Assembly: GCA_009692205.1 (NCBI GenBank)
Contig: SHZR01000012.1
Location: forward strand, 1-64,000
Reading direction: 5' to 3'
Source: Gemmatimonadota bacterium
Lineage (GTDB): Bacteria; Gemmatimonadota; Gemmatimonadetes; Longimicrobiales; Gaopeijiaceae
DNA: 64,000 nucleotides
Shown: in pieces, positions 1-64,000 of the stretch
Position numbering within the stretch: the stretch's first letter is position 1
Layout of the letters: each line of letters opens with the position of its first letter
The notes under the pieces: model-generated
Told to the model about the DNA's origin: nothing
The model's database searches: none
The model's input: the letters and a program-made list of their open reading frames with translations, nothing else
Position numbers and translations under genes: made by a program

Positions 1-2
1 GC

Positions 3-125
3 GAGATCGACCTCGCCGTGGCGGCGTGCGCAATCGTCTGGGACGGTACGCTCTGGACGTTGAATCCGGGTGACTTCACGGATATCCCCGGGCTTCGGCT
101 CTTCCACCCACCCGGACCCGGCTGA
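3..125 (+). CDS. C-terminal end of a PIN-domain (VapC-like) toxin, cut by the window edge
   Basis: The frame starting at base 3 stays open into the window edge and ends at a TGA at 123-125, giving 40 residues. They match the end of VapC-type PIN ribonucleases. An acidic residue sits in an E-I-D-L-A-V-A-A helix, then comes L-x-T-L-N-x-x-D-F, where N and D are the usual late metal-site residues, then D-I-P-G-L-R-L, the usual closing strand. VapC toxins are Mg-dependent RNases encoded next to an antitoxin, which would lie upstream, outside the window. The stop lies 9 bases from the stop of the convergent NHL gene. The family call rests on motif order over a short stretch, so it is good but not certain. 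Confidence 0.6.
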   Translation, partial: EIDLAVAACAIVWDGTLWTLNPGDFTDIPGLRLFHPPGPG

Positions 126-134
126 CCCCGACGC

Positions 135-1253
135 TCAGCGGATCCGCACGTACTTCAGCAAGCGCTGCGGCCGCGGCTCGCCGGCGAAGATGTTTCCGTT
201 TCGGTCCACCGTGAGGGACTCGGCGCCGCTTCCGCCCGCGGTGATCGGCGGATTGTCGCTCGGGTCCAGGATGAAGAAGTCGACCCATCCGGTCCGCACG
301 TCACCGACTCTGATCCCCTTTTCCCAACCCGTATTCTCGTTCATGTCCGACTCCGAGTCGGCCACATAGATCCGATCGGCGTCGTCGATCCAGATGTCGC
401 TCGGCATGCCGAACTGAGTCCACCGGGTGAGGTAGTTTCCGTCCTGGTCGAAGATCACGATCCGCTGGTTCTGGCGGTCGGCGACGAAGAGGCGCCCGCT
501 CGAGTCCATCGCGATGGCGTGGGGGCCGCGGAGTTGGCCCGGCCCGTATCCGGTCTCGCCGAATGCCTTGATGAACGTCCCGTCGCGCGAGTACTTCACG
601 ATCCGATTGTTCCCGGTCGCGTTGTGGCCGTCGACGACGAAGATGTCGCCGTTCGGCGCCGTGATGACATCGCTCGGGGCGGTGAAGTGGTAAGCGTCGC
701 TTCCCGAGACCCCCGCCTCGCCGAGCGTCATCAGGAGATCGCCCCGGGGGGAGAACTTGAAGACCTGGTGCCCGATGGGCCGGCCGTCGAGGCCTGCGGC
801 ACCCGGCGCCCGATCGCTTCCGCCCGCTTCCGTGATCCAGAGGTTGCCGTCGCGGTCCACGTGGAGCCCGTGCGGCCAATCGAACCTCCCGCCGCCGAAC
901 ATGGTCGTGACGTTCCCTGCCGGATCGAAGCGGAGAATGGGGTCGAGATCCGAATCGTTGCAGTACGTCTGGCTGCCCCGCGGCGTGCCGTCATTCCCGC
1001 ACCGCACGATCGCCCAGATGTGCTCCCCGTCCACGTCGACGTGGAGGCCTCCGGGCGATCCCATCGCTCTTCCGGCGGGGAGCTTCGCCCACGCCTCCCC
1101 GATGCGGCCTGGGCCACCGCCGGCCTGGAGGCCCTCGACCAGCCGATAGGGGTTCGGGCCCGTCTGGGCCTCGGCCGCGTGTCCGGGCAACGAGACGGCC
1201 AAGGCCACCGCAATGAGGACAGAGGTTAGGCCACGGGCTGAGGTGGGCATCAT
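135..1253 (-). CDS. Exported NHL-repeat six-bladed beta-propeller protein
   Basis: A 372-residue protein with a signal peptide (residues 1-29: polar start, hydrophobic core, A-E-A before the likely cleavage site). At least five NHL blades follow, recognisable as H-G-L-H-V-D-x-D-G-N-L-W-I-T-E, D-V-I-T-A-P-N-G-D-I-F-V-V-D, A-I-A-M-D-S-S-G-R-L-F-V-A-D, D-I-W-I-D-D-A-D-R-I-Y-V-A-D and S-L-T-V-D-R-N-G-N-I-F. NHL propellers bind ligands or proteins; a subgroup resembles peptidylglycine alpha-amidating lyase, but no activity can be assigned here. The frame extends upstream to 1565, but the start at 1253 is preferred: GGAG lies 7 bases before ATG and the signal peptide then begins directly. The protein probably acts in the periplasm or outside the cell. 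Confidence 0.8.
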   Translation of the reverse strand: MMPTSARGLTSVLIAVALAVSLPGHAAEAQTGPNPYRLVEGLQAGGGPGRIGEAWAKLPAGRAMGSPGGLHVDVDGEHIWAIVRCGNDGTPRGSQTYCNDSDLDPILRFDPAGNVTTMFGGGRFDWPHGLHVDRDGNLWITEAGGSDRAPGAAGLDGRPIGHQVFKFSPRGDLLMTLGEAGVSGSDAYHFTAPSDVITAPNGDIFVVDGHNATGNNRIVKYSRDGTFIKAFGETGYGPGQLRGPHAIAMDSSGRLFVADRQNQRIVIFDQDGNYLTRWTQFGMPSDIWIDDADRIYVADSESDMNENTGWEKGIRVGDVRTGWVDFFILDPSDNPPITAGGSGAESLTVDRNGNIFAGEPRPQRLLKYVRIR

Positions 1254-1493
1254 ACACTTTCTCCGGGAGCACATGGGGCTTCGACCCGCCGCGATCATAC
1301 GGGGCTCGCGGCGGGTTCGCGAGGGGATCTCGTCGCAGGTTCGGGCACCCCGAAACCCCGCATGGGCCAACGCTCCTGCCTCGCCTGGGGGTCGTCCGCA
1401 GCGACCCGGCGACCCAATGCTGTTAATCTTGTAGGCGCGGGTGACCAAAGTTCCGGTGCCCATGCGCCTCACTCGCAGCCCGGAAGACCTCGC

Positions 1494-2147
1494 ATGGCAC
1501 GTTCCGCAGTCAAGCGTCAGACGGGCCTTCGTAGGGAGCTCGCGGCCTCTCCCGAGTTGCTCCAAGTGGCACGCCAGTTGGCCCTGCTGGCCCTCGCGCT
1601 ACAAGACGCCGCACCGAGCCCTCGCCAGCGCGAAGAACTGCGCCGAGCCCTGGCCATCGCCGGCGATGCCCTTGGCTGGGCTGAGACGTCGGACAGCGGC
1701 GGAGAGTTGGTCGCGGATGTCAACGCCGACATGACGACATTGGCCACGCGGGGAGCCGAGTCTTTGGACCAAGACCTCGTGGAGGAATGGACCAACAAGC
1801 AGACGGAGGCGTCCCGACTCGGCGATGCCGCCGCGTACGCCCGAAAGCTGTCGGAGGACCCGAAGACCACCTATCCCGCTGAGATCACGTACTGCTATAC
1901 CGTCCGTGACCCCTACCAGCGCCTGATCACCAAGACGACGACGACCATCGCGAACGATCCCGCGGAGGCGCTTGCGGCCGCCGAAGCCCTCAGGAAGAGC
2001 ATCGAAGCCCGGACCAAGCTCGCGGATCTGATGGTCATCGACCTGGTGCATCGCCGCGAGCGACTGACCACGATCGCGCACAGTCTCCCCGACTTCGTCA
2101 GGTCGTCGCGAAGCCTGCTCGGCGAAGTGATCGCCAACCTGACGTAG
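1494..2147 (+). CDS. Hypothetical protein, mostly helical
   Basis: A 217-residue protein that I do not recognise. It has no signal peptide or membrane segment. Its sequence is alanine-, leucine- and charge-rich, with long predicted helices (residues 10-65 and 150-205). A central stretch around residues 125-155 carries Y-P-A-E-I-T-Y-C-Y-T-V-R-D-P-Y, followed by a threonine run (K-T-T-T-T-I). The frame is open upstream to 1362, but the ATG at 1494 is chosen because GGAAG lies just before it and the upstream residues look like translated intergenic DNA. The gene converges on dcd with a 7-base gap. Codon use looks like that of its neighbours. Confidence 0.55.
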   Translation: MARSAVKRQTGLRRELAASPELLQVARQLALLALALQDAAPSPRQREELRRALAIAGDALGWAETSDSGGELVADVNADMTTLATRGAESLDQDLVEEWTNKQTEASRLGDAAAYARKLSEDPKTTYPAEITYCYTVRDPYQRLITKTTTTIANDPAEALAAAEALRKSIEARTKLADLMVIDLVHRRERLTTIAHSLPDFVRSSRSLLGEVIANLT

Positions 2148-2154
2148 CCACGCC

Positions 2155-3675
2155 CTACAGTTTCGGCAGCGTGACCCCCGTCTGCTTCATGTACTTGCCC
2201 TTGCGGTCCGCGTAGGCCACTTCGGGCTCCTCGTCGCCCTCGAGGAAGAGCAGCTGCGCGATCCCCTCGCCGCCGTACACCTTCGCGGGCAGGGGCGTGG
2301 TGTTGGAGATCTCGAGCGTGAGGTAGCCCTCCCAGGTCGGCTCCAAGGGCGTCACGTTCACCACGAGACCGCAATTCCCCACGAAGACTCCGGCATCCAA
2401 CGCGAAATTGCCGGCCTCCGGGACCGTGAGGCAGTAGACGTCGTGTTGCCCGGGGAGCTCGCGGACAGAGACAACCTTGTGGTTGCGAGCCACGACGGCG
2501 GGCCGTCGAGAGCCTTCATCCTGGGCCCACGCTTCCCTCATCCGCTCACCCTGCTTGCTGCGCTCGGCTGGATCGCTGTATCGCGCGTACAGTCGGTCAC
2601 GGGCAGCCGCGCGGCGGTCCTCGTCGCGCCAGATCTCCAGGCGCCTCCGGCGTAGATCGGCGCGCGCCTGCTCGTAGCGAGGCTCGGACCCGAACGCCAC
2701 CGCGCGCGCTCTCTGAACCCGCGAGTAATTCTCCCGCCAGGCCGGATCCTCCGACAAACGCGCCAACGCGGCTCTAATGGCCTCGCTGTGCTCGTCCGGA
2801 TCGAAGTCCGGCCCGTAGGTGACGGCGTTGTGAAGCCGGATGTGCTCGCCAGGCTCCATTCGCTCCAGGTTCCACGGGTTGTTATTGCGGCGGTCGTGAT
2901 CGCGGTGGTGCCGGTGGGTCCCGGGAACGTCCGGGTAGATGCCGTTCCGAACGTTCCACTCGTCCGCCAGGCGGTGCGTCGGCCACAAGTGACCATTGAG
3001 CGGCTGGTAGAGGGATTCGTAGCCCCTGATCAGCTCCCGGTAGAGCGGCATCAAGGAGTCCCCAGGACGCAGCTCATGCGCGGTCGAACGCCGGCCGTCC
3101 CGCAAAATGAACACGTGGTCGGGCGTGGCACGGACGGTCTGGCCGTTGTCGAGGCCGATCTCCATGAGAGCGTCTCGATCGATGTATCGAGGGGCGTCGA
3201 GAAGCGTGACCACGATCCGCCCGAACTCTCCGAGCGAGTATCCCCAGAACATCTCGCCACGGTCGTATCGCTCGGCCATCTGCTCGAGGGTGGGAGCGGA
3301 GCCGTCCACGAGCGCGACGCGCGTGTCCGCGCTAAAGCAACGCGCGTACGTCGATTTTCCTACACAAATCGCGAGTACGTCGCGCGGAATCCTGAAGTAC
3401 TCCTCGGTGCGCGCGAGCGCGAACGAATTCGGCGGGATGATGCACTCCTTCCCGCGGATGTCGACGAACGAGCGATCGTCGAAGTTCTTTGGATCCACGA
3501 GCGCGTTGTGGACGTTGGTGAAGACCTTGAACTCCGTTGACACGCGGATGTCGTAGCCGTAGGACGAGAGCCCGTAAGAGATGACGCCATCTCGCACCTG
3601 ACCGCGCTCGAAGGGCTCGATCATCCGGTGCTCTTCGCACATCCGGCGGATCCACTTGTCGCACTTGATCGGCAT
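2155..3675 (-). CDS. dcd: dCTP deaminase interrupted by an in-frame intein
   Basis: The 506-residue reading frame encodes a 184-residue dCTP deaminase split by a 322-residue intein. Dcd converts dCTP to dUTP, the precursor for dTMP. The N-extein (1-112) has Y-G-Y-D-I-R-V and ends in G-K-S-T-Y-A-R, the active-site motif with the catalytic Ser108 and Arg112 equivalents. The C-extein (435-506) continues C-G-L-V-V-N-V and contains L-T-L-E-I-S-N-T-T, whose Glu455 (133 after splicing) is the expected catalytic base. The spliced length is normal for the family. GAGG lies 9 bases before ATG. The gene is transcribed divergently from nuo. Splicing is required for function, because the intein separates the catalytic Arg from the rest of the fold. 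Confidence 0.93.
2374..3339 (-). other. Intein with HNH homing endonuclease, in dcd
   Basis: This 322-residue intein covers residues 113-434 of the dcd frame. It starts with Cys113 (C-F-S-A-D-T-R-V, block A) and has the block B motif A-T-P-D-H (His187). It ends V-F-V-G-N (Asn434) followed by Cys435 as the +1 nucleophile, so all splicing residues except the usual penultimate His (here Gly) are present. Residues 254-282 form an HNH nuclease ([15 protein letters not shown] then E-H-I-R-L-H). Residues 295-390 hold three Trp-containing basic repeats (A-W-R-E-N, E-I-W-R-D, E-A-W-A-Q), like the NUMOD-type DNA-binding helices of homing enzymes. Block F is D-V-Y-C-L-T-V-P. The endonuclease looks intact. 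Confidence 0.92.
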
Positions 3676-3709
3676 CTACGAGGTCCTCGGAAAGGGGCCC
3701 GCACGGCCA

Positions 3710-3739
3710 AACATAGATGCCCGCCGGAAGGTCGTGCAA
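3710..3739 (-). promoter_or_regulatory. Predicted sigma-70 promoter of dcd
   Basis: Read on the minus strand, TTGCAC (3739-3734) is followed after 18 bases by TATGTT (3715-3710), 35 bases upstream of the dcd ATG. It is the best -35/-10 pair in the dcd/nuo divergent region on this strand. Confidence 0.45.
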
Positions 3740-3777
3740 ACGCCCGAAAGATCCGGAAAAAGTGCAGCTTCCTCCGG

Positions 3778-3807
3778 TTGACACTCCAACGACGCGTCCG
3801 GTAGCTT
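3778..3807 (+). promoter_or_regulatory. Predicted sigma-70 promoter of the nuo operon
   Basis: A perfect TTGACA (3778-3783) lies 18 bases before TAGCTT (3802-3807). Transcription would begin near 3814, leaving a leader of about 43 bases before nuoA. No other strong promoter was seen inside the tightly packed nuo operon. Confidence 0.6.
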
Positions 3808-3856
3808 TGGCGCGCCAGTCGGGCCTCGTGAACGATTTCACAAATCGAGACGACCC

Positions 3857-4213
3857 ATGTCGGGAGCCTATCTCCCCTTCCTTCTTCTCCTCGGCATCTC
3901 GGTCCTGAACGCCGTGGGGATGGTCGTCACCTCCCACATCCTGAACCCCCGGCGGGACACCCCCCAGAAGCTCATGCCGTACGAGTCGGGCATGATCCCG
4001 CTCGGCAGCACGCGGCACCGTTTCTCGGTGAAGTTCTACATGGTCGCGATCAGTTTCATCGTCTTCGACATCGAGACGATCTTCCTGATCCCGTGGGCGG
4101 TGCAGATGCGCGACTTGGGGTGGGGTCCGTTCGTCGCCGTGCTCCTCTTCGTTGGCGTGCTGGCCGCTGGTCTCGTCTACGAGTGGAAGAAGGGAGGGCT
4201 CGAGTGGGCCTAG
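3857..4213 (+). CDS. nuoA: NADH-quinone oxidoreductase subunit A
   Basis: A 118-residue membrane subunit of complex I, which couples NADH oxidation and quinone reduction to proton pumping. It has three membrane segments (about 5-28, 60-80, 88-108). The conserved loop is [10 protein letters not shown] before F-S-V-K-F-Y-M-V-A, and the second helix carries [11 protein letters not shown] with the conserved acidic residues. Length is normal. It is first in a complete nuoA-N operon and overlaps the nuoB start by 10 bases. The start is fixed by the family N-terminus; the ribosome site is weak. Confidence 0.95.
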
Positions 4214-4887
4214 GCGACATCCTCCCCGGGGGCGGAGTCAGCAAGAGCGAGGGCGGCCTCTTCGGAGCCGGCGGGCCGACGTTTCTGACGACGAAGCTCG
4301 ACTTCGTGATCAACTGGGGCCGGGCTAATTCGCTCTGGCCGATGCCGTTCGGCACGGCGTGCTGCGCGATCGAGATGATGGCCGCGGCGGCCTCGAACTT
4401 CGACCTCGCGCGCTTCGGCATGGAGCGCATGTCGTTCAGTCCGAGACAGGCCGACGTACTGATCTGTGCGGGCCGCGTGCCGTACAAGCTCGCTCCGGTG
4501 CTCCGCCGCATCTGGGACCAGATGCCGCAGCCGAAGTGGTGCGTCTCGATGGGCGCGTGCGCGAGCTCGGGCGGCGTGTTCGACGTCTACTCGATGGTGC
4601 AGGGGATCGACACGATCGTCCCGGTCGACGTCTACGTCCCGGGCTGCCCGCCGCGTCCCGAAGGGCTGATCTACGGCCTGATGATGATCCAGGAGAAGAT
4701 CCGTCAGGAGTCGCTCGGCAAGCACTTCGAGCACCGGGCCGAGGACCCAGCGGACGTCGCTCGCCCCGAGGCCGAGGAGCTCGAGATCGTGGGCCTGACG
4801 GGTCCGTTCGGGAACTCGACGCAGCAGGATCAGCTCTCGGACGGCGTCGCGGTCAGGGCCGGCGAGGGCCGGCCGAAGACGTCCTGA
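4204..4887 (+). CDS. nuoB: NADH-quinone oxidoreductase subunit B (N2 cluster)
   Basis: A 227-residue peripheral-arm subunit that carries the terminal [4Fe-4S] cluster N2, which passes electrons to quinone. The four ligands are visible: the tandem Cys53-Cys54 (T-A-C-C-A-I-E), Cys119 (M-G-A-C-A) and Cys148 (V-P-G-C-P-P-R-P-E). The GTG start at 4204 lies inside the end of nuoA and has GGAGG upstream; the open frame before it is nuoA read in another frame. The C-terminal 40 residues beyond the core are acidic and look unstructured. Translation is probably coupled to nuoA. Confidence 0.95.
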
Positions 4888-4895
4888 CGCCACGC

Positions 4896-5594
4896 ATGAA
4901 GCCAGGGACGCCGGGGGGCCTCGACGCGGTGGAGACGGGTCCGCTCCCGTCCGACGCGCCGACCCGAACCGTTGCGCCCCAGTCGGCGACGCCCAGCGAT
5001 CACCCCTCCGTCGCCGCGCTCGTCGCGCGTTTCGGTGACGCGATCCGGCGCCACCGCGTGAGCGCGGGAGATCAGACGGTGGTCTGGATCGACCCGGCGA
5101 AGAACCTGGAAGTGCTCCGTTGGCTGAAGGACGACCCGACTCAGCTTTACGACATGATGTCGGACGTCACGGGTGTGGACTACGGCACCGGAACGGTTGA
5201 CGTCGTCTATCAGATGTTCTCGACCATGCACAAGCGCGCGCTTCGAGTGCGCTGCGAGCTACCCGTGAGCGCGCTCGAGATCGACTCGGTCGCAGGCCTC
5301 TGGCACTCGGCCGATTGGCTCGAGCGCGAGGTCTACGACCTCTTCGGCGTGACGTTCCGCGGACATCCGGACCCGCGCCGCATCCTCATGCCGGACGACT
5401 ACGCCGAGGGGCATCCGCTCCGGAAGGACTTCCCCCTGCGGGGCCGCTTCTCGCGGGCCGAGCAGACGAGACGGGCGCTCGCGCAGGACGTCGAGCGCTT
5501 CTACACGCCGACGGATCTGCAGCACGGCGGACCTCCCCAGGAGGTTCTCGCTTCCGGACACGGCGCGCCGGGCGAGAGCGGGGGCGCAGCCTGA
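4896..5594 (+). CDS. nuoC: NADH-quinone oxidoreductase subunit C (30 kDa)
   Basis: A 232-residue peripheral subunit of complex I that packs against NuoD. The signature is E-R-E-V-Y-D-L-F-G-V followed by H-P-D-P-R-R-I-L-M-P-D-D-Y and G-H-P-L-R-K-D-F-P-L, all present between about residues 135 and 180. The first 50 residues are a Pro/Ala-rich extension before the folded domain. The ATG at 4896 is 8 bases after the nuoB stop, and its stop TGA overlaps the nuoD ATG (TGATG). NuoC and NuoD are separate proteins here, not fused as in enterobacteria. Confidence 0.95.
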   Translation: MKPGTPGGLDAVETGPLPSDAPTRTVAPQSATPSDHPSVAALVARFGDAIRRHRVSAGDQTVVWIDPAKNLEVLRWLKDDPTQLYDMMSDVTGVDYGTGTVDVVYQMFSTMHKRALRVRCELPVSALEIDSVAGLWHSADWLEREVYDLFGVTFRGHPDPRRILMPDDYAEGHPLRKDFPLRGRFSRAEQTRRALAQDVERFYTPTDLQHGGPPQEVLASGHGAPGESGGAA

Positions 5595-6874
5595 TGGGCC
5601 AGAAGACCCTCGAGTTCGCGGTGGGGCGGAACCCCGAGATGGGCGTGAGCGGCCGGCCGACGGCGAGCCCACTCGCCCCCTTCGACATCGCGGAGCCCGA
5701 GTTCGACACGCAGAAGATGCTCATCAACATCGGCCCTCAGCACCCGGCGACGCACGGCGTGCTCCGGCTGGTCTGTGAGCTCGACGGCGAGACCGTGCTC
5801 AGCGTGGTCCCGCACATCGGCTTCCTGCACTCCTCGTTCGAGAAGCTCGGCGAATACCGGACGTGGAATCAGATCGTGCCGCTGACCGACCGCATGGACT
5901 ACCTCGCGCCGCTGATCTACAACTGCGCGTACGTCATGTCGGTCGAGAAGCTGATGGGCATCGAGGTGACGGAGCGCTGCAAGGTCGTGCGCGTGATATG
6001 CATGGAGCTCGACCGGATCTTCGGGCACCTGCTCTGGCTCGGCACCACCGCGATCGACGTGGGCGCGTTCACGCCTTTCCTGTACGCGTTCCAGCAGCGC
6101 GAGAAGATCTACACGCTGCACGAGGCGCTCACGGGTGCGCGCATCACGACCTCGGCGACGCGCGTGGGCGGCATGATGGCCGATCTGCCCACCGGGTGGA
6201 TCGAAGCTCTCGTCGACTTCCTCGACAAGTTTCCGAAGACGCTCGGCGAGATCGACCACCTCCTCACGACCAACCAGATCCACATCGGGCGCACGCAGGG
6301 CATCGGCGCGATTTCTCGCACGGACGCCATCAACTACGGCCTCACCGGCCCGAACCTCCGCGCGACCGGCGTCGACTACGACGTGCGGAAGGACCGTCCC
6401 TACTACGACTACGAGACGTACGACTTCGATGTCCCCGTGGGTGAGCACGGCGACTGCTACGATCGCTACCTCTGCCGCATGGAGGAAATGCGCCAGAGCG
6501 TGCGCATCCTGCGGCAGGCGATCGCGCGGCTCCCCGGCGGACCGATCAACGTGGCGGACCCGAACATCTCGCTGCCCTCCAAGACCGACTGCATGTCGGA
6601 CATGGAGAGCATGATCCACCACTTCAAGCTGATCACCGAGGGCATCAAGGCTCCCGAGGGTGACTGCTATTACGCGGTCGAGGGCTCGAAGGGCGAGCTC
6701 GGCATGTACATCGTCGCCGAGGAAGGGAGCACCAAACCGGTGCGCTGGCGCGTGCGTCCCCCTTCGTTCGTGAACCTGTCGGTGATCGCCAAGCTCGCCG
6801 AAGGGCACCTCGTCTCCGATCTCATCATGATCAACGCGAGCCTCGATATCGTGCTCGGGGAGATCGATCGATGA
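5594..6874 (+). CDS. nuoD: NADH-quinone oxidoreductase subunit D (49 kDa)
   Basis: A 426-residue subunit that forms the quinone-binding cavity with NuoB. Its N-terminal core has I-G-P-Q-H-P-A-T-H-G-V-L-R, the quinone-site histidine loop, followed by H-I-G-F-L-H-S-S-F-E-K. Further conserved parts are M-D-Y-L-A-P-L, R-V-I-C-M-E-L-D-R-I and the C-terminal D-I-V-L-G-E-I-D-R. About 40 residues precede the core, slightly longer than usual. The ATG overlaps the nuoC stop and the TGA overlaps the nuoE start (ATGA), which points to coupled translation. Confidence 0.96.
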   Translation: MGQKTLEFAVGRNPEMGVSGRPTASPLAPFDIAEPEFDTQKMLINIGPQHPATHGVLRLVCELDGETVLSVVPHIGFLHSSFEKLGEYRTWNQIVPLTDRMDYLAPLIYNCAYVMSVEKLMGIEVTERCKVVRVICMELDRIFGHLLWLGTTAIDVGAFTPFLYAFQQREKIYTLHEALTGARITTSATRVGGMMADLPTGWIEALVDFLDKFPKTLGEIDHLLTTNQIHIGRTQGIGAISRTDAINYGLTGPNLRATGVDYDVRKDRPYYDYETYDFDVPVGEHGDCYDRYLCRMEEMRQSVRILRQAIARLPGGPINVADPNISLPSKTDCMSDMESMIHHFKLITEGIKAPEGDCYYAVEGSKGELGMYIVAEEGSTKPVRWRVRPPSFVNLSVIAKLAEGHLVSDLIMINASLDIVLGEIDR

Positions 6875-7536
6875 GCCACGACGTGGGCAAAGTCCCCTTC
6901 AAGAACCCTGGCTGGGCGGGCAACACCGGCGAATTCGACCTCACCGAGGCTCAGGTACGAGGGGACGACTTCGTCGGCGAGCGTCCGAAGCATGGAGGCC
7001 ACGCGTCGGGCGCGGGCACGTTGCCCTACATGCTGGCGGACAAGTCGCCCGAGGCACCGCTCTTCGAGGGCGAGTACAAGCAGCGGTTCGACAAGATCCT
7101 CACCCGGTATCCGACCAAGCGCGCCGCACTCCTCCCGGCGCTCGCGCTCGCGCAGGAGATCCGCGGACACGTGAGCCCGGAGTCCATGGATCGGGTGGCT
7201 GAGCTGCTCGAGCTCTCGCCGGCCTATGTGCGGGGCGTCGCCACGTTCTACACGATGTACAACAAGGCGCCCGTCGGCCGGTACCTCGTCCAGGTGTGCA
7301 CGAACATTTCGTGCAACCTCTGCGGGGCCGACGAGGTACTCGCGACGTTCCTCCGCTACACCGACACGGAGATCGGCGAGACGTCCGAGGATGGCAACTT
7401 CATGGTCGTCGAGGCAGAGTGCCTGGCCGCGTGCGGATTCCCCACGTGCGTGCAGATCAACTCTCGCTACTACGAGAACGTGACGCCCGCCGAGGTGCAG
7501 AAGATCGTCGAGCACCTGAAGGCGCAGGGGGACTGA
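6871..7536 (+). CDS. nuoE: NADH-quinone oxidoreductase subunit E with N-terminal extension
   Basis: A 221-residue [2Fe-2S] (N1a) subunit of the NADH-oxidising module. The cluster ligands are Cys143 and Cys148 (C-T-N-I-S-C) and Cys184 and Cys188 (C-L-A-A-C). The family core begins near residue 65 (F-E-G-E-Y-K-Q-R-F-D-K-I) and is of normal length. The first 60 or so residues are an extra segment rich in Gly, His and charged residues, absent from most NuoE proteins. The ATG overlaps the nuoD stop, so the extension is probably translated. nuoF follows after 3 bases. Confidence 0.94.
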   Translation: MSHDVGKVPFKNPGWAGNTGEFDLTEAQVRGDDFVGERPKHGGHASGAGTLPYMLADKSPEAPLFEGEYKQRFDKILTRYPTKRAALLPALALAQEIRGHVSPESMDRVAELLELSPAYVRGVATFYTMYNKAPVGRYLVQVCTNISCNLCGADEVLATFLRYTDTEIGETSEDGNFMVVEAECLAACGFPTCVQINSRYYENVTPAEVQKIVEHLKAQGD

Positions 7537-7539
7537 GCG

Positions 7540-8832
7540 GTGGCCTACCCCTACGTATCGGACCGCGAGGCACGAGTGATCAGCCGGGGTTTCGGCGACC
7601 CGATGCAGCGCCGTGTGGACACGTACGTGCAGCGCGGCGGATACGGAGCGCTGAAGAAGGCGTTCGGGATGAGCCCGGATCAGGTCATCGATGTCGTGAA
7701 GGCCTCCGGTCTGCGCGGCCGCGGCGGCGCGGGCTTTCCGACCGGGGTGAAGTGGTCGTTCATGCCGAAGCAGCCGACCAAGCCGCACTACCTGCTCTGC
7801 AACGCAGACGAGTCCGAGCCCGGCACGTTCAAGGACCGCGAGCTGATCCGGTGGGATCCGCACCAGCTCATCGAGGGATGCCTGATCGGCGCGTACGCCA
7901 TCCGCGCGAAGCACGTCTATATCTACTGTCGCGGCGAGTTCTTCGAGGCCAATCAGGTGCTCGCGCGCGCGGTCGAGGACGCCTACGCCAAGGGCTACGT
8001 CGGCAAGAACATCCAGGGGTCGGGCAACGACATCGACGTCACCGTACATCAGGGTGCAGGCGCCTACATCTGCGGCGAAGAGACGGGCCTCATGAGCTCG
8101 CTCGAGGGTCGGCGGGGGCTACCGCGCGTGAAGCCGCCGTTCCCGGCCGCTTACGGAGCGTTCGGCATGCCGACCACGATCAACAACGTCGAGACGCTCT
8201 GTGCGATTCCGCACATCGTCGCGAACGGCGGCGACTGGTACCGCCAATGGGGCACCGAGAAGAGCGCGGGCACCAAGCTCTTCTGCGTGAGCGGGCACGT
8301 GCGGAAGCCCGGGAACTACGAGCTCCCGCTCGGCTTCCCGCTCATCGAGCTGATCGAGGACGTCTGCGGCGGCATGCGCGACGGGAACGCGCTCAAGGCC
8401 GTGATTCCGGGGGGCTCCTCCGTCCCGATCCTGGACGCGGCCGAGGCGCGGTCGTGCAAGCTCGACTACGAGGGGTGCGTCTCCGCCGGCTCGATGCTTG
8501 GGTGCGCGTCCGTCATCGTCATGGACGACAAGACCGACATCGTGAAGCAAGTGCGGCGCATGGTCGACTTCTACGCGCACGAGTCGTGCGGCCAGTGCAC
8601 ACCGTGTCGCGAGGGCACCTCCTGGGCCGCGCAGATCATGCGGCGCATCGAGGACGGGGACGGCACCGAGAAGGATCTCGACACGCTCATGGAGATCACG
8701 CAGCAGATGGTCGGCACGACGATCTGCGTACTCTCCGACTCCGTCGCGCCGCCGGTCCAGTCGTCGATCAAGAAGTTCCGCGGGGACTACCTGGCGCGCA
8801 TGCGGAGCCTCGAGCCGGCGGGGGTCGCCTGA
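7540..8832 (+). CDS. nuoF: NADH-quinone oxidoreductase subunit F (FMN, NADH site)
   Basis: A 430-residue subunit that binds NADH and FMN and carries [4Fe-4S] cluster N3. The FMN/NADH glycine-rich segment R-G-R-G-G-A-G-F-P-T-G lies at about 59-69, followed by N-A-D-E-S-E-P-G-T-F. The N3 ligands are Cys350, Cys353 and Cys356 (C-G-Q-C-T-P-C-R-E-G-T) plus Cys396 (T-T-I-C-V-L). Length is normal. The start is a GTG 3 bases after nuoE, and one base separates it from nuoG. Confidence 0.96.
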   Translation: MAYPYVSDREARVISRGFGDPMQRRVDTYVQRGGYGALKKAFGMSPDQVIDVVKASGLRGRGGAGFPTGVKWSFMPKQPTKPHYLLCNADESEPGTFKDRELIRWDPHQLIEGCLIGAYAIRAKHVYIYCRGEFFEANQVLARAVEDAYAKGYVGKNIQGSGNDIDVTVHQGAGAYICGEETGLMSSLEGRRGLPRVKPPFPAAYGAFGMPTTINNVETLCAIPHIVANGGDWYRQWGTEKSAGTKLFCVSGHVRKPGNYELPLGFPLIELIEDVCGGMRDGNALKAVIPGGSSVPILDAAEARSCKLDYEGCVSAGSMLGCASVIVMDDKTDIVKQVRRMVDFYAHESCGQCTPCREGTSWAAQIMRRIEDGDGTEKDLDTLMEITQQMVGTTICVLSDSVAPPVQSSIKKFRGDYLARMRSLEPAGVA

Positions 8833-8833
8833 C

Positions 8834-10441
8834 ATGAGCACGGCGCCCACCACGGTCACGCTCACGATCGACGGCCAGACGGTCACCGTGCCCAAGGGCA
8901 TGACGATCCTCGAGGCCGCGAAGACGATCGGGACGAAGGTCCCGCACTACTGCTACCACCCGGGGCTCACCTCACCCGCGATGTGCCGCCTGTGCCTCGT
9001 CGAGGTCGAGGGCGCCCCGAAGCCGCAGCCGTCGTGCGTCACGACCGTAGCGGACGGCCAGGTGGTGAAGACCGAGTCCGACAAGGCGCTCGGCAACCGT
9101 CGTGGAGTGCTCGAGTTCTACTTGGTGAACCACCCGCTCGACTGTCCGATCTGCGACATGTCCGGCGAATGCGATCTCCAGAACTACGTGCACGAGGAGG
9201 GCCGCGAGCACGGGCGCGGCGCGGAGCCCAAGCGCGTCTTCGGCCGCGACGACTTCGGTGGCGACGTGCTCTTCTACGGCGACCGCTGCGTCATGTGCAC
9301 GCGCTGCGTGCGCTTCATGAGCGAGGTCGAGAAGGACGAACGCCTCACGGTGGTCGAGCGCGGCAACCGCTCGGTGATCGACACGTTTTTTGAGGAAGGC
9401 CTAGAAGGCACACATTGGCACGGCAACATCGTCGACATCTGCCCGGTGGGTGCGCTCGTCTCCAAGGACTTCCTGCACAAAGCGCGCGCCTGGGACCTCG
9501 CACACACGCCCTCCGTGTGCGCGAGCTGCTCTCAGGGGTGCAACGTCGATCTGCATACGCGGGACAACGGGGTGCAGCGCGTGAAGCCGCGAGAGAACCT
9601 CGACGTGAACGGCTGGTGGATGTGCGACCACGGCCGCCACGACTACGAGTGGATGAACCGCGGCGATCGCATCGAGGCCCCGCTCGTACGCCAGGCCGAC
9701 GGATCCGCGCGCGCGGTCGCATGGAAGGACGCGTTGGGCGCCTTGCTCGCCCGCTCGCGGGAACTCGAGGGGCGTGGCGTGAAGGCCGTCGTGTCGCCGC
9801 GTGCCTCCAACGAGGACCTGGGTGCACTCGCGGAGCTCGTGGGCGCGCTCGGCGGCGGTGAGATCGTCTACCGGTCCGAACGCGCCGCCGAAGAGATCGT
9901 GCTCGAAGGCTTCCCGACGCTCGCGCGCAGGAAGGACCTCGCCCCGAACGTGAAGGGCGCCCAGTTGCTCGGCATCCATCGCGTCGGCTCGGACGATGCG
10001 ACGGGCGGGCTCGACGCCGTGCGCGCGCACGACGGCATCGTGGTCGTGCTCGGCGACGCGCTCGAGGATGCTGACGAGCGCTTCGGAAGCTCAGCGGCCC
10101 TCTACGTCTACATCGGCACGCACGCCGCAGAGGGCGCCAAGTCCGCGCACTTCGTGCTGCCCGTGACGACGCACGCGGAGCAGGAGGGCACGTTCACGAA
10201 TCACGAGGGCAGGGTGCAGCGCTTCTGGCCGGCGCTTACGCCCCCGGGCATGGCGCGGCCGGCGTGGCTCGTGCTCGGCGCACTCGTGGCGGAGCTCTCC
10301 GGAGAGCCCGTGCCCCGCACGGCGGCCGAGGCGTTCGCCGCCCTTGCCGAGGCCGTCCCCGCGTTCGGTGGGCTCGACTACGGGACGCTCGGCGCACGCG
10401 GTGCGGTCGCCCAGCTCCCCGCAGCCGCGACGAGGGGCTGA
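8834..10441 (+). CDS. nuoG: NADH-quinone oxidoreductase subunit G, compact form with cluster N7
   Basis: A 535-residue electron-wiring subunit. All cluster ligands are present: [2Fe-2S] Cys40, 51, 54 and 68; His100 with Cys104, 107 and 113; Cys152, 155, 158 and 203; and the extra N7 cluster, Cys229, 232, 236 and 264. The molybdopterin-like C-terminal part is shorter than in typical NuoG (about 690-900 residues). A middle section is missing, but the closing segment (H-F-V-L-P-V-T-T-H-A-E-Q-E-G-T-F-T-N then E-G-R-V-Q) remains. The reading frame is intact, so this looks like natural shortening rather than decay. Confidence 0.94.
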   Translation: MSTAPTTVTLTIDGQTVTVPKGMTILEAAKTIGTKVPHYCYHPGLTSPAMCRLCLVEVEGAPKPQPSCVTTVADGQVVKTESDKALGNRRGVLEFYLVNHPLDCPICDMSGECDLQNYVHEEGREHGRGAEPKRVFGRDDFGGDVLFYGDRCVMCTRCVRFMSEVEKDERLTVVERGNRSVIDTFFEEGLEGTHWHGNIVDICPVGALVSKDFLHKARAWDLAHTPSVCASCSQGCNVDLHTRDNGVQRVKPRENLDVNGWWMCDHGRHDYEWMNRGDRIEAPLVRQADGSARAVAWKDALGALLARSRELEGRGVKAVVSPRASNEDLGALAELVGALGGGEIVYRSERAAEEIVLEGFPTLARRKDLAPNVKGAQLLGIHRVGSDDATGGLDAVRAHDGIVVVLGDALEDADERFGSSAALYVYIGTHAAEGAKSAHFVLPVTTHAEQEGTFTNHEGRVQRFWPALTPPGMARPAWLVLGALVAELSGEPVPRTAAEAFAALAEAVPAFGGLDYGTLGARGAVAQLPAAATRG

Positions 10442-10443
10442 GC

Positions 10444-11724
10444 GTGGAACCCATCTCGGGCATCTGGGCGTACGTGGCCATGTCCCTCAAAGCGACGGGC
10501 ATCTTCACCGTCGTCATCCTGGTGGTCGCGTACACGACGCTCGCCGAACGCCGCGTCTCCGCCTGGATCCAGGACCGGCGCGGGCCGAACCGCGTGGGTC
10601 CCTTCGGGCTGCTGCAGCCGATCGCCGACGGGATCAAGAACATCCTCAAGGAGGAGACGCTCCCGGCGACCGCGTCGCGCTTCTTCTTCGTGCTCGCGCC
10701 GATCCTCGTGCTCGTGCCGTCGATGGTGACGTTCGCGGTGATCCCGATCGCCGCGCCCTTGCCGACGCCGGCAGGCGTCGTCGACATGGTGATCGCCGAC
10801 CTCCCGATCGGGATCCTGTACGTGCTCGCGTTTAGCTCGCTCGCCGTCTACGGCGTCGTGCTCGGCGGCTGGGCGTCGAACAACAAGTACGCGTTCCTCG
10901 GCGGGATGCGCGCGTCGGCGCAGATGGTGAGCTACGAGGTCGCGCTCGGCCTCTCGCTGATCACAGTGCTCATGATGGCGGGCAACGTGACGCTGACCGA
11001 GATCGTCTGGCAGCAACAGCAGCTCGGGATGTGGTTCGCGTTCCCGCTCTCCCTCGCGTTCATCCTGTTCGTCATCTCGGCATTCGCGGAAACCAACAGG
11101 CTGCCGTTCGACATGGCCGAAGCGGAGTCCGAGCTCGTCACCGGCTACCACACCGAGTACTCGGCGATGAAGTTCAGCGCGTTCATGATCTCGGAGTTCG
11201 GCCACATGGTCACCTCGTCCGCGCTCATGGCCACGCTCTTCCTGGGTGGATGGGACCTGCCCGGGACTTGGGACGACGCCCACTGGTACCAGGGGCAGCT
11301 CATCGCGGGCTTCGCGGCTGACGGAAGCGTGATCCTGGCGAACCCCGCGTGGTGGAAGACGCTGCTCACGTTCGCGGGCTTCGCCGCCAAGACGGGCTTC
11401 TTCCTCGTGGTCTATATCTGGGTGCGCTGGACGCTCCCACGCTTCCGCTACGACCAGGTCATGAGCCTCGGCTGGAAGGTCATGCTGCCGACCGCGCTCG
11501 CGTACGTCATGCTCATCGCGGGTACCATCCTGGTGCTGGACGAGATCGGCGTGCCGTGGGGCTTCGGCTACGGGCTCGCGCTCACCGCGGTGAGCGGCAT
11601 GGCGACGTTCGCGTTCATGTTCGCCCTCGACCGGGGACGCACGATCACCGGCGCCGCGGCGCAGCGCGGGCAGCGTGTCGAGGTCAAGACGACCCCCACC
11701 GCGACCGCCCGGGCGGGGAGCTAG
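10444..11724 (+). CDS. nuoH: NADH-quinone oxidoreductase subunit H
   Basis: A 426-residue membrane subunit with about eight helices that joins the membrane arm to the peripheral arm and lines the quinone entry. Signatures are E-R-R-V-S-A-W-I-Q-D-R-R-G-P-N-R-V-G, then F-A-E-T-N-R-L-P-F-D-M-A-E-A-E-S-E-L-V-T-G, and Y-S-A-M-K-F. The GTG at 10444, 2 bases after nuoG, is chosen because it puts the first helix at the N-terminus. The last 45 residues, after the final helix, are a Thr/Ala/Arg-rich tail. Confidence 0.95.
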   Translation: MEPISGIWAYVAMSLKATGIFTVVILVVAYTTLAERRVSAWIQDRRGPNRVGPFGLLQPIADGIKNILKEETLPATASRFFFVLAPILVLVPSMVTFAVIPIAAPLPTPAGVVDMVIADLPIGILYVLAFSSLAVYGVVLGGWASNNKYAFLGGMRASAQMVSYEVALGLSLITVLMMAGNVTLTEIVWQQQQLGMWFAFPLSLAFILFVISAFAETNRLPFDMAEAESELVTGYHTEYSAMKFSAFMISEFGHMVTSSALMATLFLGGWDLPGTWDDAHWYQGQLIAGFAADGSVILANPAWWKTLLTFAGFAAKTGFFLVVYIWVRWTLPRFRYDQVMSLGWKVMLPTALAYVMLIAGTILVLDEIGVPWGFGYGLALTAVSGMATFAFMFALDRGRTITGAAAQRGQRVEVKTTPTATARAGS

Positions 11725-11731
11725 GAGACAC

Positions 11732-12232
11732 ATGCCGATCTCCGTGAAAGTCATACACCGGCCGGAGCCCGAGTCGACGTCATACCTGAGGGCTGCGCTC
11801 TCCGGCATGGCGCTCACCTTCCGGCACATGGTCAACCCGGTGAAGGTGACGCAGCAATATCCGGAGGAGCAGACGGAGCTGCATCCGCGCTGGCGCGGCA
11901 CGCACGTCATGGAGCAGCACGCGGACGGCCGACCCAAGTGCGTGGCGTGCGGCCTCTGCCCGACGGTCTGCCCCGCGAACTGCATTCGCCTGGTGGGCGG
12001 CGAGGACGATCAGGGAAACCGCTATCCGATCGTCTACGAGATCGACGAGTTCCGCTGCATCTTCTGCGGCATGTGCCAGGAGGTGTGCCCAGTCGAGGCG
12101 ATCCACGTCGGCCGCCACTTCGAGAACGCCGAGTACACGCGCGCGCGCTTCGTCTACGATCTCGATCGCTTGATGGAGCAGGACCACCCTTCGACCAACC
12201 TGTGGGATCCTTCGGATCCGACCGGCGAATGA
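11732..12232 (+). CDS. nuoI: NADH-quinone oxidoreductase subunit I (two [4Fe-4S])
   Basis: A 166-residue ferredoxin-type subunit that carries clusters N6a and N6b. Two C-x2-C-x2-C-x3-C-P motifs are visible: Cys70/73/76/80 and Cys109/112/115/119. The N-terminal amphipathic helix that anchors the protein to the membrane arm is at about 15-40. AGGAG precedes the ATG at 11732. The TGA overlaps the nuoJ start (ATGA). Confidence 0.96.
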   Translation: MPISVKVIHRPEPESTSYLRAALSGMALTFRHMVNPVKVTQQYPEEQTELHPRWRGTHVMEQHADGRPKCVACGLCPTVCPANCIRLVGGEDDQGNRYPIVYEIDEFRCIFCGMCQEVCPVEAIHVGRHFENAEYTRARFVYDLDRLMEQDHPSTNLWDPSDPTGE

Positions 12233-12753
12233 CCGTCTTCCTCTTCTACGTGTTCGCGGGCATCGCCATCGGCGCGTCGATCGGCGTGGTCATCGCGCGG
12301 AGCCCGGTCGGCAGCCTCCTCTTCATGGTCACGGCGCTCGCGGCGATCGCCGGCACGTTCGTGCTCATGGAGGCGCACTTCCTCGCGGCGGTGCAGATCA
12401 TCGTCTACGCCGGCGCGATCATGGTGCTCTTCCTCTTCGTCATCATGCTGCTGAACCTCGGCCACGAGGCGCAGCGCGACCTGAAGGGAGGCGCGTTCGC
12501 GGTGGTCTCGGCCGGGCTCGCGGGCGCCATGGCGGGCCTGCTCGCGCTCCAACTGAGGGGCTCGGAGGTCGTGGCGGGCTCCGGCGCGGGGGCGGAAGCG
12601 ATCGCGGCGGCCAACGCCGAGTACGGCGTCGTGGGCGCGATCGCGCGACCGCTCTATACCACCTATGTGGTGCCGTTTGAGATCACCGGCATTCTGCTGC
12701 TCGTCGCGATCGTCGGCGCGGTGGCGCTGGCGAAGAGAGGGGAGCAGTCGTGA
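12229..12753 (+). CDS. nuoJ: NADH-quinone oxidoreductase subunit J
   Basis: A 174-residue membrane subunit with five helices, part of the core of the membrane arm. The third helix carries the conserved [20 protein letters not shown] segment, with the pi-bulge tyrosine. The ATG overlaps the nuoI stop and the stop overlaps the GTG of nuoK, so the three genes are probably translated in a chain. Confidence 0.95.
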
Positions 12754-13043
12754 TCAACGAAGCCCTGGTGCTCAGCGCGATCATCTTCGTGATCGGCACG
12801 TTTGGCGTGCTCGTGCGCAGGAACGCGATCATCATGTTCCTCTGCATCGAGCTGCAGCTGAACGCGGTCAACGTGGCCTTCGTGGCGTTCGCGAACCTGT
12901 ACGGGATCGAGGGGCAGATCTTCGTGTTCTTCGTGATGACCGTGGCGGCGGCCGAGGCCGCGGTCGGTCTCGCGATCATCATCTCGATCTTCCGCCACTA
13001 CGAGACGGTCGACGTGGGCAGCTTCAACCTGCTGAAGTGGTAA
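12750..13043 (+). CDS. nuoK: NADH-quinone oxidoreductase subunit K
   Basis: A 97-residue three-helix membrane subunit. The two conserved membrane glutamates of the proton path are present: one in [14 protein letters not shown] and one in [12 protein letters not shown]. Length is normal. The GTG start overlaps the nuoJ stop (GTGA). Confidence 0.96.
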
Positions 13044-13047
13044 CCGA

Positions 13048-15207
13048 GTGACCGCCCTCCTGACCGCAGCGCTCGCCCAGGGAGGGTCGCCCGCAGCCGA
13101 GTCCGGCGCGTTCGAGCCGTTCCTGCCGGGCCTCATCGTGCTCCTGCCGTTGCTCGGGTTCTTGGCCAACGGCGCGCTCGCGCTCGCGCACGGCCGCGAC
13201 TCGGCCAACGCGGTACGCGCGGGCGGAGAGCTCGATCTCGGCGAGCGCGGCAGCCGACCTCTGACCCACACGCTCCCAAGCTGGATCGGACCGGGCGTGC
13301 TCGGCGTCGCGTTCGTGATCACGCTCGTGAACTTCACGCGCATGCTCGGCGTGGAGCTCGCGGAGCCTGTGGTGGTGAGCTACTGGACGTGGATGGCGAC
13401 CGGGACGTTCACGGTCGACGCGGCGCTCCAGCTGGATCAGCTCTCGTTCCTCATGATGATGATCGTCACGGGGGTGGGCTTCCTCATCCACTTGTTCAGC
13501 GTCGGCTACATGCAGGACGACGCCGGCTACCCGCGCTACTTCGCCTTCCTGAACCTGTTCGTGTTCTTCATGCTCGTGCTCGTGATGGGTGCGAGCTACG
13601 CGTTGATGTTCGTGGGCTGGGAGGGCGTCGGACTCTGCTCGTACTTGCTCATCGGCTTCTGGTTCAGCGACAAGGAAAAGGCAGACGCGGGCAAGAAGGC
13701 GTTCATCGTCAACCGCATCGGCGACTTCGGCTTCCTGGTCGCGATGTTCCTGTTGTACACGACGTTCGGCACGCTCGACTTCGTGCCGGTCTTCGACGGG
13801 ACGGAGACGCTCGTGTACGGCGGGGGTCTGGTCACCGCGATCACGCTCTTCTTCTTCCTCGGCGCCGCGGGCAAGAGCGCGCAGATCCCACTCTACGTCT
13901 GGCTACCGGACGCGATGGCGGGTCCCACGCCGGTATCCGCGCTCATCCACGCGGCAACCATGGTGACTGCGGGCGTCTACTTGGTGGCGCGCTCCTCGGT
14001 GCTGTTCGCGCTCTCGCCCGTCGGGGGCGCGACCGTGGCAGGGGTGGGCGTGCTCACCGCGCTCTTCGCGGCGACCATCGCGCTCCAACAGCACGACATC
14101 AAGAAGGTGCTCGCGTACTCCACGGTCTCGCAGCTCGGCTACATGTTCGTGGGCGTGGGCGTGGGCGCGTACGCGGCGGGCGTCTTCCACCTCATGACGC
14201 ACGCGTTCTTCAAGGCGCTGCTCTTCTTGGGCTCGGGCGCGGTCATCCACTCGATGCACCACGCCTACCACCACACGCACAGCCACGAAGACGCGCAGGA
14301 CATGCGCAACATGGGCGGCCTGAAAGCGCACATGCCCATCACGTGGATCACGATGTGGATCGCGACGCTCGCGATCGCGGGCATCTGGCCGCTCGCCGGC
14401 TTCTTCTCGAAGGACGAGATCATCTGGCAGGCGGCTGCGTTCGGCGGCGCGGAGACCGCCCCGTACCCGCTGCTCTACTCGCTCTACTGGGCGATGGCGC
14501 TCGTGGCCGCGATGCTCACCGCGTTCTACATGACGCGCATGATGGTGATGACCTTCCACGGCGCGAACCGCACGGGCACCGAGGAGGCGAAGCACCTCCA
14601 CGAGGCGCCGGCGATCATGTGGGTGCCGCTCGCGGTCCTGGCGGTCGGCTCCGTGTTCGGCGGCTGGATCAACGTCCCCGAAGCGCTCCGCACCTCCGTG
14701 CTCGGCTTCGGCGGCGCGTTACCCATGAGCGAGTGGCTCCACCACTGGCTCGAGCCCATCACGGCCCGGGCGCACGAGGTGCAGCTCGAGCACCTGGGGG
14801 AGGTCGCGCACGCCGCGCCGATCGGGGGAGGGGAAGTCGCTTGGGCGATCATCTCCACCGTCGCGGCGCTCGCCGTCGTGGTCGCCGCGTTCCGCGTGGT
14901 GGGCGCGCAGAAGGTCGTGCCCGCGGCTCAGTCCCCGGCGCCCACCGGATTCGCGAAGGTCCTCTACAACAAGTACTACGTGGACGAGCACTACGACCGC
15001 TTCATCGTACGGCCGATCCTGGGCGCGTCGCGCTTCTGCTGGAAGGTGATCGATGCGACGATCATCGACGGCACCGTGAACGCCGTCGGTTGGATCGCCA
15101 AAGGCCTCGGCTGGGGCGTCAGCATGTTCCAGACCGGCAGCGTGAACACGTACGCCTTCATCCTCACGCTCGGGGTGCTCGTCATCCTCGGCGTGTCGAT
15201 ATTTTAG
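13048..15207 (+). CDS. nuoL: NADH-quinone oxidoreductase subunit L (antiporter-like)
   Basis: A 719-residue distal proton-pumping subunit. It is an antiporter-like protein with about 16 helices, ending in the long lateral helix that runs along the membrane arm. Conserved parts include L-M-F-V-G-W-E-G-V-G-L-C-S-Y-L-L-I-G-F-W, the lysine helix L-Y-V-W-L-P-D-A-M-A-G-P-T-P-V-S-A-L-I-H-A-A-T (split here as a motif description) and H-D-I-K-K-V-L-A-Y-S-T-V-S-Q-L-G-Y-M. A His-rich loop (M-H-H-A-Y-H-H-T-H-S-H) is typical of the family. GTG start, 4 bases after nuoK. Confidence 0.95.
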   Translation: MTALLTAALAQGGSPAAESGAFEPFLPGLIVLLPLLGFLANGALALAHGRDSANAVRAGGELDLGERGSRPLTHTLPSWIGPGVLGVAFVITLVNFTRMLGVELAEPVVVSYWTWMATGTFTVDAALQLDQLSFLMMMIVTGVGFLIHLFSVGYMQDDAGYPRYFAFLNLFVFFMLVLVMGASYALMFVGWEGVGLCSYLLIGFWFSDKEKADAGKKAFIVNRIGDFGFLVAMFLLYTTFGTLDFVPVFDGTETLVYGGGLVTAITLFFFLGAAGKSAQIPLYVWLPDAMAGPTPVSALIHAATMVTAGVYLVARSSVLFALSPVGGATVAGVGVLTALFAATIALQQHDIKKVLAYSTVSQLGYMFVGVGVGAYAAGVFHLMTHAFFKALLFLGSGAVIHSMHHAYHHTHSHEDAQDMRNMGGLKAHMPITWITMWIATLAIAGIWPLAGFFSKDEIIWQAAAFGGAETAPYPLLYSLYWAMALVAAMLTAFYMTRMMVMTFHGANRTGTEEAKHLHEAPAIMWVPLAVLAVGSVFGGWINVPEALRTSVLGFGGALPMSEWLHHWLEPITARAHEVQLEHLGEVAHAAPIGGGEVAWAIISTVAALAVVVAAFRVVGAQKVVPAAQSPAPTGFAKVLYNKYYVDEHYDRFIVRPILGASRFCWKVIDATIIDGTVNAVGWIAKGLGWGVSMFQTGSVNTYAFILTLGVLVILGVSIF

Positions 15208-15217
15208 GCAGCCGCCC

Positions 15218-16858
15218 GTGAACGCCCTCCTCGACTCGATCGGCTACGACTCCTGGGTACTGCACGCGCTCGTATGGCTCCCGGTGCTCGGCATGGGCCT
15301 CGTGCTCTGGTCCGAGGAGGAGCGCGCCAAGAAGGTCGCGTTCTGGTGGTCGCTCGGCGTGTGCGTGCTCAGCCTCGGGCTCTGGTGGGCGTTCGACGCG
15401 ACCGAGGCCGGCTTCCAGATGACGAGCACGACTCCGTGGATCGAGTCCTGGGGCGTGAGTTACTCCCTCGGCCTCGATGGGATCAGCCTGTTCATGGTGA
15501 TCCTCACCACGCTCAGCACCTCGCTCGCGATCCTCGGGTCGTTCAACTACATCAAGACGCGCGAGCGGGCGTTCTACGCGCTCATGCTCCTGCTCGAGGC
15601 GGGCGTCGTGGGCGTGTTCGTCGCCACGGACGTCCTCCTCTTCTACGTGTTCTTCGAACTCACGCTCGTGCCGATGTACTTCATCGTCGGCGTGTGGGGC
15701 GGCGAACGGCGCATCTACGCGGCCATCAAGTTCTTCCTGTACACGGCGCTCGGGTCCCTGCTCATGCTGGTCGGGATCCTCTATCTGTTCTGGCGCGCCA
15801 AGAACCTGCTCGGCGCTCCGACGTTCGCCTACAGCGACTTCCTGCTCATCCCGCTCTCGGGGACCGAACAGCTCTGGCTGTTCACGGCGTTCGCGCTGGC
15901 CTTCAGCGTGAAGGTGCCCCTCTTCCCGCTACACACGTGGCTCCCGGACGCGCACGTCGAGGCGCCCACGCCCGGCTCCGTCATCCTGGCCGCGGTTCTG
16001 CTCAAGGTGGGGACGTACGGCTTCCTGCGGTTCCTGCTCCCGTTCTTCCCGGTGGCGTCGCAGCACCCGGCGGTGGTCGGCACGATGCTCGTGATCGGCG
16101 TGATCGGCATCCTCTATACCGCGTGGGTGGCTGCGGTGCAGCCGGACGCCAAGAAGCTGGTCGCCTACACGTCCGTGGCGCACATGGGCTTCGTCGTGCT
16201 CGGCATCTTCGCGCTGACCGTGAACGGGCTCCAGGGCGGGCTCATCGTCATGATCTCGCACGGCCTCTCCACGGGCGCGCTCTTCCTCATGCTCGGCATG
16301 CTCTACGAGCGCCGTCACACCCGTCAGATCGCGGACTTCGGCGGGCTCGCGCGCGTGGCTCCCTGGTTCGCCACGGCGTTCGTGATCACCGCGCTCGCGT
16401 CGATCGGCCTTCCGGGCACGAGCGGGTTCGTGGGCGAGTTCCTCGCGCTCCTGGGCACGTTCGAGACGCACCCCACGATTGCGATCGTGGCGTCGCTCGG
16501 CGTGATCTTCGCGGCCTACTACATGCTTCCGATGGTCCAGAGCGTCTTCTTCAACAGGCTCGAGACCGACGAGAACCGGGAGGTCGAGGACCTCTCGCGG
16601 CGTGAGCTCGCGATCCTCGCGCCGCTCGTTGCGCTCATGATCTGGATCGGTTGGAACCCGACGCCGTTCCTCGAGCGCATGGAGCCGAGCGTGCGCGCGG
16701 TGATCGAGCGGGTCCAGTCGGCGAGCCCGGAAGCGCAGGCGGCAGCAGCAGCAGCAGAGGCGATCGAAGAGGCCGTCGACGAAGTAGGCGGCGACCCGGT
16801 AGACGCCGACGAGGAACTCGACGCCCAGGCAGCCGCCGGGGCGGAGAGGGCACAGTAG
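15218..16858 (+). CDS. nuoM: NADH-quinone oxidoreductase subunit M (antiporter-like)
   Basis: A 546-residue antiporter-like proton-pumping subunit with 14 helices. Visible signatures are F-F-E-L-T-L-V-P-M-Y-F-I-V-G-V-W-G with the conserved Glu, P-L-H-T-W-L-P-D-A-H-V-E-A-P-T, and K-K-L-V-A-Y-T-S-V-A-H-M-G. The C-terminal 45 residues after the last helix are an Ala/Glu/Asp-rich acidic tail not common in NuoM. GTG start 10 bases after nuoL; nuoN begins one base after its stop. Confidence 0.95.
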   Translation: MNALLDSIGYDSWVLHALVWLPVLGMGLVLWSEEERAKKVAFWWSLGVCVLSLGLWWAFDATEAGFQMTSTTPWIESWGVSYSLGLDGISLFMVILTTLSTSLAILGSFNYIKTRERAFYALMLLLEAGVVGVFVATDVLLFYVFFELTLVPMYFIVGVWGGERRIYAAIKFFLYTALGSLLMLVGILYLFWRAKNLLGAPTFAYSDFLLIPLSGTEQLWLFTAFALAFSVKVPLFPLHTWLPDAHVEAPTPGSVILAAVLLKVGTYGFLRFLLPFFPVASQHPAVVGTMLVIGVIGILYTAWVAAVQPDAKKLVAYTSVAHMGFVVLGIFALTVNGLQGGLIVMISHGLSTGALFLMLGMLYERRHTRQIADFGGLARVAPWFATAFVITALASIGLPGTSGFVGEFLALLGTFETHPTIAIVASLGVIFAAYYMLPMVQSVFFNRLETDENREVEDLSRRELAILAPLVALMIWIGWNPTPFLERMEPSVRAVIERVQSASPEAQAAAAAAEAIEEAVDEVGGDPVDADEELDAQAAAGAERAQ

Positions 16859-16859
16859 C

Positions 16860-18395
16860 ATGGAACTCGACTTCAGCCGATCGCTCCACTACTGGTGGGC
16901 GCTCCTCCCCGAGATCGTGCTGTGCCTCTGGGGAATGGGCGTCCTGATCGCCGGCGTATCCAAGCGGTACCGGCTCGCGGGCGAGGACGCCACGGGCGAC
17001 CCGACGCTCTCCGGATCCGCCGACCTCGGGTGGCTCGCGCTCTTCGGGGTGTTCAGCGCGGCCTTCGCCAACGGGTGGCTCTACGGCGTACGAGAGGTGG
17101 GGTCGGCCGGCATGATCGCGGTGGATCCGTTCCGCCTGTTCGCCAACTGGGTGCTTCTGCTCGGCGCGGCCCTCACCATCCTCATCTCCTTCGCGTACGT
17201 CCACCGGCAGCGCCTGCAGGCCGGTGAGTTCTACGGGCTCATCCTGCTCGCGACCGCGGGCATGATGTTCATGGTCGCCGGCCGCGACCTGATCGTGATC
17301 TTCCTCGGGCTCGAGGTGATGTCCGTCGCCGTCTACGCGCTGACGGCGTTCAACCGGCGCGACCGCAGGTCGGCGGAGGCGGGACTCAAGTACTTCCTCC
17401 TCGGGGCCTTCGCCACGGGCTTCCTGCTGTACGGGATCGCGCTGGTCTACGGTGCCACGGGGTCCACCAACGTGGCCACCATCGGCGCCGTGGTGACGGG
17501 AGGGACCGCGACGCCGGGCCTCCTTTCCATCGGGATCGCGCTGATCACGATCGGGTTCGGCTTCAAGGTGGCCGCGGTCCCGTTCCACATGTGGACCCCG
17601 GACGTCTACGAGGGAGCGCCGGCTCCGGTGACCGCGTTCATGTCAGCCGCTGTGAAGGCGGCCGCGTTCGTCGCGTTCATGAGGGTCTTCGTGGTCGCGT
17701 TCGAAGGCGCCGTAGACGTGTGGTATCCGATCGTGTGGTGGCTCGCCGCGCTCACGATGGTCGCCGCCAACCTGATGGCGCTCGTCCAATCCAACGTGAA
17801 GCGCATGCTCGCGTACTCGAGCATCGCGCACGCCGGCTACCTCCTGGTGGCCATGACCGCCGCGAACGAGACCGCGGCGGCCGGACTCCTCTTCTACCTC
17901 CTTGTCTACACTCTCATGAACACGGGCGCGTTCGCCGTGGTCATCAGCGTAGCGCATCAGTCCGAGGAGCGGCTCCAGGTGGAGGATTACGCCGGGTTCG
18001 GTTGGGCGCAGCCCATGCTCGGCGTCGCGCTGACGATCTTGCTGCTGTCGCTGGCCGGCTTTCCGGGCACGGGCGGCTTCATGGGCAAGATCTTCCTGCT
18101 CCAGGGAGCGGCCGACGCGGAACTCTGGGTACTCTCCGTGATCCTCGTGCTCTCGACCGTGGCCTCGTATTGGTATTACCTGCGTATCGCATGGTTCATG
18201 TGGATGAAGAACCCGTCCTCGGAACGGCAGCACGCGCACGTGGTGGCGCCGCTCCCCTTGCAGTTCGCGCTCATCGCCTGCGTCGCGCTGATCCTCTATA
18301 CGGGGATCTTCCCGGGCACGGCACTCGAGTTCGCGCGCGCAAGCGTGCAGGGCCTTGGCACGCTCGGGGACACCGGCGGCGGCTTCGCGCCCTGA
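16860..18395 (+). CDS. nuoN: NADH-quinone oxidoreductase subunit N (antiporter-like)
   Basis: A 511-residue antiporter-like subunit, the last gene of the operon. Family marks are F-L-G-L-E-V-M-S-V-A-V-Y-A-L-T-A-F with the conserved Glu, the lysine in E-A-G-L-K-Y-F-L-L-G-A-F, P-F-H-M-W-T-P-D-V-Y-E-G-A-P-A-P-V-T, and V-K-R-M-L-A-Y-S-S-I-A-H-A-G-Y. Length is normal. It completes a set of fourteen separate subunits in canonical order, with no inserted gene. Confidence 0.95.
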   Translation: MELDFSRSLHYWWALLPEIVLCLWGMGVLIAGVSKRYRLAGEDATGDPTLSGSADLGWLALFGVFSAAFANGWLYGVREVGSAGMIAVDPFRLFANWVLLLGAALTILISFAYVHRQRLQAGEFYGLILLATAGMMFMVAGRDLIVIFLGLEVMSVAVYALTAFNRRDRRSAEAGLKYFLLGAFATGFLLYGIALVYGATGSTNVATIGAVVTGGTATPGLLSIGIALITIGFGFKVAAVPFHMWTPDVYEGAPAPVTAFMSAAVKAAAFVAFMRVFVVAFEGAVDVWYPIVWWLAALTMVAANLMALVQSNVKRMLAYSSIAHAGYLLVAMTAANETAAAGLLFYLLVYTLMNTGAFAVVISVAHQSEERLQVEDYAGFGWAQPMLGVALTILLLSLAGFPGTGGFMGKIFLLQGAADAELWVLSVILVLSTVASYWYYLRIAWFMWMKNPSSERQHAHVVAPLPLQFALIACVALILYTGIFPGTALEFARASVQGLGTLGDTGGGFAP

Positions 18396-18423
18396 CCGTT
18401 CGTACGCAACCGGAGACAGCGTG

Positions 18424-19791
18424 ATGAAGGCGCACATCTTCAGGCAGTACGACATCCGCGGCATCGTGGGCGAGGACCTCGATGCCGACGTCACCCGGTC
18501 CGTCGGGAAGGCCTTCGCCTCGATGGTCCGGGCCCAGACCGGCGCCAAAGAGCCCAAGATCGCCGTCGGCTGCGACAACCGGCTGACCTCACCGGAGCTG
18601 GCGGCAGGCCTCATCGCGGGCATCCGCTCGGCCGGCGTGAGCGTGGTCGACGTCGGCACCGTGCCCACGCCGGTGCTCTACTGGGCGGAGGCGACGCTCG
18701 GAACGCACGCGGGCGTGCAGATCACGGGATCGCACAACCCACCCGAGTGGAACGGCGTGAAGATGAGCCTCGGGCGGGGCGCGCTCTACGGTGACGCGAT
18801 CCAGGAGATCAGGAACCGTATCCTCAAGGGGGACATGGCCTCCGGGGCAGGTGGCCACGAGAAGGTCGAGGTGCTCGACCGCTACGTGACGGACATCACG
18901 AAGCGCCTCGAGCTTGCCCGGTCCATGAAGGTCGCCGTCGACTGCGGAAACGGGGTGGGGTCGCTCGTCGCGGTCCGTCTCCTCGAGGCGCTCGGCGCCA
19001 CCGTGACCCCCCTGTTCTGCGACTCCGACGGCACGTTCCCGAATCACCACCCCGACCCAACCGTGGACGAGAACCTGGAGGACCTGATCCACTCGGTCCG
19101 CGCCTCGGATCACGACCTCGGCGTCGCCTTCGACGGGGACGCCGACCGCATCGGCGCGGTCGACGAGCACGGCAACATCGTCCGCGGGGACATCCTGCTG
19201 CTCCTCTACGGGCTCGACCTGCTCGAGAAGCTCGGCCCCGGCCAGAAGCTCATCTTCGACGTGAAGTGCAGCCAGGTTCTGCCGGAGGTGTTCGCCAAGG
19301 CCGGCGGTGAGCCGATCATGTGGAAGACCGGGCACTCGCTCATCAAGCGCAAGATGAAGGAGACGGGAGCCCTCCTGGCCGGCGAGCTTTCCGGACACAT
19401 CATGATCGCCGACGACTACTACGGATTCGACGACGCGCTCTACGACGCATGCCGACTGGTCTCGCTCGTGAGCCGTTCAGGGCGTAGCCTCTCGGAGATG
19501 GTCGCGGAGTTCCCGGTGTACGTATCGACGCCGGAGATCCGCATCGACGTAAGCGAGGAGCAGAAGTGGAGCATCGTGGAGCAGGCGGTCGCACACTTCA
19601 AGAAGACCCACGAAGTGATCGACGTGGATGGGGCACGCGTGCTCTTCGGGGACGGGTGGGCGCTCATGCGCGCCTCGAACACACAGCCCGCGATCGTGGC
19701 TCGCTTCGAGGCCAAGAGCGCTGGGCGCCTCGCCGAAATCAGGGAGGAGGTGGCCGCATGGCTCGGGACCCACGGAGTCTCACTTCCGTAG
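18424..19791 (+). CDS. Phosphomannomutase / phosphoglucomutase
   Basis: A 455-residue alpha-D-phosphohexomutase that interconverts hexose 6- and 1-phosphates through a phosphoserine, supplying sugar 1-phosphates for nucleotide sugars. The phosphoserine is Ser103 in T-G-S-H-N-P-P-E-W-N-G, the metal loop is D-G-D-A-D-R-I-G, and the sugar-binding loop is G-E-L-S-G-H-I. The C-terminal phosphate loop is R-A-S-N-T-Q-P-A. This is the AlgC/ManB group; whether mannose or glucose is preferred cannot be told. GGAGA stands 7 bases before ATG at 18424. It follows nuoN by 28 bases and may be co-transcribed. The likely users are the surface-polysaccharide genes at 51-59 kb. Confidence 0.9.
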   Translation: MKAHIFRQYDIRGIVGEDLDADVTRSVGKAFASMVRAQTGAKEPKIAVGCDNRLTSPELAAGLIAGIRSAGVSVVDVGTVPTPVLYWAEATLGTHAGVQITGSHNPPEWNGVKMSLGRGALYGDAIQEIRNRILKGDMASGAGGHEKVEVLDRYVTDITKRLELARSMKVAVDCGNGVGSLVAVRLLEALGATVTPLFCDSDGTFPNHHPDPTVDENLEDLIHSVRASDHDLGVAFDGDADRIGAVDEHGNIVRGDILLLLYGLDLLEKLGPGQKLIFDVKCSQVLPEVFAKAGGEPIMWKTGHSLIKRKMKETGALLAGELSGHIMIADDYYGFDDALYDACRLVSLVSRSGRSLSEMVAEFPVYVSTPEIRIDVSEEQKWSIVEQAVAHFKKTHEVIDVDGARVLFGDGWALMRASNTQPAIVARFEAKSAGRLAEIREEVAAWLGTHGVSLP

Positions 19792-19801
19792 CTGGTAGCG
19801 C

Positions 19802-22564
19802 GTGAGCCCCGCGCGTCCCTTCCTGTCCGCGCTTCGCGGGGGACGGCTGGTCATCGCCGCCGTCATCGCGGTGGGCCTCCTGCTCGCCTTCGGCAGGGCG
19901 TTCGCGGCGGCCTACGTGGAGATCCTGTGGCAATCCCAGTCCGGATACGCGGGCGTGTTCTGGCGTCGCATGCTCTGGGAGTGGGGCGTGCGGGGCGCGG
20001 CCGCCGTCGTGGTCGGCGTCCTCGTGCTGGCCAACCTGAAGGTCGCCTCGACGACGCTCGGAGCGATCCAGATCCGCCGGCGCTTCGCGAACATCGAGAT
20101 CTCGGAGCGGATCCCGGGGCAGATCGTCTGGGGCGGGATCACGCTCGCCGCGGTACTCCTCGGGCTCTGGTTCGGCGCCGCGGTCCCCCCGAACCTCGGC
20201 ATCCAGGCCCTTCTCTTCCTGAGCGCGAACGCTTGGGGTGTGACGGAGCCCGTCCTGGGGCACGACGTGGGCTTCTATGTGTTCCTGGTTCCGCTCCTCG
20301 CATCCGCCGTCACGCTCGCGCTCATCGTCACCTTCCTCGTCTTCACGCTCGTCACCGCCGCGTACGCCGCCACGGGCACGATCCGGTGGACCAAGAGCGG
20401 CCTCGACGCCCAACACCTCCCTCGCGTCCACCTCGGCATCCTGATCGCCGTCTTCCTCGCCCTCCTCGGAGCGCGGCTCTGGGTCCAGCGCTACCTGCTG
20501 CTGACCAACGGCAGCTCCGGAGTCCAGGACATCTTCGGGTTCACGGACGGGGAGGCGCGCCTCCCAGCGCTCCAAACGCTCGTCGTGGTGTGCGTCTTCG
20601 CGGCCGCGGCGACGTTCTGGGGAGCCTGGACGAACCGGGCCGGCCCGATGCTGATGTCGTTCCTCTCGGTAACGATCGCGTGGATCGTGATCGGGCAGCT
20701 CTATCCGAGCCTCGTGCAGAGGATCCGCGTGGAGCCGAACGAGCTCGGGCGGGAGACGCCCTACATCGAGTACAACCTGGAGTTCACCCGGCGGGGGTTC
20801 GGCCTGGACCGGCTCGAGCGCAGGCCCTTCACCTTCGAGCCGAACGAGAGCGTCGATTGGGCCGCGGCGGCGAGCCAGTTCCGCGGGCTTCCGGTCTGGA
20901 ACCTCGGGACGCTGCTGGCCACCTACCGCTCGCTCGAGGCGCGCTTCCCGTACTACGACTTCACGGACGCGACGATCGACCGGTACGACACGCCGAACGG
21001 GCCTGTGCCCGTCGCACTGTCGGTGCGCCAGATCGAGCCGGCCGGCGTTCAGGACCCCAACTGGCAGAACCAGCATCTGCGTAAGCGGTACGTCGCGGGC
21101 ATGGGGGCCGTCGCGAGCCTCGCGGCCGAGCGCACCCCGGAAGGACGCCCCGCGATGCTGCTCTCCGGCATCCCGCCCGAGATCACGCCGGGCGCGCGGG
21201 AGACCGAGGCGCTCGACCTCGACCGGCCGGACGTGTTCTTCGGCACGACGCAGCAGGGATATGTCGTGGTGAACCCCGACCTCGGCGAATATCTCGCGCC
21301 GGATTCCACGGCAGGCGCCGCCGGCGTCGACTTCCCGGTCGGCATCCAGCTCACGTCCACCCTCCGTACCGCGCTGCTCGCGTGGCACTTCGGGGACGCG
21401 AACCTGCTGTTCGCCTCGGAGCTCTCCGAGTCCAGCCAGTTCGTGCACAAGCGCATGGTGGTGGAGCGCGTGGTCTCCATCGCTCCTTTCCTACGCTTCC
21501 CCGAGCCGCCGTATCCCGTCATCGCGGAGGGGCGGATCGTCTGGGTGCTGGACGCCTTCACCGGGACGGGGGCGTTCCCGCTCTCGACCGCGAGCGACTT
21601 CGGCACAGTGCGCCGAGGGGTTCGCTACGTCCGCAACAGCGTGAAGGTCACGGTCGACGCGGTCACCGGCCGGGTCGACTTCTACCGCGTGCCGATCGAG
21701 GATCCGCTCGCGGACGCCTACGCGAGCGCGTTCCCGGGACTCTTCCAGCCCATCGAGGAGATGCCGGAGGGGATCGGTGCGCACCTCCGCTACCCCCGCT
21801 CGCTCCTCGGCCTCCAGAGCCGCGTCATGCTCCAGTACCATCAGGAAACAGCGGCGGCCTTCCACGGGCAGCAGGACGTCTGGAACGAGCCCCAGGAGCT
21901 GGCAGAGGGAACGAGCCCCGTGCCGTATCTGCCCGAGTATGCGATCTACACGTTGCCGGGAGAGAGCGAGCCCCGGTTCCAGATCAGCGCCGTATTCGTG
22001 CCCGCGGGGAGACAGAACCTCACGGGCACCCTCGTGGGACGCACGGACACGCAGGGCGTGCCCGAACTGATCCTGCTCGATGTCGCGGTCGCCGACCAGG
22101 TTCCGGGCCCGCGCCAGATCGAGGCGCTCGTGGAGCAGGATCCGGAGATCTCGCAGCTGTTCTCACTCTGGCGGGGCGGGGGAAGCGAAGTCTGGACCGG
22201 CCATCTCCACGTCGTCCCCGTCGGGGGTCGCTTCGTGTACATGGAGCCGATCTTCCTGGCGGCTAGTGCTGAGGCGATTCCGGAGCTGCGCCGCTACGTC
22301 GTGAGCGACGGCGTCCGCGTCGCGATGACCGAGCAGCTCGACGATGCGATCCGCGAGCTCGCGGGCATCGAGCTCGCCGGCGTGACCACCGCCACCGGCG
22401 CGTCGAACGTCGGCGGCGTGCCTACCCCGAGCGCGCGCTGGCCGTCCGAGGCCCTCGAGCTCTTGGAGCGCGCCGACGCGAGCGCCCGTTCGGGAAACTG
22501 GCAGGGGTTCGGCGAGGCGCTCGCGGAGTTGCGGGGGCTCTTGGAGCGGTTGGAAGGGCGCTGA
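19802..22564 (+). CDS. UPF0182 family large membrane protein
   Basis: A 920-residue protein with about seven membrane segments in the first 300 residues, followed by a large domain of some 600 residues predicted to face outside. Conserved UPF0182 landmarks are W-Q-S-Q-S-G-Y near the N-terminus, P-Y-I-E-Y-N-L-E-F-T-R-R-G-F-G-L, the D-P-N-W-Q-N-Q-H-L-R segment, and the W-V-L-D-A-F-T-G-T strand. The family occurs in Actinobacteria, Cyanobacteria and several high-GC phyla; its function is unknown. GTG start 10 bases after the mutase gene, so the two probably form a unit. Confidence 0.85.
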   Translation: MSPARPFLSALRGGRLVIAAVIAVGLLLAFGRAFAAAYVEILWQSQSGYAGVFWRRMLWEWGVRGAAAVVVGVLVLANLKVASTTLGAIQIRRRFANIEISERIPGQIVWGGITLAAVLLGLWFGAAVPPNLGIQALLFLSANAWGVTEPVLGHDVGFYVFLVPLLASAVTLALIVTFLVFTLVTAAYAATGTIRWTKSGLDAQHLPRVHLGILIAVFLALLGARLWVQRYLLLTNGSSGVQDIFGFTDGEARLPALQTLVVVCVFAAAATFWGAWTNRAGPMLMSFLSVTIAWIVIGQLYPSLVQRIRVEPNELGRETPYIEYNLEFTRRGFGLDRLERRPFTFEPNESVDWAAAASQFRGLPVWNLGTLLATYRSLEARFPYYDFTDATIDRYDTPNGPVPVALSVRQIEPAGVQDPNWQNQHLRKRYVAGMGAVASLAAERTPEGRPAMLLSGIPPEITPGARETEALDLDRPDVFFGTTQQGYVVVNPDLGEYLAPDSTAGAAGVDFPVGIQLTSTLRTALLAWHFGDANLLFASELSESSQFVHKRMVVERVVSIAPFLRFPEPPYPVIAEGRIVWVLDAFTGTGAFPLSTASDFGTVRRGVRYVRNSVKVTVDAVTGRVDFYRVPIEDPLADAYASAFPGLFQPIEEMPEGIGAHLRYPRSLLGLQSRVMLQYHQETAAAFHGQQDVWNEPQELAEGTSPVPYLPEYAIYTLPGESEPRFQISAVFVPAGRQNLTGTLVGRTDTQGVPELILLDVAVADQVPGPRQIEALVEQDPEISQLFSLWRGGGSEVWTGHLHVVPVGGRFVYMEPIFLAASAEAIPELRRYVVSDGVRVAMTEQLDDAIRELAGIELAGVTTATGASNVGGVPTPSARWPSEALELLERADASARSGNWQGFGEALAELRGLLERLEGR

Positions 22565-22618
22565 GGCCGCGGTGAGCGTGGGGGCGGATTCCTGGGCTGA
22601 ACGGGCTGTATCCGTAAG

Positions 22619-22658
22619 TTTCACATGCATGTGAATTTACTTGCCTGTATTTTCACAT
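22619..22658. promoter_or_regulatory. Palindromic operator and half-site before the AAA ATPase gene
   Basis: TTCACATGCATGTGAA at 22620-22635 is a perfect 16-bp palindrome, just upstream of the predicted -35. Its half-site with one extra base, TTTCACAT, occurs at 22619-22626 and again at 22651-22658, inside the promoter spacer, 32 bases (about three helical turns) apart. The arrangement suggests a repressor that binds both places. Confidence 0.5.
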
Positions 22659-22670
22659 ATAGGCTACATT
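22641..22670 (+). promoter_or_regulatory. Predicted promoter giving a leaderless mRNA for the AAA ATPase
   Basis: TTGCCT (22641-22646), an 18-base spacer and TACATT (22665-22670) lie 7 bases before the ATG at 22678. No Shine-Dalgarno sequence is present. Transcription would start at or next to the A of the start codon. Confidence 0.5.
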
Positions 22671-22677
22671 GTCGGAC

Positions 22678-23796
22678 ATGATCGCGCGCGCGCTCGCGGC
22701 CCAGGTCGAGGCCGATCTCTCCGCCAAGATGGTGCTCCTGTCCGGACCTCGGCAGTCGGGCAAGACCACGCTGGCTCGCGCGCTCCTCGAGCGGACCCAC
22801 GCCGATCACACGGAGCGGTACCTCAGCTGGGACGACGACGAGGCCCGAACGCGGATCCTCGAGCGCGCGTTCCCGCGCGACGGGCTGGTCGTGTTCGACG
22901 AGCTGCACAAGCACACCCGGTGGAGGAACTTCCTCAAGGGACTCTACGATACGCACGGTCGGGACCTGCGCGTTCTCGTGACCGGAAGCGCTCGGCTTGA
23001 CGTGTATCGGCCCGGAGGAGACTCCCTCCAAGGTCGGCACCATCACCTGAGGCTCTATCCCCTCTCGCTGAAGGAGGTCGGTTGCTCGCTCGAGGACCTC
23101 ATGGCTCTCGGTCCGTTCCCGGAGCCCTTGCTCGGGGGCTCCAAGACGGCGGCGAGACGCTGGTCGCGGGAGCATCGATCGCGCCTGGTTCGCGGGGATA
23201 TCGCCGACCTCGAGCGCGTCCAGGAGCTCGGCGCGCTGGAGCTGCTTTCCGTTCGACTCGGCGGATTGGTGGGCTCGCCCCTCTCGATCAACGCCCTCCG
23301 TGAGGACCTGCAGGTCGCGCACAAGACCGTCGAGCGATGGCTCGACATCTTCGAGCGCCTCATGTTCGTGTTCCGGTTGTCGCCGTTCGGACCCCCTCGG
23401 ATCAAGGCCGTCCGAAAGAGTCGCAAGCTCTTCCTCTTCGATTGGACCGTGATCGAGGAGGAGGGACCGCGCTTCGAGAACCTCGTGGGGTTCCATCTGC
23501 TCAAGGAGGGCCACTACCGGGAGGACACCGAGGGCTTCGATACCGAGCTGCGCTTCTTCCGCGACGTCGAAGGCCGGGAGGTGGATTTCGTGCAGCTCGA
23601 AGGCGGACGACCCGTGCGCTTCGTGGAGTGCAAACTCTCCGAGCGGGCGATCAGCCCGGCGCTCCTTTATCTCACGCGCAAGTTCCCGGGAGTCGAGGCC
23701 GTCCAGGTGATCGCGACGTCGGGAATCGATCGCGTGGCCCGCGAAGGCGTTCGGCTCGTCAGCGCGGATCGGTTCTTGGGGGAGTTGGCTGTGTGA
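22678..23796 (+). CDS. AAA_14/DUF4143-type ATPase
   Basis: A 372-residue P-loop ATPase. Walker A is G-P-R-Q-S-G-K-T-T (23-31), Walker B is L-V-V-F-D-E-L-H-K, and sensor 1 is L-V-T-G-S-A-R. A winged-helix-like middle (about residues 190-235) is followed by a C-terminal DUF4143 part with a nuclease-like D-x(n)-E-C-K pattern (R-E-V-D-F-V then V-E-C-K-L-S). Such proteins are common in accessory regions; their cellular role is not established. A TTG at 22669 could start it 3 codons earlier, but the ATG at 22678 fits a leaderless promoter. It stands alone between UPF0182 and a toxin-antitoxin pair, like an acquired gene. Confidence 0.82.
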   Translation: MIARALAAQVEADLSAKMVLLSGPRQSGKTTLARALLERTHADHTERYLSWDDDEARTRILERAFPRDGLVVFDELHKHTRWRNFLKGLYDTHGRDLRVLVTGSARLDVYRPGGDSLQGRHHHLRLYPLSLKEVGCSLEDLMALGPFPEPLLGGSKTAARRWSREHRSRLVRGDIADLERVQELGALELLSVRLGGLVGSPLSINALREDLQVAHKTVERWLDIFERLMFVFRLSPFGPPRIKAVRKSRKLFLFDWTVIEEEGPRFENLVGFHLLKEGHYREDTEGFDTELRFFRDVEGREVDFVQLEGGRPVRFVECKLSERAISPALLYLTRKFPGVEAVQVIATSGIDRVAREGVRLVSADRFLGELAV

Positions 23797-23818
23797 GCGG
23801 GGCGCCCCGGCGACCACC

Positions 23819-23883
23819 ACCCCCGTTCGGCTGGCTCTTCGAGCCCCCGCGAAAGGGCCTCGCTGCCCTTTCAAATCCCCCCA
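23819..23883 (+). repeat. 65-bp hairpin repeat, copy 1
   Basis: First copy of a 65-bp direct repeat that is 58/65 identical (no gaps) to 24745-24809. It contains two inverted repeats: one around TTCGAGCCC, and the stem AAAGGGC/GCCCTTT with a 6-base loop at 23851-23870. The rest of 23797-24024 shows no gene; it includes the upstream region of the antitoxin, with a TAGATT hexamer at 23989-23994. Confidence 0.8.
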
Positions 23884-24024
23884 GGTCGCGCAGGGTGGTC
23901 GGCGGACATGGGGGACCACATCGTGGTGCTCGAAGCGGGCAACAGCGAGGCCCGGGCACTGGCGATCGGATGGCGATCGCCGCGCTCATAGATTATCTTG
24001 AGTTGACCCTCGAACGGAGTTCGC

Positions 24025-24282
24025 ATGTCCAAGGTCATCAACGCGAAGATCCTGCGCCGCGACCTGGGCAAGATCGTCGAGAGCGTGAGGAAGGGAGCGA
24101 GCTTCACTGTGCTGTACCGGAGTCGCCCGGCCTTCGAGATCGTTCCCGTAGATGCGGTCGATCTGGACCTGGGTGACCCTCAGGAAGACCCCCTTTATGG
24201 AGCACCGGCCGTCGGCCGGTCGAACGACGGCAGGTCGGCCGCGGATCACGACGCGCTTCTCTACGGCGCCCGGCGCGGTTGA
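24025..24282 (+). CDS. Phd/YefM-like antitoxin
   Basis: An 85-residue protein with the Phd/YefM pattern. The N-terminal DNA-binding half has I-N-A-K-I-L-R-R-D-L-G-K-I-V-E-S-V followed by F-T-V-L-Y-R-S-R-P-A-F-E-I-V-P, where a strand ends in the conserved V-P. The C-terminal part is acidic, then disordered, and would wrap around the toxin. ACGGAG precedes the ATG. Its stop overlaps the start of the PIN toxin (TTGA), the usual antitoxin-first arrangement with coupled translation. Such pairs repress their own promoter. Confidence 0.78.
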   Translation: MSKVINAKILRRDLGKIVESVRKGASFTVLYRSRPAFEIVPVDAVDLDLGDPQEDPLYGAPAVGRSNDGRSAADHDALLYGARRG

Positions 24283-24686
24283 GGCACCTTTTCGTCGACA
24301 CGTCGGCGTGGGTGGCGATGGCCGATGCCTCCGACCCGGACCACGCGGCGTGTGCAACTGCGCGTGATGCGTGGCTGGAGGGAGCAGGCGTTCTGGTGAC
24401 CACGGACTATGTGGTCGACGAGACGCTCACCCTGCTCCGCATGCGCCTCGGGGTGGACGCCGCGCAGGACTGGTGGACTCAGGTGGAGAACAGCTCTCGA
24501 ATCCGTTGGGAGTGGATCAGCCCTGCGCGGAGCGACAAGGCGCGCGCGTGGCTGTTTCGCTGGCGCGACAAGGACTTCTCGTTCACCGACTGCACGAGCT
24601 TCGTCGTCATGCGTGAGTTGCGGGTGCGCGTCGCCCTTACGGTGGGCCGCCACTTCCGGCAGGCTGGGTTCGACGAGCTGCCCTGA
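24279..24686 (+). CDS. PIN-domain toxin (VapC-like)
   Basis: A 135-residue PIN ribonuclease. The acidic metal-site residues are visible: Asp7 in F-V-D-T-S-A-W, Glu47-48 region in V-V-D-E-T-L-T-L, and the aspartates in R-W-R-D-K-D-F-S-F-T-D-C-T-S-F. Length is normal. The start is a TTG at 24279 that overlaps the antitoxin stop; no other start keeps the first strand. Together with the upstream gene it forms a type II toxin-antitoxin module, bounded on both sides by the 65-bp repeat. Confidence 0.82.
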   Translation: MRHLFVDTSAWVAMADASDPDHAACATARDAWLEGAGVLVTTDYVVDETLTLLRMRLGVDAAQDWWTQVENSSRIRWEWISPARSDKARAWLFRWRDKDFSFTDCTSFVVMRELRVRVALTVGRHFRQAGFDELP

Positions 24687-24719
24687 GGGGCGACCCCCTC
24701 CGTTGATCCCCCCGGGGGG
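24685..24719 (+). terminator. Hairpins after the PIN toxin, possible terminator
   Basis: GAGGGG-CGAC-CCCCTC (24685-24700) overlaps the toxin stop codon and is followed by a C6G6 palindrome (24708-24719). Neither has a T-run, so rho-independent termination is only possible, not shown. Confidence 0.3.
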
Positions 24720-24731
24720 CCCTGGTAGGTT
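24703..24731 (+). promoter_or_regulatory. Predicted promoter of sucCD
   Basis: TTGATC (24703-24708) lies 17 bases before TAGGTT (24726-24731), the same -10 hexamer as the yceD and kdsB promoters. Transcription would begin near 24738, so the leader of about 90 bases would contain the second 65-bp hairpin repeat. Confidence 0.5.
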
Positions 24732-24744
24732 TCCCGGCTCATCT

Positions 24745-24809
24745 ACCCCCATTCGGCGGGCTGTTCGAGCCCCCACGAAAGGGCCTCGCGGCCCTTCCAA
24801 ATCACCCCA
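24745..24809 (+). repeat. 65-bp hairpin repeat, copy 2, in the predicted sucC leader
   Basis: Second copy, differing from 23819-23883 at 7 of 65 positions. Its stem AAGGGCC-TCGC-GGCCCTT differs from copy 1 in sequence yet stays fully paired. It ends 20 bases before the sucC ATG. No Shine-Dalgarno sequence is seen between the repeat and sucC. Confidence 0.8.
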
Positions 24810-24829
24810 CAGCAACGACTTCCGACCGC

Positions 24830-25963
24830 ATGGATCTACACGAGTACCAGGCGAAGGAACTGTTCCGCGCGGCGGGCATTCCCGTCCCACCCGGGGAGGT
24901 GGCGACCACCCCGGCTGAGGCCGAGAAACTGGCCGCCAAGTTCGGCGGAACCGTCGTGGTGAAGGCCCAGGTGCATTCGGGAGGAAGGGGTAAGGCAGGG
25001 GGCGTGAAGCTCGCCAAGACCCCGGCCGAGGCCCGCGCCCACGCCGAGAAGATCCTCGGCATGGAGATCAAGGGTCTCACCGTACGGAAGGTGCTGGTGG
25101 CGCCGGGCGAGCAGATCGCCACCGAGGCCTACGTCGGCGTGCTGATCGACCGGGCCAAGCAGGCCCCGGTGTTCATCGTGTCCGCGGCCGGCGGCATCGA
25201 CATCGAGACGGTGGCGAAGGAGACGCCCGAGAAGGTGCGGAAGCTCGTGGTCGACCCGCGCTATGGGCTGCTGCCGCATCAGGCGTACTGGCTCGCGAAC
25301 TTCCTCTACGACGACGAAGGCCTGATCAAGCAGGCGAGCAAGATCATGTCGCAGCTCTACGACTGCTTCGTGTCGAACGGAGCTTCGATGGCCGAGATCA
25401 ACCCCATGATCACGACGCCGTCGGGTGAGGTGAAAGCGATCGACGCCAAGATGAGCATCGACGACAACGAGCTCTTCCGGCGCCCCGAAGTGGCCAAGAT
25501 GCGCGACACCGAGGCCGAGCCGCCCTCCGAGGCGCTCGCGCGCACGGCAGGGCTCTCCTTCGTGAAGCTCGACGGCAACGTCGGCTGTTGCGTGAACGGC
25601 GCCGGGCTCGCGATGGCGACGATGGACCTCGTGAAGTACTACGGCGGCAGCCCGGCCAACTTCCTCGACATCGGCGGCTCGTCGAACCCGGACAAGGTCG
25701 TTGCAGCGCTCCAAATCATCACGTCGGATCCCAATGTGAAGGCGATCCTCTTCAATATCTTCGGCGGCATCACGCGCTGCGACGACGTCGCGAACGGGAT
25801 CCTCGAGGCGATGAAGCGCATCGACATCAAGCCCCCGATCGTCATTCGCCTCACCGGAACCAACGAGGAGGTCGCGCTCGAGATCCTCGCGAAGGCCGGC
25901 TTCTTCGCGTACACCTCGATGGACGAGGTGGTCGAGAAGGCCGTCCAACTGGCGAGCGCCTAA
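24830..25963 (+). CDS. sucC: Succinyl-CoA synthetase beta subunit
   Basis: A 377-residue ATP-grasp subunit of succinate-CoA ligase, the TCA-cycle enzyme that makes ATP or GTP from succinyl-CoA. The start M-D-L-H-E-Y-Q-A-K and the motifs V-V-V-K-A-Q-V-H-S-G-G-R-G-K-A-G-G-V, A-E-I-N-P and F-L-D-I-G-G fit the family. The later I-F-G-G-I-T-R-C-D segment interacts with the alpha subunit. Length is slightly below the E. coli protein. sucD follows after 3 bases. Confidence 0.95.
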   Translation: MDLHEYQAKELFRAAGIPVPPGEVATTPAEAEKLAAKFGGTVVVKAQVHSGGRGKAGGVKLAKTPAEARAHAEKILGMEIKGLTVRKVLVAPGEQIATEAYVGVLIDRAKQAPVFIVSAAGGIDIETVAKETPEKVRKLVVDPRYGLLPHQAYWLANFLYDDEGLIKQASKIMSQLYDCFVSNGASMAEINPMITTPSGEVKAIDAKMSIDDNELFRRPEVAKMRDTEAEPPSEALARTAGLSFVKLDGNVGCCVNGAGLAMATMDLVKYYGGSPANFLDIGGSSNPDKVVAALQIITSDPNVKAILFNIFGGITRCDDVANGILEAMKRIDIKPPIVIRLTGTNEEVALEILAKAGFFAYTSMDEVVEKAVQLASA

Positions 25964-25966
25964 GCC

Positions 25967-26851
25967 ATGGCCATCTTCACCGACAAGTCGACGAAGCTGC
26001 TGGTTCAGGGCATCACGGGCCGGGACGGCTCGTTCCATACGCGCGAGATGATCGCGTACGGCACGCAGGTCGTCGGCGGCGTCACCCCGGGCAAGGGCGG
26101 ACAGACGTTCGACGGGCCCGGAGGCCGCAAGGTCCCGATCTTCAACTCCATGGACGAGGCCGTCGCCGCGACCGGCGCCAACGCTTCGGTCATCTTCGTG
26201 CCGCCGGCGTTCGCAGCGAGCGCGATCATGGAGGCCGCGGACGCGGGCATTTCGCTCGTCGTGGCGATCACAGAAGGCGTTCCCGTGCTGGACATGACGA
26301 GGGCGCACGCGTTCGCGCGCGACCGGGGCGCACGAGTGCTCGGTCCGAACTGCCCGGGACTCCTCACGGTGGGCGGCGCCAAGATCGGCATCCTGCCAGG
26401 GCGAATCGCGAGCCCCGGCCCGGTCGGTGTGGTGTCGCGTTCAGGCACGCTGACCTACGAGGCGGTCCACCTGCTCACGCGCGCCGGTCTGGGGCAGACG
26501 ACCTGCGTCGGCATCGGGGGCGACCCCCTCATCGGAACGAACTTCATCGACTGCCTGTCGGCGTTCGAGAAGGACCCGGCGACCGAGGCGGTCGTGATGA
26601 TCGGCGAGATCGGTGGGACGGACGAGCAGCAGGCGGCTGCGTTCGCCAAGTCCAGCATGTCCAAACCCGTCGTCGGCTTCATCGCGGGTCAGACCGCGCC
26701 TCCGGGGCGTCGTATGGGCCACGCGGGCGCGATCATCAGTGGCGCGGAGGGAACCGCCCTGGAGAAGGTCAAGGCGCTCGAGGCGAGCGGGATAACGGTG
26801 GCAAAGAGACCGGCCGACATCGTCGGCTTGGTAAAGGCGGCTTTAGCATGA
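25967..26851 (+). CDS. sucD: Succinyl-CoA synthetase alpha subunit
   Basis: A 294-residue subunit that binds CoA through an N-terminal Rossmann fold ([13 protein letters not shown]) and carries the phosphohistidine in [20 protein letters not shown] is the conserved central motif. Length is normal. Its stop overlaps the start of the CBS-domain gene (ATGA), so SucCD, the CBS protein and Ndk are probably made from one message. Confidence 0.96.
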
Positions 26852-27312
26852 CGGCGGGTTTAATGCTTGATATAGAATTGTTGGTAGAAGATGCGCTCGA
26901 GGCGGTGGACCACCGCGTACGCCCGGACACCCCGCTGTCGGAGGTCGTCGCGCTGATGGTACTGCAGGAAGTCGACGCCGTGCCGGTGGTGGGCGAGCGC
27001 TCCGAGGTGCTCGGGATGGTCACGTCCGGGGACGCGCTCGGGCGGCTCATGCACGAGTCCGACTCCATGGAGGAGGATCTGGCGGACGAGCTACTCACCG
27101 CGCGTGACGTCATGACCCGGACGGTGATGTGCGTCTCCGAAGGGCAGCCGCTCATCGAGGCCGCGCACATGATGGTCCACAGGGACGTGGAGCAGATCCC
27201 CGTCGCTCGCGACGGACGCCTGATCGGCATCGTGACACGAACCAAGGTGCTCCGCGCACTGCACCTGCGGAACGCGGCGGCGGCGGCTCGTCGCGCGGGA
27301 GTCGTCTCGTGA
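26848..27312 (+). CDS. Tandem CBS-domain protein
   Basis: A 154-residue protein made almost only of two CBS motifs: residues about 20-70 ([20 protein letters not shown]) and 85-140 ([18 protein letters not shown]). CBS pairs bind adenine nucleotides such as AMP, ATP or SAM and act as energy sensors. The gene lies between sucD and ndk with 4-base overlaps on both sides. This suggests, but does not prove, a link between nucleotide binding and succinyl-CoA synthetase or Ndk activity. Confidence 0.82.
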
Positions 27313-27731
27313 GCCTCACACTCGCCATCCTGAAGCCCGACGCCGTGGGGTCATCCAAGGCGGGCAAGATCCTCGCGCATCTGGAGGGAGCCGGCTTCCG
27401 CGTTCGGGCGCTCAAGCTCCTCTCGCTGAGCAAGGAGCAAGCGGGCGCCTTCTACGCCGTGCACCGCGAGCGGGGATTCTACGCCGAACTCGTGGAGTTC
27501 ATGACGTCGGGCCCGGTGATTCCGATGGTGCTCGAGGCGGACGACGCGGTGGCCAAGCTCAGAGGCGCGATCGGCGCCACGGACCCCGCCGAGGCTGCGC
27601 CGGGCACCGTGCGGAAGCTCTTTGCAGAGTCCAAGGGCAGGAACGCGATCCACGCCTCGGACTCGGATGAGAACGCCAAGGGTGAGATCGCGTTCTTCTT
27701 CTCCGAGTATGACCGCATTGCGGTTCGGTAG
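27309..27731 (+). CDS. ndk: Nucleoside diphosphate kinase
   Basis: A 140-residue enzyme that transfers phosphate from ATP to nucleoside diphosphates through a phosphohistidine, His115 in R-N-A-I-H-A-S-D-S. The substrate-binding K-P-D-A-V is at 9-13. Length is normal. The GTG start overlaps the CBS-gene stop (GTGA). Being next to sucCD, it could use the nucleotide triphosphate they make. Confidence 0.96.
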
Positions 27732-27750
27732 CGGCGCCGGCACGCGCCGC
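27731..27750 (+). terminator. Hairpin at the ndk stop, possible terminator
   Basis: GCGGCGC (27731-27737) pairs perfectly with GCGCCGC (27744-27750) across a 6-base loop, starting at the last base of the ndk stop codon. There is no T-tract. It lies between ndk and the yceD promoter. Confidence 0.4.
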
Positions 27751-27770
27751 CCCGGAACGGGCGAAACGGC

Positions 27771-27798
27771 TAGACAATCGGGGTTCCACCCTTAGGTT
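27771..27798 (+). promoter_or_regulatory. Predicted leaderless promoter of yceD-rpmF-fab operon
   Basis: TAGACA (27771-27776), a 16-base spacer and TAGGTT (27793-27798) stand 8 bases before the ATG at 27807, which lacks a Shine-Dalgarno sequence. The message would begin at or within two bases of the start codon. Confidence 0.5.
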
Positions 27799-27806
27799 TG
27801 TCCCCT

Positions 27807-28319
27807 ATGCTCAGAGTGGACCTCGGGCGCTTGGACCGCGAGGGTTCTCTCCTCGTAGAGGCCGAGGTCCCGGCCGATGACGTGGTGTGGCAGGACAGCG
27901 GGCTGGAGTGGGACGGTCCGGTCGACGTGAGGCTGCGCGCCTCCTTCGCCGGAAGCGGAGAAGTGGTGGTCCGCGGGCAGGTGACCGGCGACCTCAGGCA
28001 AGAGTGCAGGCGGTGCTTGCGGCCGGTGGCGGGGAAGTTCGATGAGGAAGTGACCATGGTGTTCTCCGCAGACACGACCGCGGAGAACTCGGACGAGGGG
28101 CACGTGTTCGTGTTCGACTCGGTACGCCGGGATCTGAACCTGAACGATGCAGTGCGCCAGGAGGTGATTCTGGCGATGAATCCGTATGTGGTGTGTGATC
28201 CGGAGTGCCGCGGCCTCTGTCCGCGGTGCGGCGCCAACCTCAACGAGGGGGCGTGCGGGTGCACCGCCGAAGAAGTCGAAACACGCTGGCAGGCGCTCCG
28301 GGCGCTAAAGGACAGGTGA
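27807..28319 (+). CDS. yceD: YceD/DUF177 family protein with zinc-type cysteines
   Basis: A 170-residue YceD-family protein. The central C-R-R-C-L is family-typical, and C-terminal [17 protein letters not shown] (followed by C-G-C) could bind zinc. YceD is encoded before rpmF and the fab genes in most bacteria and has been linked to 23S rRNA accumulation; its exact activity is not settled. A TTG at 27798 is in frame, but the ATG at 27807 matches a leaderless promoter and the family N-terminus. rpmF follows 4 bases after the stop. Confidence 0.88.
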
Positions 28320-28323
28320 TGAC

Positions 28324-28506
28324 ATGGCGGTTCCCAAGAAGCGAACTTCGAAGCAGCGCAAGCGTAAGCGCCGCACGCACTTTAAGGCCGCGCCGGTGCC
28401 CGTGCAGACCTGCCCGAAGTGCGGCGACGCCAAGGTCCCGCACCGCGTGTGCGCGAGCTGCGGCCACTACGGTGACGTGCCCGTCCTCGAGATCGAAGCG
28501 ACCTGA
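28324..28506 (+). CDS. rpmF: Ribosomal protein bL32
   Basis: A 60-residue large-subunit ribosomal protein. It starts [10 protein letters not shown], has a Lys/Arg-rich N-terminus and keeps both zinc pairs (C-P-K-C and C-A-S-C). This is the zinc-bound (C+) form, not the zinc-free replacement made in low zinc. It sits between yceD and plsX as in most bacteria. Confidence 0.97.
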
Positions 28507-28566
28507 GGCCGAGCGGCCCGTGGATCGCGGGACGCCCAGCACCATTTCCGGCGGGGATGAGTCGGC

Positions 28567-29547
28567 ATGCGCATAGCGTTGGATGCGATGGGCACCGACC
28601 TGGCCCCCGAGCCCGAGATCTTGGGGGCGCTCGAGGCGCTACGTAGCCTCGAACGCGACGTCGAGATCGTGCTCGTCGGCGACGAGGCGGTGGTCCGGCC
28701 CGCGGTCCTCAAGCACGGACCGATCTCCGAGCGGATGTCCATCCATCACGCCCCAGACCGCGTGACCGCGGACGACCCGCCGGCGTCGGTCATTCGCAAG
28801 AAGCCGGACTCGTCCATCGTGGTGGGCCTGAAGATGCACCAGCAGGGCGAGGTGGACGCGTTCGTGAGCGCGGGCTCGACGGGCGCGATCATGGCGACCT
28901 CGCTCTTCACGCTCCGGCCCCTTCCAGGCGTGGCGCGCCCTGCCATCGGCACGCTCCTGCCCACCATCGGGTCCCCGTGCCTCTTGATCGACGCGGGCGC
29001 CAACGTGGACTGCAAGCCCCAGCACCTCGTGCAGTTCGCCCATCTCGGAAACGCCTACGTGCGTGACACGATGGGGCTCTCTGAGCCCCGTGTCGCGTTG
29101 CTCAATATCGGCGAGGAGCCGGGGAAGGGCAGCGAAGTGATTGCGGAGACGTACGAGCTGCTCTCCAAGGAGCCGGGCCTCCGCTTCGTCGGGAACGTCG
29201 AGGGCCGCGACATCATCCAGGACATCTGCGACGTCGTGGTCTGCGACGGCTTCGTGGGCAACGTCCTGCTCAAGTTCTACGAGTCCGTGGCCGCGGTGAT
29301 CGTGGGCATGCTGAGGAAGCAACTCGCCGGCAGAGACGAAGGCGCGCTCTTCGAGGACGTCTTCCGCGTGCTCGACTACTCCGAGCACGGCGGTGCGCCT
29401 CTGCTCGGGGTCGGAGGCGTCTCCATCATCTGCCACGGTGGGTCATCGCCCAAGGCGATCCGCAACGCGCTCGGCGTCGCGGCGCGGGCCGTCCGTTCGG
29501 ACATGGTGAAGCATAGCGCGCGCGACGTGACCGCCGGGGCCCGCTAA
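28567..29547 (+). CDS. plsX: Phosphate acyltransferase PlsX
   Basis: A 326-residue enzyme that makes acyl-phosphate from acyl-ACP, the first step that feeds phospholipid synthesis. Landmarks are the N-terminal R-I-A-L-D-A-M-G-T-D, F-V-S-A-G-S-T-G-A-I-M-A, L-L-N-I-G-E-E-P-G-K-G and C-D-G-F-V-G-N-V-L-L-K. It normally works with PlsY, which is not in this window. It is followed by fabH after 18 bases. Confidence 0.95.
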   Translation: MRIALDAMGTDLAPEPEILGALEALRSLERDVEIVLVGDEAVVRPAVLKHGPISERMSIHHAPDRVTADDPPASVIRKKPDSSIVVGLKMHQQGEVDAFVSAGSTGAIMATSLFTLRPLPGVARPAIGTLLPTIGSPCLLIDAGANVDCKPQHLVQFAHLGNAYVRDTMGLSEPRVALLNIGEEPGKGSEVIAETYELLSKEPGLRFVGNVEGRDIIQDICDVVVCDGFVGNVLLKFYESVAAVIVGMLRKQLAGRDEGALFEDVFRVLDYSEHGGAPLLGVGGVSIICHGGSSPKAIRNALGVAARAVRSDMVKHSARDVTAGAR

Positions 29548-29565
29548 GGCCCCCCAGGAGGCCGC

Positions 29566-30561
29566 ATGAGGAAGCCCGAGCCGCTGGTCGAGATTCTCTC
29601 GACCGGTAGGTACCTGCCCGACCAGATCGTCACGAACGACGACCTGTCCAAGCGCATGGACACGTCGGACGAGTGGATCCACTCGCGCACGGGCATCCGG
29701 CAGCGGCACATCGCGCCCGATGGAGTGAACACCGCCGACCTGGGCGCCGGGGCTGCCCGGAGGGCGATGGAAAAAGCGGGCATCGATCCGGGCGAGGTCG
29801 ATGTCATCGTCGTCTGCACGTCGACCCCTGACCGCTGGATGCCCGCCACCGCGTGCGATGTGCAAGCGCTCCTGGGCTGCAGCAACGCGTTCGCGTTCGA
29901 CGTCATGGCGGCCTGCAGCGGATTCATGTACGGCCTGAGCGTCGCCGAGGGGTACCTCGCCTCGGGCCGGGCCGAGATCGTGCTCGTGATCGCGGCCGAG
30001 AAGATGAGTTCGATCCTCAACTGGAACGACCGCTCGACGTGCGTGCTGTTCGGTGACGGGGCGGGGGCGGCCTTGCTGCGGCGCGCGAACGGGAGCGGGC
30101 GCGGGATTCTGTCGGCCCACCTACGCTCCGACGGTAACCTGGCCCACCTGCTCTGCCGGCCGGCCGGGGGGGCGATCGAGCCCATCTCGAAGCGCGTGCT
30201 CGAGGAGGCGCGCCACCTCGTGCACATGGAAGGGCGCGAGGTATTCAAGAACGCCGTGCGCTCGATGGCCGAGGCCTGCGACCAGGCCCTCCAGCAGGCC
30301 GGCATGACCGCCGACGACATCGACCTCCTCGTTCCACACCAGGCAAACGTCCGCATCATCGAGGCGACGGCGAAGTACGCAGGCGTACCCATGGAGAAGG
30401 TCTTCGTGAACGTGGACCGCTACGGCAACATGAGTTCCGCCTCCGTCCCGGTCGCTCTGGACGAGGCGCTGGAGCAGAAGCGGATCGGGCCCGGCTCCCA
30501 CGTGCTCACCGTCGCGTTCGGCGCCGGCCTCACGTGGGGCGCGATGGTCCTCCGCTGGTAG
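29566..30561 (+). CDS. fabH: Beta-ketoacyl-ACP synthase III
   Basis: A 331-residue condensing enzyme that starts fatty acid chains from acyl-CoA and malonyl-ACP. The Cys-His-Asn triad is visible: Cys117 (M-A-A-C-S-G-F), His258 (V-P-H-Q-A-N) and Asn288 (R-Y-G-N-M-S-S-A-S). AGGAGG lies just before the ATG at 29566, the strongest ribosome site in this operon. Confidence 0.96.
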   Translation: MRKPEPLVEILSTGRYLPDQIVTNDDLSKRMDTSDEWIHSRTGIRQRHIAPDGVNTADLGAGAARRAMEKAGIDPGEVDVIVVCTSTPDRWMPATACDVQALLGCSNAFAFDVMAACSGFMYGLSVAEGYLASGRAEIVLVIAAEKMSSILNWNDRSTCVLFGDGAGAALLRRANGSGRGILSAHLRSDGNLAHLLCRPAGGAIEPISKRVLEEARHLVHMEGREVFKNAVRSMAEACDQALQQAGMTADDIDLLVPHQANVRIIEATAKYAGVPMEKVFVNVDRYGNMSSASVPVALDEALEQKRIGPGSHVLTVAFGAGLTWGAMVLRW

Positions 30562-30574
30562 ACGGGAGTCTCCC

Positions 30575-31495
30575 ATGTCGTTGGCGCTGATCTTCCCGGG
30601 GCAGGGCTCGCAGCACGTCGGCATGTGCGGAGCGCTCGCCGCCGCCGAGCCCAAGGCGGCCGAGGTGCTCGCGACAGCCAACCGTGTTCTGGGATTCGAC
30701 CTCGCGCGGCTCATGCGAGAGGGCCCGGAGGGTGAGCTCACCGAGACGAAGAATGCCCAGCCGGCGATCCTGGTGCACTCGGTCGCAGCGCTCGAGGTCG
30801 CGAGGGACCGAGTCGGGCCCGTCGCGATCGCCGCGGGGCACTCCCTGGGCGAGTTCAGCGCCCACGTGGCCGCCGGCACGCTCTCCTTCGAGGACGCCCT
30901 GGCCGCGGTGCGGCTGAGGGGCGAGTTGATGTTCGCCGCCGGACTCGAGCGACCCGGAGCGATGGCGGTGGTGCTCGGCCTCGGCGAGGCGGAGATCGAG
31001 GTCGTCTGCGCCCGAGTGGACGCCGGCACCTGCCATCCGGCCAACTTCAACTCGGAAGGCCAGATCGTCATCAGCGGGGACACCGCGGGGGTCGAGCAAG
31101 GGATGCGGCTCCTGAAGGAAGCCGGCGCCAAGAAGGTGATCCCGCTCAAGGTCTCGGGGGCCTTCCACTCTGCGCTCATGGAGCCCGCGGCCGGTCCGCT
31201 GCGGAGGCGGCTGGAGGCCATCGAGTTCAGGAACCCGACCTTCCCGGTTGTCTCCAACGTGACCGCGCGCCCCGTCACGACGGGCGGCGAGGCGCGGGAA
31301 CTGCTCGTGCGCCAGCTGACGTCACCGGTTCGCTGGAGCGCATCGGTAGCGGCCATGGTCGGCGCCGGGGCGGACCGCTTCCTCGAGCTCGGGCCCGGCA
31401 AGGTCCTCGCGACGCTGAACCGACGCAACGCTCCGGCGGCCACGAGCACCCCGCTCGGCGAGCCGTCGGACTTCGAAGCCCTCGCAGGGAGCTAA
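30575..31495 (+). CDS. fabD: Malonyl-CoA:ACP transacylase
   Basis: A 306-residue enzyme that loads malonyl groups onto ACP. It has F-P-G-Q-G-S-Q near the start, the nucleophile Ser90 in G-H-S-L-G-E-F, and the catalytic histidine in G-A-F-H-S-A-L-M. Arg of R-L-R-G-E-L-M binds malonate. Length is normal. The order fabH-fabD-fabG-acpP-fabF is the classical fatty-acid cluster. Confidence 0.95.
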   Translation: MSLALIFPGQGSQHVGMCGALAAAEPKAAEVLATANRVLGFDLARLMREGPEGELTETKNAQPAILVHSVAALEVARDRVGPVAIAAGHSLGEFSAHVAAGTLSFEDALAAVRLRGELMFAAGLERPGAMAVVLGLGEAEIEVVCARVDAGTCHPANFNSEGQIVISGDTAGVEQGMRLLKEAGAKKVIPLKVSGAFHSALMEPAAGPLRRRLEAIEFRNPTFPVVSNVTARPVTTGGEARELLVRQLTSPVRWSASVAAMVGAGADRFLELGPGKVLATLNRRNAPAATSTPLGEPSDFEALAGS

Positions 31496-31502
31496 GGGAG
31501 CC

Positions 31503-32246
31503 ATGAGCGCACGCGAGCTGGAGGGGAAGGTCGCCCTGGTCACCGGCGGCTCCCGGGGCATCGGGAAGGCCATCGCGACTTCCCTGGCCGAGGGCGGCGC
31601 GCGGGTGGCGGTGATCGCACGGGACGGCGCGCGCGCCAGCGCGGCGGCGGCCGAGCTCCCAGGCACCGGGCACGCGGGCTTCTCCTGCGACGTGGCCGAC
31701 TCGGCAGGGGTGCAGTCCACCCTGGCCGCCGTAGAGGAACGCATCGGCCCGGTCGACATCCTCGTCAACAACGCGGGCATCACGCGAGACAATCTGTTGA
31801 TCCGCATGAAGGACGAGGAATTCGATGAGGTGATCGCCGCCAACCTCAAGGGCGCGTTCAACTTCACCAGGGCGGTGGCACGCGGGATGATGAAGCGGCG
31901 GGACGGCTCGATCCTCAACATCACGTCGGTGGTGGGGCTCATCGGAAACGCGGGCCAGGCGAACTATGCGGCCTCCAAAGCGGGGCTCGTCGGCTTGACC
32001 AAGAGTGTCGCCCGCGAGCTCGCCTCCCGCGGGGTCCGCTGCAATGCGATCGCCCCCGGTTTCATCACTACGGACATGACGGGCGACCTGAACGAAAAGC
32101 AGGTGGAGGAGCTACGCGGTCGGATCCCGCTCGGCGACCTCGGTACTCCGGCGGATGTAGCGGGCGCGGCGCGGTTTCTCGTCGGCCCAAGCGCGCGCTA
32201 CATTACCGGCCAGGTGCTGGCGGTCGACGGCGGAATGGCCATGTAG
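31503..32246 (+). CDS. fabG: 3-oxoacyl-ACP reductase
   Basis: A 247-residue short-chain dehydrogenase that reduces 3-oxoacyl-ACP with NADPH. The cofactor loop is T-G-G-S-R-G-I-G (14-21), and the catalytic Ser142, Tyr155 and Lys159 are in place (Y-A-A-S-K). N-N-A-G is at 89-92. It lies 7 bases after fabD. Confidence 0.95.
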
Positions 32247-32281
32247 CGGCCGAGCCAGAATCAACCCCCGAAGGAGGAGTC

Positions 32282-32524
32282 ATGAGCGAGCCTACCGAGG
32301 CGCGGGTCCGTGAGATCATCGTGAACGAGCTGGGCGTCGAGCCGGAGAAGGTGACGGACGGCGCGTCGTTCGTGGAGGATCTTGGCGCGGACTCCCTCGA
32401 TACCGTCGAGCTCGTGATGGCTTTCGAGGAGGAGTTCGGCGTCGACATCCCGGACGAGGACGCGGAGCAGATGCGTACCGTCGGCGACGCGATCTCCTAC
32501 CTCCGCAAGAAGAGCGCTTCCTAG
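32282..32524 (+). CDS. acpP: Acyl carrier protein
   Basis: An 80-residue acidic carrier of the growing acyl chain. Ser38 in D-L-G-A-D-S-L-D takes the phosphopantetheine. AAGGAGGAG precedes the ATG closely, which fits the high expression usual for ACP. It sits between fabG and fabF. Confidence 0.97.
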
Positions 32525-32555
32525 CCCGCAGTTTCGTCCCACCCACCGACGGACG

Positions 32556-33821
32556 ATGGGAAAACAACCTGGAGTGCGCCCGCGGCGGGTCGTAGTGACC
32601 GGCATGGGGTTGGTCTCGCCCGTGGGCAACGACGTGCCCACGAGCTGGGCCAATCTACTCGCGGGCAAGAGCGGCGGCGCGCTCGTCACCGCGTTCGATG
32701 CCACGGAAGAGTTTCCGTGCCGCATCGGGTGCGAGGTGAAGGGCTTCGAGCCGCTCGACTACATGGACAAGCGCGACGCCAAGCGGTTCGACCGCGTGTC
32801 GCGGTTCGCGATCGCAGCGTCGGCCCAAGCCCTGGCGTCGGCGGGGCTCGGCGACGCACCCGCGGGCATCGATCCCGAGCGCTTCGGCGTCATCATCGGG
32901 AGCGGCATCGGGGGCATCTCCACGTTCGAGGAGCAGCATCGGAAGCTCATCGAGTCGGGCCCGAACCGGGTGAGCCCGTTCTTCATCCCGATGTTCATCC
33001 CGGACATCTCGGCGGGGCTGGTGTCCATGCGCTGGGGCCTCAGGGGCCCCAACTACGCTACCGTGTCGGCATGCGCCTCTTCCGCGCACGCGATCGGCAA
33101 CGCCGCGATGCACATCTCCTCGGGGCAGGCGGATGTCATGCTCGCGGGCGGAGCCGAGGCGACGATCACGCCGATGACGTACGCCGGCTTCTCGGCAATG
33201 AAGGCGATGTCCACGCGCAACGACGATCCGGCGGGCGCGAGCCGTCCGTTCTCCGTCGATCGCGACGGGTTCGTGATGGGCGAGGGCGCAGGGGCCGTCA
33301 TCCTCGAGTCGCTCGAGCACGCGCAGGCGCGCGGGGCTGAGGTGCTCGCTGAAGTGGCAGGGTATGGTCTGTCCGGAGACGCCTTCCACATCACGGCCCC
33401 GCCACCCGACGGGTACGGGGCCCAGAACGCGATGCGTATGGCCCTTCGCCATGCGAGCGCGGAGCCTGCCGAGGTCGACTACGTGAACGCGCACGGCACA
33501 TCCACGATGGCCGACGCGATCGAGACGGCGGCGATCACGTCCGTGCTCGGCGCCCGCGCGAGGCAGATCGTGGTCGGCTCGACCAAGTCCATGACGGGCC
33601 ACCTCCTCGGCGCGGCGGGCGCGCTCGAGGCGATCGTGTGTATTCAGGTGTGCCGGACGGGCAAGATCCCGCCGACGATCAACTTCTCCGGTCCTGACCC
33701 CGCGTGCGACCTGGAGTACGGGCACGGCGGCATGATCGAGCGGCCGGTCGGGCTCGCGCTCAGCAACTCCTTCGGCTTCGGCGGCCACAACGTCTGTCTG
33801 GCGCTCCGCCGCTGGGACTAG
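32556..33821 (+). CDS. fabF: Beta-ketoacyl-ACP synthase II
   Basis: A 421-residue elongating condensing enzyme. Cys173 (S-A-C-A-S-S-A-H) is the nucleophile; the two histidines are in N-A-H-G-T-S-T and M-T-G-H-L-L-G-A-A-G. Residues 1-10 before R-V-V-V-T-G-M-G are slightly longer than usual. It is the last fatty-acid gene of the run; ispF follows after 30 bases. Confidence 0.95.
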   Translation: MGKQPGVRPRRVVVTGMGLVSPVGNDVPTSWANLLAGKSGGALVTAFDATEEFPCRIGCEVKGFEPLDYMDKRDAKRFDRVSRFAIAASAQALASAGLGDAPAGIDPERFGVIIGSGIGGISTFEEQHRKLIESGPNRVSPFFIPMFIPDISAGLVSMRWGLRGPNYATVSACASSAHAIGNAAMHISSGQADVMLAGGAEATITPMTYAGFSAMKAMSTRNDDPAGASRPFSVDRDGFVMGEGAGAVILESLEHAQARGAEVLAEVAGYGLSGDAFHITAPPPDGYGAQNAMRMALRHASAEPAEVDYVNAHGTSTMADAIETAAITSVLGARARQIVVGSTKSMTGHLLGAAGALEAIVCIQVCRTGKIPPTINFSGPDPACDLEYGHGGMIERPVGLALSNSFGFGGHNVCLALRRWD

Positions 33822-33851
33822 CGGCTCTTCGCTCACCCATGGAGGCCCCCC

Positions 33852-34349
33852 GTGGCTCGTAGCACCGGAGGTGGTCTGAGGGTCGGAACGGGCTACGACT
33901 CCCACCGCTTCGACGTCGCCTGTGAGCTCGTTCTCGGCGGCGTGCGCATTCCCGACCACGCCGGGCTGAGCGGTCACTCGGACGGCGACGCCATCGCGCA
34001 CGCGATCATCGACGCGGTGCTCGGCGCAGCCTCGGCCGGCGACGTCGGCAGCCATTTCCCTCCGAGCGAGTCGCGCTGGAAAGGCGCCGATTCCCTCGAG
34101 CTCCTGACGATCGCCATGCACGCGGTCCGTGGCCTCGGTTGGCGCGTCGTGAACGTCGACGTCACGGTCGTGTGCGAAAGCCCGAAGATCCGCCCGTACG
34201 CGGCGGAGATGTGCCGCCTGCTCGGCGACGCGATGGGCATCGCTTCCGAGCAGGTGTCGGTGAAGGGAAAGACGAACGAAGGCATGGGGTGGATCGGCGC
34301 GGGGGAGGGAGTCGCCGTGCACGCGGTGGCGCTGATCGAGTCCGATTGA
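33852..34349 (+). CDS. ispF: 2-C-methyl-D-erythritol 2,4-cyclodiphosphate synthase
   Basis: A 165-residue enzyme of the MEP isoprenoid pathway. The metal ligands Asp16 and His18 (G-Y-D-S-H-R-F) and His50 (D-A-I-A-H) are visible, with the G-H-S-D-G-D loop and K-G-K-T-N-E-G-M-G at the C-terminal side. GTG start with GGAGG upstream. IspD is not adjacent. Confidence 0.95.
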   Translation: MARSTGGGLRVGTGYDSHRFDVACELVLGGVRIPDHAGLSGHSDGDAIAHAIIDAVLGAASAGDVGSHFPPSESRWKGADSLELLTIAMHAVRGLGWRVVNVDVTVVCESPKIRPYAAEMCRLLGDAMGIASEQVSVKGKTNEGMGWIGAGEGVAVHAVALIESD

Positions 34350-34356
34350 GCAGGCG

Positions 34357-34968
34357 GTGAGCGACTTCCTCACATGGCTGGACTCCCTTCCCGGACCGAC
34401 GCTCTACCTCGTGCTCGGTGTGGGCGCGGCGCTCGAGAATGTGATTCCCGCCATTCCCGCGGATACGTTCGTCGCCCTCGGTGGGCTCCTGTCCGCGGTG
34501 GGCACCGTGAGCGCCCTGGGCGTGTTTCTCACCACGTGGCTCTTCAACGTGGCATCTGCGCTCGTGATGTACCGCCTCGGCTACTCGCACGGGAGGATGC
34601 TCTTCGAGACCCGCATCGGGCACCTCCTCCTGAAGCCCCACCAACTCGAGCGCATGGCAGGCTTCTACGCGCGCTGGGGCCTGCCGGCAATGTTCCTCAC
34701 GCGCTTCTTGCCGGGCGTGCGGTCCGTGGTGCCCGTCTTCGCCGGCATCACGCACCAGAAGTGGCTTCGCGTGGCGGTGCCGCTCGCGCTCGCGTCTGCC
34801 ATCTGGTACGGCGCTCTCGTCTTGCTGGGCCGATGGGCGGGCGAGAACCTCGACCTGTTGGGCAGGCTCCTTGGGCGCGTGCAGAGCGTGCTCGGAGCGC
34901 TGGCCATCGTGTTGGTCGCCTTGGTCGTGGCGTGGTGGTGGCGCTCGCGGCACCCACCCCGTGAGTGA
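34357..34968 (+). CDS. DedA family membrane protein
   Basis: A 203-residue inner-membrane protein with about five hydrophobic segments. The DedA/SNARE-associated pattern is E-N-V-I-P-A-I-P-A-D near the start and R-F-L-P-G-V-R-S-V-V-P-V-F-A-G in the middle (the F-x-R-x-x-P-G-x-R motif). Members move undecaprenyl phosphate or other lipids across the membrane, or affect membrane potential; which applies here is unknown. GTG start; its stop overlaps the start of xerD by 8 bases. Confidence 0.85.
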   Translation: MSDFLTWLDSLPGPTLYLVLGVGAALENVIPAIPADTFVALGGLLSAVGTVSALGVFLTTWLFNVASALVMYRLGYSHGRMLFETRIGHLLLKPHQLERMAGFYARWGLPAMFLTRFLPGVRSVVPVFAGITHQKWLRVAVPLALASAIWYGALVLLGRWAGENLDLLGRLLGRVQSVLGALAIVLVALVVAWWWRSRHPPRE

Positions 34969-35860
34969 GCCGCGCGCCTTTCGGCTCGAGCAGTTCCAGG
35001 ACTACCTGACGTACGAGCGCGGGCTGTCTTCCCGCACGGCTCAAGCATACGGGCGGGACCTCTCGCGGTGGCGCGACTTCGTGGTCGCGCAGGGCGCCGC
35101 CGGACCCGCCGAGGTGACACCACGGCAGCTGCGCGAGTGGGTGTTCTCGCTCAAGGACGCGGGCCTCGCCCCGACGTCCATCCGTCGCGCGCAGTCGGCG
35201 CTCCGTACCTACTTCGCGTTCCTCCTCGCGGACGGTGCGGTCACGGTGGATCCCACGGATCGCCTCGAGTCACCCCGTGTCACGCGCCGCCTGCCGGACT
35301 TCCTCACGGTCGAGGAGGTCAACCGCCTGCTCGAAGCGCCCGACGCGACGCGGCCTCTCTACTGGCGCGACCGCGCGATCCTCGAGGTCCTCTACGCCTC
35401 GGGCCTGCGCGTCTCCGAGCTGGCAGAACTTCCGCTCTCGGCGCTCGACCTGGAGGAAGGACTCGCCACGATCTTCGGGAAAGGCGCCAAGGAGCGCCTC
35501 GTGCCCGTCGGTGATCCCGCGCGCCGCGCGCTCGAGCGCTACCTGCGCGAGGTGCGGCCTAAACTCGACAAGGGCAAAGGGGAGGGGATCACGTTCCTGA
35601 ACGCGCGCGGGGGCCCACTCCGACGCGAGGCCGTATGGACGCTCGTCGCCGAGTGCGCTCGGCGCGCCGGCATCACCAAGCGCGTCTCACCCCACACCCT
35701 CCGTCACACCTTCGCCACCCACCTCATCGAGGGCGGAGCCGACCTTGCCGCCGTACAAGAGCTCCTAGGCCACGCCGACATCTCCGCCACCCAGATCTAC
35801 ACCCACCTGGACCGCGACTACCTCCGCGAAGTGCACCGCAAGTACCACCCGCGCGCATGA
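34961..35860 (+). CDS. xerD: Tyrosine recombinase XerD
   Basis: A 299-residue Xer-type recombinase that resolves chromosome dimers at dif with its partner. The catalytic set is complete: Arg150, Lys174, His245, Arg248, His271 and the nucleophile Tyr280 (Q-I-Y-T-H-L). The N-terminal SAM-like DNA-binding domain spans about 5-95. The GTG at 34961 overlaps the DedA stop. XerD rather than XerC is chosen from overall shape (F-Q-D-Y-L-T-Y-E-R-G-L-S near the start), so the symbol is slightly uncertain. It faces the two large palindromes. Confidence 0.87.
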   Translation: MSEPRAFRLEQFQDYLTYERGLSSRTAQAYGRDLSRWRDFVVAQGAAGPAEVTPRQLREWVFSLKDAGLAPTSIRRAQSALRTYFAFLLADGAVTVDPTDRLESPRVTRRLPDFLTVEEVNRLLEAPDATRPLYWRDRAILEVLYASGLRVSELAELPLSALDLEEGLATIFGKGAKERLVPVGDPARRALERYLREVRPKLDKGKGEGITFLNARGGPLRREAVWTLVAECARRAGITKRVSPHTLRHTFATHLIEGGADLAAVQELLGHADISATQIYTHLDRDYLREVHRKYHPRA

Positions 35861-35873
35861 CGCGCATGAGGGG

Positions 35874-35987
35874 AGCGCCGGGGTGGGAGGTCCGTCTCTC
35901 GGGCTCCGGCTGTCGCGGGTTTTCCAGCGTGAGGCATCCGTAGCACGCGACAGAGTCGCCTCGAGACGGACCTCCTACCCCGGCGCT
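35874..35987. repeat. Large palindromic element 1
   Basis: A 114-bp element between xerD and the convergent S41 protease gene. A 25-bp outer stem (35874-35898 with 35963-35987) pairs at every position apart from one G-T wobble. Inside it are the left segment TCGGGCTCCGGCTGTCGC and the right segment GCGACAG-A-GTCGCCTC, which pair only through CTGTCGCG/CGCGACAG, leaving an asymmetric internal loop and a 28-base terminal loop. Both inner segments recur in element 2. No reading frame explains it. Confidence 0.9.
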
Positions 35988-36077
35988 GTTGCGCGGTACT
36001 TAACCACGAGTGCCGCACCTATGCGCATCCAGCCGACGTCGGTGAGGAGAGAGCCTACGTGCTCGTCGCGCCTACGT

Positions 36078-36190
36078 GGGGCGGGGGTGGATCACTCGCC
36101 TCGAGGCGACGCTGTCGCGGAATACGAGGCACCGAGCCGGGGTAGCTGCGACAGCCGGAGCCCGAGAGGCGAGTGATCCGCCCCCGCCCC
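36078..36190. repeat. Large palindromic element 2, inverted relative to element 1
   Basis: A 113-bp element in the opposite orientation. Its 25-bp outer stem (36078-36102 with 36166-36190) has one T-G wobble and a sequence unrelated to that of element 1. The interior, read on the minus strand, repeats TCGGGCTCCGGCTGTCGC and GCGACAG-C-GTCGCCTC. The 90 bases between the two elements (35988-36077) show no gene. The whole gap 35861-36204 is otherwise empty; the elements could act as a bidirectional terminator for the converging genes. Confidence 0.9.
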
Positions 36191-36204
36191 AACCAGAGAA
36201 CTGA

Positions 36205-37812
36205 CTAACGCGCTCCCGTGCGAGCCGTAGTCGACGCCCCGTCCACCGCCTCGAACAACTCCGCCTGCGTCGTGTTCGTGGTGAGCAGGCGAATCGCTTC
36301 CGTCAGGGCGAGGTCGCGCTCCGCGATCACATTGGCCTCCGCACCCACGTCGTCCATCCGCTGCGCCACCGCGATGCGCGCCCGCCAGCGCAGGTACTCC
36401 CGCACCGTGGGGTCCGACGCCTGTGCGGTCGGGAGTCCCTCCTCGACCAGCGAACTCATGAGCGCTTCGAACTCCGCGTCGGTGACCCCAGCGTCATCGC
36501 CGCTTTCACGCCGAGCGGAGGCGATCTGGAAGCCGAACTCGGTCACGCGCAGGTTGAGCGGGAATTGGGCCTCGCTCGTGACACGAACCAACTCCTGCTC
36601 GGGAAGCGTGAGAGTGTCCTCCGCGATCCGCAGATCCGGGAAGATGCCCCCGCCGTTGACGAGATCCCGCCCCTGCGGAGTCGCGATGGTCGGGTAGGTG
36701 GTCGCGTCCTCGGGAAGCAGGGCGCCCTGGTGGTCGCGAGCCCGCTGGAGCGAGCGGCCGAGCGGCGTCAGCCACGTGCCGGTGGTGAAGCGCAGTCGCC
36801 GCCCGTAGGGGAGTTCCATGACGGTCTGCACCAAGCCCTTGCCGAACGTCCGCTCGCCGAGCACGAGTGCCCGGTCGTAGTCCTGGAGCGCGCCGGCGAG
36901 GATTTCCGCGCCCGACGCCGTGTAGCCGTCGACGAGCACGATGATGGGGAGGTCAGGTACCCTCGTGGGCCACTGATCGGTGAACGCCTCCTCCTCCGCT
37001 TGGGCCGCCGGGCGGCCTGGTGTCCGCTGGACCGTGCTGGCGAGCTTCGAGCCGGGCGCCAGGAACAGGTCCGCGAGCATGAGGGACTCGTCGAGGAAGC
37101 CGCCGGGGTTACGCCGGAGGTCGATGATCAGCCCGCGCGCATCATCCAAATCCCCAAGGGCAGCCTCCATCTCCTCGGCCGCCCCGCGCGCGACGCGGTC
37201 CATGATGACGTAGCCGATATCGTTCTCGAGCATGCCCCACTCCACCGCCGGCACGTGGACCTCCGCGCGGGTGATGTCGAAGGAGAGCGGCTCGTCGTAC
37301 CCAGCGCGCTGCACCCGCACGGTGACGTCTGAGCCCGCGGGCCCTCGGATGGAATCCGCCGTCAACTCGGTGCTCCAACCCGACACCTCGGTGTCGTTCA
37401 CGCCGACGATCACGTCTCCGATGATGATCCCGGCCTGATCGGCTGGGAATTTCCTGAACACGCCGGTGACGGTGACCCGCTCGCTCAGTAGCGTGATCTG
37501 CAGGCCGATGCCCGAGTAGTTCCCGGTGGTCTGCTCTTCCCAGGCATTCGACTCGACGGGCGTGAACAGCTCCGCGTACGGATCGTCGAGCGACTCGATG
37601 AGGCCGTCGAACGCCGCCTCCCAGAGCAGCGAATCGCTGAACTCCGCCATGTGCATACGCTCGATGGCCCGGATGGCGCCCGTCAGCACCTCGGCCTCCG
37701 GCGGTTCCGCGGTCGCAGCCCCACCACGCCCGGCCCGCGCGTTCTGGGCGGCGGCACCGGTCGGAACCAGCACCAGCGTGAGGAGGAGGGAGTAAGCGAT
37801 GCGGTTCTGCAT
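36205..37812 (-). CDS. S41 family C-terminal processing peptidase
   Basis: A 535-residue exported serine protease. A signal peptide (1-22, ending A-A-A-Q) is followed by an N-terminal helical part, a PDZ domain at about 98-185 (Y-S-G-I-G-L-Q-I then I-I-I-G-D-V-I-V-G-V-N) and the protease core with Ser300 (Y-T-A-S-G-A-E) and Lys325 (F-G-K-G-L-V-Q). D-L-R-R-N-P-G-G is the conserved strand before the active site. CtpA-type enzymes trim or degrade periplasmic proteins. The frame is open to 37926, but the ATG at 37812 starts the signal peptide. About 150 residues follow the core. Confidence 0.9.
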   Translation of the reverse strand: MQNRIAYSLLLTLVLVPTGAAAQNARAGRGGAATAEPPEAEVLTGAIRAIERMHMAEFSDSLLWEAAFDGLIESLDDPYAELFTPVESNAWEEQTTGNYSGIGLQITLLSERVTVTGVFRKFPADQAGIIIGDVIVGVNDTEVSGWSTELTADSIRGPAGSDVTVRVQRAGYDEPLSFDITRAEVHVPAVEWGMLENDIGYVIMDRVARGAAEEMEAALGDLDDARGLIIDLRRNPGGFLDESLMLADLFLAPGSKLASTVQRTPGRPAAQAEEEAFTDQWPTRVPDLPIIVLVDGYTASGAEILAGALQDYDRALVLGERTFGKGLVQTVMELPYGRRLRFTTGTWLTPLGRSLQRARDHQGALLPEDATTYPTIATPQGRDLVNGGGIFPDLRIAEDTLTLPEQELVRVTSEAQFPLNLRVTEFGFQIASARRESGDDAGVTDAEFEALMSSLVEEGLPTAQASDPTVREYLRWRARIAVAQRMDDVGAEANVIAERDLALTEAIRLLTTNTTQAELFEAVDGASTTARTGAR

Positions 37813-37934
37813 GGGGCGCCCTTGGCTTCGGCGTTGCGGTGCTTGAGGTTTAACCCCCGGTCGGGGAGGCTCGTTCCTCCATCTCCGAGCGGGTACTTTG
37901 TCGCAGAGCACGAGGACATACGCCAACCCCGCCC

Positions 37935-39740
37935 ATGAATCAAGACCGAGCGAGACCGCCGCTCCGCGTGGCGCTCGTTCAGTTCAAGCCCACGAAGGCC
38001 GACGTGCGCGGCAACCTCGGGCGGGCCTGCCAGATCCTGGCCGAGGAGTCCCCTCACGCGGACGTGGTCGTCTTCCCGGAGGCCGCGCTCTCGGGCTACT
38101 TCCTCGAGGGCGGGGTGTCCGAGTCGGCTCTCTCCACCGACCAGTTGGTCGAGTGGCTCGGGGCGCCTCCCCAGGACGCCGCCGATCTGGTCGTCGGGTT
38201 CTACGAGCGGCACCGCCGTCGGCTCTTCAACAGCGCGGCGTACCTCGAGCCGGCCGGCGACTCCTGGAGCGTGCGCCACGTCCATCGCAAGATGTTCTTG
38301 CCGACCTACGGCGTCTTCGACGAGGCGCGCTTCGTGGAGCCCGGCGCGGAGGTGCGCGCGTTCGACACGCGCTTTGGGCGCTTCGGCATGCTCAACTGCG
38401 AGGACGCATGGCACTCGCTCCCGGGCACCATCCTCGCGCTCGACCGCGCCGAGCTGGTGATCGTGGTGAGCGCCTCACCCGCGCGCGACTTCGGCCCGTC
38501 GAGCCGCGGGATGCCCGCCAACCTCGACCGGTGGGACCAGCTCGCGCCGGCCATGGCGGCCGAGCACGGGATCTTCGTCGTGGTCGCCCAGCTCGCCGGC
38601 TCGGAAGGCGGCAAGCTGTTCCCGGGCGGATCGATCGCGGTCGGGCCCGACGGCCAGATGCTCGCGCGCGGTCCACTCCTCGAGGAAGCGGTCACCGTCG
38701 CGGTGCTGGATGCAGGCGCGCTCGATCGAGCCCGTGTCTCCTCACCGCTGTTGTCCGACCTCGAGCAAGTGCTCCCGCACCTTCGTCGCTCGCTCGAGCG
38801 CGTCGTCAGTCGCGACGCGGATGGCGAAGGGCAAGAGGAGTCGGCCGAGGAGTTGCCCGACATCGCGCCCGTCCTCGCGGGGCGGGGCGACGTGCTCCCC
38901 GCGGACGCGAGCCTGCGCGACCCCGAGCTCCTCGCGCTCGACCTGGCACTCGTCGAACGCACGTTGGTCGAGTTCATCCGCGAGGAGGTCCAGCGGCGAC
39001 GCGGATTCCAGCGCGTGGTCGTCGGGGTCTCCGGCGGCGTGGACTCGGCCGTGTCGCTCTTCCTCGCGTGCCGAGCACTCGGGCCGGAGAACGTGCACGG
39101 CTATCGCCTGCCGTACCGGACTTCGAGTGCGGACAGCCTTGAGCACGCTTCGCTCACGCTCGATGCGACCGGCGCGCACGCGCACACCATCGACATCAGC
39201 GCGCCGATCGATCTCTACGTCGAACAGTACGAGCCCGACATCTCGCCGCTCCGCAGGGGCAACCTCATGGCGCGCCTGCGCTCGGTCATCCTGTTCGACC
39301 AGTCGGCCAAGGTCGGGGGGCTCCCTCTCGGCACCGGAAACAAGAGCGAGCGCCTCTTGGGGTACTTCACCTGGCACGCCGACGACTCCCCGCCCATCAA
39401 CCCACTCGGGGACCTCTTCAAGACTCAGGTGTGGGCGCTTGCGCGGCACCTCGGCGTTCCGGACGTCATCGTGGACAAGCCCGCGACCGCCGACCTCGTG
39501 AAGGGAGTGAACGACGAGGACGAGCTTGGCGTCTCCTACCGTGAGGCCGACCCGATCCTGCACTGGCTGCTTCGCGGCTATGGCGTGGACGAGCTGATCC
39601 GCATGGGGTTCGACGAGGGTCCCGTGCGCGTGGTCTCGCGGCGGCTCGAGTCCACGCACTGGAAGCGCGAGCTCCCGACCGTGGCGGTGCTCTCGTCGAG
39701 CGCGATCGGTGAGTTCTACCTCAGGCCCGTCGACTACTGA
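37935..39740 (+). CDS. nadE: Glutamine-dependent NAD+ synthetase
   Basis: A 601-residue two-domain enzyme that makes NAD+ from deamido-NAD+, with ammonia from glutamine. The N-terminal nitrilase-type glutaminase has its triad Glu49 (F-P-E-A-A-L-S-G-Y), Lys119 (V-H-R-K-M-F) and Cys155 (L-N-C-E-D-A). The synthetase domain has the PP-loop S-G-G-V-D-S-A at about 367 and G-T-G-N-K-S-E-R. There is no Shine-Dalgarno close to the ATG, and no earlier in-frame start is evident. It is transcribed away from the S41 gene. Confidence 0.94.
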   Translation: MNQDRARPPLRVALVQFKPTKADVRGNLGRACQILAEESPHADVVVFPEAALSGYFLEGGVSESALSTDQLVEWLGAPPQDAADLVVGFYERHRRRLFNSAAYLEPAGDSWSVRHVHRKMFLPTYGVFDEARFVEPGAEVRAFDTRFGRFGMLNCEDAWHSLPGTILALDRAELVIVVSASPARDFGPSSRGMPANLDRWDQLAPAMAAEHGIFVVVAQLAGSEGGKLFPGGSIAVGPDGQMLARGPLLEEAVTVAVLDAGALDRARVSSPLLSDLEQVLPHLRRSLERVVSRDADGEGQEESAEELPDIAPVLAGRGDVLPADASLRDPELLALDLALVERTLVEFIREEVQRRRGFQRVVVGVSGGVDSAVSLFLACRALGPENVHGYRLPYRTSSADSLEHASLTLDATGAHAHTIDISAPIDLYVEQYEPDISPLRRGNLMARLRSVILFDQSAKVGGLPLGTGNKSERLLGYFTWHADDSPPINPLGDLFKTQVWALARHLGVPDVIVDKPATADLVKGVNDEDELGVSYREADPILHWLLRGYGVDELIRMGFDEGPVRVVSRRLESTHWKRELPTVAVLSSSAIGEFYLRPVDY

Positions 39741-39751
39741 GTCACTTCGGT

Positions 39752-40780
39752 TCAGCCGCCGCCGGTGACCCTCCGGCGCAGCGACTCGAGCATGGGCAGC
39801 GGCGTCAACTCCCCGTCTACGATCTCCGCGAGCTCCTCTTCACGCTTCCAATGCGCCTCTAGTTCCCCGAGCTCGAGCTCCAGTAGGTGCTGCTCCGAGG
39901 CCTCGTTCACGGCGATCTCGAGCGCGATGCCGCCCGTGCGCTGGATGTCACCGAGCCGCCGGCCGCCCTTCACCAGGATGCGCGTGAGATCTTGAGGTGA
40001 TCCCGCCTCCTGGATCAACTTCGCCGCGGACACCACGCGGCGCTCCGAAGCCCCCGCGAAGTGATGGTAGGCGAGCACCCGGCGCAGCGTACGATCCGCG
40101 TCCTGACCCTTGAGGCGGAGGCCTCCGTCGTGGTAGGCGCCGCAGCGCGGGCATCGCGCCACCACTTCCATCTTGCCCGGCTGGTCGGTGGGAAAGAGCC
40201 CGAGCGCAGAGCGCTCGGCATACGGAACCGTTCGAAATGCGTGACCGCACGCGGCGCAGCGCGCTTCGCCGCGCCACGCCGAGCTCCCGAAGCGCAGCCA
40301 GCGGGCGCCGTCGCGCACGGTCTCCTTACCATGACCCGCGACGAGCCAGATGCCGATGAACGTCATGCCGCCTGTGGCCCAGCCACCAAGCACCACCGCG
40401 CCAGCGGCGACGGAGCCCGCGACGCCGAGCTTGTTCCACTGCTGGCGACGTGAGGTGAGCTCGCGGCCGTAGCGCCACCAGGCCTCTTCGGCGAGCTGCG
40501 CCCGGCCGACACGCACGATCTCCAGGGGACCCGCCTTGAGGAGCGCGATGTTGTCCGTTTGCGAGAGCAGCCTCGCGCGGTCGCGCGCGAGCTTTTCGAG
40601 CTCCTCGAGCGCTTCCCAGCGGTCCTCGATCGGCGTGAGGGACCAACGGCGGCACGCCCGACACACGATCCACAGCCGGCCTCGCGCGGGATCGAACGCG
40701 AGCCGGGTGCCGTACGGCAGATGAGCGAGTTGCTCGTTGGGCTCGAACGGCTGGTCGCAGACGAGACAGCGTGTGTACAA
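39752..40780 (-). CDS. Membrane protein with two four-cysteine zinc ribbons, function unknown
   Basis: A 342-residue protein that I do not recognise. Cys5/Cys8 with Cys40/Cys43 form one zinc-ribbon-like site, and Cys175/Cys178 with Cys210/Cys213 form a second. Between them lies a long hydrophobic hairpin (about 117-148, Gly/Ala-rich). The C-terminal 110 residues are helical and charged. The frame extends to 40951, but a TTG at 40780 with GGGAGG 6 bases upstream places Y-T-R-C-L-V-C at the N-terminus and removes an overlap with the divergent amidotransferase. The ribbon-membrane-ribbon layout suggests a cytoplasmic-side assembly or protein-binding role, which is only inference. Confidence 0.7.
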   Translation of the reverse strand: MYTRCLVCDQPFEPNEQLAHLPYGTRLAFDPARGRLWIVCRACRRWSLTPIEDRWEALEELEKLARDRARLLSQTDNIALLKAGPLEIVRVGRAQLAEEAWWRYGRELTSRRQQWNKLGVAGSVAAGAVVLGGWATGGMTFIGIWLVAGHGKETVRDGARWLRFGSSAWRGEARCAACGHAFRTVPYAERSALGLFPTDQPGKMEVVARCPRCGAYHDGGLRLKGQDADRTLRRVLAYHHFAGASERRVVSAAKLIQEAGSPQDLTRILVKGGRRLGDIQRTGGIALEIAVNEASEQHLLELELGELEAHWKREEELAEIVDGELTPLPMLESLRRRVTGGG

Positions 40781-40877
40781 CGAGGTCCTCCCTGGACGGG
40801 CGTCACTCCCGCTCGCCGGCGTTACCCTCTGGGCAGGCGCCGGATCCGACGCCACGAGACGAATCCGAACGGCACTG

Positions 40878-40903
40878 TTGGGTACGGGGGGCCCGGATAG
40901 ATT
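40878..40903 (+). promoter_or_regulatory. Weak predicted promoter of the amidotransferase gene
   Basis: TAGATT (40898-40903) has the window's usual TAG start and lies 28 bases before the ATG at 40932. The -35 region around 40875-40880 (CTGTTG) is poor. Confidence 0.3.
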
Positions 40904-40931
40904 CTTCTCTCCCACGCTCCCGGCGCGCTGC

Positions 40932-41510
40932 ATGCTCCTCGTCATCGACAACTACGACTCGTTCACGTTCAACCTCGTCCAGTTCCTAGGCGACTTGGGC
41001 GCGGACCCGGTCGTCGTCAGGAACGACCAGCACAGCGTCGAGGAGCTCGTGGCGTGGGCACCCGAGCGGGTGGTCGTCTCGCCCGGGCCCTGCACACCCG
41101 CCGAGGCCGGCGTGAGCATCGACGTCTTCCGAGCGTTCGGGCCGCTCGGAACGCCCACCCTGGGCGTGTGCCTTGGTCACCAGAGCCTGGGCGAGGCGTT
41201 CGGCGGGCGGACCGTACGCGCGCACCGCATCATGCACGGGAAGACCGGGGCCGTGCGGCACGAGGGCTCCGGCATCCTGGCAGGGATCCCCTCGCCGTTC
41301 GCGGTGGCGCGCTATCACTCGCTCGTGACCGACGCGTCCGTACTCCCGAAGGAGCTGGAGCCCGTCGCCTGGAGCGCCGATGCCACCGACGAAAGCGAGA
41401 TCCAGGCGATGCGTCACCGCGACTTCCCCCTCTGGGGCGTGCAGTTCCACCCCGAGTCGCACTTCAGCCAGCACGGGAAGAAGCTGCTGGCGAACTTCAT
41501 GAGCCTGTAG
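40932..41510 (+). CDS. trpG: Anthranilate / aminodeoxychorismate synthase glutaminase component
   Basis: A 192-residue class I glutamine amidotransferase that supplies ammonia for anthranilate (tryptophan) or aminodeoxychorismate (folate) synthesis. It begins V-I-D-N-Y-D-S-F-T-F-N. Cys80 (G-V-C-L-G-H-Q) is the nucleophile, and the His-Glu pair is in V-Q-F-H-P-E-S. It stands alone here, without trpE/pabB or other pathway genes. TrpG and PabA cannot be told apart by sequence, and one protein often serves both. Confidence 0.88.
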   Translation: MLLVIDNYDSFTFNLVQFLGDLGADPVVVRNDQHSVEELVAWAPERVVVSPGPCTPAEAGVSIDVFRAFGPLGTPTLGVCLGHQSLGEAFGGRTVRAHRIMHGKTGAVRHEGSGILAGIPSPFAVARYHSLVTDASVLPKELEPVAWSADATDESEIQAMRHRDFPLWGVQFHPESHFSQHGKKLLANFMSL

Positions 41511-41600
41511 CGGGCGACTCGCGTCGGGCGGCCTCTTGCAGGGCCTACGGCCCCGTGATAGGCGTCAGGGGCTCGATCCCGCTCATCGGAGAGGTCCGCC

Positions 41601-41825
41601 ATGCGTCGTTCACGCCCGTTGCAGGTCCACGTGCCCATCGTGAAGGCGCTCTTCCTCGCGACGACCGCGCTGCTGCTGGCAGGGTGCGCCGGCTCCGAGC
41701 AGGGCGTCGCTGTCACGGCGTTCGAGGGCGCGCGCGTCATCCCCGGGGACGGCAGCGCAGCCATCGAGGACGCGGTGCTGCTCGTCGAGAACGGCCGGTT
41801 GACCCTGCCCCCCGCGATCCGGTAG
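41601..41825 (+). pseudogene. Truncated amidohydrolase: lipoprotein signal plus first strands only
   Basis: A 74-residue frame with an intact start (GGAGAGG then ATG) and a lipoprotein signal (hydrophobic 14-27, lipobox L-L-A-G-C with Cys29). It continues with F-E-G-A-R-V-I-P-G-D-G and I-E-D-A-V-L-L-V-E-N-G-R, which are the first strands of metal-dependent amidohydrolases of the imidazolonepropionase-like group. The metal-binding barrel that should follow (about 350 residues) is missing, and the frame ends in a TAG at 41823-41825. That TAG is also the start of the predicted kdsB -10 hexamer. A short functional lipoprotein cannot be excluded. Confidence 0.6.
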
Positions 41826-41828
41826 GTT
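41799..41828 (+). promoter_or_regulatory. Predicted leaderless promoter of the kds-lpt operon
   Basis: TTGACC (41799-41804), an 18-base spacer and TAGGTT (41823-41828) stand exactly 7 bases before a GTG at 41836. It is one of the best -35/-10 pairs in the window and lies within the end of the truncated amidohydrolase frame. Confidence 0.55.
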
Positions 41829-41835
41829 GCCGGGC

Positions 41836-41885
41836 GTGAATTTGCAGACCGATTCCCGCCATTTGTTCGGCCTCGGGCACGCCTC

Positions 41886-41889
<4 letters not shown>
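41836..41889 (+). CDS. Putative 17-residue leader peptide overlapping the kdsB start
   Basis: A GTG 7 bases after the predicted -10 opens a 17-codon frame (MNLQTDSRHLFGLGHAS). Its TGA at 41887-41889 overlaps the TTG start codon of kdsB (TTGA). kdsB itself has no Shine-Dalgarno sequence, so ribosomes that finish this leader could restart at the TTG. Support is positional only: promoter, spacing, and the stop/start overlap. The peptide has no run of one amino acid that would suggest attenuation. Confidence 0.35.
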
Positions 41890-44308
<2,419 letters not shown>

Positions 44309-44331
44309 AACCCTCACACGTCGGCGGTGAC

Positions 44332-45117
44332 ATGTTCGATCGCTTCATGCTCATCGCCGGTCCGTGCGTGCTCGAGAGCGATGCGCTGAACCTCGAGGTC
44401 GCACAGGCGCTCGCCACCTGGTCGCGCGACTTCGGCCTCCCCGCGGTCTTCAAGGCCTCGTTCGACAAGGCCAATCGGGCGCGCATCGATTCGCCTCGAG
44501 GGCCGGGTCTCGACAAAGGCCTCGACCAGCTCGCGCGAGTGAAGGACGAGACCGGGCTGCCGGTGCTCACAGACATCCACGAGCCCGCGCAGGCCGAGGC
44601 GGCGGCTCGCGTCGTCGACGCGCTGCAGATCCCGGCGTTCCTGTGCCGCCAGACCGACCTCCTCGTGGCGGCCGGCAGCACAGGCAAGCCCGTCAACATC
44701 AAGAAAGGACAGTGGATGGCGCCGGAAGAGATGGCAGCTGCGGTAGAGAAGCTCCGGGGCGCGGGTGCGTCCGAGGTAGCCGTAACCGAGCGGGGCACCG
44801 CGTTCGGCTACGGCGACCTGATCGTCGACATGCGCTCGTTTGCGTGCGTGAAGGCCGCGACCCACGCGCCCGTGATCTTCGATGCGACGCACGCGGTGCA
44901 GCGTGCCGGGCGGGCAGGGGGATCGAGCGGGGGAGACCCCGAGCATGTTCCCGCATTGGTGCGCGCCGCGGTCGCGGCCGGCTGCGACGGAATCTTCCTC
45001 GAGACACACCCGCACCCCGCGCGCGCACAGTCCGACGGCTCGAGCATGCTGCCGCTCGCGGCGATGCCGGGGCTGCTCGCCGAGGTCGTCGCGATTCGCG
45101 AGGCGCTCCGCCGATGA
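44332..45117 (+). CDS. kdsA: Kdo-8-phosphate synthase
   Basis: A 261-residue TIM-barrel enzyme that condenses arabinose 5-phosphate with phosphoenolpyruvate. Conserved parts are I-A-G-P-C-V-L-E-S, F-K-A-S-F-D-K-A-N-R, T-D-I-H-E and F-D-A-T-H-A-V-Q. The cysteine of A-G-P-C is the metal-ligand position of the metal-dependent class. Its stop overlaps the kdsC start (ATGA). Confidence 0.95.
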   Translation: MFDRFMLIAGPCVLESDALNLEVAQALATWSRDFGLPAVFKASFDKANRARIDSPRGPGLDKGLDQLARVKDETGLPVLTDIHEPAQAEAAARVVDALQIPAFLCRQTDLLVAAGSTGKPVNIKKGQWMAPEEMAAAVEKLRGAGASEVAVTERGTAFGYGDLIVDMRSFACVKAATHAPVIFDATHAVQRAGRAGGSSGGDPEHVPALVRAAVAAGCDGIFLETHPHPARAQSDGSSMLPLAAMPGLLAEVVAIREALRR

Positions 45118-45680
45118 GCCACGCGTCGGCAGTGATCCCGACCGCGGTCGCCGAGCGCATCAAGCTCGTGATCTTCGACGTGGACGGCGTGCTCACGGAT
45201 GCGGGCATCTACGTCGGCGCCACTGCGTCCGGGGAGGCGGTCGAGCTCAAGAAGTTCGACATCCAGGACGGCATCGGCATGAAGATGCTCATGTGGTCGG
45301 GACTCGAGGTGGCCATCGTCTCGGGCCGCATCTCGCAGGCCACGGAGCTGCGCGCGCGCGAGCTCGGGGTCGAGTGCTTCCAGGAGGCGGACGCGCACAA
45401 GATGCCCGCCGTCGAGTCGCTCTTGGCGCGCTACCACCTCGGTTGGGACGAGGTGGCCATGGTCGGCGACGACATCCCCGACCTCGCCGTGCTCCGCCGC
45501 GTGGGGCTCCCGGCAGTCGTGGCCAACGCCACCGCGCCGGTGCGCGAGATCGCCCTGTGGGAATCGACCAAGCGGGGCGGCAACGGGGCCGTGCGCGAGT
45601 TCTGTGACGCGCTTCTGCTCGCCCAGGGCCGGCTCGGAGAGGCCGTCGAGCGCTACGTGAGGGAGCGGAGCGGGTCGTGA
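45114..45680 (+). CDS. kdsC: Kdo-8-phosphate phosphatase (HAD)
   Basis: A 188-residue HAD-family phosphatase that releases Kdo. The nucleophile and acid are in V-I-F-D-V-D-G-V-L-T-D (first and second Asp), with A-I-V-S-G-R and M-V-G-D-D-I-P-D-L as the other motifs. It overlaps kdsA and kdsD by 4 bases on each side. Confidence 0.95.
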   Translation: MSHASAVIPTAVAERIKLVIFDVDGVLTDAGIYVGATASGEAVELKKFDIQDGIGMKMLMWSGLEVAIVSGRISQATELRARELGVECFQEADAHKMPAVESLLARYHLGWDEVAMVGDDIPDLAVLRRVGLPAVVANATAPVREIALWESTKRGGNGAVREFCDALLLAQGRLGEAVERYVRERSGS

Positions 45681-46672
45681 CACGCGCCGCGGGTCGCGGA
45701 GTGGGCGCCAGCGACGAGGCGCTGCTCGAGGCCGGGCGGCGGGTTCTCGCCATCGAAGCCGCCGCGGTCGAGGCGCTGCAGGGGCGCATCGACGCCGAGT
45801 TCGTGCAGGCGTGCCGCCTCATCGCGGGTGCGGAAGGGCGCGTGGTTGTAAGCGGGCTCGGCAAGAGCGGCCACGTCGCCCGCAAGATCGCCTCGACGCT
45901 CACCTCCACGGGCACGGCGGCGGTCTATCTCCATCCCGTGGAGGCGCTGCACGGCGACCTCGGCATCGTCGGCCGGAGCGACGTGGCGGTCTTCGTGTCC
46001 AAGTCCGGGAACGTGTCCGAGCTCGGGGGCATCCTCGACCATCTGGGCCGCATGTCGGTGCCGATCGTGGCCATCCTGGGCACCCCCGGCGGCGAGCTCG
46101 CACGCCACGCCACCGTGGTGCTCGATGCCTCCGTGGCGGAGGAGGCGTGCCCCATGGACCTCGCGCCTACCGCGTCGACCACCGCCGCGCTCGCCCTCGG
46201 CGACGCGCTCGCCATGGTAGTGCTCCACCTGAAAGGCTTCCGCGAGGCCGATTTCGCGGCCCTCCACCCGGGCGGCGCGTTGGGACGAAAGCTGTCCGTT
46301 CGTGTAGCAGACGTGATGGTTTCCCAGGCCTACCCCTGGCTGGGAGAAGACGCGACCATGAAGGACACGATCGCACCGCTCGCCCACATGCGGGGCACGG
46401 TGGCCGTCGTGGACGCTCGGCGCCGCCTCGTCGGCATCCTGACGGCGGGGGATCTCACCCGCCTGATGGAGCGCGAGACGGACTTCCTCTCCATCCCCGT
46501 TGCCGACGTGATGACACGCGAACCGAAGAGCGCCACGCCCGAAGAGCTCGGCTCCGCGGCTGCCAGCCGTATGGAGGCCCACGGCATCATGGCCCTCCCC
46601 GTGGTGGGAGAGGACGGCCGGATCGTAGGCCTGGTTCACCTGCACGATCTCATGCGTTCGGGAGCCTTGTAG
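45677..46672 (+). CDS. kdsD: Arabinose-5-phosphate isomerase (SIS plus two CBS)
   Basis: A 331-residue isomerase that makes arabinose 5-phosphate from ribulose 5-phosphate, the first Kdo step. The SIS domain (about 35-170) has V-S-G-L-G-K-S-G-H-V-A-R-K-I and S-K-S-G-N-V-S-E-L; two CBS domains follow (about 210-265 and 275-331). A glutamate and histidine typical of the active site are in P-V-E-A-L-H-G-D-L. GTG start overlapping kdsC. All four Kdo genes are thus together. Confidence 0.94.
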   Translation: MTRAAGRGVGASDEALLEAGRRVLAIEAAAVEALQGRIDAEFVQACRLIAGAEGRVVVSGLGKSGHVARKIASTLTSTGTAAVYLHPVEALHGDLGIVGRSDVAVFVSKSGNVSELGGILDHLGRMSVPIVAILGTPGGELARHATVVLDASVAEEACPMDLAPTASTTAALALGDALAMVVLHLKGFREADFAALHPGGALGRKLSVRVADVMVSQAYPWLGEDATMKDTIAPLAHMRGTVAVVDARRRLVGILTAGDLTRLMERETDFLSIPVADVMTREPKSATPEELGSAAASRMEAHGIMALPVVGEDGRIVGLVHLHDLMRSGAL

Positions 46673-46674
46673 GC

Positions 46675-47217
46675 ATGAGACCTCCTCGCCGTCTCCTCGC
46701 CGCCACCCTCGCCGCGCTCGCCCTCGGTGCCTGCGAGGAAGAGCAGATCGCCGTGGCGGCGAACGAATTCATGCAGGGCATCGACGCTCCGGTCGTCTTC
46801 GGCATGGTGAGCTACCTCACGGCCAACGGCGTCCGCGAGGGGCGCGTACAAGCCGACACGGCGTTCACGTTCGCGGACTCGACCAAGGTCGACCTCCGCG
46901 TCATGGTCGTCACGTTCTACGACGAGTCGGGCCGGGAGCGCGCCACCGTGCGCGGACGCACCGGGGAGTGGAATCAGGATACGGACCGTATGGTGGCGCG
47001 CGGGGACGTCGATCTCCTCGTCCACACCGACTCGAGCACGCTCCGGAGCCAGGAGATCTACTACGATCCCGACTCCGACCGCATCTGGAGCGATTCGGCC
47101 ACGGTGCGCACGCTCGCCAACGGGACGGTCACGAGGGGCTCGGCGTTCGAGTCCGACATCGAGTTCACCAACGTGAGGATCCTGAACGTCCGCGGTGACG
47201 CGGGACGGATCTTCTAG
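46675..47217 (+). CDS. lptC: LptC-like LPS transport protein
   Basis: A 180-residue protein with a lipoprotein-type signal (hydrophobic 5-17, A-L-G-A-C) and a beta-rich LptC/YrbK domain. It has V-V-T-F-Y-D-E-S-G-R-E-R-A-T-V-R-G-R-T-G and V-D-L-L-V-H-T-D-S-S-T-L-R-S-Q-E-I-Y-Y-D, the pattern in which LptC and LptA share a beta-jellyroll. LptC hands LPS from the LptBFG transporter to LptA. The visible cysteine anchor differs from the single N-terminal helix of E. coli LptC. The ATG is 2 bases after kdsD. Confidence 0.86.
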   Translation: MRPPRRLLAATLAALALGACEEEQIAVAANEFMQGIDAPVVFGMVSYLTANGVREGRVQADTAFTFADSTKVDLRVMVVTFYDESGRERATVRGRTGEWNQDTDRMVARGDVDLLVHTDSSTLRSQEIYYDPDSDRIWSDSATVRTLANGTVTRGSAFESDIEFTNVRILNVRGDAGRIF

Positions 47218-47222
47218 TTCCC

Positions 47223-48767
47223 ATGCTCCCCTCGCCCTCGGGCCTCCGCCGACTCCTCCTCGGCGCCGCCGCGGCGTTCGGACTGCCGCTGTGGGCAACA
47301 GGGGCCGCGGCGCAGGAAGGGTGCGACTACGTCGCCCCCGGCAACGACGTCATGAACTCGCAGACCCTGCCGGGCGGCGACCGGGTCACGTACTTCACCA
47401 ACCCGCACTTCCTCTGCGACGATGGTGTGGAGATCTGGGCCGACTCGGCGGTCGCGTACACCGCCCAGGGGATGTCGCAGCTCATCGGCTCGGTCCGCTA
47501 TCGGGACCAGGCGCGGGAGCTCCGGTCCGACCAGGCGCGCTACTTCTCCGACGTCGGCCGGCTGCAGGCCCAGGGCCACCTGCACGTGACGAACTCCGAG
47601 GACGGCTCGGGAATCGAGAACGGCGATCTCGTCTACCTGCGCGAAACCGATCGTCGCGAGGTCGAGGATATGACGGTCACGACCGGGAGGGACGGGCTGC
47701 GCCCCCGCGCGCTGGTGCGGCCGGCCCCCTCCGACTCGGCTGCTGTGGACGCCGAGCCGCCCTCGCCCTACACGGTGGTGGCAGACCGCATCGTGCTCCG
47801 CGGCGCTGGCTACTTCAACGCCACCGGCACCGTGGAGATCGAGCGCGACTCACTGTTCGCGTTCGCCGACAGCGCCGAATACGAGGAGGCCTCGGACGGG
47901 CTCATCCTCGTGGGCTCCGCGCGCGTCGAGAGCGCCTCCTACGACCTCGTCGGCCGCACCATCACGCTCGGCACGTCCGAAGGCGGCACGACCGAGATCC
48001 GAGCGCTCAGGGACGCCGTCCTGACCGGCGAGGACCTGAGCCTCACGGCGCCTCAGATCGTGCTGCACGTCGCGGACGGTTCGGTCGAGCGCCTCGTCGC
48101 GGTGCCACTCGCCGAGCTGGGCGCCCCCGACGCCGACAGCGCCGACACTGCCCGCCCGATGGCGAACGCGCAGGGCTTCGAACTCACCGCGGACTCGCTC
48201 GAGCTCACGGCACCCGCCGAGGTCGTCGAGCGGATCGTGGCGGCGGGGCAGGCGAGGAGCGTCTCGCACGCGCGCGACTCGCTCAACGTCGAGGGCCTCC
48301 CTGAGATCGCCCGCTTCGACTGGCTCGAGGGCGATACGATCGTGGTGACCCTCCGGCCGGTCTCCGACAGCGCGCAGGTCGCCGCCGACTCTACCGCCGG
48401 CGGCAACTACGAAGTCGAGCGCATCGTCGCCCGGGTGGGGGCTCGCAGCCTCTACAGGATGCCGCCGGAGGATTCGACCGCCGTGGTAGGCGTGGACGCG
48501 CCGGCGCTGCACTACGTCATGGGCGACGAAATCACGATCGTCATGAACCAAGGGGAGGTGGAGGTGATGGAGGTCGTAGGACAGACCCGGGGCGTGCACC
48601 TCGAGCCTCTCCGCCCGGGGGGCTCTCCGCCCGACACGCTGGTCGCAGCGAGCGACACCGCGGCGGTCACGATGAACGACGTGCGTCGACCCGCGCGCAT
48701 TCCCACCACCCCGCTACCCGCGGGTACCGCACCCGCCCGAGGAGCCAAGCCGTGGACACGACCCTGA
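47223..48767 (+). CDS. lptA: Extended LptA/OstA-like periplasmic LPS-transport protein
   Basis: A 514-residue exported protein (signal peptide 1-31, ending G-A-A-A-Q). It carries OstA-type beta repeats: [45 protein letters not shown] and L-T-A-D-S-L-E-L, spread over most of the length. It is about three times as long as E. coli LptA, so it may span the periplasm as a monomer. The C-terminal 60 residues are Pro/Thr-rich. It overlaps lptB by 16 bases. Confidence 0.8.
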
Positions 48768-49570
48768 ACGCCGACTCGCCGCCGACCAGCCGCCTGTGGG
48801 CCGAGGGGCTCACGAAGTCCTACCGCGGCCGCAACGTCGTGAACCAGGTGGACATCGAGGTCCGCCAGGGTGAGATCGTGGGGCTGCTCGGGCCCAATGG
48901 CGCCGGGAAGACGACCACGTTCTACATGATCGTCGGGCTGATCCCGCCGGGAGCCGGTACCGTCCACCTCGACGACGAGGACCTCACGCGCACGCCGATG
49001 TACATGCGTGCTCGGAAGGGCCTCGGTTACCTCGCGCAAGAGCCGTCGGTCTTCCGGAAGCTCACGGTCGAGGAGAACGTGCTCGCGATCCTCGAAACGA
49101 TGGGACTCTCCAGGGATGAGCAGAGCCAGCGACTCGAGCACCTACTCGGCGAGCTCGGGCTCTCGTCGCTCCGGAAGAACAAGGCCTATTCGCTCTCCGG
49201 CGGCGAGCGCCGCCGGCTCGAGATCACCCGCGCGCTCGTGCAGCGACCCAAGTTCATGCTGCTCGACGAGCCCTTCGCCGGCATCGACCCGATCGCGGTC
49301 AACGACATCCAAACCATCGTGAAAGGCCTGAAGGGCCGCGGAATCGGGGTCATCATCACGGACCATAGCGTCGAGCAGACGCTGGAGATCGTCGACCGTG
49401 CCTACATCATGTACGAGGGGGGCATCAAGGTCACGGGAAGCGTGTCGGAACTCGTCTGGAACGACGAAGTCGCCGAGATTTACCTGGGGCCCACGTTGAC
49501 CGCCCGCATGCGGAAGCGCTTCGAGCAGCCCGAGCCCGTGGTACAGGCGCTCGGGCTACCGAGTGGGTGA
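48752..49570 (+). CDS. lptB: LPS export ABC transporter ATPase
   Basis: A 272-residue ATPase that powers LPS extraction. Walker A is G-P-N-G-A-G-K-T-T, the signature is [10 protein letters not shown], Walker B is [13 protein letters not shown], and the switch His is in I-T-D-H. These fit LptB closely. The C-terminal 30 residues are an extra tail. GTG start inside the end of lptA. LptF and LptG are not in the window. Confidence 0.94.
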
Positions 49571-49608
49571 CGAGCGGTTGACCGCCGGGCCCTGGTGAAC
49601 GAGGCCAG

Positions 49609-51114
49609 ATGAGTCAATTCAGCCAAAAGCTCTACCAGAGCACTCAGCTCCGTCAGGAGATGCGGATCAACCCACGCCTGTATCAGGCGATGGAGTTGCT
49701 CTACATGCCCCTGCTCGACCTCGAGCAGCACCTCAAGCAGGCGCTCGACGAGAACCCGTTCCTCGAGATGACCGAGGCGGAGACCGAGCAGGAGGTCGAG
49801 CTCAAGGAGGACACGAAGGACGAGCCCCTCGGAGACGAAGTCGACTGGGAGGAGATCCTCCTCGATGGCTTCGACGTGGGGGGACGCCGCCAGCAGTACG
49901 AGCACAAGCAGCACTTCGAGGCGACGCCGGTCGAGACGCGCGACTTGCACGATCACCTCTACGACCAGCTGAGACTGCTCTCCATGCCGGAGCGGGAGAT
50001 CCGACTCGGCGAGGAGATCATCGGCGACATCGACGACGACGGCATGCTCGCCTGCGAGCTCGACGAGGCGGTGCGCGGCGTCAACGAGTGGCTCGCCGAG
50101 GTGCGACCCACGGCCGTCGCCAACGCCGAGCAGATCTGGGACGAAGACGAGCGCGCTCAGGAACTTGCCGAGATCGAGGAGCTCTTCCAGCCGTACACGG
50201 TGGTCGAGGCGGAGCGCATGCTGAAGGTGATCCAGTTGCTGGATCCCCCGGGCGTGGGTGCCCGCGACGTGCGCGAGTCGATTCTGCTCCAGCTCACCCA
50301 GCAGGGCGACGCGGACAGCGTCGCGTACCGCATCGTCAACGAGCACTTCGAGTCGCTGTCCAATCACCGCTGGAACGACATCGCGCGCGCTCTCGGCCTC
50401 TCGACCAAGGAGGTCCAGGACGCTGCGGACGCGATCAGCCACCTCGATCCGAAGCCCGGTCTGAAGTACGCGGTCGACCCCGAGCAGTACGTCATCCCGG
50501 ACCTCATCGTCGAGAAGATCGACGGCGAGTACCTGGTCTTCGCCAACGACACCAGCCTGCCGCGCTTGAGGATCTCGCAGTCCTACAAGGACGTCGCGCG
50601 CGACAAGAAGCAGTTCACGGGGGAGAACAAGGAGTTCATCGCGAGCAAGCTGAACTCGGCGAACTGGATGATCCAAGCGATCGAACAGCGGCGCCAGACG
50701 ATGCTCAAGGTGATGAACTTCATCGTGGACCGTCAGCGGGAGTTCTTCGAGCGCGGCGTGCAGTACCTGAGGCCGCTCACGCTCCGCGAAGTCGCCGACC
50801 ACATCCAGATGCACGAGTCGACCGTGTCGCGCGTGACGAACAAGAAGTTCGTACAGACGCCTCGCGGCGTGTTTCCGCTCAAGTACTTCTTCTCGAGCGG
50901 CCTCCAGACGGTCAGCGGCGAGGATTTGTCTGCGCGAGCCGTGCGCGACAAGATTAAAGGCATGGTCGACGAAGAGGATGCCATGAAGCCGCTCACCGAT
51001 CAGGCGATCGTGGCGATGCTCAAGGCCGACGGCGTGAGAATCGCGCGGCGGACCGTGGCGAAGTACCGGGACCAGATGGGGATCATGCCGGCACGCATGC
51101 GGAAGAGAGTCTGA
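49609..51114 (+). CDS. rpoN: RNA polymerase sigma-54 factor
   Basis: A 501-residue sigma factor for activator-dependent promoters. The Gln/Leu-rich activator region I is at 1-50, an acidic region II at about 55-110, the core-binding region at about 120-300, and the helix-turn-helix near E-V-A-D-H-I-Q-M-H-E-S-T-V-S-R-V. The RpoN box A-R-R-T-V-A-K-Y-R is at 479-487. It lies after lptB, as in many proteobacteria. Confidence 0.96.
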   Translation: MSQFSQKLYQSTQLRQEMRINPRLYQAMELLYMPLLDLEQHLKQALDENPFLEMTEAETEQEVELKEDTKDEPLGDEVDWEEILLDGFDVGGRRQQYEHKQHFEATPVETRDLHDHLYDQLRLLSMPEREIRLGEEIIGDIDDDGMLACELDEAVRGVNEWLAEVRPTAVANAEQIWDEDERAQELAEIEELFQPYTVVEAERMLKVIQLLDPPGVGARDVRESILLQLTQQGDADSVAYRIVNEHFESLSNHRWNDIARALGLSTKEVQDAADAISHLDPKPGLKYAVDPEQYVIPDLIVEKIDGEYLVFANDTSLPRLRISQSYKDVARDKKQFTGENKEFIASKLNSANWMIQAIEQRRQTMLKVMNFIVDRQREFFERGVQYLRPLTLREVADHIQMHESTVSRVTNKKFVQTPRGVFPLKYFFSSGLQTVSGEDLSARAVRDKIKGMVDEEDAMKPLTDQAIVAMLKADGVRIARRTVAKYRDQMGIMPARMRKRV

Positions 51115-51116
51115 CC

Positions 51117-52070
51117 TTGCCCGCGAGCGCGCGCAGCGACTTCGCGGTGATCGTGCCGGCCTTCAATGAGGCCCCGGTGATGCACGACCTCGTGCGCGAG
51201 CTGCGCGCGGCATTCGAGCGCCACGGTCTCGACGGGGACGTGATCCTCGTCGACGACGGCTCGACCGACGGGACGGGCGACGTCGCGGAGAAGGCGGCGA
51301 ACGGGTGGAGTCGCTTCCGCGTGATCCGGCACCGGACGAACCGCGGCAAGACCGAGGCGATGGTCACCGCGGCCGACGCGACCGAGCGCGGCACCCTCGT
51401 GCTCTTCGACGCGGATCTCCAGCACTCGCCCGACGACATCCCGCGCTTTCTCGACAAGCTCGCCGAGGGGTGGGACATCGTCGCTGGGCGCAAAGTCGGC
51501 AGCTACGACAAGCGGGTCGTGTCCTCGCTCTACAACCGGCTCTCCCGCACGATCTTCGACGTTCCGGTCTCCGACCTCAACTCGATGAAGGCGTTCCGGC
51601 GCACCGTGCTCGACGGACTCCTGCTGCGCCACGACTGGCACCGCTTCTTCGTCGTGCTCGCGCACGCGCGTGGGGCGAGCGTGGCCGAGATCGACGTGGA
51701 GCTCCACCCCCGACGGGCAGGCGAGTCCAAGTTCCGCGGGCCGTTCCGCATCCTGGTCGGGCTCGTGGACCTCGTGTCGGTGTGGTTCCTGCTGCTCTTC
51801 TCGCGCAAGCCGCTGCTCCTGTTCGGCGGCACCGGGCTGGCGCTCGCGGCGCTCGGCGTGCTGGTCGCCTTCGTGACCATCTACCTGCGCTTCGTCCACC
51901 CCATGATCGGGTTCGACCCCTACATCCCACCGATGGGGTACCGGCCGCTGCTCTATCTCGTGATGCTCCTCGAGACGCTCGGCTTCCTGCTGCTCGGATT
52001 CGGGCTCGTGTCGGAGCAGGTGGCCGAGGTGCGCGACGAGCTGGAAGCGATCCGCAAGCAGGGCCGGTAG
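51117..52070 (+). CDS. GT2 glycosyltransferase, DPM1-like, with C-terminal membrane segments
   Basis: A 317-residue glycosyltransferase. The GT-A domain (8-230) has V-I-V-P-A-F-N-E-A, V-D-D-G-S-T-D-G-T and the metal motif D-A-D-L-Q; two membrane helices follow at about 235-265 and 275-300. Such proteins load a sugar onto undecaprenyl phosphate. TTG start 3 bases after rpoN; no better start exists before the first strand. It opens the surface-glycan run. The sugar donor is unknown. Confidence 0.85.
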   Translation: MPASARSDFAVIVPAFNEAPVMHDLVRELRAAFERHGLDGDVILVDDGSTDGTGDVAEKAANGWSRFRVIRHRTNRGKTEAMVTAADATERGTLVLFDADLQHSPDDIPRFLDKLAEGWDIVAGRKVGSYDKRVVSSLYNRLSRTIFDVPVSDLNSMKAFRRTVLDGLLLRHDWHRFFVVLAHARGASVAEIDVELHPRRAGESKFRGPFRILVGLVDLVSVWFLLLFSRKPLLLFGGTGLALAALGVLVAFVTIYLRFVHPMIGFDPYIPPMGYRPLLYLVMLLETLGFLLLGFGLVSEQVAEVRDELEAIRKQGR

Positions 52071-52073
52071 CGC

Positions 52074-53216
52074 GTGGCCCGTCGCGTGTTGGTCGTCGTC
52101 GGGACCCGACCGGAGGCGATCAAGATGGCGCCGGTCGTCACCGCGCTCGCGCGCTACGCGCCGGAGATCGAGACGCGTGTGGCGCTCACCGGCCAGCACA
52201 CCACGCTGGTCGATCAGGTACTCGACGTGTTCCATCTCCAGCCCGACTACGACCTCGACGTCATGCAGGAGGGGCAGTCCGTGTCCGACGTCGTGGAGCG
52301 CACGCTCCACCGGCTGGTGCCGGTGCTGCGGGAGTGCCGGCCCGACGTGGTGCTCGTGGAGGGAGATACGGCCACCGTGTTCGCCGCGTCGCTCGCCGCC
52401 TACTTCGAGCGCGTGCGCGTCGCCCATGTGGAGGCCGGGCTCCGCACAGCCGACAAGTGGGCGCCGTTCCCTGAAGAGATGTTCCGGCGCCTCACCGACG
52501 TCGTGGCTGACTTCCACTTCGCGCCTACGCGGAGGGCCGCGGATGCCCTCCGCGCCGAAGGTGTCCCCGCGAAGCACGTCTACCTGACCGGCAACACCGT
52601 CGTCGACGCGCTGCTCTCCGTGGCGGGGCGCGAGCGGCACGTCACGGACCACGCTCTGCGCTCGGTGCTCGACGACGCGGGCTCCCGCCTGGTCCTGCTC
52701 ACCGCGCACCGCCGCGAGACGTTCGGCGCACCGCTGCGGCAGGTCCTCGGCGCCGTGCGGGCGCTCGCCGACCGCATGCCGGACGTGCGCATCGTGTACC
52801 CCGTGCATCCGAACCCCAACGTGGTGGAGCCGGCCACCGAGATGCTGTCGGACCATCCGCGCATCCACCTCACCGCGCCGCTCGACTACCTCGACCTGGT
52901 GACGGCGCTCGAGCACGCGAGCCTCGTCCTGACCGACTCGGGCGGCATCCAGGAGGAAGCACCGACCTTCGGCACGCCCGTGCTCGTGCTCCGCGAGGTC
53001 ACCGAGCGGCCCGAGGCCGTCGAGGCCGGCGTCGCGGAGGTGGTCGGCACGGACGCGCGGACGATCGTCGAGCGGGCCGTCGCCGCCCTAGGGCGCCCCG
53101 TGCGCGGCCCCGTGGCCAATCCGTTCGGCGACGGCAGGGCGGGGGAGCGCATCGCGGATATTCTAGCCGCGGACCTGACCGGGCGCCCTCGGGAGACCGA
53201 GGACTGGAAGCCGTGA
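52074..53216 (+). CDS. wecB: UDP-N-acetylglucosamine 2-epimerase
   Basis: A 380-residue GT-B fold enzyme that makes UDP-ManNAc, a precursor of surface polysaccharides. Markers are V-V-V-G-T-R-P-E-A-I-K-M-A-P-V, T-G-Q-H, V-E-G-D-T-A-T-V, H-V-E-A-G-L-R-T and T-D-S-G-G-I-Q-E-E-A. It starts at GTG 3 bases after the previous gene and overlaps the next by 4 bases. No UDP-ManNAc dehydrogenase is next to it. Confidence 0.93.
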   Translation: MARRVLVVVGTRPEAIKMAPVVTALARYAPEIETRVALTGQHTTLVDQVLDVFHLQPDYDLDVMQEGQSVSDVVERTLHRLVPVLRECRPDVVLVEGDTATVFAASLAAYFERVRVAHVEAGLRTADKWAPFPEEMFRRLTDVVADFHFAPTRRAADALRAEGVPAKHVYLTGNTVVDALLSVAGRERHVTDHALRSVLDDAGSRLVLLTAHRRETFGAPLRQVLGAVRALADRMPDVRIVYPVHPNPNVVEPATEMLSDHPRIHLTAPLDYLDLVTALEHASLVLTDSGGIQEEAPTFGTPVLVLREVTERPEAVEAGVAEVVGTDARTIVERAVAALGRPVRGPVANPFGDGRAGERIADILAADLTGRPRETEDWKP

Positions 53217-54331
53217 GGATCCTGATGCACTGCGTCTACTTCCCACCGGAGGTGGGGGGGCTCGAGAGCCACATCTTCTTCCTCTGCCGCGGGCTCGTCG
53301 CGCGCGGCCACCAGGTGGAAGTCGTGACGTCGCACTCTCTGCCTGGTCTTCCGAGCGAGGAAGTGATGGAGGGCGTGAGGGTCCTGCGCACGTGGATGCC
53401 CGCGCGCAACACGGTGGGCTGGGCGGCACACGCGTTCGCGTCGATGCCACGCTTCAGCGCGCTGGCCCAAAGGGCAGACGTCCTGCATGCCCAGGACATC
53501 GCGGGCGTGCCTCCGTGTATGCTCGCGAGCCGTGTGCGGAGCGTGCCGTTCGTGACCACGTGGCACACGAGCCATTTCCTCAAGCGCGCGGGGTCACCCT
53601 TCTGGCGTCCCGTCTTTCGTCGATATCTCGAGGCCGCCGACCACAACCTGGCCGCAAGCCGAGAGATCGCCGCGGTGGCCGAGTCCCTCGCGCCCGGGGT
53701 GCGCGTCGAGGCTCTGACGAACGGCGTCGAGACGACGGTCTTCACGCGCGTGGCGCCCACGCTGCCCGCGCCGCCCGCCGGGCGCCGAAGGCTCGTCGTG
53801 CCCCGCCGCCTCTTCCCGAAGAACGGCGTCGAGTACTTCGTCCGGGCCATGCCTGAGATCGTGCGGAAGATCGATGCCGAGGCCGTCGTGATCGGAGACG
53901 GGCCCGAACGCCTGGCGCTCGAGAAGCTCGCAGGCGAGCTCGGGGTGGCGGAGCGCGTGACGTTCCTGGGATCCCGGCCGCACGCGGACATGCCGGGGCT
54001 GCTCTCCGGGGCCGACCTCGCGGTCTTCCCCTCGCTGATGGAGGCGACCTCGGTCGCCGCCCTCGAGTGCATGGCGTGCGAGTTGCCGGTCGCGGCCTCC
54101 CGAGTGGGCGGGCTCCCCGAGATCGTGAACGAGCGCGTGGGTGCGCTCTTCGAGCCGGCCGACCCCGCCTCGCTCGCTCGCGCCGTCGTGGCGCTGCTCG
54201 AGGGTGGCCGCCTGCGCGAGCTCGGTAGCGCCGCGCGCCGGAGCGTCGTCGAGCACTGGAGCAACGATCGCCTCGTCGACCGCCACGTGGCGATCTATGA
54301 GGACGTGATCGCGCGGCGGAAGGCGGCCTGA
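53213..54331 (+). CDS. GT4 family glycosyltransferase
   Basis: A 372-residue GT-B retaining glycosyltransferase. The N-terminal half starts Y-F-P-P-E-V-G-G-L-E-S-H. The C-terminal half has G-D-G-P-E-R-L-A-L-E-K, V-T-F-L-G-S-R-P-H-A-D-M and the E-x7-E-like donor site around F-P-S-L-M-E-A-T-S-V-A-A-L-E-C-M-A. Donor and acceptor are not predictable. GTG start overlapping wecB; its stop overlaps the ATG of the next gene. Confidence 0.88.
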   Translation: MRILMHCVYFPPEVGGLESHIFFLCRGLVARGHQVEVVTSHSLPGLPSEEVMEGVRVLRTWMPARNTVGWAAHAFASMPRFSALAQRADVLHAQDIAGVPPCMLASRVRSVPFVTTWHTSHFLKRAGSPFWRPVFRRYLEAADHNLAASREIAAVAESLAPGVRVEALTNGVETTVFTRVAPTLPAPPAGRRRLVVPRRLFPKNGVEYFVRAMPEIVRKIDAEAVVIGDGPERLALEKLAGELGVAERVTFLGSRPHADMPGLLSGADLAVFPSLMEATSVAALECMACELPVAASRVGGLPEIVNERVGALFEPADPASLARAVVALLEGGRLRELGSAARRSVVEHWSNDRLVDRHVAIYEDVIARRKAA

Positions 54332-56862
54332 TGGCGCGAACGGCGAAGAAGGGCGGGAAGGCAGCGGACGTGAGCGCGGTCTCCGGCAAGGACCGGAGCC
54401 CCCCGCCGGCACCGCAGGAGGACGCCTCCACTCCGCGCATCCCGGGGTGGCTGCCACCCACGGTGTTCCTCGCGCTCACGCTGCTGCTGTTTCGCGAATT
54501 CGTGTTCAGCGACCAGATGCTCTTCGGCAACGACACGCTCGGCCTCGGCTACGTGGCACGCGCGTTCTACGCGAACGCCCTGACCGAGCTCGGCACGTTC
54601 CCGCTCTGGGCGCCGCAGCTCCTCGGAGGGACGCCGTTCCTCGAGGCGCTCTCGGGCGGGGACTCGCTCTATCCGCCCTCGCTCCTGCTTCTGCTGCTGA
54701 TGGAGCCGTACCGGGCGCTCGGCTGGAAGCTCGTCATCCACGTGGCGGCGGCCGGGTTCTTCATGTTCGGCTGGGTGCGCGCGCTCGGTGCGTCCCGCCC
54801 GGCCGCGCTGCTCGGTGGCACGGCCTACATGCTCGCGCCCTACTTCGTGAGCCTCGTCCACCCCGGGCACGACGGGAAGATTTTCGTGACGGCGCTCGCA
54901 CCGCTGCTCTTCTGGGCGGTCGAGCGGAGCTTCTCGAGGCCGTCGCTCAAGGCGTTCACGGGCGTGGCGCTCGTCGTGGCGCTCGTGATCTACACGACCC
55001 ACTTCCAGATGGCGTACTTCCTCTTCGGTGCGGTCGGGCTCTACGCTATGCTGCGGGCGGTGGAGGTGTGGCTTGCGCGCGATGCGGCAGCCGACGACGC
55101 GGCGGCCGCGGCCTCGCCCACGCGCGCGCGCGCCGCCGGCCTACGCTTCGGCCTCTTCCTCGCCGCCGCCGTGGCCGGCGCGGGCATCGCAGCCGTGCAG
55201 CTCGTGCCGGCGGTGCAGTACGTGACCGAGCACTCCCGTCGCGTCCAGACTACCCGCGAGGCGGCTCAGGAGAGCGGCGTGGAGTGGTCGAGCTCCTGGT
55301 CGCTCCACCCTGAAGAGGTGGTAGCGATGGTCATCCCGGAGTTCGCTGGCAACAACTCGGGGGGCGCCGACTGGTCCCAGGGGACCTACTGGGGAAGGAA
55401 CGTCACCAAGGACAACCACGAGGCCGCGGGCGTGGTGGTCCTCTTGCTCGCGCTCGTGGCGCTCCTCAGAGCGGGTCGGCGGGCGCTCCGCTGGTTCTTC
55501 GCCGGGCTGGCCGCGATCGCTCTGCTCTTCGCGCTCGGCGCGCACACGCCGGTGTGGAGGCTCTTCTACGAGGTCGTGCCCGGCGTCCGGCTGTTCCGAG
55601 CGCCGTCACAGGTCATGTTCCTCTTCGCATTCGCGGCGTCTACGCTCGCCGCGCTCGGCCTCGACCGCATCCTCGGCCAGAAGTCCGACGAGGCCGCCGG
55701 ACGCACGATCGGGAGGGCGCTCTGGATCTGTGTGGGCGCGCTCGGTGCGCTCGCGTTGCTCGCGGCATCGGGCGCGCTCACGTCCATCTGGACGACGGGC
55801 TTCTACGCAGACATTGACCCCTCGCGTCTCGAGCGGTTGGCGGGGCTGGAGCCACTCATCGTCCGCGGCGCGTGGATGTCGTTCGGGCTCGTGCTCGCTG
55901 CGGCGGTCCTCGTGTGGGCCCACCGCCGGGGCCACATGCCGGCGGGCGCGCTCGTAGGACTCCTCGTAGCCGTCGTCGCGGCGGACGAGTTCCGCGTGTC
56001 GAACGGATTCATCCGCACCATCGACTTCGCGCAGTGGTCCGCGCCGGACGCCAACATCCAGGCCGTGCTCGAGCGGGAGCAGGGCTCGACCGAGCCGTAT
56101 CGCCTGCTCTCGTTCGCCCAGAACGGGCAGGACGTGCACCCCGCGCTCCACGGGATCGAACTCGCGGGCGGCCATCACCCGAACGACCTCTCGCGCTACC
56201 GGGAGCTCATCGGGATGGTGGGCTCGGGGCTCCCCGAGAACCTGCTGGACAACGACATCCGCCGGCTGCTGAACGTGAAGTACGTCCTCTGGCCTGACTA
56301 CCAGTTCGGCCAGTCGATCTCCGGGATGCCAGTCGTGTCGCGCACCGCGCTCCAGAACGGCTCACCGTACGAGACCGTACTCGCCGATGCGGGACTCCCG
56401 AGGGCCCGTCTGGTCGGCGCGGCGACCGTGAAGTCCGACGCCGAGGCCGTGCCGTACATGCTCTCCGACGCGTTCGACCCCGTCCGCGAGGTCGTCCTCT
56501 CCGAGCCGTCGCCCCTCGAGATGGACGGCGCGCCCGCATCCGGAACCGTCACGTGGCTCTCGCGCACGCCGAACGAGCTGAGCCTCTCGGTGACCACCGA
56601 ACGGCCGGCGCTCCTCGTCGTGGCGGACAACTGGTTCCCGGCATGGCGCGCGACGGTCGACGGCGCCGACGCGCCCGTGCTTCGCGCGTACCACACGCTG
56701 CGGGCCGTGCCGGTGCCCGCGGGTGAGCACCAAGTCGTCATGCGGTACCAGTCGGACGCCGTAGGGCGAAGCCTCTGGATCAGCCTGATCCTGCTCGTCG
56801 GGCTCGTCGGCGCGACCGCTGGGCAGACCTGGCAGCAACGCCGCGCGGGGAGGGAGCCCTGA
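54331..56862 (+). CDS. YfhO-like large membrane protein
   Basis: An 843-residue protein. A basic, Pro-rich cytoplasmic N-terminus (1-40) is followed by about 12 membrane helices (45-560) and an extracytoplasmic C-terminal domain (570-810), then a final helix at 818-836. The W-x-P-x-x-L-G-G-T-P-F loop after the first helix and the C-terminal A-D-N-W-F-P-A-W-R-A-T-V-D-G are typical of YfhO/GT-C-like proteins. In Gram-positives YfhO helps glycosylate lipoteichoic acid; here a lipid-linked sugar transfer is likely but unproven. It overlaps its neighbour upstream by one base. Confidence 0.8.
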   Translation: MARTAKKGGKAADVSAVSGKDRSPPPAPQEDASTPRIPGWLPPTVFLALTLLLFREFVFSDQMLFGNDTLGLGYVARAFYANALTELGTFPLWAPQLLGGTPFLEALSGGDSLYPPSLLLLLLMEPYRALGWKLVIHVAAAGFFMFGWVRALGASRPAALLGGTAYMLAPYFVSLVHPGHDGKIFVTALAPLLFWAVERSFSRPSLKAFTGVALVVALVIYTTHFQMAYFLFGAVGLYAMLRAVEVWLARDAAADDAAAAASPTRARAAGLRFGLFLAAAVAGAGIAAVQLVPAVQYVTEHSRRVQTTREAAQESGVEWSSSWSLHPEEVVAMVIPEFAGNNSGGADWSQGTYWGRNVTKDNHEAAGVVVLLLALVALLRAGRRALRWFFAGLAAIALLFALGAHTPVWRLFYEVVPGVRLFRAPSQVMFLFAFAASTLAALGLDRILGQKSDEAAGRTIGRALWICVGALGALALLAASGALTSIWTTGFYADIDPSRLERLAGLEPLIVRGAWMSFGLVLAAAVLVWAHRRGHMPAGALVGLLVAVVAADEFRVSNGFIRTIDFAQWSAPDANIQAVLEREQGSTEPYRLLSFAQNGQDVHPALHGIELAGGHHPNDLSRYRELIGMVGSGLPENLLDNDIRRLLNVKYVLWPDYQFGQSISGMPVVSRTALQNGSPYETVLADAGLPRARLVGAATVKSDAEAVPYMLSDAFDPVREVVLSEPSPLEMDGAPASGTVTWLSRTPNELSLSVTTERPALLVVADNWFPAWRATVDGADAPVLRAYHTLRAVPVPAGEHQVVMRYQSDAVGRSLWISLILLVGLVGATAGQTWQQRRAGREP

Positions 56863-56891
56863 AGCGGTGGCTGCTCCTCGGCGGCCAGCTC

Positions 56892-57803
56892 GTGCTGACC
56901 GTGGCGGTGACGTGGCTGATCGTCGACCGCGTCGACCTCGGCTTGGGGGAGCTGCGCGGGCTGGACCGCTCGATGTGGCTCCCCAGTCCGCTCCTCTTCA
57001 TCGCGGCCTCGCTGCTCCTGCTCGTTGCGTATTTCGTCTCGGCCGCGATCTGGGGCCGCATCGTGCGTGACCTCGGCGGCCCGGGCCTCCCCGTGGCCGA
57101 CTCGATCCGCATGTTCATGATCGCCAACCTGGGCCGCTACCTCCCGGGTAAGGTGTGGCAGATCGCGGGGCTCGCGGCGCTCGCGAAGGGCAGGGGGGTG
57201 CCCCCGGCAACCGCGGCAGGCGCGGCGGTCATCGGCCAGGGCATCGCGGTGGTGGCGGCCGCCGCCGTCGGCATGGGCGCGCTCCTCGGGGGCCCTGATC
57301 CCTATCCGACCTGGGGACTCGTCGGGCTCGCGCTCGTCGTCCTCGCCGCCCTGCTCCTGGCCGTGCCGACCGTCTTCCAGCGGATCGTCGGCCTATGGTT
57401 CCGGCTGACTCGCACCGCGGCACGCCCCGAGGTCGGAGGCATGCACGCTCTCCGGTGGCTGGCGCTCTACACGGTGAACTGGGCCATGTACGCGCTGTCG
57501 TTCTGGGTGCTCGCGCGGAGCCTGGGGTTCGGCGGCGCGCCGATTCCCGTGGCGTCCGCGTTCGCGGCCGCCTATGTACTGGGCTACGCCATGGTATTCG
57601 CTCCGGCCGGCCTCGGGCCCCGGGAGGGCTTCCTGATCATCTTCCTCACGCCGCACCTCGGCGCCGCGCCCGCGGGCGTTCTCGCGATCGTCGCGCGCGT
57701 GTGGACGACGCTCGTCGAGGTCGTACCCGCGGGCATCTTCTGGCTCGGCCACATGGCCCGTCCGTCGGCCGCGGCGGACACGCCGGAGGAGCGCGCACCG
57801 TGA
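56892..57803 (+). CDS. Lysylphosphatidylglycerol-synthase-type (UPF0104) membrane protein
   Basis: A 303-residue protein with about eight membrane helices. The flippase-like LPG synthase membrane family marks are N-L-G-R-Y-L-P-G-K-V-W-Q-I-A-G (about 77-91) and the later P-A-G-L-G-P-R-E-G. It has no catalytic aminoacyl-transfer domain, so a lipid-transport role is more likely. The GTG at 56892 is conservative. A CTG at 56859, overlapping the YfhO stop (CTGA) and preceded by GGGAGGGAG, would add the residues K-R-W-L-L-L-G-G-Q-L and complete the first helix. That may be the real start. Confidence 0.8.
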   Translation: MLTVAVTWLIVDRVDLGLGELRGLDRSMWLPSPLLFIAASLLLLVAYFVSAAIWGRIVRDLGGPGLPVADSIRMFMIANLGRYLPGKVWQIAGLAALAKGRGVPPATAAGAAVIGQGIAVVAAAAVGMGALLGGPDPYPTWGLVGLALVVLAALLLAVPTVFQRIVGLWFRLTRTAARPEVGGMHALRWLALYTVNWAMYALSFWVLARSLGFGGAPIPVASAFAAAYVLGYAMVFAPAGLGPREGFLIIFLTPHLGAAPAGVLAIVARVWTTLVEVVPAGIFWLGHMARPSAAADTPEERAP

Positions 57804-58525
57804 GAGGCGCTCGCATGCTGGTCATCGTGCCGACCTACAACGAGCGCGAGAACCTGCCGAGGAAGGTCCCGCAGATCCTCGCGCAGGATGGCCGTATCGA
57901 CATCCTCGTGGTGGACGACGCGTCCCCCGACGGCACGGGCGAGATCGCCGCCGCCCTCGCGGCCGAAGATCCCCGCGTTCATCTCCTGCGCCGCACCGCC
58001 AAGGACGGGCTCGGCGCCGCCTACCTCGCCGGGTTCGCGTGGGGGCTCGAGCGCGGCTATCGACTGCTCTTCGAGATGGACGCCGACATCTCCCATCCGC
58101 CCGATGCGCTCGGGCGCATGATCGAGGCCGCCAAGGAGCACGACGTCGTGATCGGTTCGCGCTACGTCGGTGGGCGGGTGACCGTGTCCAACTGGCCGAT
58201 GACCCGCCTCCTCGTGAGCTACTTCGGCTCGTGGTACGCGCGCACGATCACCCGCATGCCCATCCGCGACGCGACCGGCGGCTTCAATTGTTGGCGTCGC
58301 GAAGTACTCGAAGCGGTAGGCCTACATCGTATCCGCTCCAATGGATACGCGTTTCAGATCGAGCTCAAGTTCAGGGCGTTCCGTAAGGGCTTCTCGATGA
58401 TCGAGGTCCCGATCCTTTTCACCGAGCGGGACTTCGGCGAGTCCAAGATGTCCAATCGGATCGTGCGCGAGGCCATCTGGCGGGTGTGGTGGCTGAAGGT
58501 CCAGGACCTGCTGGGTAGACTCTAG
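57800..58525 (+). CDS. GT2 polyprenol-phosphate mannosyltransferase-like enzyme
   Basis: A 241-residue GT-A glycosyltransferase of the dolichol-phosphate mannose synthase type. It has V-I-V-P-T-Y-N-E-R-E-N-L, V-D-D-A-S-P-D-G-T-G and the metal motif M-D-A-D-I-S-H-P-P, plus G-S-R-Y-V-G-G and D-A-T-G-G-F-N-C-W at the acceptor side. It has no membrane helices. It would supply lipid-linked sugar to the YfhO-like protein. GTG start overlapping the previous stop (GTGA) with GGAGGA upstream; an ATG at 57815 is the alternative. Confidence 0.88.
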   Translation: MRGARMLVIVPTYNERENLPRKVPQILAQDGRIDILVVDDASPDGTGEIAAALAAEDPRVHLLRRTAKDGLGAAYLAGFAWGLERGYRLLFEMDADISHPPDALGRMIEAAKEHDVVIGSRYVGGRVTVSNWPMTRLLVSYFGSWYARTITRMPIRDATGGFNCWRREVLEAVGLHRIRSNGYAFQIELKFRAFRKGFSMIEVPILFTERDFGESKMSNRIVREAIWRVWWLKVQDLLGRL

Positions 58526-58535
58526 GAGCGCGCGC

Positions 58536-59273
58536 GTGACCGAGCCCCGCATCGGTAAGGAGCACTACGACTCGAGCACGTATTTCGAGGGCGAGGACGC
58601 CGCGCACCTCACCGACGCCGATAGCCCGTTCCAGCGCTACCGCGTCGCCAAGGTCACCGAGCTCGCCGGACCGCAACCGACGGACCGTGTCGTCGACCTC
58701 GGGTGCGGCTGGGGCACGTTCGGGTTCGCGCTGGCCGATCGGGTGGCCGAGGTCGTCGGCGTGGACTTCAGCGAGAGGTCGATCGCGTTTTGTAGCCGTC
58801 GCCTCGAGGCTGCCCCGCGGCCGAACGTCCGATTCGTGTGCGCGGACGCGGGCGCGACGGCACTCCCCGGCGGCGCGTACGATCTCGTGCTCGCCGCCGA
58901 TCTCTTCGAGCACCTCTATCCCGATGACTCCACGCGCGTGGCGAAGGAGGCGTTCCGGCTGCTCGCACCCGGGGGGCGCTTCGCGACGTGGACCCCGCAC
59001 CGCGGGCACGTGCTGGAGGTGCTCAAGAACCGGAACATCGTTCTCCGCCGCGACGTCACGCACGTCGACTACAAGTCCATGACGGGTATGCGGAGGTTAC
59101 TTTCGGACGCCGGATTCACCAACGAGAGGGCGTACCACGCGGAGTCCCACGTGCCGGGCCTCAGGGTTGTGGAACGGCTTCTCGGACCCGTCGTGCCGCT
59201 CTTGAGGCGTAGGATCGCGGTGCTCGGTCGGAAGCCAGGCGGCAGCGAGCCGGGCATCAGTAGGCGAGGCTAG
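58536..59273 (+). CDS. SAM-dependent class I methyltransferase
   Basis: A 245-residue methyltransferase. Motif I is V-V-D-L-G-C-G-W-G-T-F-G, motif II V-G-V-D-F-S-E-R, and the acidic D-L-V-L-A-A-D-L-F-E-H-L is motif IV. L-L-A-P-G-G-R-F-A-T is the usual loop. The substrate is unknown; its place after glycosyltransferases suggests a glycolipid or sugar acceptor. GTG start 10 bases after the GT2 gene. Confidence 0.85.
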   Translation: MTEPRIGKEHYDSSTYFEGEDAAHLTDADSPFQRYRVAKVTELAGPQPTDRVVDLGCGWGTFGFALADRVAEVVGVDFSERSIAFCSRRLEAAPRPNVRFVCADAGATALPGGAYDLVLAADLFEHLYPDDSTRVAKEAFRLLAPGGRFATWTPHRGHVLEVLKNRNIVLRRDVTHVDYKSMTGMRRLLSDAGFTNERAYHAESHVPGLRVVERLLGPVVPLLRRRIAVLGRKPGGSEPGISRRG

Positions 59274-59284
59274 GGGAGGGGAGC

Positions 59285-59785
59285 ATGGGTTGGGAGATCG
59301 AGCGACGCTTCCTCGTGCGCGTGCCCGAGAAGCGATGGCCGCGAGCCGAGGAGGGGCACCATCTCAAACAGGGATACGTCCGTCACGGCGATCCGTCCGT
59401 GAGGATCCGCACGGGAGAGCCGCGGGGTCCCGTGCTCACGTGTAAGAGCGGGAGCGGCGTGCGGCGGTCGGAGGTGGAGGTCGTGGTGACCGAGGAGGTC
59501 GCGGCCGCGCTCTTCGAGGCGGCGGGCGATCACGTGCTCGAGAAAGTGCGTTTCCCGATCGGGGCGTGGACCGTCGATCGTTTCCTGGGTGATCTCGACG
59601 GCCTGGCACTCCTCGAGATCGAGCTCGACGCCGAGGACGAGCCGCTTCCAGAGCCTCCCGCCGGGGTTGCAGTACTGCGTGAAGTGACCGACGACAAACG
59701 TTTCGTGAGCGGGCGCTTAGCCGCCCTCGAGCCCGGCGAGCGACGGAAGCTGGTGAAGAAGGCGTACAAGGAGGTGGACGAATGA
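59285..59785 (+). CDS. CYTH domain (triphosphate tunnel) protein
   Basis: A 166-residue CYTH protein. It opens with E-I-E-R-R-F-L-V, the signature E-x-E-x-K/R-F, followed by Q-G-Y-V, V-R-I-R-T-G, L-T-C-K-S-G and L-E-I-E-L, the charged strands that line the tunnel. Family members hydrolyse triphosphates (thiamine triphosphate, polyphosphate) or make cAMP. GGGGAGGGGAG stands before the ATG. It overlaps rlpA by 4 bases. Confidence 0.88.
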   Translation: MGWEIERRFLVRVPEKRWPRAEEGHHLKQGYVRHGDPSVRIRTGEPRGPVLTCKSGSGVRRSEVEVVVTEEVAAALFEAAGDHVLEKVRFPIGAWTVDRFLGDLDGLALLEIELDAEDEPLPEPPAGVAVLREVTDDKRFVSGRLAALEPGERRKLVKKAYKEVDE

Positions 59786-60315
59786 GACGTGTTCGAACTC
59801 GCGCCGTGCTGCCCGCTGCGCTCATGACGGCCGGCTGCACGTTGATCGGCGGGCCCGCGACCATCACGCCGCCGCCCATCGACCCCGGGTCCATTCGCGA
59901 TCCCGTCCCCTATGACCAACCCGCGAGCGCGTCGGGCAACATGGTCGAGTACGAGCAGGGGGGCCGCACGTACCGCGTACTCGACAGCTCCTACGGCTAC
60001 GACGAGCGCGGGTTCGCCTCATGGTACGGCGAGGAGTTCAACGGCCGTCCAACCAGCAGTGGCGAGACCTTCGACATGTACGCACTCACCGGCGCGCATC
60101 GCACGTTGCCGATTCCCGCGTACGTGCGCGTCACCAACCTCAGCAACGGCCTCTCCGTGATCCTGCGCGTGAACGACCGCGGCCCGTTCCGCGACCCCGA
60201 CAACCGCATCCTCGACGTGTCCTACGCGGCCGCGGTGCGGCTCGACATGGTGCGGGAGGGCACGGCGTCCGTGCGCGTAGAGGCGGTGGAGCCGTGGCAG
60301 TATAGGGTGCGGTAG
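59782..60315 (+). CDS. rlpA: RlpA-like septal ring lipoprotein
   Basis: A 177-residue protein with a short lipoprotein signal (M-T-A-G-C, Cys19), a Pro-rich linker and a double-psi beta-barrel. The barrel has G-F-A-S-W-Y-G-E-E-F-N-G-R-P-T-S-S-G-E-T-F-D and V-R-V-N-D-R-G-P-F, including the catalytic Asp of the lytic transglycosylase type. There is no C-terminal SPOR domain, so it is a short form. RlpA cleaves naked glycan strands at the septum. Confidence 0.9.
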   Translation: MRRVRTRAVLPAALMTAGCTLIGGPATITPPPIDPGSIRDPVPYDQPASASGNMVEYEQGGRTYRVLDSSYGYDERGFASWYGEEFNGRPTSSGETFDMYALTGAHRTLPIPAYVRVTNLSNGLSVILRVNDRGPFRDPDNRILDVSYAAAVRLDMVREGTASVRVEAVEPWQYRVR

Positions 60316-60352
60316 TACGTCGTCACCATCGACCCGAGTCTCCTGAGGAGTC

Positions 60353-60813
60353 ATGCCAAGAGCCACCAGAGATCTCTCCACGTGGGCTCACATCGCGGAG
60401 ATCGCGTCGGGACTCGCCGTGTTCGTGACCATGGTGCTCTTGATCCTTCAGGTGCGGGACAACACCGAAGCGATCAGAGTGGCTGCTCGGCAGAAATCGG
60501 CCCGTAACGGCCAGGACCTCTTCAGACTCCTTGCGGAGGACAACGGCATCACGGAGTTGCAGGTCCGGCAATCAAACGGCGATGCCCTGTCGCCATCCGA
60601 ACGCTTGCGCTGAGAGTCACCGAGTCCCAGTACGTCCTTCACGAGTCGGGGCTGCTGAACGCGGACGAGCGTCGTGCTCTCAGGCATCGTCTGGCAGGGC
60701 CGGCGCGGCGATCGGGGTACGTGGAGCTCATCGCGCAGTGCCCCGACTGCTATACGCCACTATTCCGGGCATGGGTCGAGAGCATCGTCGAGGATCCGGC
60801 GCCGGAACCGTAG
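60353..60813 (+). pseudogene. Single-pass membrane protein gene with a one-base frameshift
   Basis: The ATG at 60353 (GAGGAG upstream) opens 86 codons with one membrane helix (about 18-34). The frame ends TGA at 60611-60613. From 60610 the next frame runs 67 codons to TAG at 60811-60813, with plausible protein sequence (L-R-V-T-E-S-Q-Y-V then Y-V-E-L-I-A-Q-C-P-D-C-Y). One missing base near 60605-60610 would join them into about 153 residues. The combined form resembles small membrane proteins of unknown function that carry a helix and a cytoplasmic helical tail. Sequencing error or true mutation cannot be told apart. Confidence 0.6.
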
Positions 60814-60816
60814 GGC

Positions 60817-60844
60817 TTGAGGGTCGGCGAGCATGTAGTACATT
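60817..60844 (+). promoter_or_regulatory. Predicted leaderless promoter of the CopG/PIN module
   Basis: TTGAGG (60817-60822), a 16-base spacer and TACATT (60839-60844) lie 7 bases before the ATG at 60852, with no Shine-Dalgarno sequence. The stretch from TACATT through the start codon matches the AAA ATPase promoter at 22665-22681 in 15 of 17 bases. Confidence 0.5.
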
Positions 60845-60854
60845 GTACGACATG
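60832..60854. promoter_or_regulatory. 23-bp palindromic operator covering the antitoxin start codon
   Basis: The left arm CATGTAGTACA and right arm TGTACGACATG pair at 10 of 11 positions around a central T. The palindrome covers the -10 hexamer, the predicted transcription start and the ATG of the CopG-type gene. It is a natural autoregulatory site for a ribbon-helix-helix antitoxin. Confidence 0.65.
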
Positions 60855-61073
60855 AAGACGGCCGCTGTTACGATCCGCCTCGATCCCAAGCTCGAAGACC
60901 TCCTCGACCGCGTCTGCCGGACGACTGGGCGCTCCCGAAGCGAGGTTGTCCGCGACGCTCTCCGGCGCCAGCTCACACAGCAGCTCTTCGAAGAGGCGCG
61001 GCGGCAGATCATTCCGTTTGCTGAAGCGAGGGGCATCTACACCGACGAGGACGTCTTCAAGATCGTCTCGTGA
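60852..61073 (+). CDS. CopG-type ribbon-helix-helix antitoxin
   Basis: A 73-residue protein with the ribbon T-A-A-V-T-I-R-L-D-P-K-L followed by two helices (E-D-L-L-D-R-V-C-R-T and S-R-S-E-V-V-R-D-A-L-R-R-Q), the classic CopG/Arc DNA-binding fold. The C-terminal 30 residues would contact the toxin. Its stop overlaps the GTG of the PIN toxin. It probably binds the palindrome over its own start codon. Confidence 0.82.
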   Translation: MKTAAVTIRLDPKLEDLLDRVCRTTGRSRSEVVRDALRRQLTQQLFEEARRQIIPFAEARGIYTDEDVFKIVS

Positions 61074-61480
61074 CGCGCGTTTGCCTCGACTCGAACGTGT
61101 GGGTCGCCGCCTTCGCGGCGCGTGGTCTGTGCGCCGACCTGCTGGCGCTTGTGCTGGCCGAGCACGAGCTGGTTGTCCCGGAGGTTGTGGCCGAAGAAGT
61201 GCGCCGGGTGCTCACGATCAAGCTCAACGCGACCGATGCGGCCCTCTCCTCCGTAGAGGCGGTGTTCGATCGGTGTGAGTTCGTGCCGAGGGGAAGGGAT
61301 CCCTCGCCGACCGTCGTGCGTGACCCCGATGACGAGCGCGTCCTGGCTGACGCGTTCGCGGGCGGCGCCGAGATCCTGGTGAGCGGTGACGGCGACCTCC
61401 TCGCGGTGGCCGCAGAGTCGCCGATCCGCATCCTGTCTCCCCGGGCGTTCATCACGCTGGCTCGTGGCGGCACGCCCTAG
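61070..61480 (+). CDS. PIN-domain toxin, COG1569 type
   Basis: A 136-residue PIN nuclease with C-L-D-S-N-V-W-V-A-A at the N-terminus (first Asp), E-V-V-A-E-E-V (conserved Glu) and D-P-D-D-E-R-V-L-A-D-A (late acidic pair), then S-G-D-G-D-L-L. It is the putative toxin of a two-gene module with the CopG antitoxin, distinct in sequence from the PIN toxin at 24.3 kb. GTG start inside the antitoxin stop (GTGA). Confidence 0.82.
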   Translation: MTRVCLDSNVWVAAFAARGLCADLLALVLAEHELVVPEVVAEEVRRVLTIKLNATDAALSSVEAVFDRCEFVPRGRDPSPTVVRDPDDERVLADAFAGGAEILVSGDGDLLAVAAESPIRILSPRAFITLARGGTP

Positions 61481-61536
61481 GAGGGGGAGTCCTCTGAATG
61501 GGCCCCCCTCACTGAGAGTTTCAACTGCAACCCAAC

Positions 61537-61584
61537 ATAATACCTATTATACGAAGTCGATTCTTGCATCGACCCCGATAGTTT
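61537..61584 (+). promoter_or_regulatory. AT-rich promoter region with inverted repeat before the BrnA-like gene
   Basis: ATAATA-CC-TATTAT (61537-61550) is a perfect inverted repeat and contains a good -10 (TATTAT). A second hexamer, TAGTTT (61579-61584), stands exactly 7 bases before the ATG at 61592, which would give a leaderless message. Neither has a clear -35. The AT-richness is unlike the surrounding sequence. Confidence 0.35.
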
Positions 61585-61591
61585 CCACGCT

Positions 61592-61825
61592 ATGAAGATC
61601 AAAGCTGACGAGTTCGAACGGAGGTTCGACAACGGCGAAGACGTCTCGGCCTACCTCGAGGTCGAGGAGGCTCGACGCCCAGCAATCGAGCACCGCCGGG
61701 TCAACGTCGACTTCCCGGGCTGGATGGTCGAGTCCCTGGACCGGGAGGCCAAGCGTCTCGGCGTCACCCGGCAGTCCGTCATCAAGATGTGGATCGCCGA
61801 TAGGTTGGAGCGGAAGGCGTCCTAG
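61592..61825 (+). CDS. BrnA-type CopG antitoxin without its toxin
   Basis: A 77-residue protein matching BrnA-like antitoxins: K-A-D-E-F-E-R-R-F-D-N-G-E-D-V at the start, then R-R-V-N-V-D-F-P-G-W-M-V-E-S-L-D-R-E-A and G-V-T-R-Q-S-V-I-K-M-W-I-A, a ribbon-helix-helix. In brnTA modules the toxin gene brnT lies just upstream; here the upstream 111 bases hold no such gene, only the end of a PIN toxin. It may be an orphan antitoxin that silences foreign toxins, or a remnant. No Shine-Dalgarno is present. Confidence 0.78.
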   Translation: MKIKADEFERRFDNGEDVSAYLEVEEARRPAIEHRRVNVDFPGWMVESLDREAKRLGVTRQSVIKMWIADRLERKAS

Positions 61826-61855
61826 GGCCGGTTTGAAGCCGAGCCCCGCCGCCGA

Positions 61856-62554
61856 TCAGGCGCTGGTTGCGGTCCTGATCTCCTCGATCCTCATCTCGAA
61901 CAGCCCTCGCTCGGGAGCGCCCTCTTCGAGGCCCTCGATCGCACGCTCGTAGAGCTCGACGGCGCCCTCGGTGTCCCCACGCTCGGTCCGGATGCGCGCC
62001 GCAGCCTCGAGCGCGTCACGGACCTGGAAGTCGAGGTCGGAGCGGTTGGCGATGGCCAGGTAGATCTCCTCGGCTTCGCCCGCCTGGCCGTCCTGCTCGT
62101 ACGCCGCGGCCAGGAGCGTCGCGGCCTGCAGCTCGAGCGGTCCGCTGGGGGACTCGCCGATCGGCCGGAGTACCGCCTGGGCCTGCTGCGCGCTCCCGTC
62201 CCTCAGGTAGAGGTCACCCAAGAGGATCCGAGCCTCACCCTCGTAGGCGGTGCCGGCGAACCGCTCCAGGAACGTCCCGAGCTCGGTCTTGGCGCCCTCG
62301 GTATCCGAGATCGCCACCGTCTGATAGATCAACTCGAGCTGCTGCGCCGCCTGCTCGCCCAAGGACCGCCGGTAGCTCCGGTAGTAAAGGAGTCCCGCGA
62401 CGGAGATCGCCGCGACGACCGCGAGCACCGTGATGATCTGCTGGTTGCGCTCGGCCCACTTACTGGCATGGAGCACGCGGCTGACGAAGACGTCGTCCGG
62501 CTCCTGACTCGAGGCCGAAGTCGACTTGCGCGTTGCGGGCTTGGGCTGCGACAT
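61856..62554 (-). CDS. Membrane-anchored tetratricopeptide protein (YfgM-like)
   Basis: A 232-residue protein with a cytoplasmic N-terminus (1-40, Ser/Lys-rich), one membrane helix (about 44-62), and TPR-like helical repeats (about 75-220: A-A-Q-Q-L-E-L-I-Y-Q, E-A-R-I-L-L-G-D-L-Y-L, A-A-T-L-L-A-A-A-Y-E, A-V-E-L-Y-E-R-A-I). The layout is that of YfgM-type periplasmic chaperone partners, but similarity is only structural. The frame is open to 62671; the ATG at 62554 begins a more typical N-terminus. The gene is 34 bases after the Crp/Fnr gene. Confidence 0.72.
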   Translation of the reverse strand: MSQPKPATRKSTSASSQEPDDVFVSRVLHASKWAERNQQIITVLAVVAAISVAGLLYYRSYRRSLGEQAAQQLELIYQTVAISDTEGAKTELGTFLERFAGTAYEGEARILLGDLYLRDGSAQQAQAVLRPIGESPSGPLELQAATLLAAAYEQDGQAGEAEEIYLAIANRSDLDFQVRDALEAAARIRTERGDTEGAVELYERAIEGLEEGAPERGLFEMRIEEIRTATSA

Positions 62555-62588
62555 GGGACGAAAAGATGGCTTGGGAAGCGGAAGCCGG

Positions 62589-63281
62589 CTACGGGGCCGG
62601 CTTTTCGGCGGACGGGTGATACCCGGCGAGGGCCAGGAGATCCCTCGGCCGCTGGAGCGAGAGGCACCCATCCCGGGTGGTGGCGAGGACGCCGTCGTAG
62701 AGCCAATCGTTGAGGAGGGTCGTCACGGTGGCTCGGTGCGCCCCGGCGAGGTCGGCGAGCACCTGGTGCGTGAGCTTCTGCGAGAGGTGGATCCCCCGCC
62801 CCTCGGGCTCCCCGCACCGCTCCCCCATATCGAGCAACACCTCGGCGAGCCGCTGAGCCGCGCTCGGTCCATGGGATCCGCCCTGCGCGTGCCTCAGCCG
62901 GTGCAGCTCACGCTCCATCCCCTCGAGATACGCATCCAGGGTGCTCTTCGCCGTCTTGAGGCCGTGGAGCACGCCGCCCTTGGGGAGCGGGTGCACGATG
63001 CACGTCGAGCCGGCGATCGCCCCGTAGCGGCGCAGTCCCTCGGTGAGCGCCTCGTCGCCGAAGATCTCCCACGGGAGCGCCACGCCGACCGTGCGCTCGG
63101 GAAGCCCGGGCTCCATGCCCGGCAGCACGAGTCGCATGAAGCCGCCGCGCACGAGATAGACCTCTCGCGCATCGTCCCCTGGAGCGTAGAGCGCCCTGCC
63201 CTTCACCAGCCTCACCCCCTCGGACTTCTTCACCAACCGAAAGAGCTTCCGGTCGCGAGGGGGATTGAGCCGGAACGGCAT
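62589..63281 (-). CDS. Crp/Fnr family transcriptional regulator
   Basis: A 230-residue regulator. The cyclic-nucleotide-like barrel (about 15-125) has G-R-A-L-Y-A-P-G-D-D-A-R-E-V-Y-L-V-R-G-G and L-P-W-E-I-F-G-D-E-A; the dimer helix is followed by a winged helix (about 165-215) with L-S-Q-K-L-T-H-Q-V-L-A-D-L-A-G-A-H-R-A-T-V. No N-terminal Fe-S cysteines are seen, so it is not an Fnr-type oxygen sensor. It starts 2 bases after the MFS gene, its probable operon partner. Confidence 0.86.
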   Translation of the reverse strand: MPFRLNPPRDRKLFRLVKKSEGVRLVKGRALYAPGDDAREVYLVRGGFMRLVLPGMEPGLPERTVGVALPWEIFGDEALTEGLRRYGAIAGSTCIVHPLPKGGVLHGLKTAKSTLDAYLEGMERELHRLRHAQGGSHGPSAAQRLAEVLLDMGERCGEPEGRGIHLSQKLTHQVLADLAGAHRATVTTLLNDWLYDGVLATTRDGCLSLQRPRDLLALAGYHPSAEKPAP

Positions 63282-63283
63282 CG

Positions 63284-64000
63284 TCAGCGGCCGGACGTGG
63301 GCGGTGAGACGACCGGCTCGAGCGCGGGATGGAACGCGAGCCCGAGCGCGATCAGGATGGCGGGCATGCAGAGGAGCGCGGCCGGATAGGGGCCCAACGC
63401 GTCGGCCAGCGCTCCGGTGCCGAGCACGCCGACCGAGCCGGTCGCCCAGGCGAGCCCCATCACGATGCCCGAGCTCACGCCCGCCGCCGAGGGCAGGCTC
63501 TCCTGAGCCATCACGACGATAGGCGGGAGTGTCGCGAGCCCGAGGAACCCCGCGGTCGCGATCGCGACGAGGCCTAGCGCGCTCGTGGGGCCGAGCCACA
63601 CCGCCGCGAGGTGCGCAGGAAGCGCCCAGAAGCACAGACGCACGAGCAGCGTGCGCCGGCTCATGTGGTCCGCGAGCAGGCCGCCCATCACCATGCCGAA
63701 CGACTGCGCTCCGAGATAGACGCTCAACGCGACCGCCCCGAGCGTCTCGCTGCCTCCGGCCTCGGAGACGATGATCGGCTCCATGGTGAGAAAGCTGCGC
63801 TGCACGAACGACATCGTCGCGCTGATCCCGAACATGAGCCCGAGCGGCCCGCGGAGCTGCGCGAGGACCGCGCCCGGCGGAGGTGGAAGCGTGGCGGCGT
63901 GGGGATCGTCCCGGTCGCTCGGCAGCCCGAGGAAGATGAGCGGCGCGAGCACCACGGCGGGGATCATCGCGACCCACAGCCCATCGAGCCCGCTCCGCTG
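63284..64000 (-). CDS. MFS transporter, 3' part
   Basis: The last 238 or so residues of a major facilitator protein whose start lies beyond the window. About six membrane helices are visible, corresponding to the C-terminal half, with the D-H-M-S-R-R-T-L-L-V-R loop that follows a helix (the conserved inter-helix basic motif). Overall it resembles fosmidomycin-resistance-like efflux proteins, but the family is broad and the substrate is unknown. It is directly followed by the Crp/Fnr gene. Confidence 0.75.
   Translation of the reverse strand, partial: QRSGLDGLWVAMIPAVVLAPLIFLGLPSDRDDPHAATLPPPPGAVLAQLRGPLGLMFGISATMSFVQRSFLTMEPIIVSEAGGSETLGAVALSVYLGAQSFGMVMGGLLADHMSRRTLLVRLCFWALPAHLAAVWLGPTSALGLVAIATAGFLGLATLPPIVVMAQESLPSAAGVSSGIVMGLAWATGSVGVLGTGALADALGPYPAALLCMPAILIALGLAFHPALEPVVSPPTSGR

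Follow-up and report, generated by a model that had tools for sequence, protein, structure and literature searches.

Two large hairpins of opposite orientation, lying beyond the stop codons of the converging genes for XerD and an S41 protease in the 64,000-nucleotide stretch of DNA analysed (the window), belong to a hairpin family that is real and so far unlisted; its core is conserved, its stems covary and at least one of its members has clearly been duplicated. In the reading preferred here, put at about one chance in two, they belong to a low-copy family of structured, mobile hairpins that resemble REPs and are sited at the ends of genes. A preliminary description of the region had offered a REP-like mobile palindrome, a structured RNA, an Xer-linked site and a bidirectional terminator as possibilities, and the first of these fares best, a whole hairpin having been found duplicated behind a second gene.

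Structure of the hairpins in the window

Hairpin A (114 nt, positions 35874–35987, + strand) starts 13 nt past the stop codon of xerD and lies in its sense. Hairpin B (115 nt, 36077–36191, − strand) likewise starts 13 nt past the stop codon of the S41 protease gene, in the sense of that gene, and an 89-bp spacer to which no function is assigned (35988–36076) separates the two. The product of the gene upstream of A (34871–35860, + strand, stop at 35858–35860) scores above the cut-off of TIGR02225, and that of the gene upstream of B, an S41 C-terminal processing protease (36205–37926, − strand, stop at 36205–36207), above the cut-off of TIGR00225, which confirms both identities; both starts are uncertain.

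The architecture is an outer stem of 25 or 26 bp, an asymmetric internal loop, an inner stem of 7 bp and a variable loop of about 30 nt. On the + strand of A, the variable 25-nt 5′ arm of the outer stem (35874–35898) is followed by the 5′ side of the conserved internal loop (TCGGGCTCCGG, 35899–35909), the 5′ strand of the inner stem (CTGTCGC, 35910–35916), the variable 30-nt apical loop (35917–35946), the 3′ strand of the inner stem (GCGACAG, 35947–35953), the 3′ side of the internal loop (AGTCGCCTC, 35954–35962) and the 3′ arm with which the first arm pairs (35963–35987). In B, on the − strand and in S41 sense, the order is a 26-nt 5′ arm (36166–36191), TCGGGCTCCGG (36155–36165), CTGTCGC (36148–36154), then GCGACAG (36112–36118), CGTCGCCTC as the 3′ side of the internal loop (36103–36111) and a 26-nt 3′ arm (36077–36102). 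Each read in its own sense (A +, B −), the hairpins align end to end as TCTCGGGCTCCGGCTGTCGC, a loop of about 30 nt and GCGACAGnGTCGCCTCGAG. What is inverted is the whole element; it had been proposed instead that arms were swapped, or recombined, with respect to loops. The words GAGGCA and GTAGC that both loops contain are probably common to them by chance, since the loops are too diverged for alignment.

The presence of the two large palindromes is confirmed. The outer arms of each are 96% complementary and no other such arm pairs occur in the window, the folding energies are far below those of dinucleotide shuffles (z of −6.9 to −10.7, with 0 of 200 shuffles equally stable), and the spaced inner motif has two occurrences in the window against 0.13 expected. 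The single G–T wobble originally ascribed to each stem forms in only one of the two strands; in the sense strand of B the same position is C.A. In several copies of the window's type a single mismatch lies about 14–16 bp from the inner end of the outer stem, at a conserved ACCCC in the 3′ arm (35885–35886/35975–35976 and 36088/36180 in the window, among others); it is mostly C.A in the gene sense.

Genomes of the same genus and of the same family keep the xerD/S41 pair, and none has such a palindrome at that junction. In the flanks examined the two genes lie close together, separated in one relative (G003) by a few tens of bases. Since the sampled relatives have the pair without the hairpins, the arrangement of A, spacer and B is, on this comparison, specific to the window's lineage among the genomes sampled. 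A scan of 98 relatives for the exact spaced motif gave matches in the window's own genome only. G003 also has a long hairpin whose interior differs (contig C25, L095:779–901); after it comes a partial direct repeat, in which a segment with ATGCGGCTCCTCGAGATGCG occurs twice.

Further members behind stop codons

Covariance models and scans for hairpins were used to look for other members in the genome of the window (G000), a congener (G002), two genomes of the sister genus (G033 and G134) and one of another genus (G024), among others. The hairpin census covered stretches of 511 kb of G000 and about 1.28 Mb of G024, and was supplemented by model searches; it listed intergenic hairpins only and so would miss any copies within genes, a filter that the model searches did not have. 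About 17 members beyond A and B were found (19 in all), within the same bacterial family and in several genera. The objection foreseen in the preliminary description, that there might be no more copies in this genome or its relatives, falls because additional ones exist.

A covariance model built from A and B matched a copy behind rho in the window's genome (E 7e-13), and the same model found copies behind the gene for a MacB-like permease and behind rho of G002. The 3′ ends of rho genes were examined after a model match had pointed to rho. With improved models, further copies were recovered in the sister genus (G033, G134), behind purH, an esterase gene and rne/rng, and in G000, behind tuf. 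Scans of the G024 stretches revealed related hairpins that follow rho, an SDR gene, a fumC/aspA-like gene, polA, both copies of tuf and two other ORFs; in G017 there is one, behind rho. Five members were found in G000 and eight in the sampled part of G024, roughly 1.28 Mb. In 400 kb of G000 sampled away from the known members there was no other large hairpin of this kind; a 21-bp arm pair within it (L159:190–300) looks like a tRNA region.

Eighteen of the 19 members follow a stop codon in the sense of the gene. For 16 of them the distance is 0–14 nt; the other two are 17 and 22 nt away. The distance in the window's genome is 13 nt for both xerD and the S41 gene, 14 for rho, 10 for the permease gene and 2 for tuf. 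Behind rho elsewhere it is 8 (G002), 12 (G024) and 0 nt (G017), and for the remainder 3 (SDR gene), 9 (fumC/aspA-like gene), 9 (polA), 12 (purH) and about 8–10 nt (rne/rng and the esterase gene), with 11 and 10 nt for the two tuf copies of G024, whose hairpins belong to one duplicated segment. The exception is in the sister genus (G033, contig C51, L181:1501–1626), where no stop codon precedes the hairpin in its own sense; the probable start of era is about 47 nt downstream of it, on the opposite strand. The presence of a hairpin behind rho in four genomes and behind tuf in two hints that the copies are old and bound to their sites rather than often moving.

Conserved core and compensatory change

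Members are 80–142 nt long, with a variable outer stem of 18–28 bp, a short inner stem that is usually present, and a variable loop. The asymmetric internal loop, described as conserved on the strength of A and B, keeps its letters across genera. One type of it (GGCTCCGRCT with CAGAGTCGCCTC) occurs in two genera and is more diverged in G002, a second (TTCG-CTCAGG with CAATGTCGCYGC) occurs in G024, and a third consists of TCCGCGAAAGG with CAACATCGCTSC. The three types are likely homologous, since CANNRTCGC and position are common to all, though the comparison across types is one of short motifs.

The pairing is kept while the letters change. When A, B and the rho copy are aligned, 98% of pair cells are standard and 12 of the 35 pairs show two-sided changes; sliding the partner by 1–3 columns leaves at most 2 such pairs. 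The addition of the G002 and G033 sequences raises this to 21 of 35 pairs, with pairing at 96% and no more than 5 such pairs in slid controls, in an alignment for which loops were trimmed, one bulged base was dropped, Ns were added for register and the G033 outer arm was partly masked. The G024 subfamily was brought into register by omitting some loop bases and, from one copy, two single bases; of its 33 scorable pairs, 21 have changed two-sidedly (slid controls at most 8). No shuffle equalled the covariation score of the three-copy, five-copy or G024 set. The inner stem is CTGCCGC/GCGGCAG in the rho copy and CTGTCGC/GCGACAG in A, a compensatory change. A fixed architecture is therefore maintained by compensatory change, and the initial impression of changed sequence with kept pairing holds in three alignments. 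The accompanying one, that the outer stems are unrelated, does not: the arms of A and B are diverged but share G-runs and other positions when aligned in register, and with the third copy, from rho, the stems look like diverged homologues that have undergone compensatory changes.

Duplication of a complete hairpin

In G024 the hairpins behind two unrelated genes, the fumC/aspA-like gene and polA (L187 and L239), agree in 101 of the 109 positions aligned, and this includes the outer stems. Each begins 9 nt past the stop codon and the match spans exactly the hairpin, while the flanks are near the shuffled background, with 9 of 300 shuffles scoring as high upstream and 120 of 300 downstream. Because identity covers the exact hairpin and the flanks do not share it beyond that background, the pair is the most direct sign that the complete hairpin is the copied unit, and a whole hairpin has duplicated in at least one case; the evidence is one pair, whose upstream flanks are slightly above the shuffles. 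A nearby gene of TnpA/RAYT type had been suggested as something to look for. No Y1 transposase (PF01797) was found in G000, G002, G033 or G134, with positive controls.

Strand signature and possible mode of action

Mismatches in the outer stems show a strand asymmetry. In the sense strand 21 are A.C and 5 G.U (p = 0.0025 if independent, which is optimistic because copies share ancestry). On the opposite strand the same 21 are G.U or G.T wobbles, so that strand pairs better. Ordinary small hairpins behind stop codons, taken for comparison, have 5 G.U and 2 A.C. Consensus folding of the G024 subfamily gives −72.3 kcal/mol for the opposite strand and −57.2 for the sense strand, whereas for the type found in the window the two strands are roughly equal. 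Since A.C outnumbers G.U in the sense strand, it is probably the opposite strand that has been selected to fold, as single-stranded DNA or as antisense RNA, though a strand-biased mutation process may be another source of it. The asymmetry partly contradicts a role in sense mRNA.

In the mechanism proposed, a putative protein would recognise the folded single strand via its internal loop. Hairpins would spread occasionally as complete units and would persist only just past a stop codon; a strong hairpin at the end of a message could be useful there or at least harmless. Candidate benefits are shielding of the 3′ end, stopping of read-through, or a tuning of translation termination like that by close-set REPs of E. 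coli, many of which lie within 15 nt of a stop codon, can stall ribosomes and act on translation (PMC12306157). Such functions we infer from the sequences. What speaks against the preferred reading is that no protein, mobilising enzyme or transcript is linked to the element and that the member near era has no preceding stop codon. It is unlikely that the hairpins constitute an undescribed class of mobile single-strand hairpin, read via the asymmetric internal loop on the non-gene strand and landing right past stop codons without an IS200-type transposase, with arms free to take any sequence that pairs.

If the preferred reading is correct, the hairpins are a new family among the few elements that colonise gene ends, and their inherent covariation record and strand signature would make their working form testable. 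Since the host genes are central ones (rho, tuf, polA, rne/rng, purH), the hairpins behind them may determine where transcripts end or how they are translated, two matters little known in these bacteria. It would also raise the matter of how hairpins move without the usual transposase.

Comparison with other hairpins at gene ends

That the hairpins are non-mobile, cis-acting RNA structures of the 3′ UTR, unusual terminators or protectors of mRNA 3′ ends that are inherited with their genes, is possible but doubtful. Their sense orientation and closeness to stop codons would fit, the rho hairpins of G000 and G002 are alike in position and orientation, and several copies have purine-rich 5′ and pyrimidine-rich 3′ arms, like the ordinary terminators of this genome. 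However, near-identical hairpins behind polA and the fumC-like gene are not to be expected from it, the sense-strand mismatches are A.C and not G.U, and no T-rich tail follows (the first 8 nt past the stem include 0–4 T, with tails such as gttgcgcg, cgtaggcg and aaggcctc). The missing T tail excludes them from the intrinsic terminators, with which they share being G+C-rich hairpins after a gene, while differing in a much longer stem, the internal loop, a 30-nt apical loop, greater proximity to the stop codon and duplication between genes. In the ordinary terminators of this genome the stem is 13–19 bp and the loop small, a T/C-rich tail follows in many cases, and the distance from the stop is about 19–31 nt. 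For a bidirectional terminator it further does not fit that there is one copy per gene, in fixed sense. Insertion of the interior into the loop of a pre-existing terminator was considered and rejected, as the outer stems are homologous between copies and have no terminator tails. Rfam gave only generic miRNA-shaped matches, below gathering, for the window and, for nine member loci, only a tRNA at gathering score.

Replication template switching could keep quasi-palindromes perfect with no selection on structure, and one event can give two-sided changes; bacteria are known to correct quasi-palindromes in this way (PMC7202029). The strand skew of the remaining mismatches would suit it too. This explanation is nevertheless improbable: it would erase the asymmetric internal loop, which is conserved across genera, and leaves both the position at stop codons and the duplication of a whole hairpin unexplained.

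Integron attC sites recombine as a folded bottom strand (PMC12901181), and a single-strand recombination site of this kind, its bottom-strand hairpin bound by a tyrosine recombinase, would resemble the present hairpins in being imperfect, directly past the stop codon of an ORF, fixed in orientation, of overlapping length and better paired on the bottom strand. Such an identity is very improbable. No GTTRRRY box is near any end in the 14 members tested (RYYYAAC occurs only twice, never at the base), and membership is excluded because these R boxes are missing. Conservation is also the reverse of that in attC, with a conserved middle and a variable hairpin base; the hosts are housekeeping genes; and no integron integrase is nearby, the neighbouring recombinase being above the XerD cut-off and far below that for integron integrases. 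The narrower idea of an Xer-linked site was given up, as the copies sit behind many unrelated genes and those away from the window have no Xer link.

In likely mode of action the hairpins are probably closest to REPs, whose mobilised form is a folded single strand (PMC3733652): both are palindromic, intergenic, behind genes and apparently mobile, and location past stop codons is typical of REPs (PMC3733652, PMC12306157). Actual membership of the IS200/IS605-derived REP/RAYT system is most improbable, and is excluded because there is no consistent GTAG or CGTC end tag in the flanks of 14 members, judged by eye, and because the four genomes searched for a Y1 transposase have none. The hairpins here are also 80–142 nt and not 20–40, have outer stems of 18–28 bp of free sequence and a conserved internal loop in place of an end tag, and occur in few copies per genome. 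The CGTC-tagged RPE palindromes of Rickettsia are likewise dispersed without a dedicated transposase (PMC3733652), but the present hairpins lack the CGTC end tag, are larger and have lower copy number.

Wider searches and neighbouring repeats

Near-exact scans for the motif in some 85,000 genomes (25 matches) and in viral contigs (3 matches) gave what were judged chance occurrences, without flanking stems. Degenerate scans of viral contigs also gave chance matches without stems, all but one inside genes, and comparison of the region with plasmids and phages by BLAST gave no match.

Several other repeats were seen in passing. Contig C7 of the window's genome has a second repeat family (L168:2470–2590, + strand; L172:2210–2370, − strand) of tandem palindromes that begin GGGTTAGCGACACCGCCGTCCT, have variable loops and are followed by a second hairpin, near stop codons. 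Inverted repeats of CTAGTGTCCTGTCCCAGAAGTTCG and similar sequences, with interiors of 112–117 nt, are present in G024 (L250:18534–18698) and G017 (L191:7405–7563 and 12984–13149), and look like the ends of small transposons (MITEs). In G024, TGTTCCACGTGGAACA occurs twice about 30 nt apart (L252:11668–11731), and the pair look like parS partition sites. In the search for rho, nearly all of 44 genomes were seen to have, besides the main Rho, a second and shorter Rho-like protein of 52–57% identity; NCBIfam includes a model named 'Rho, short form'.
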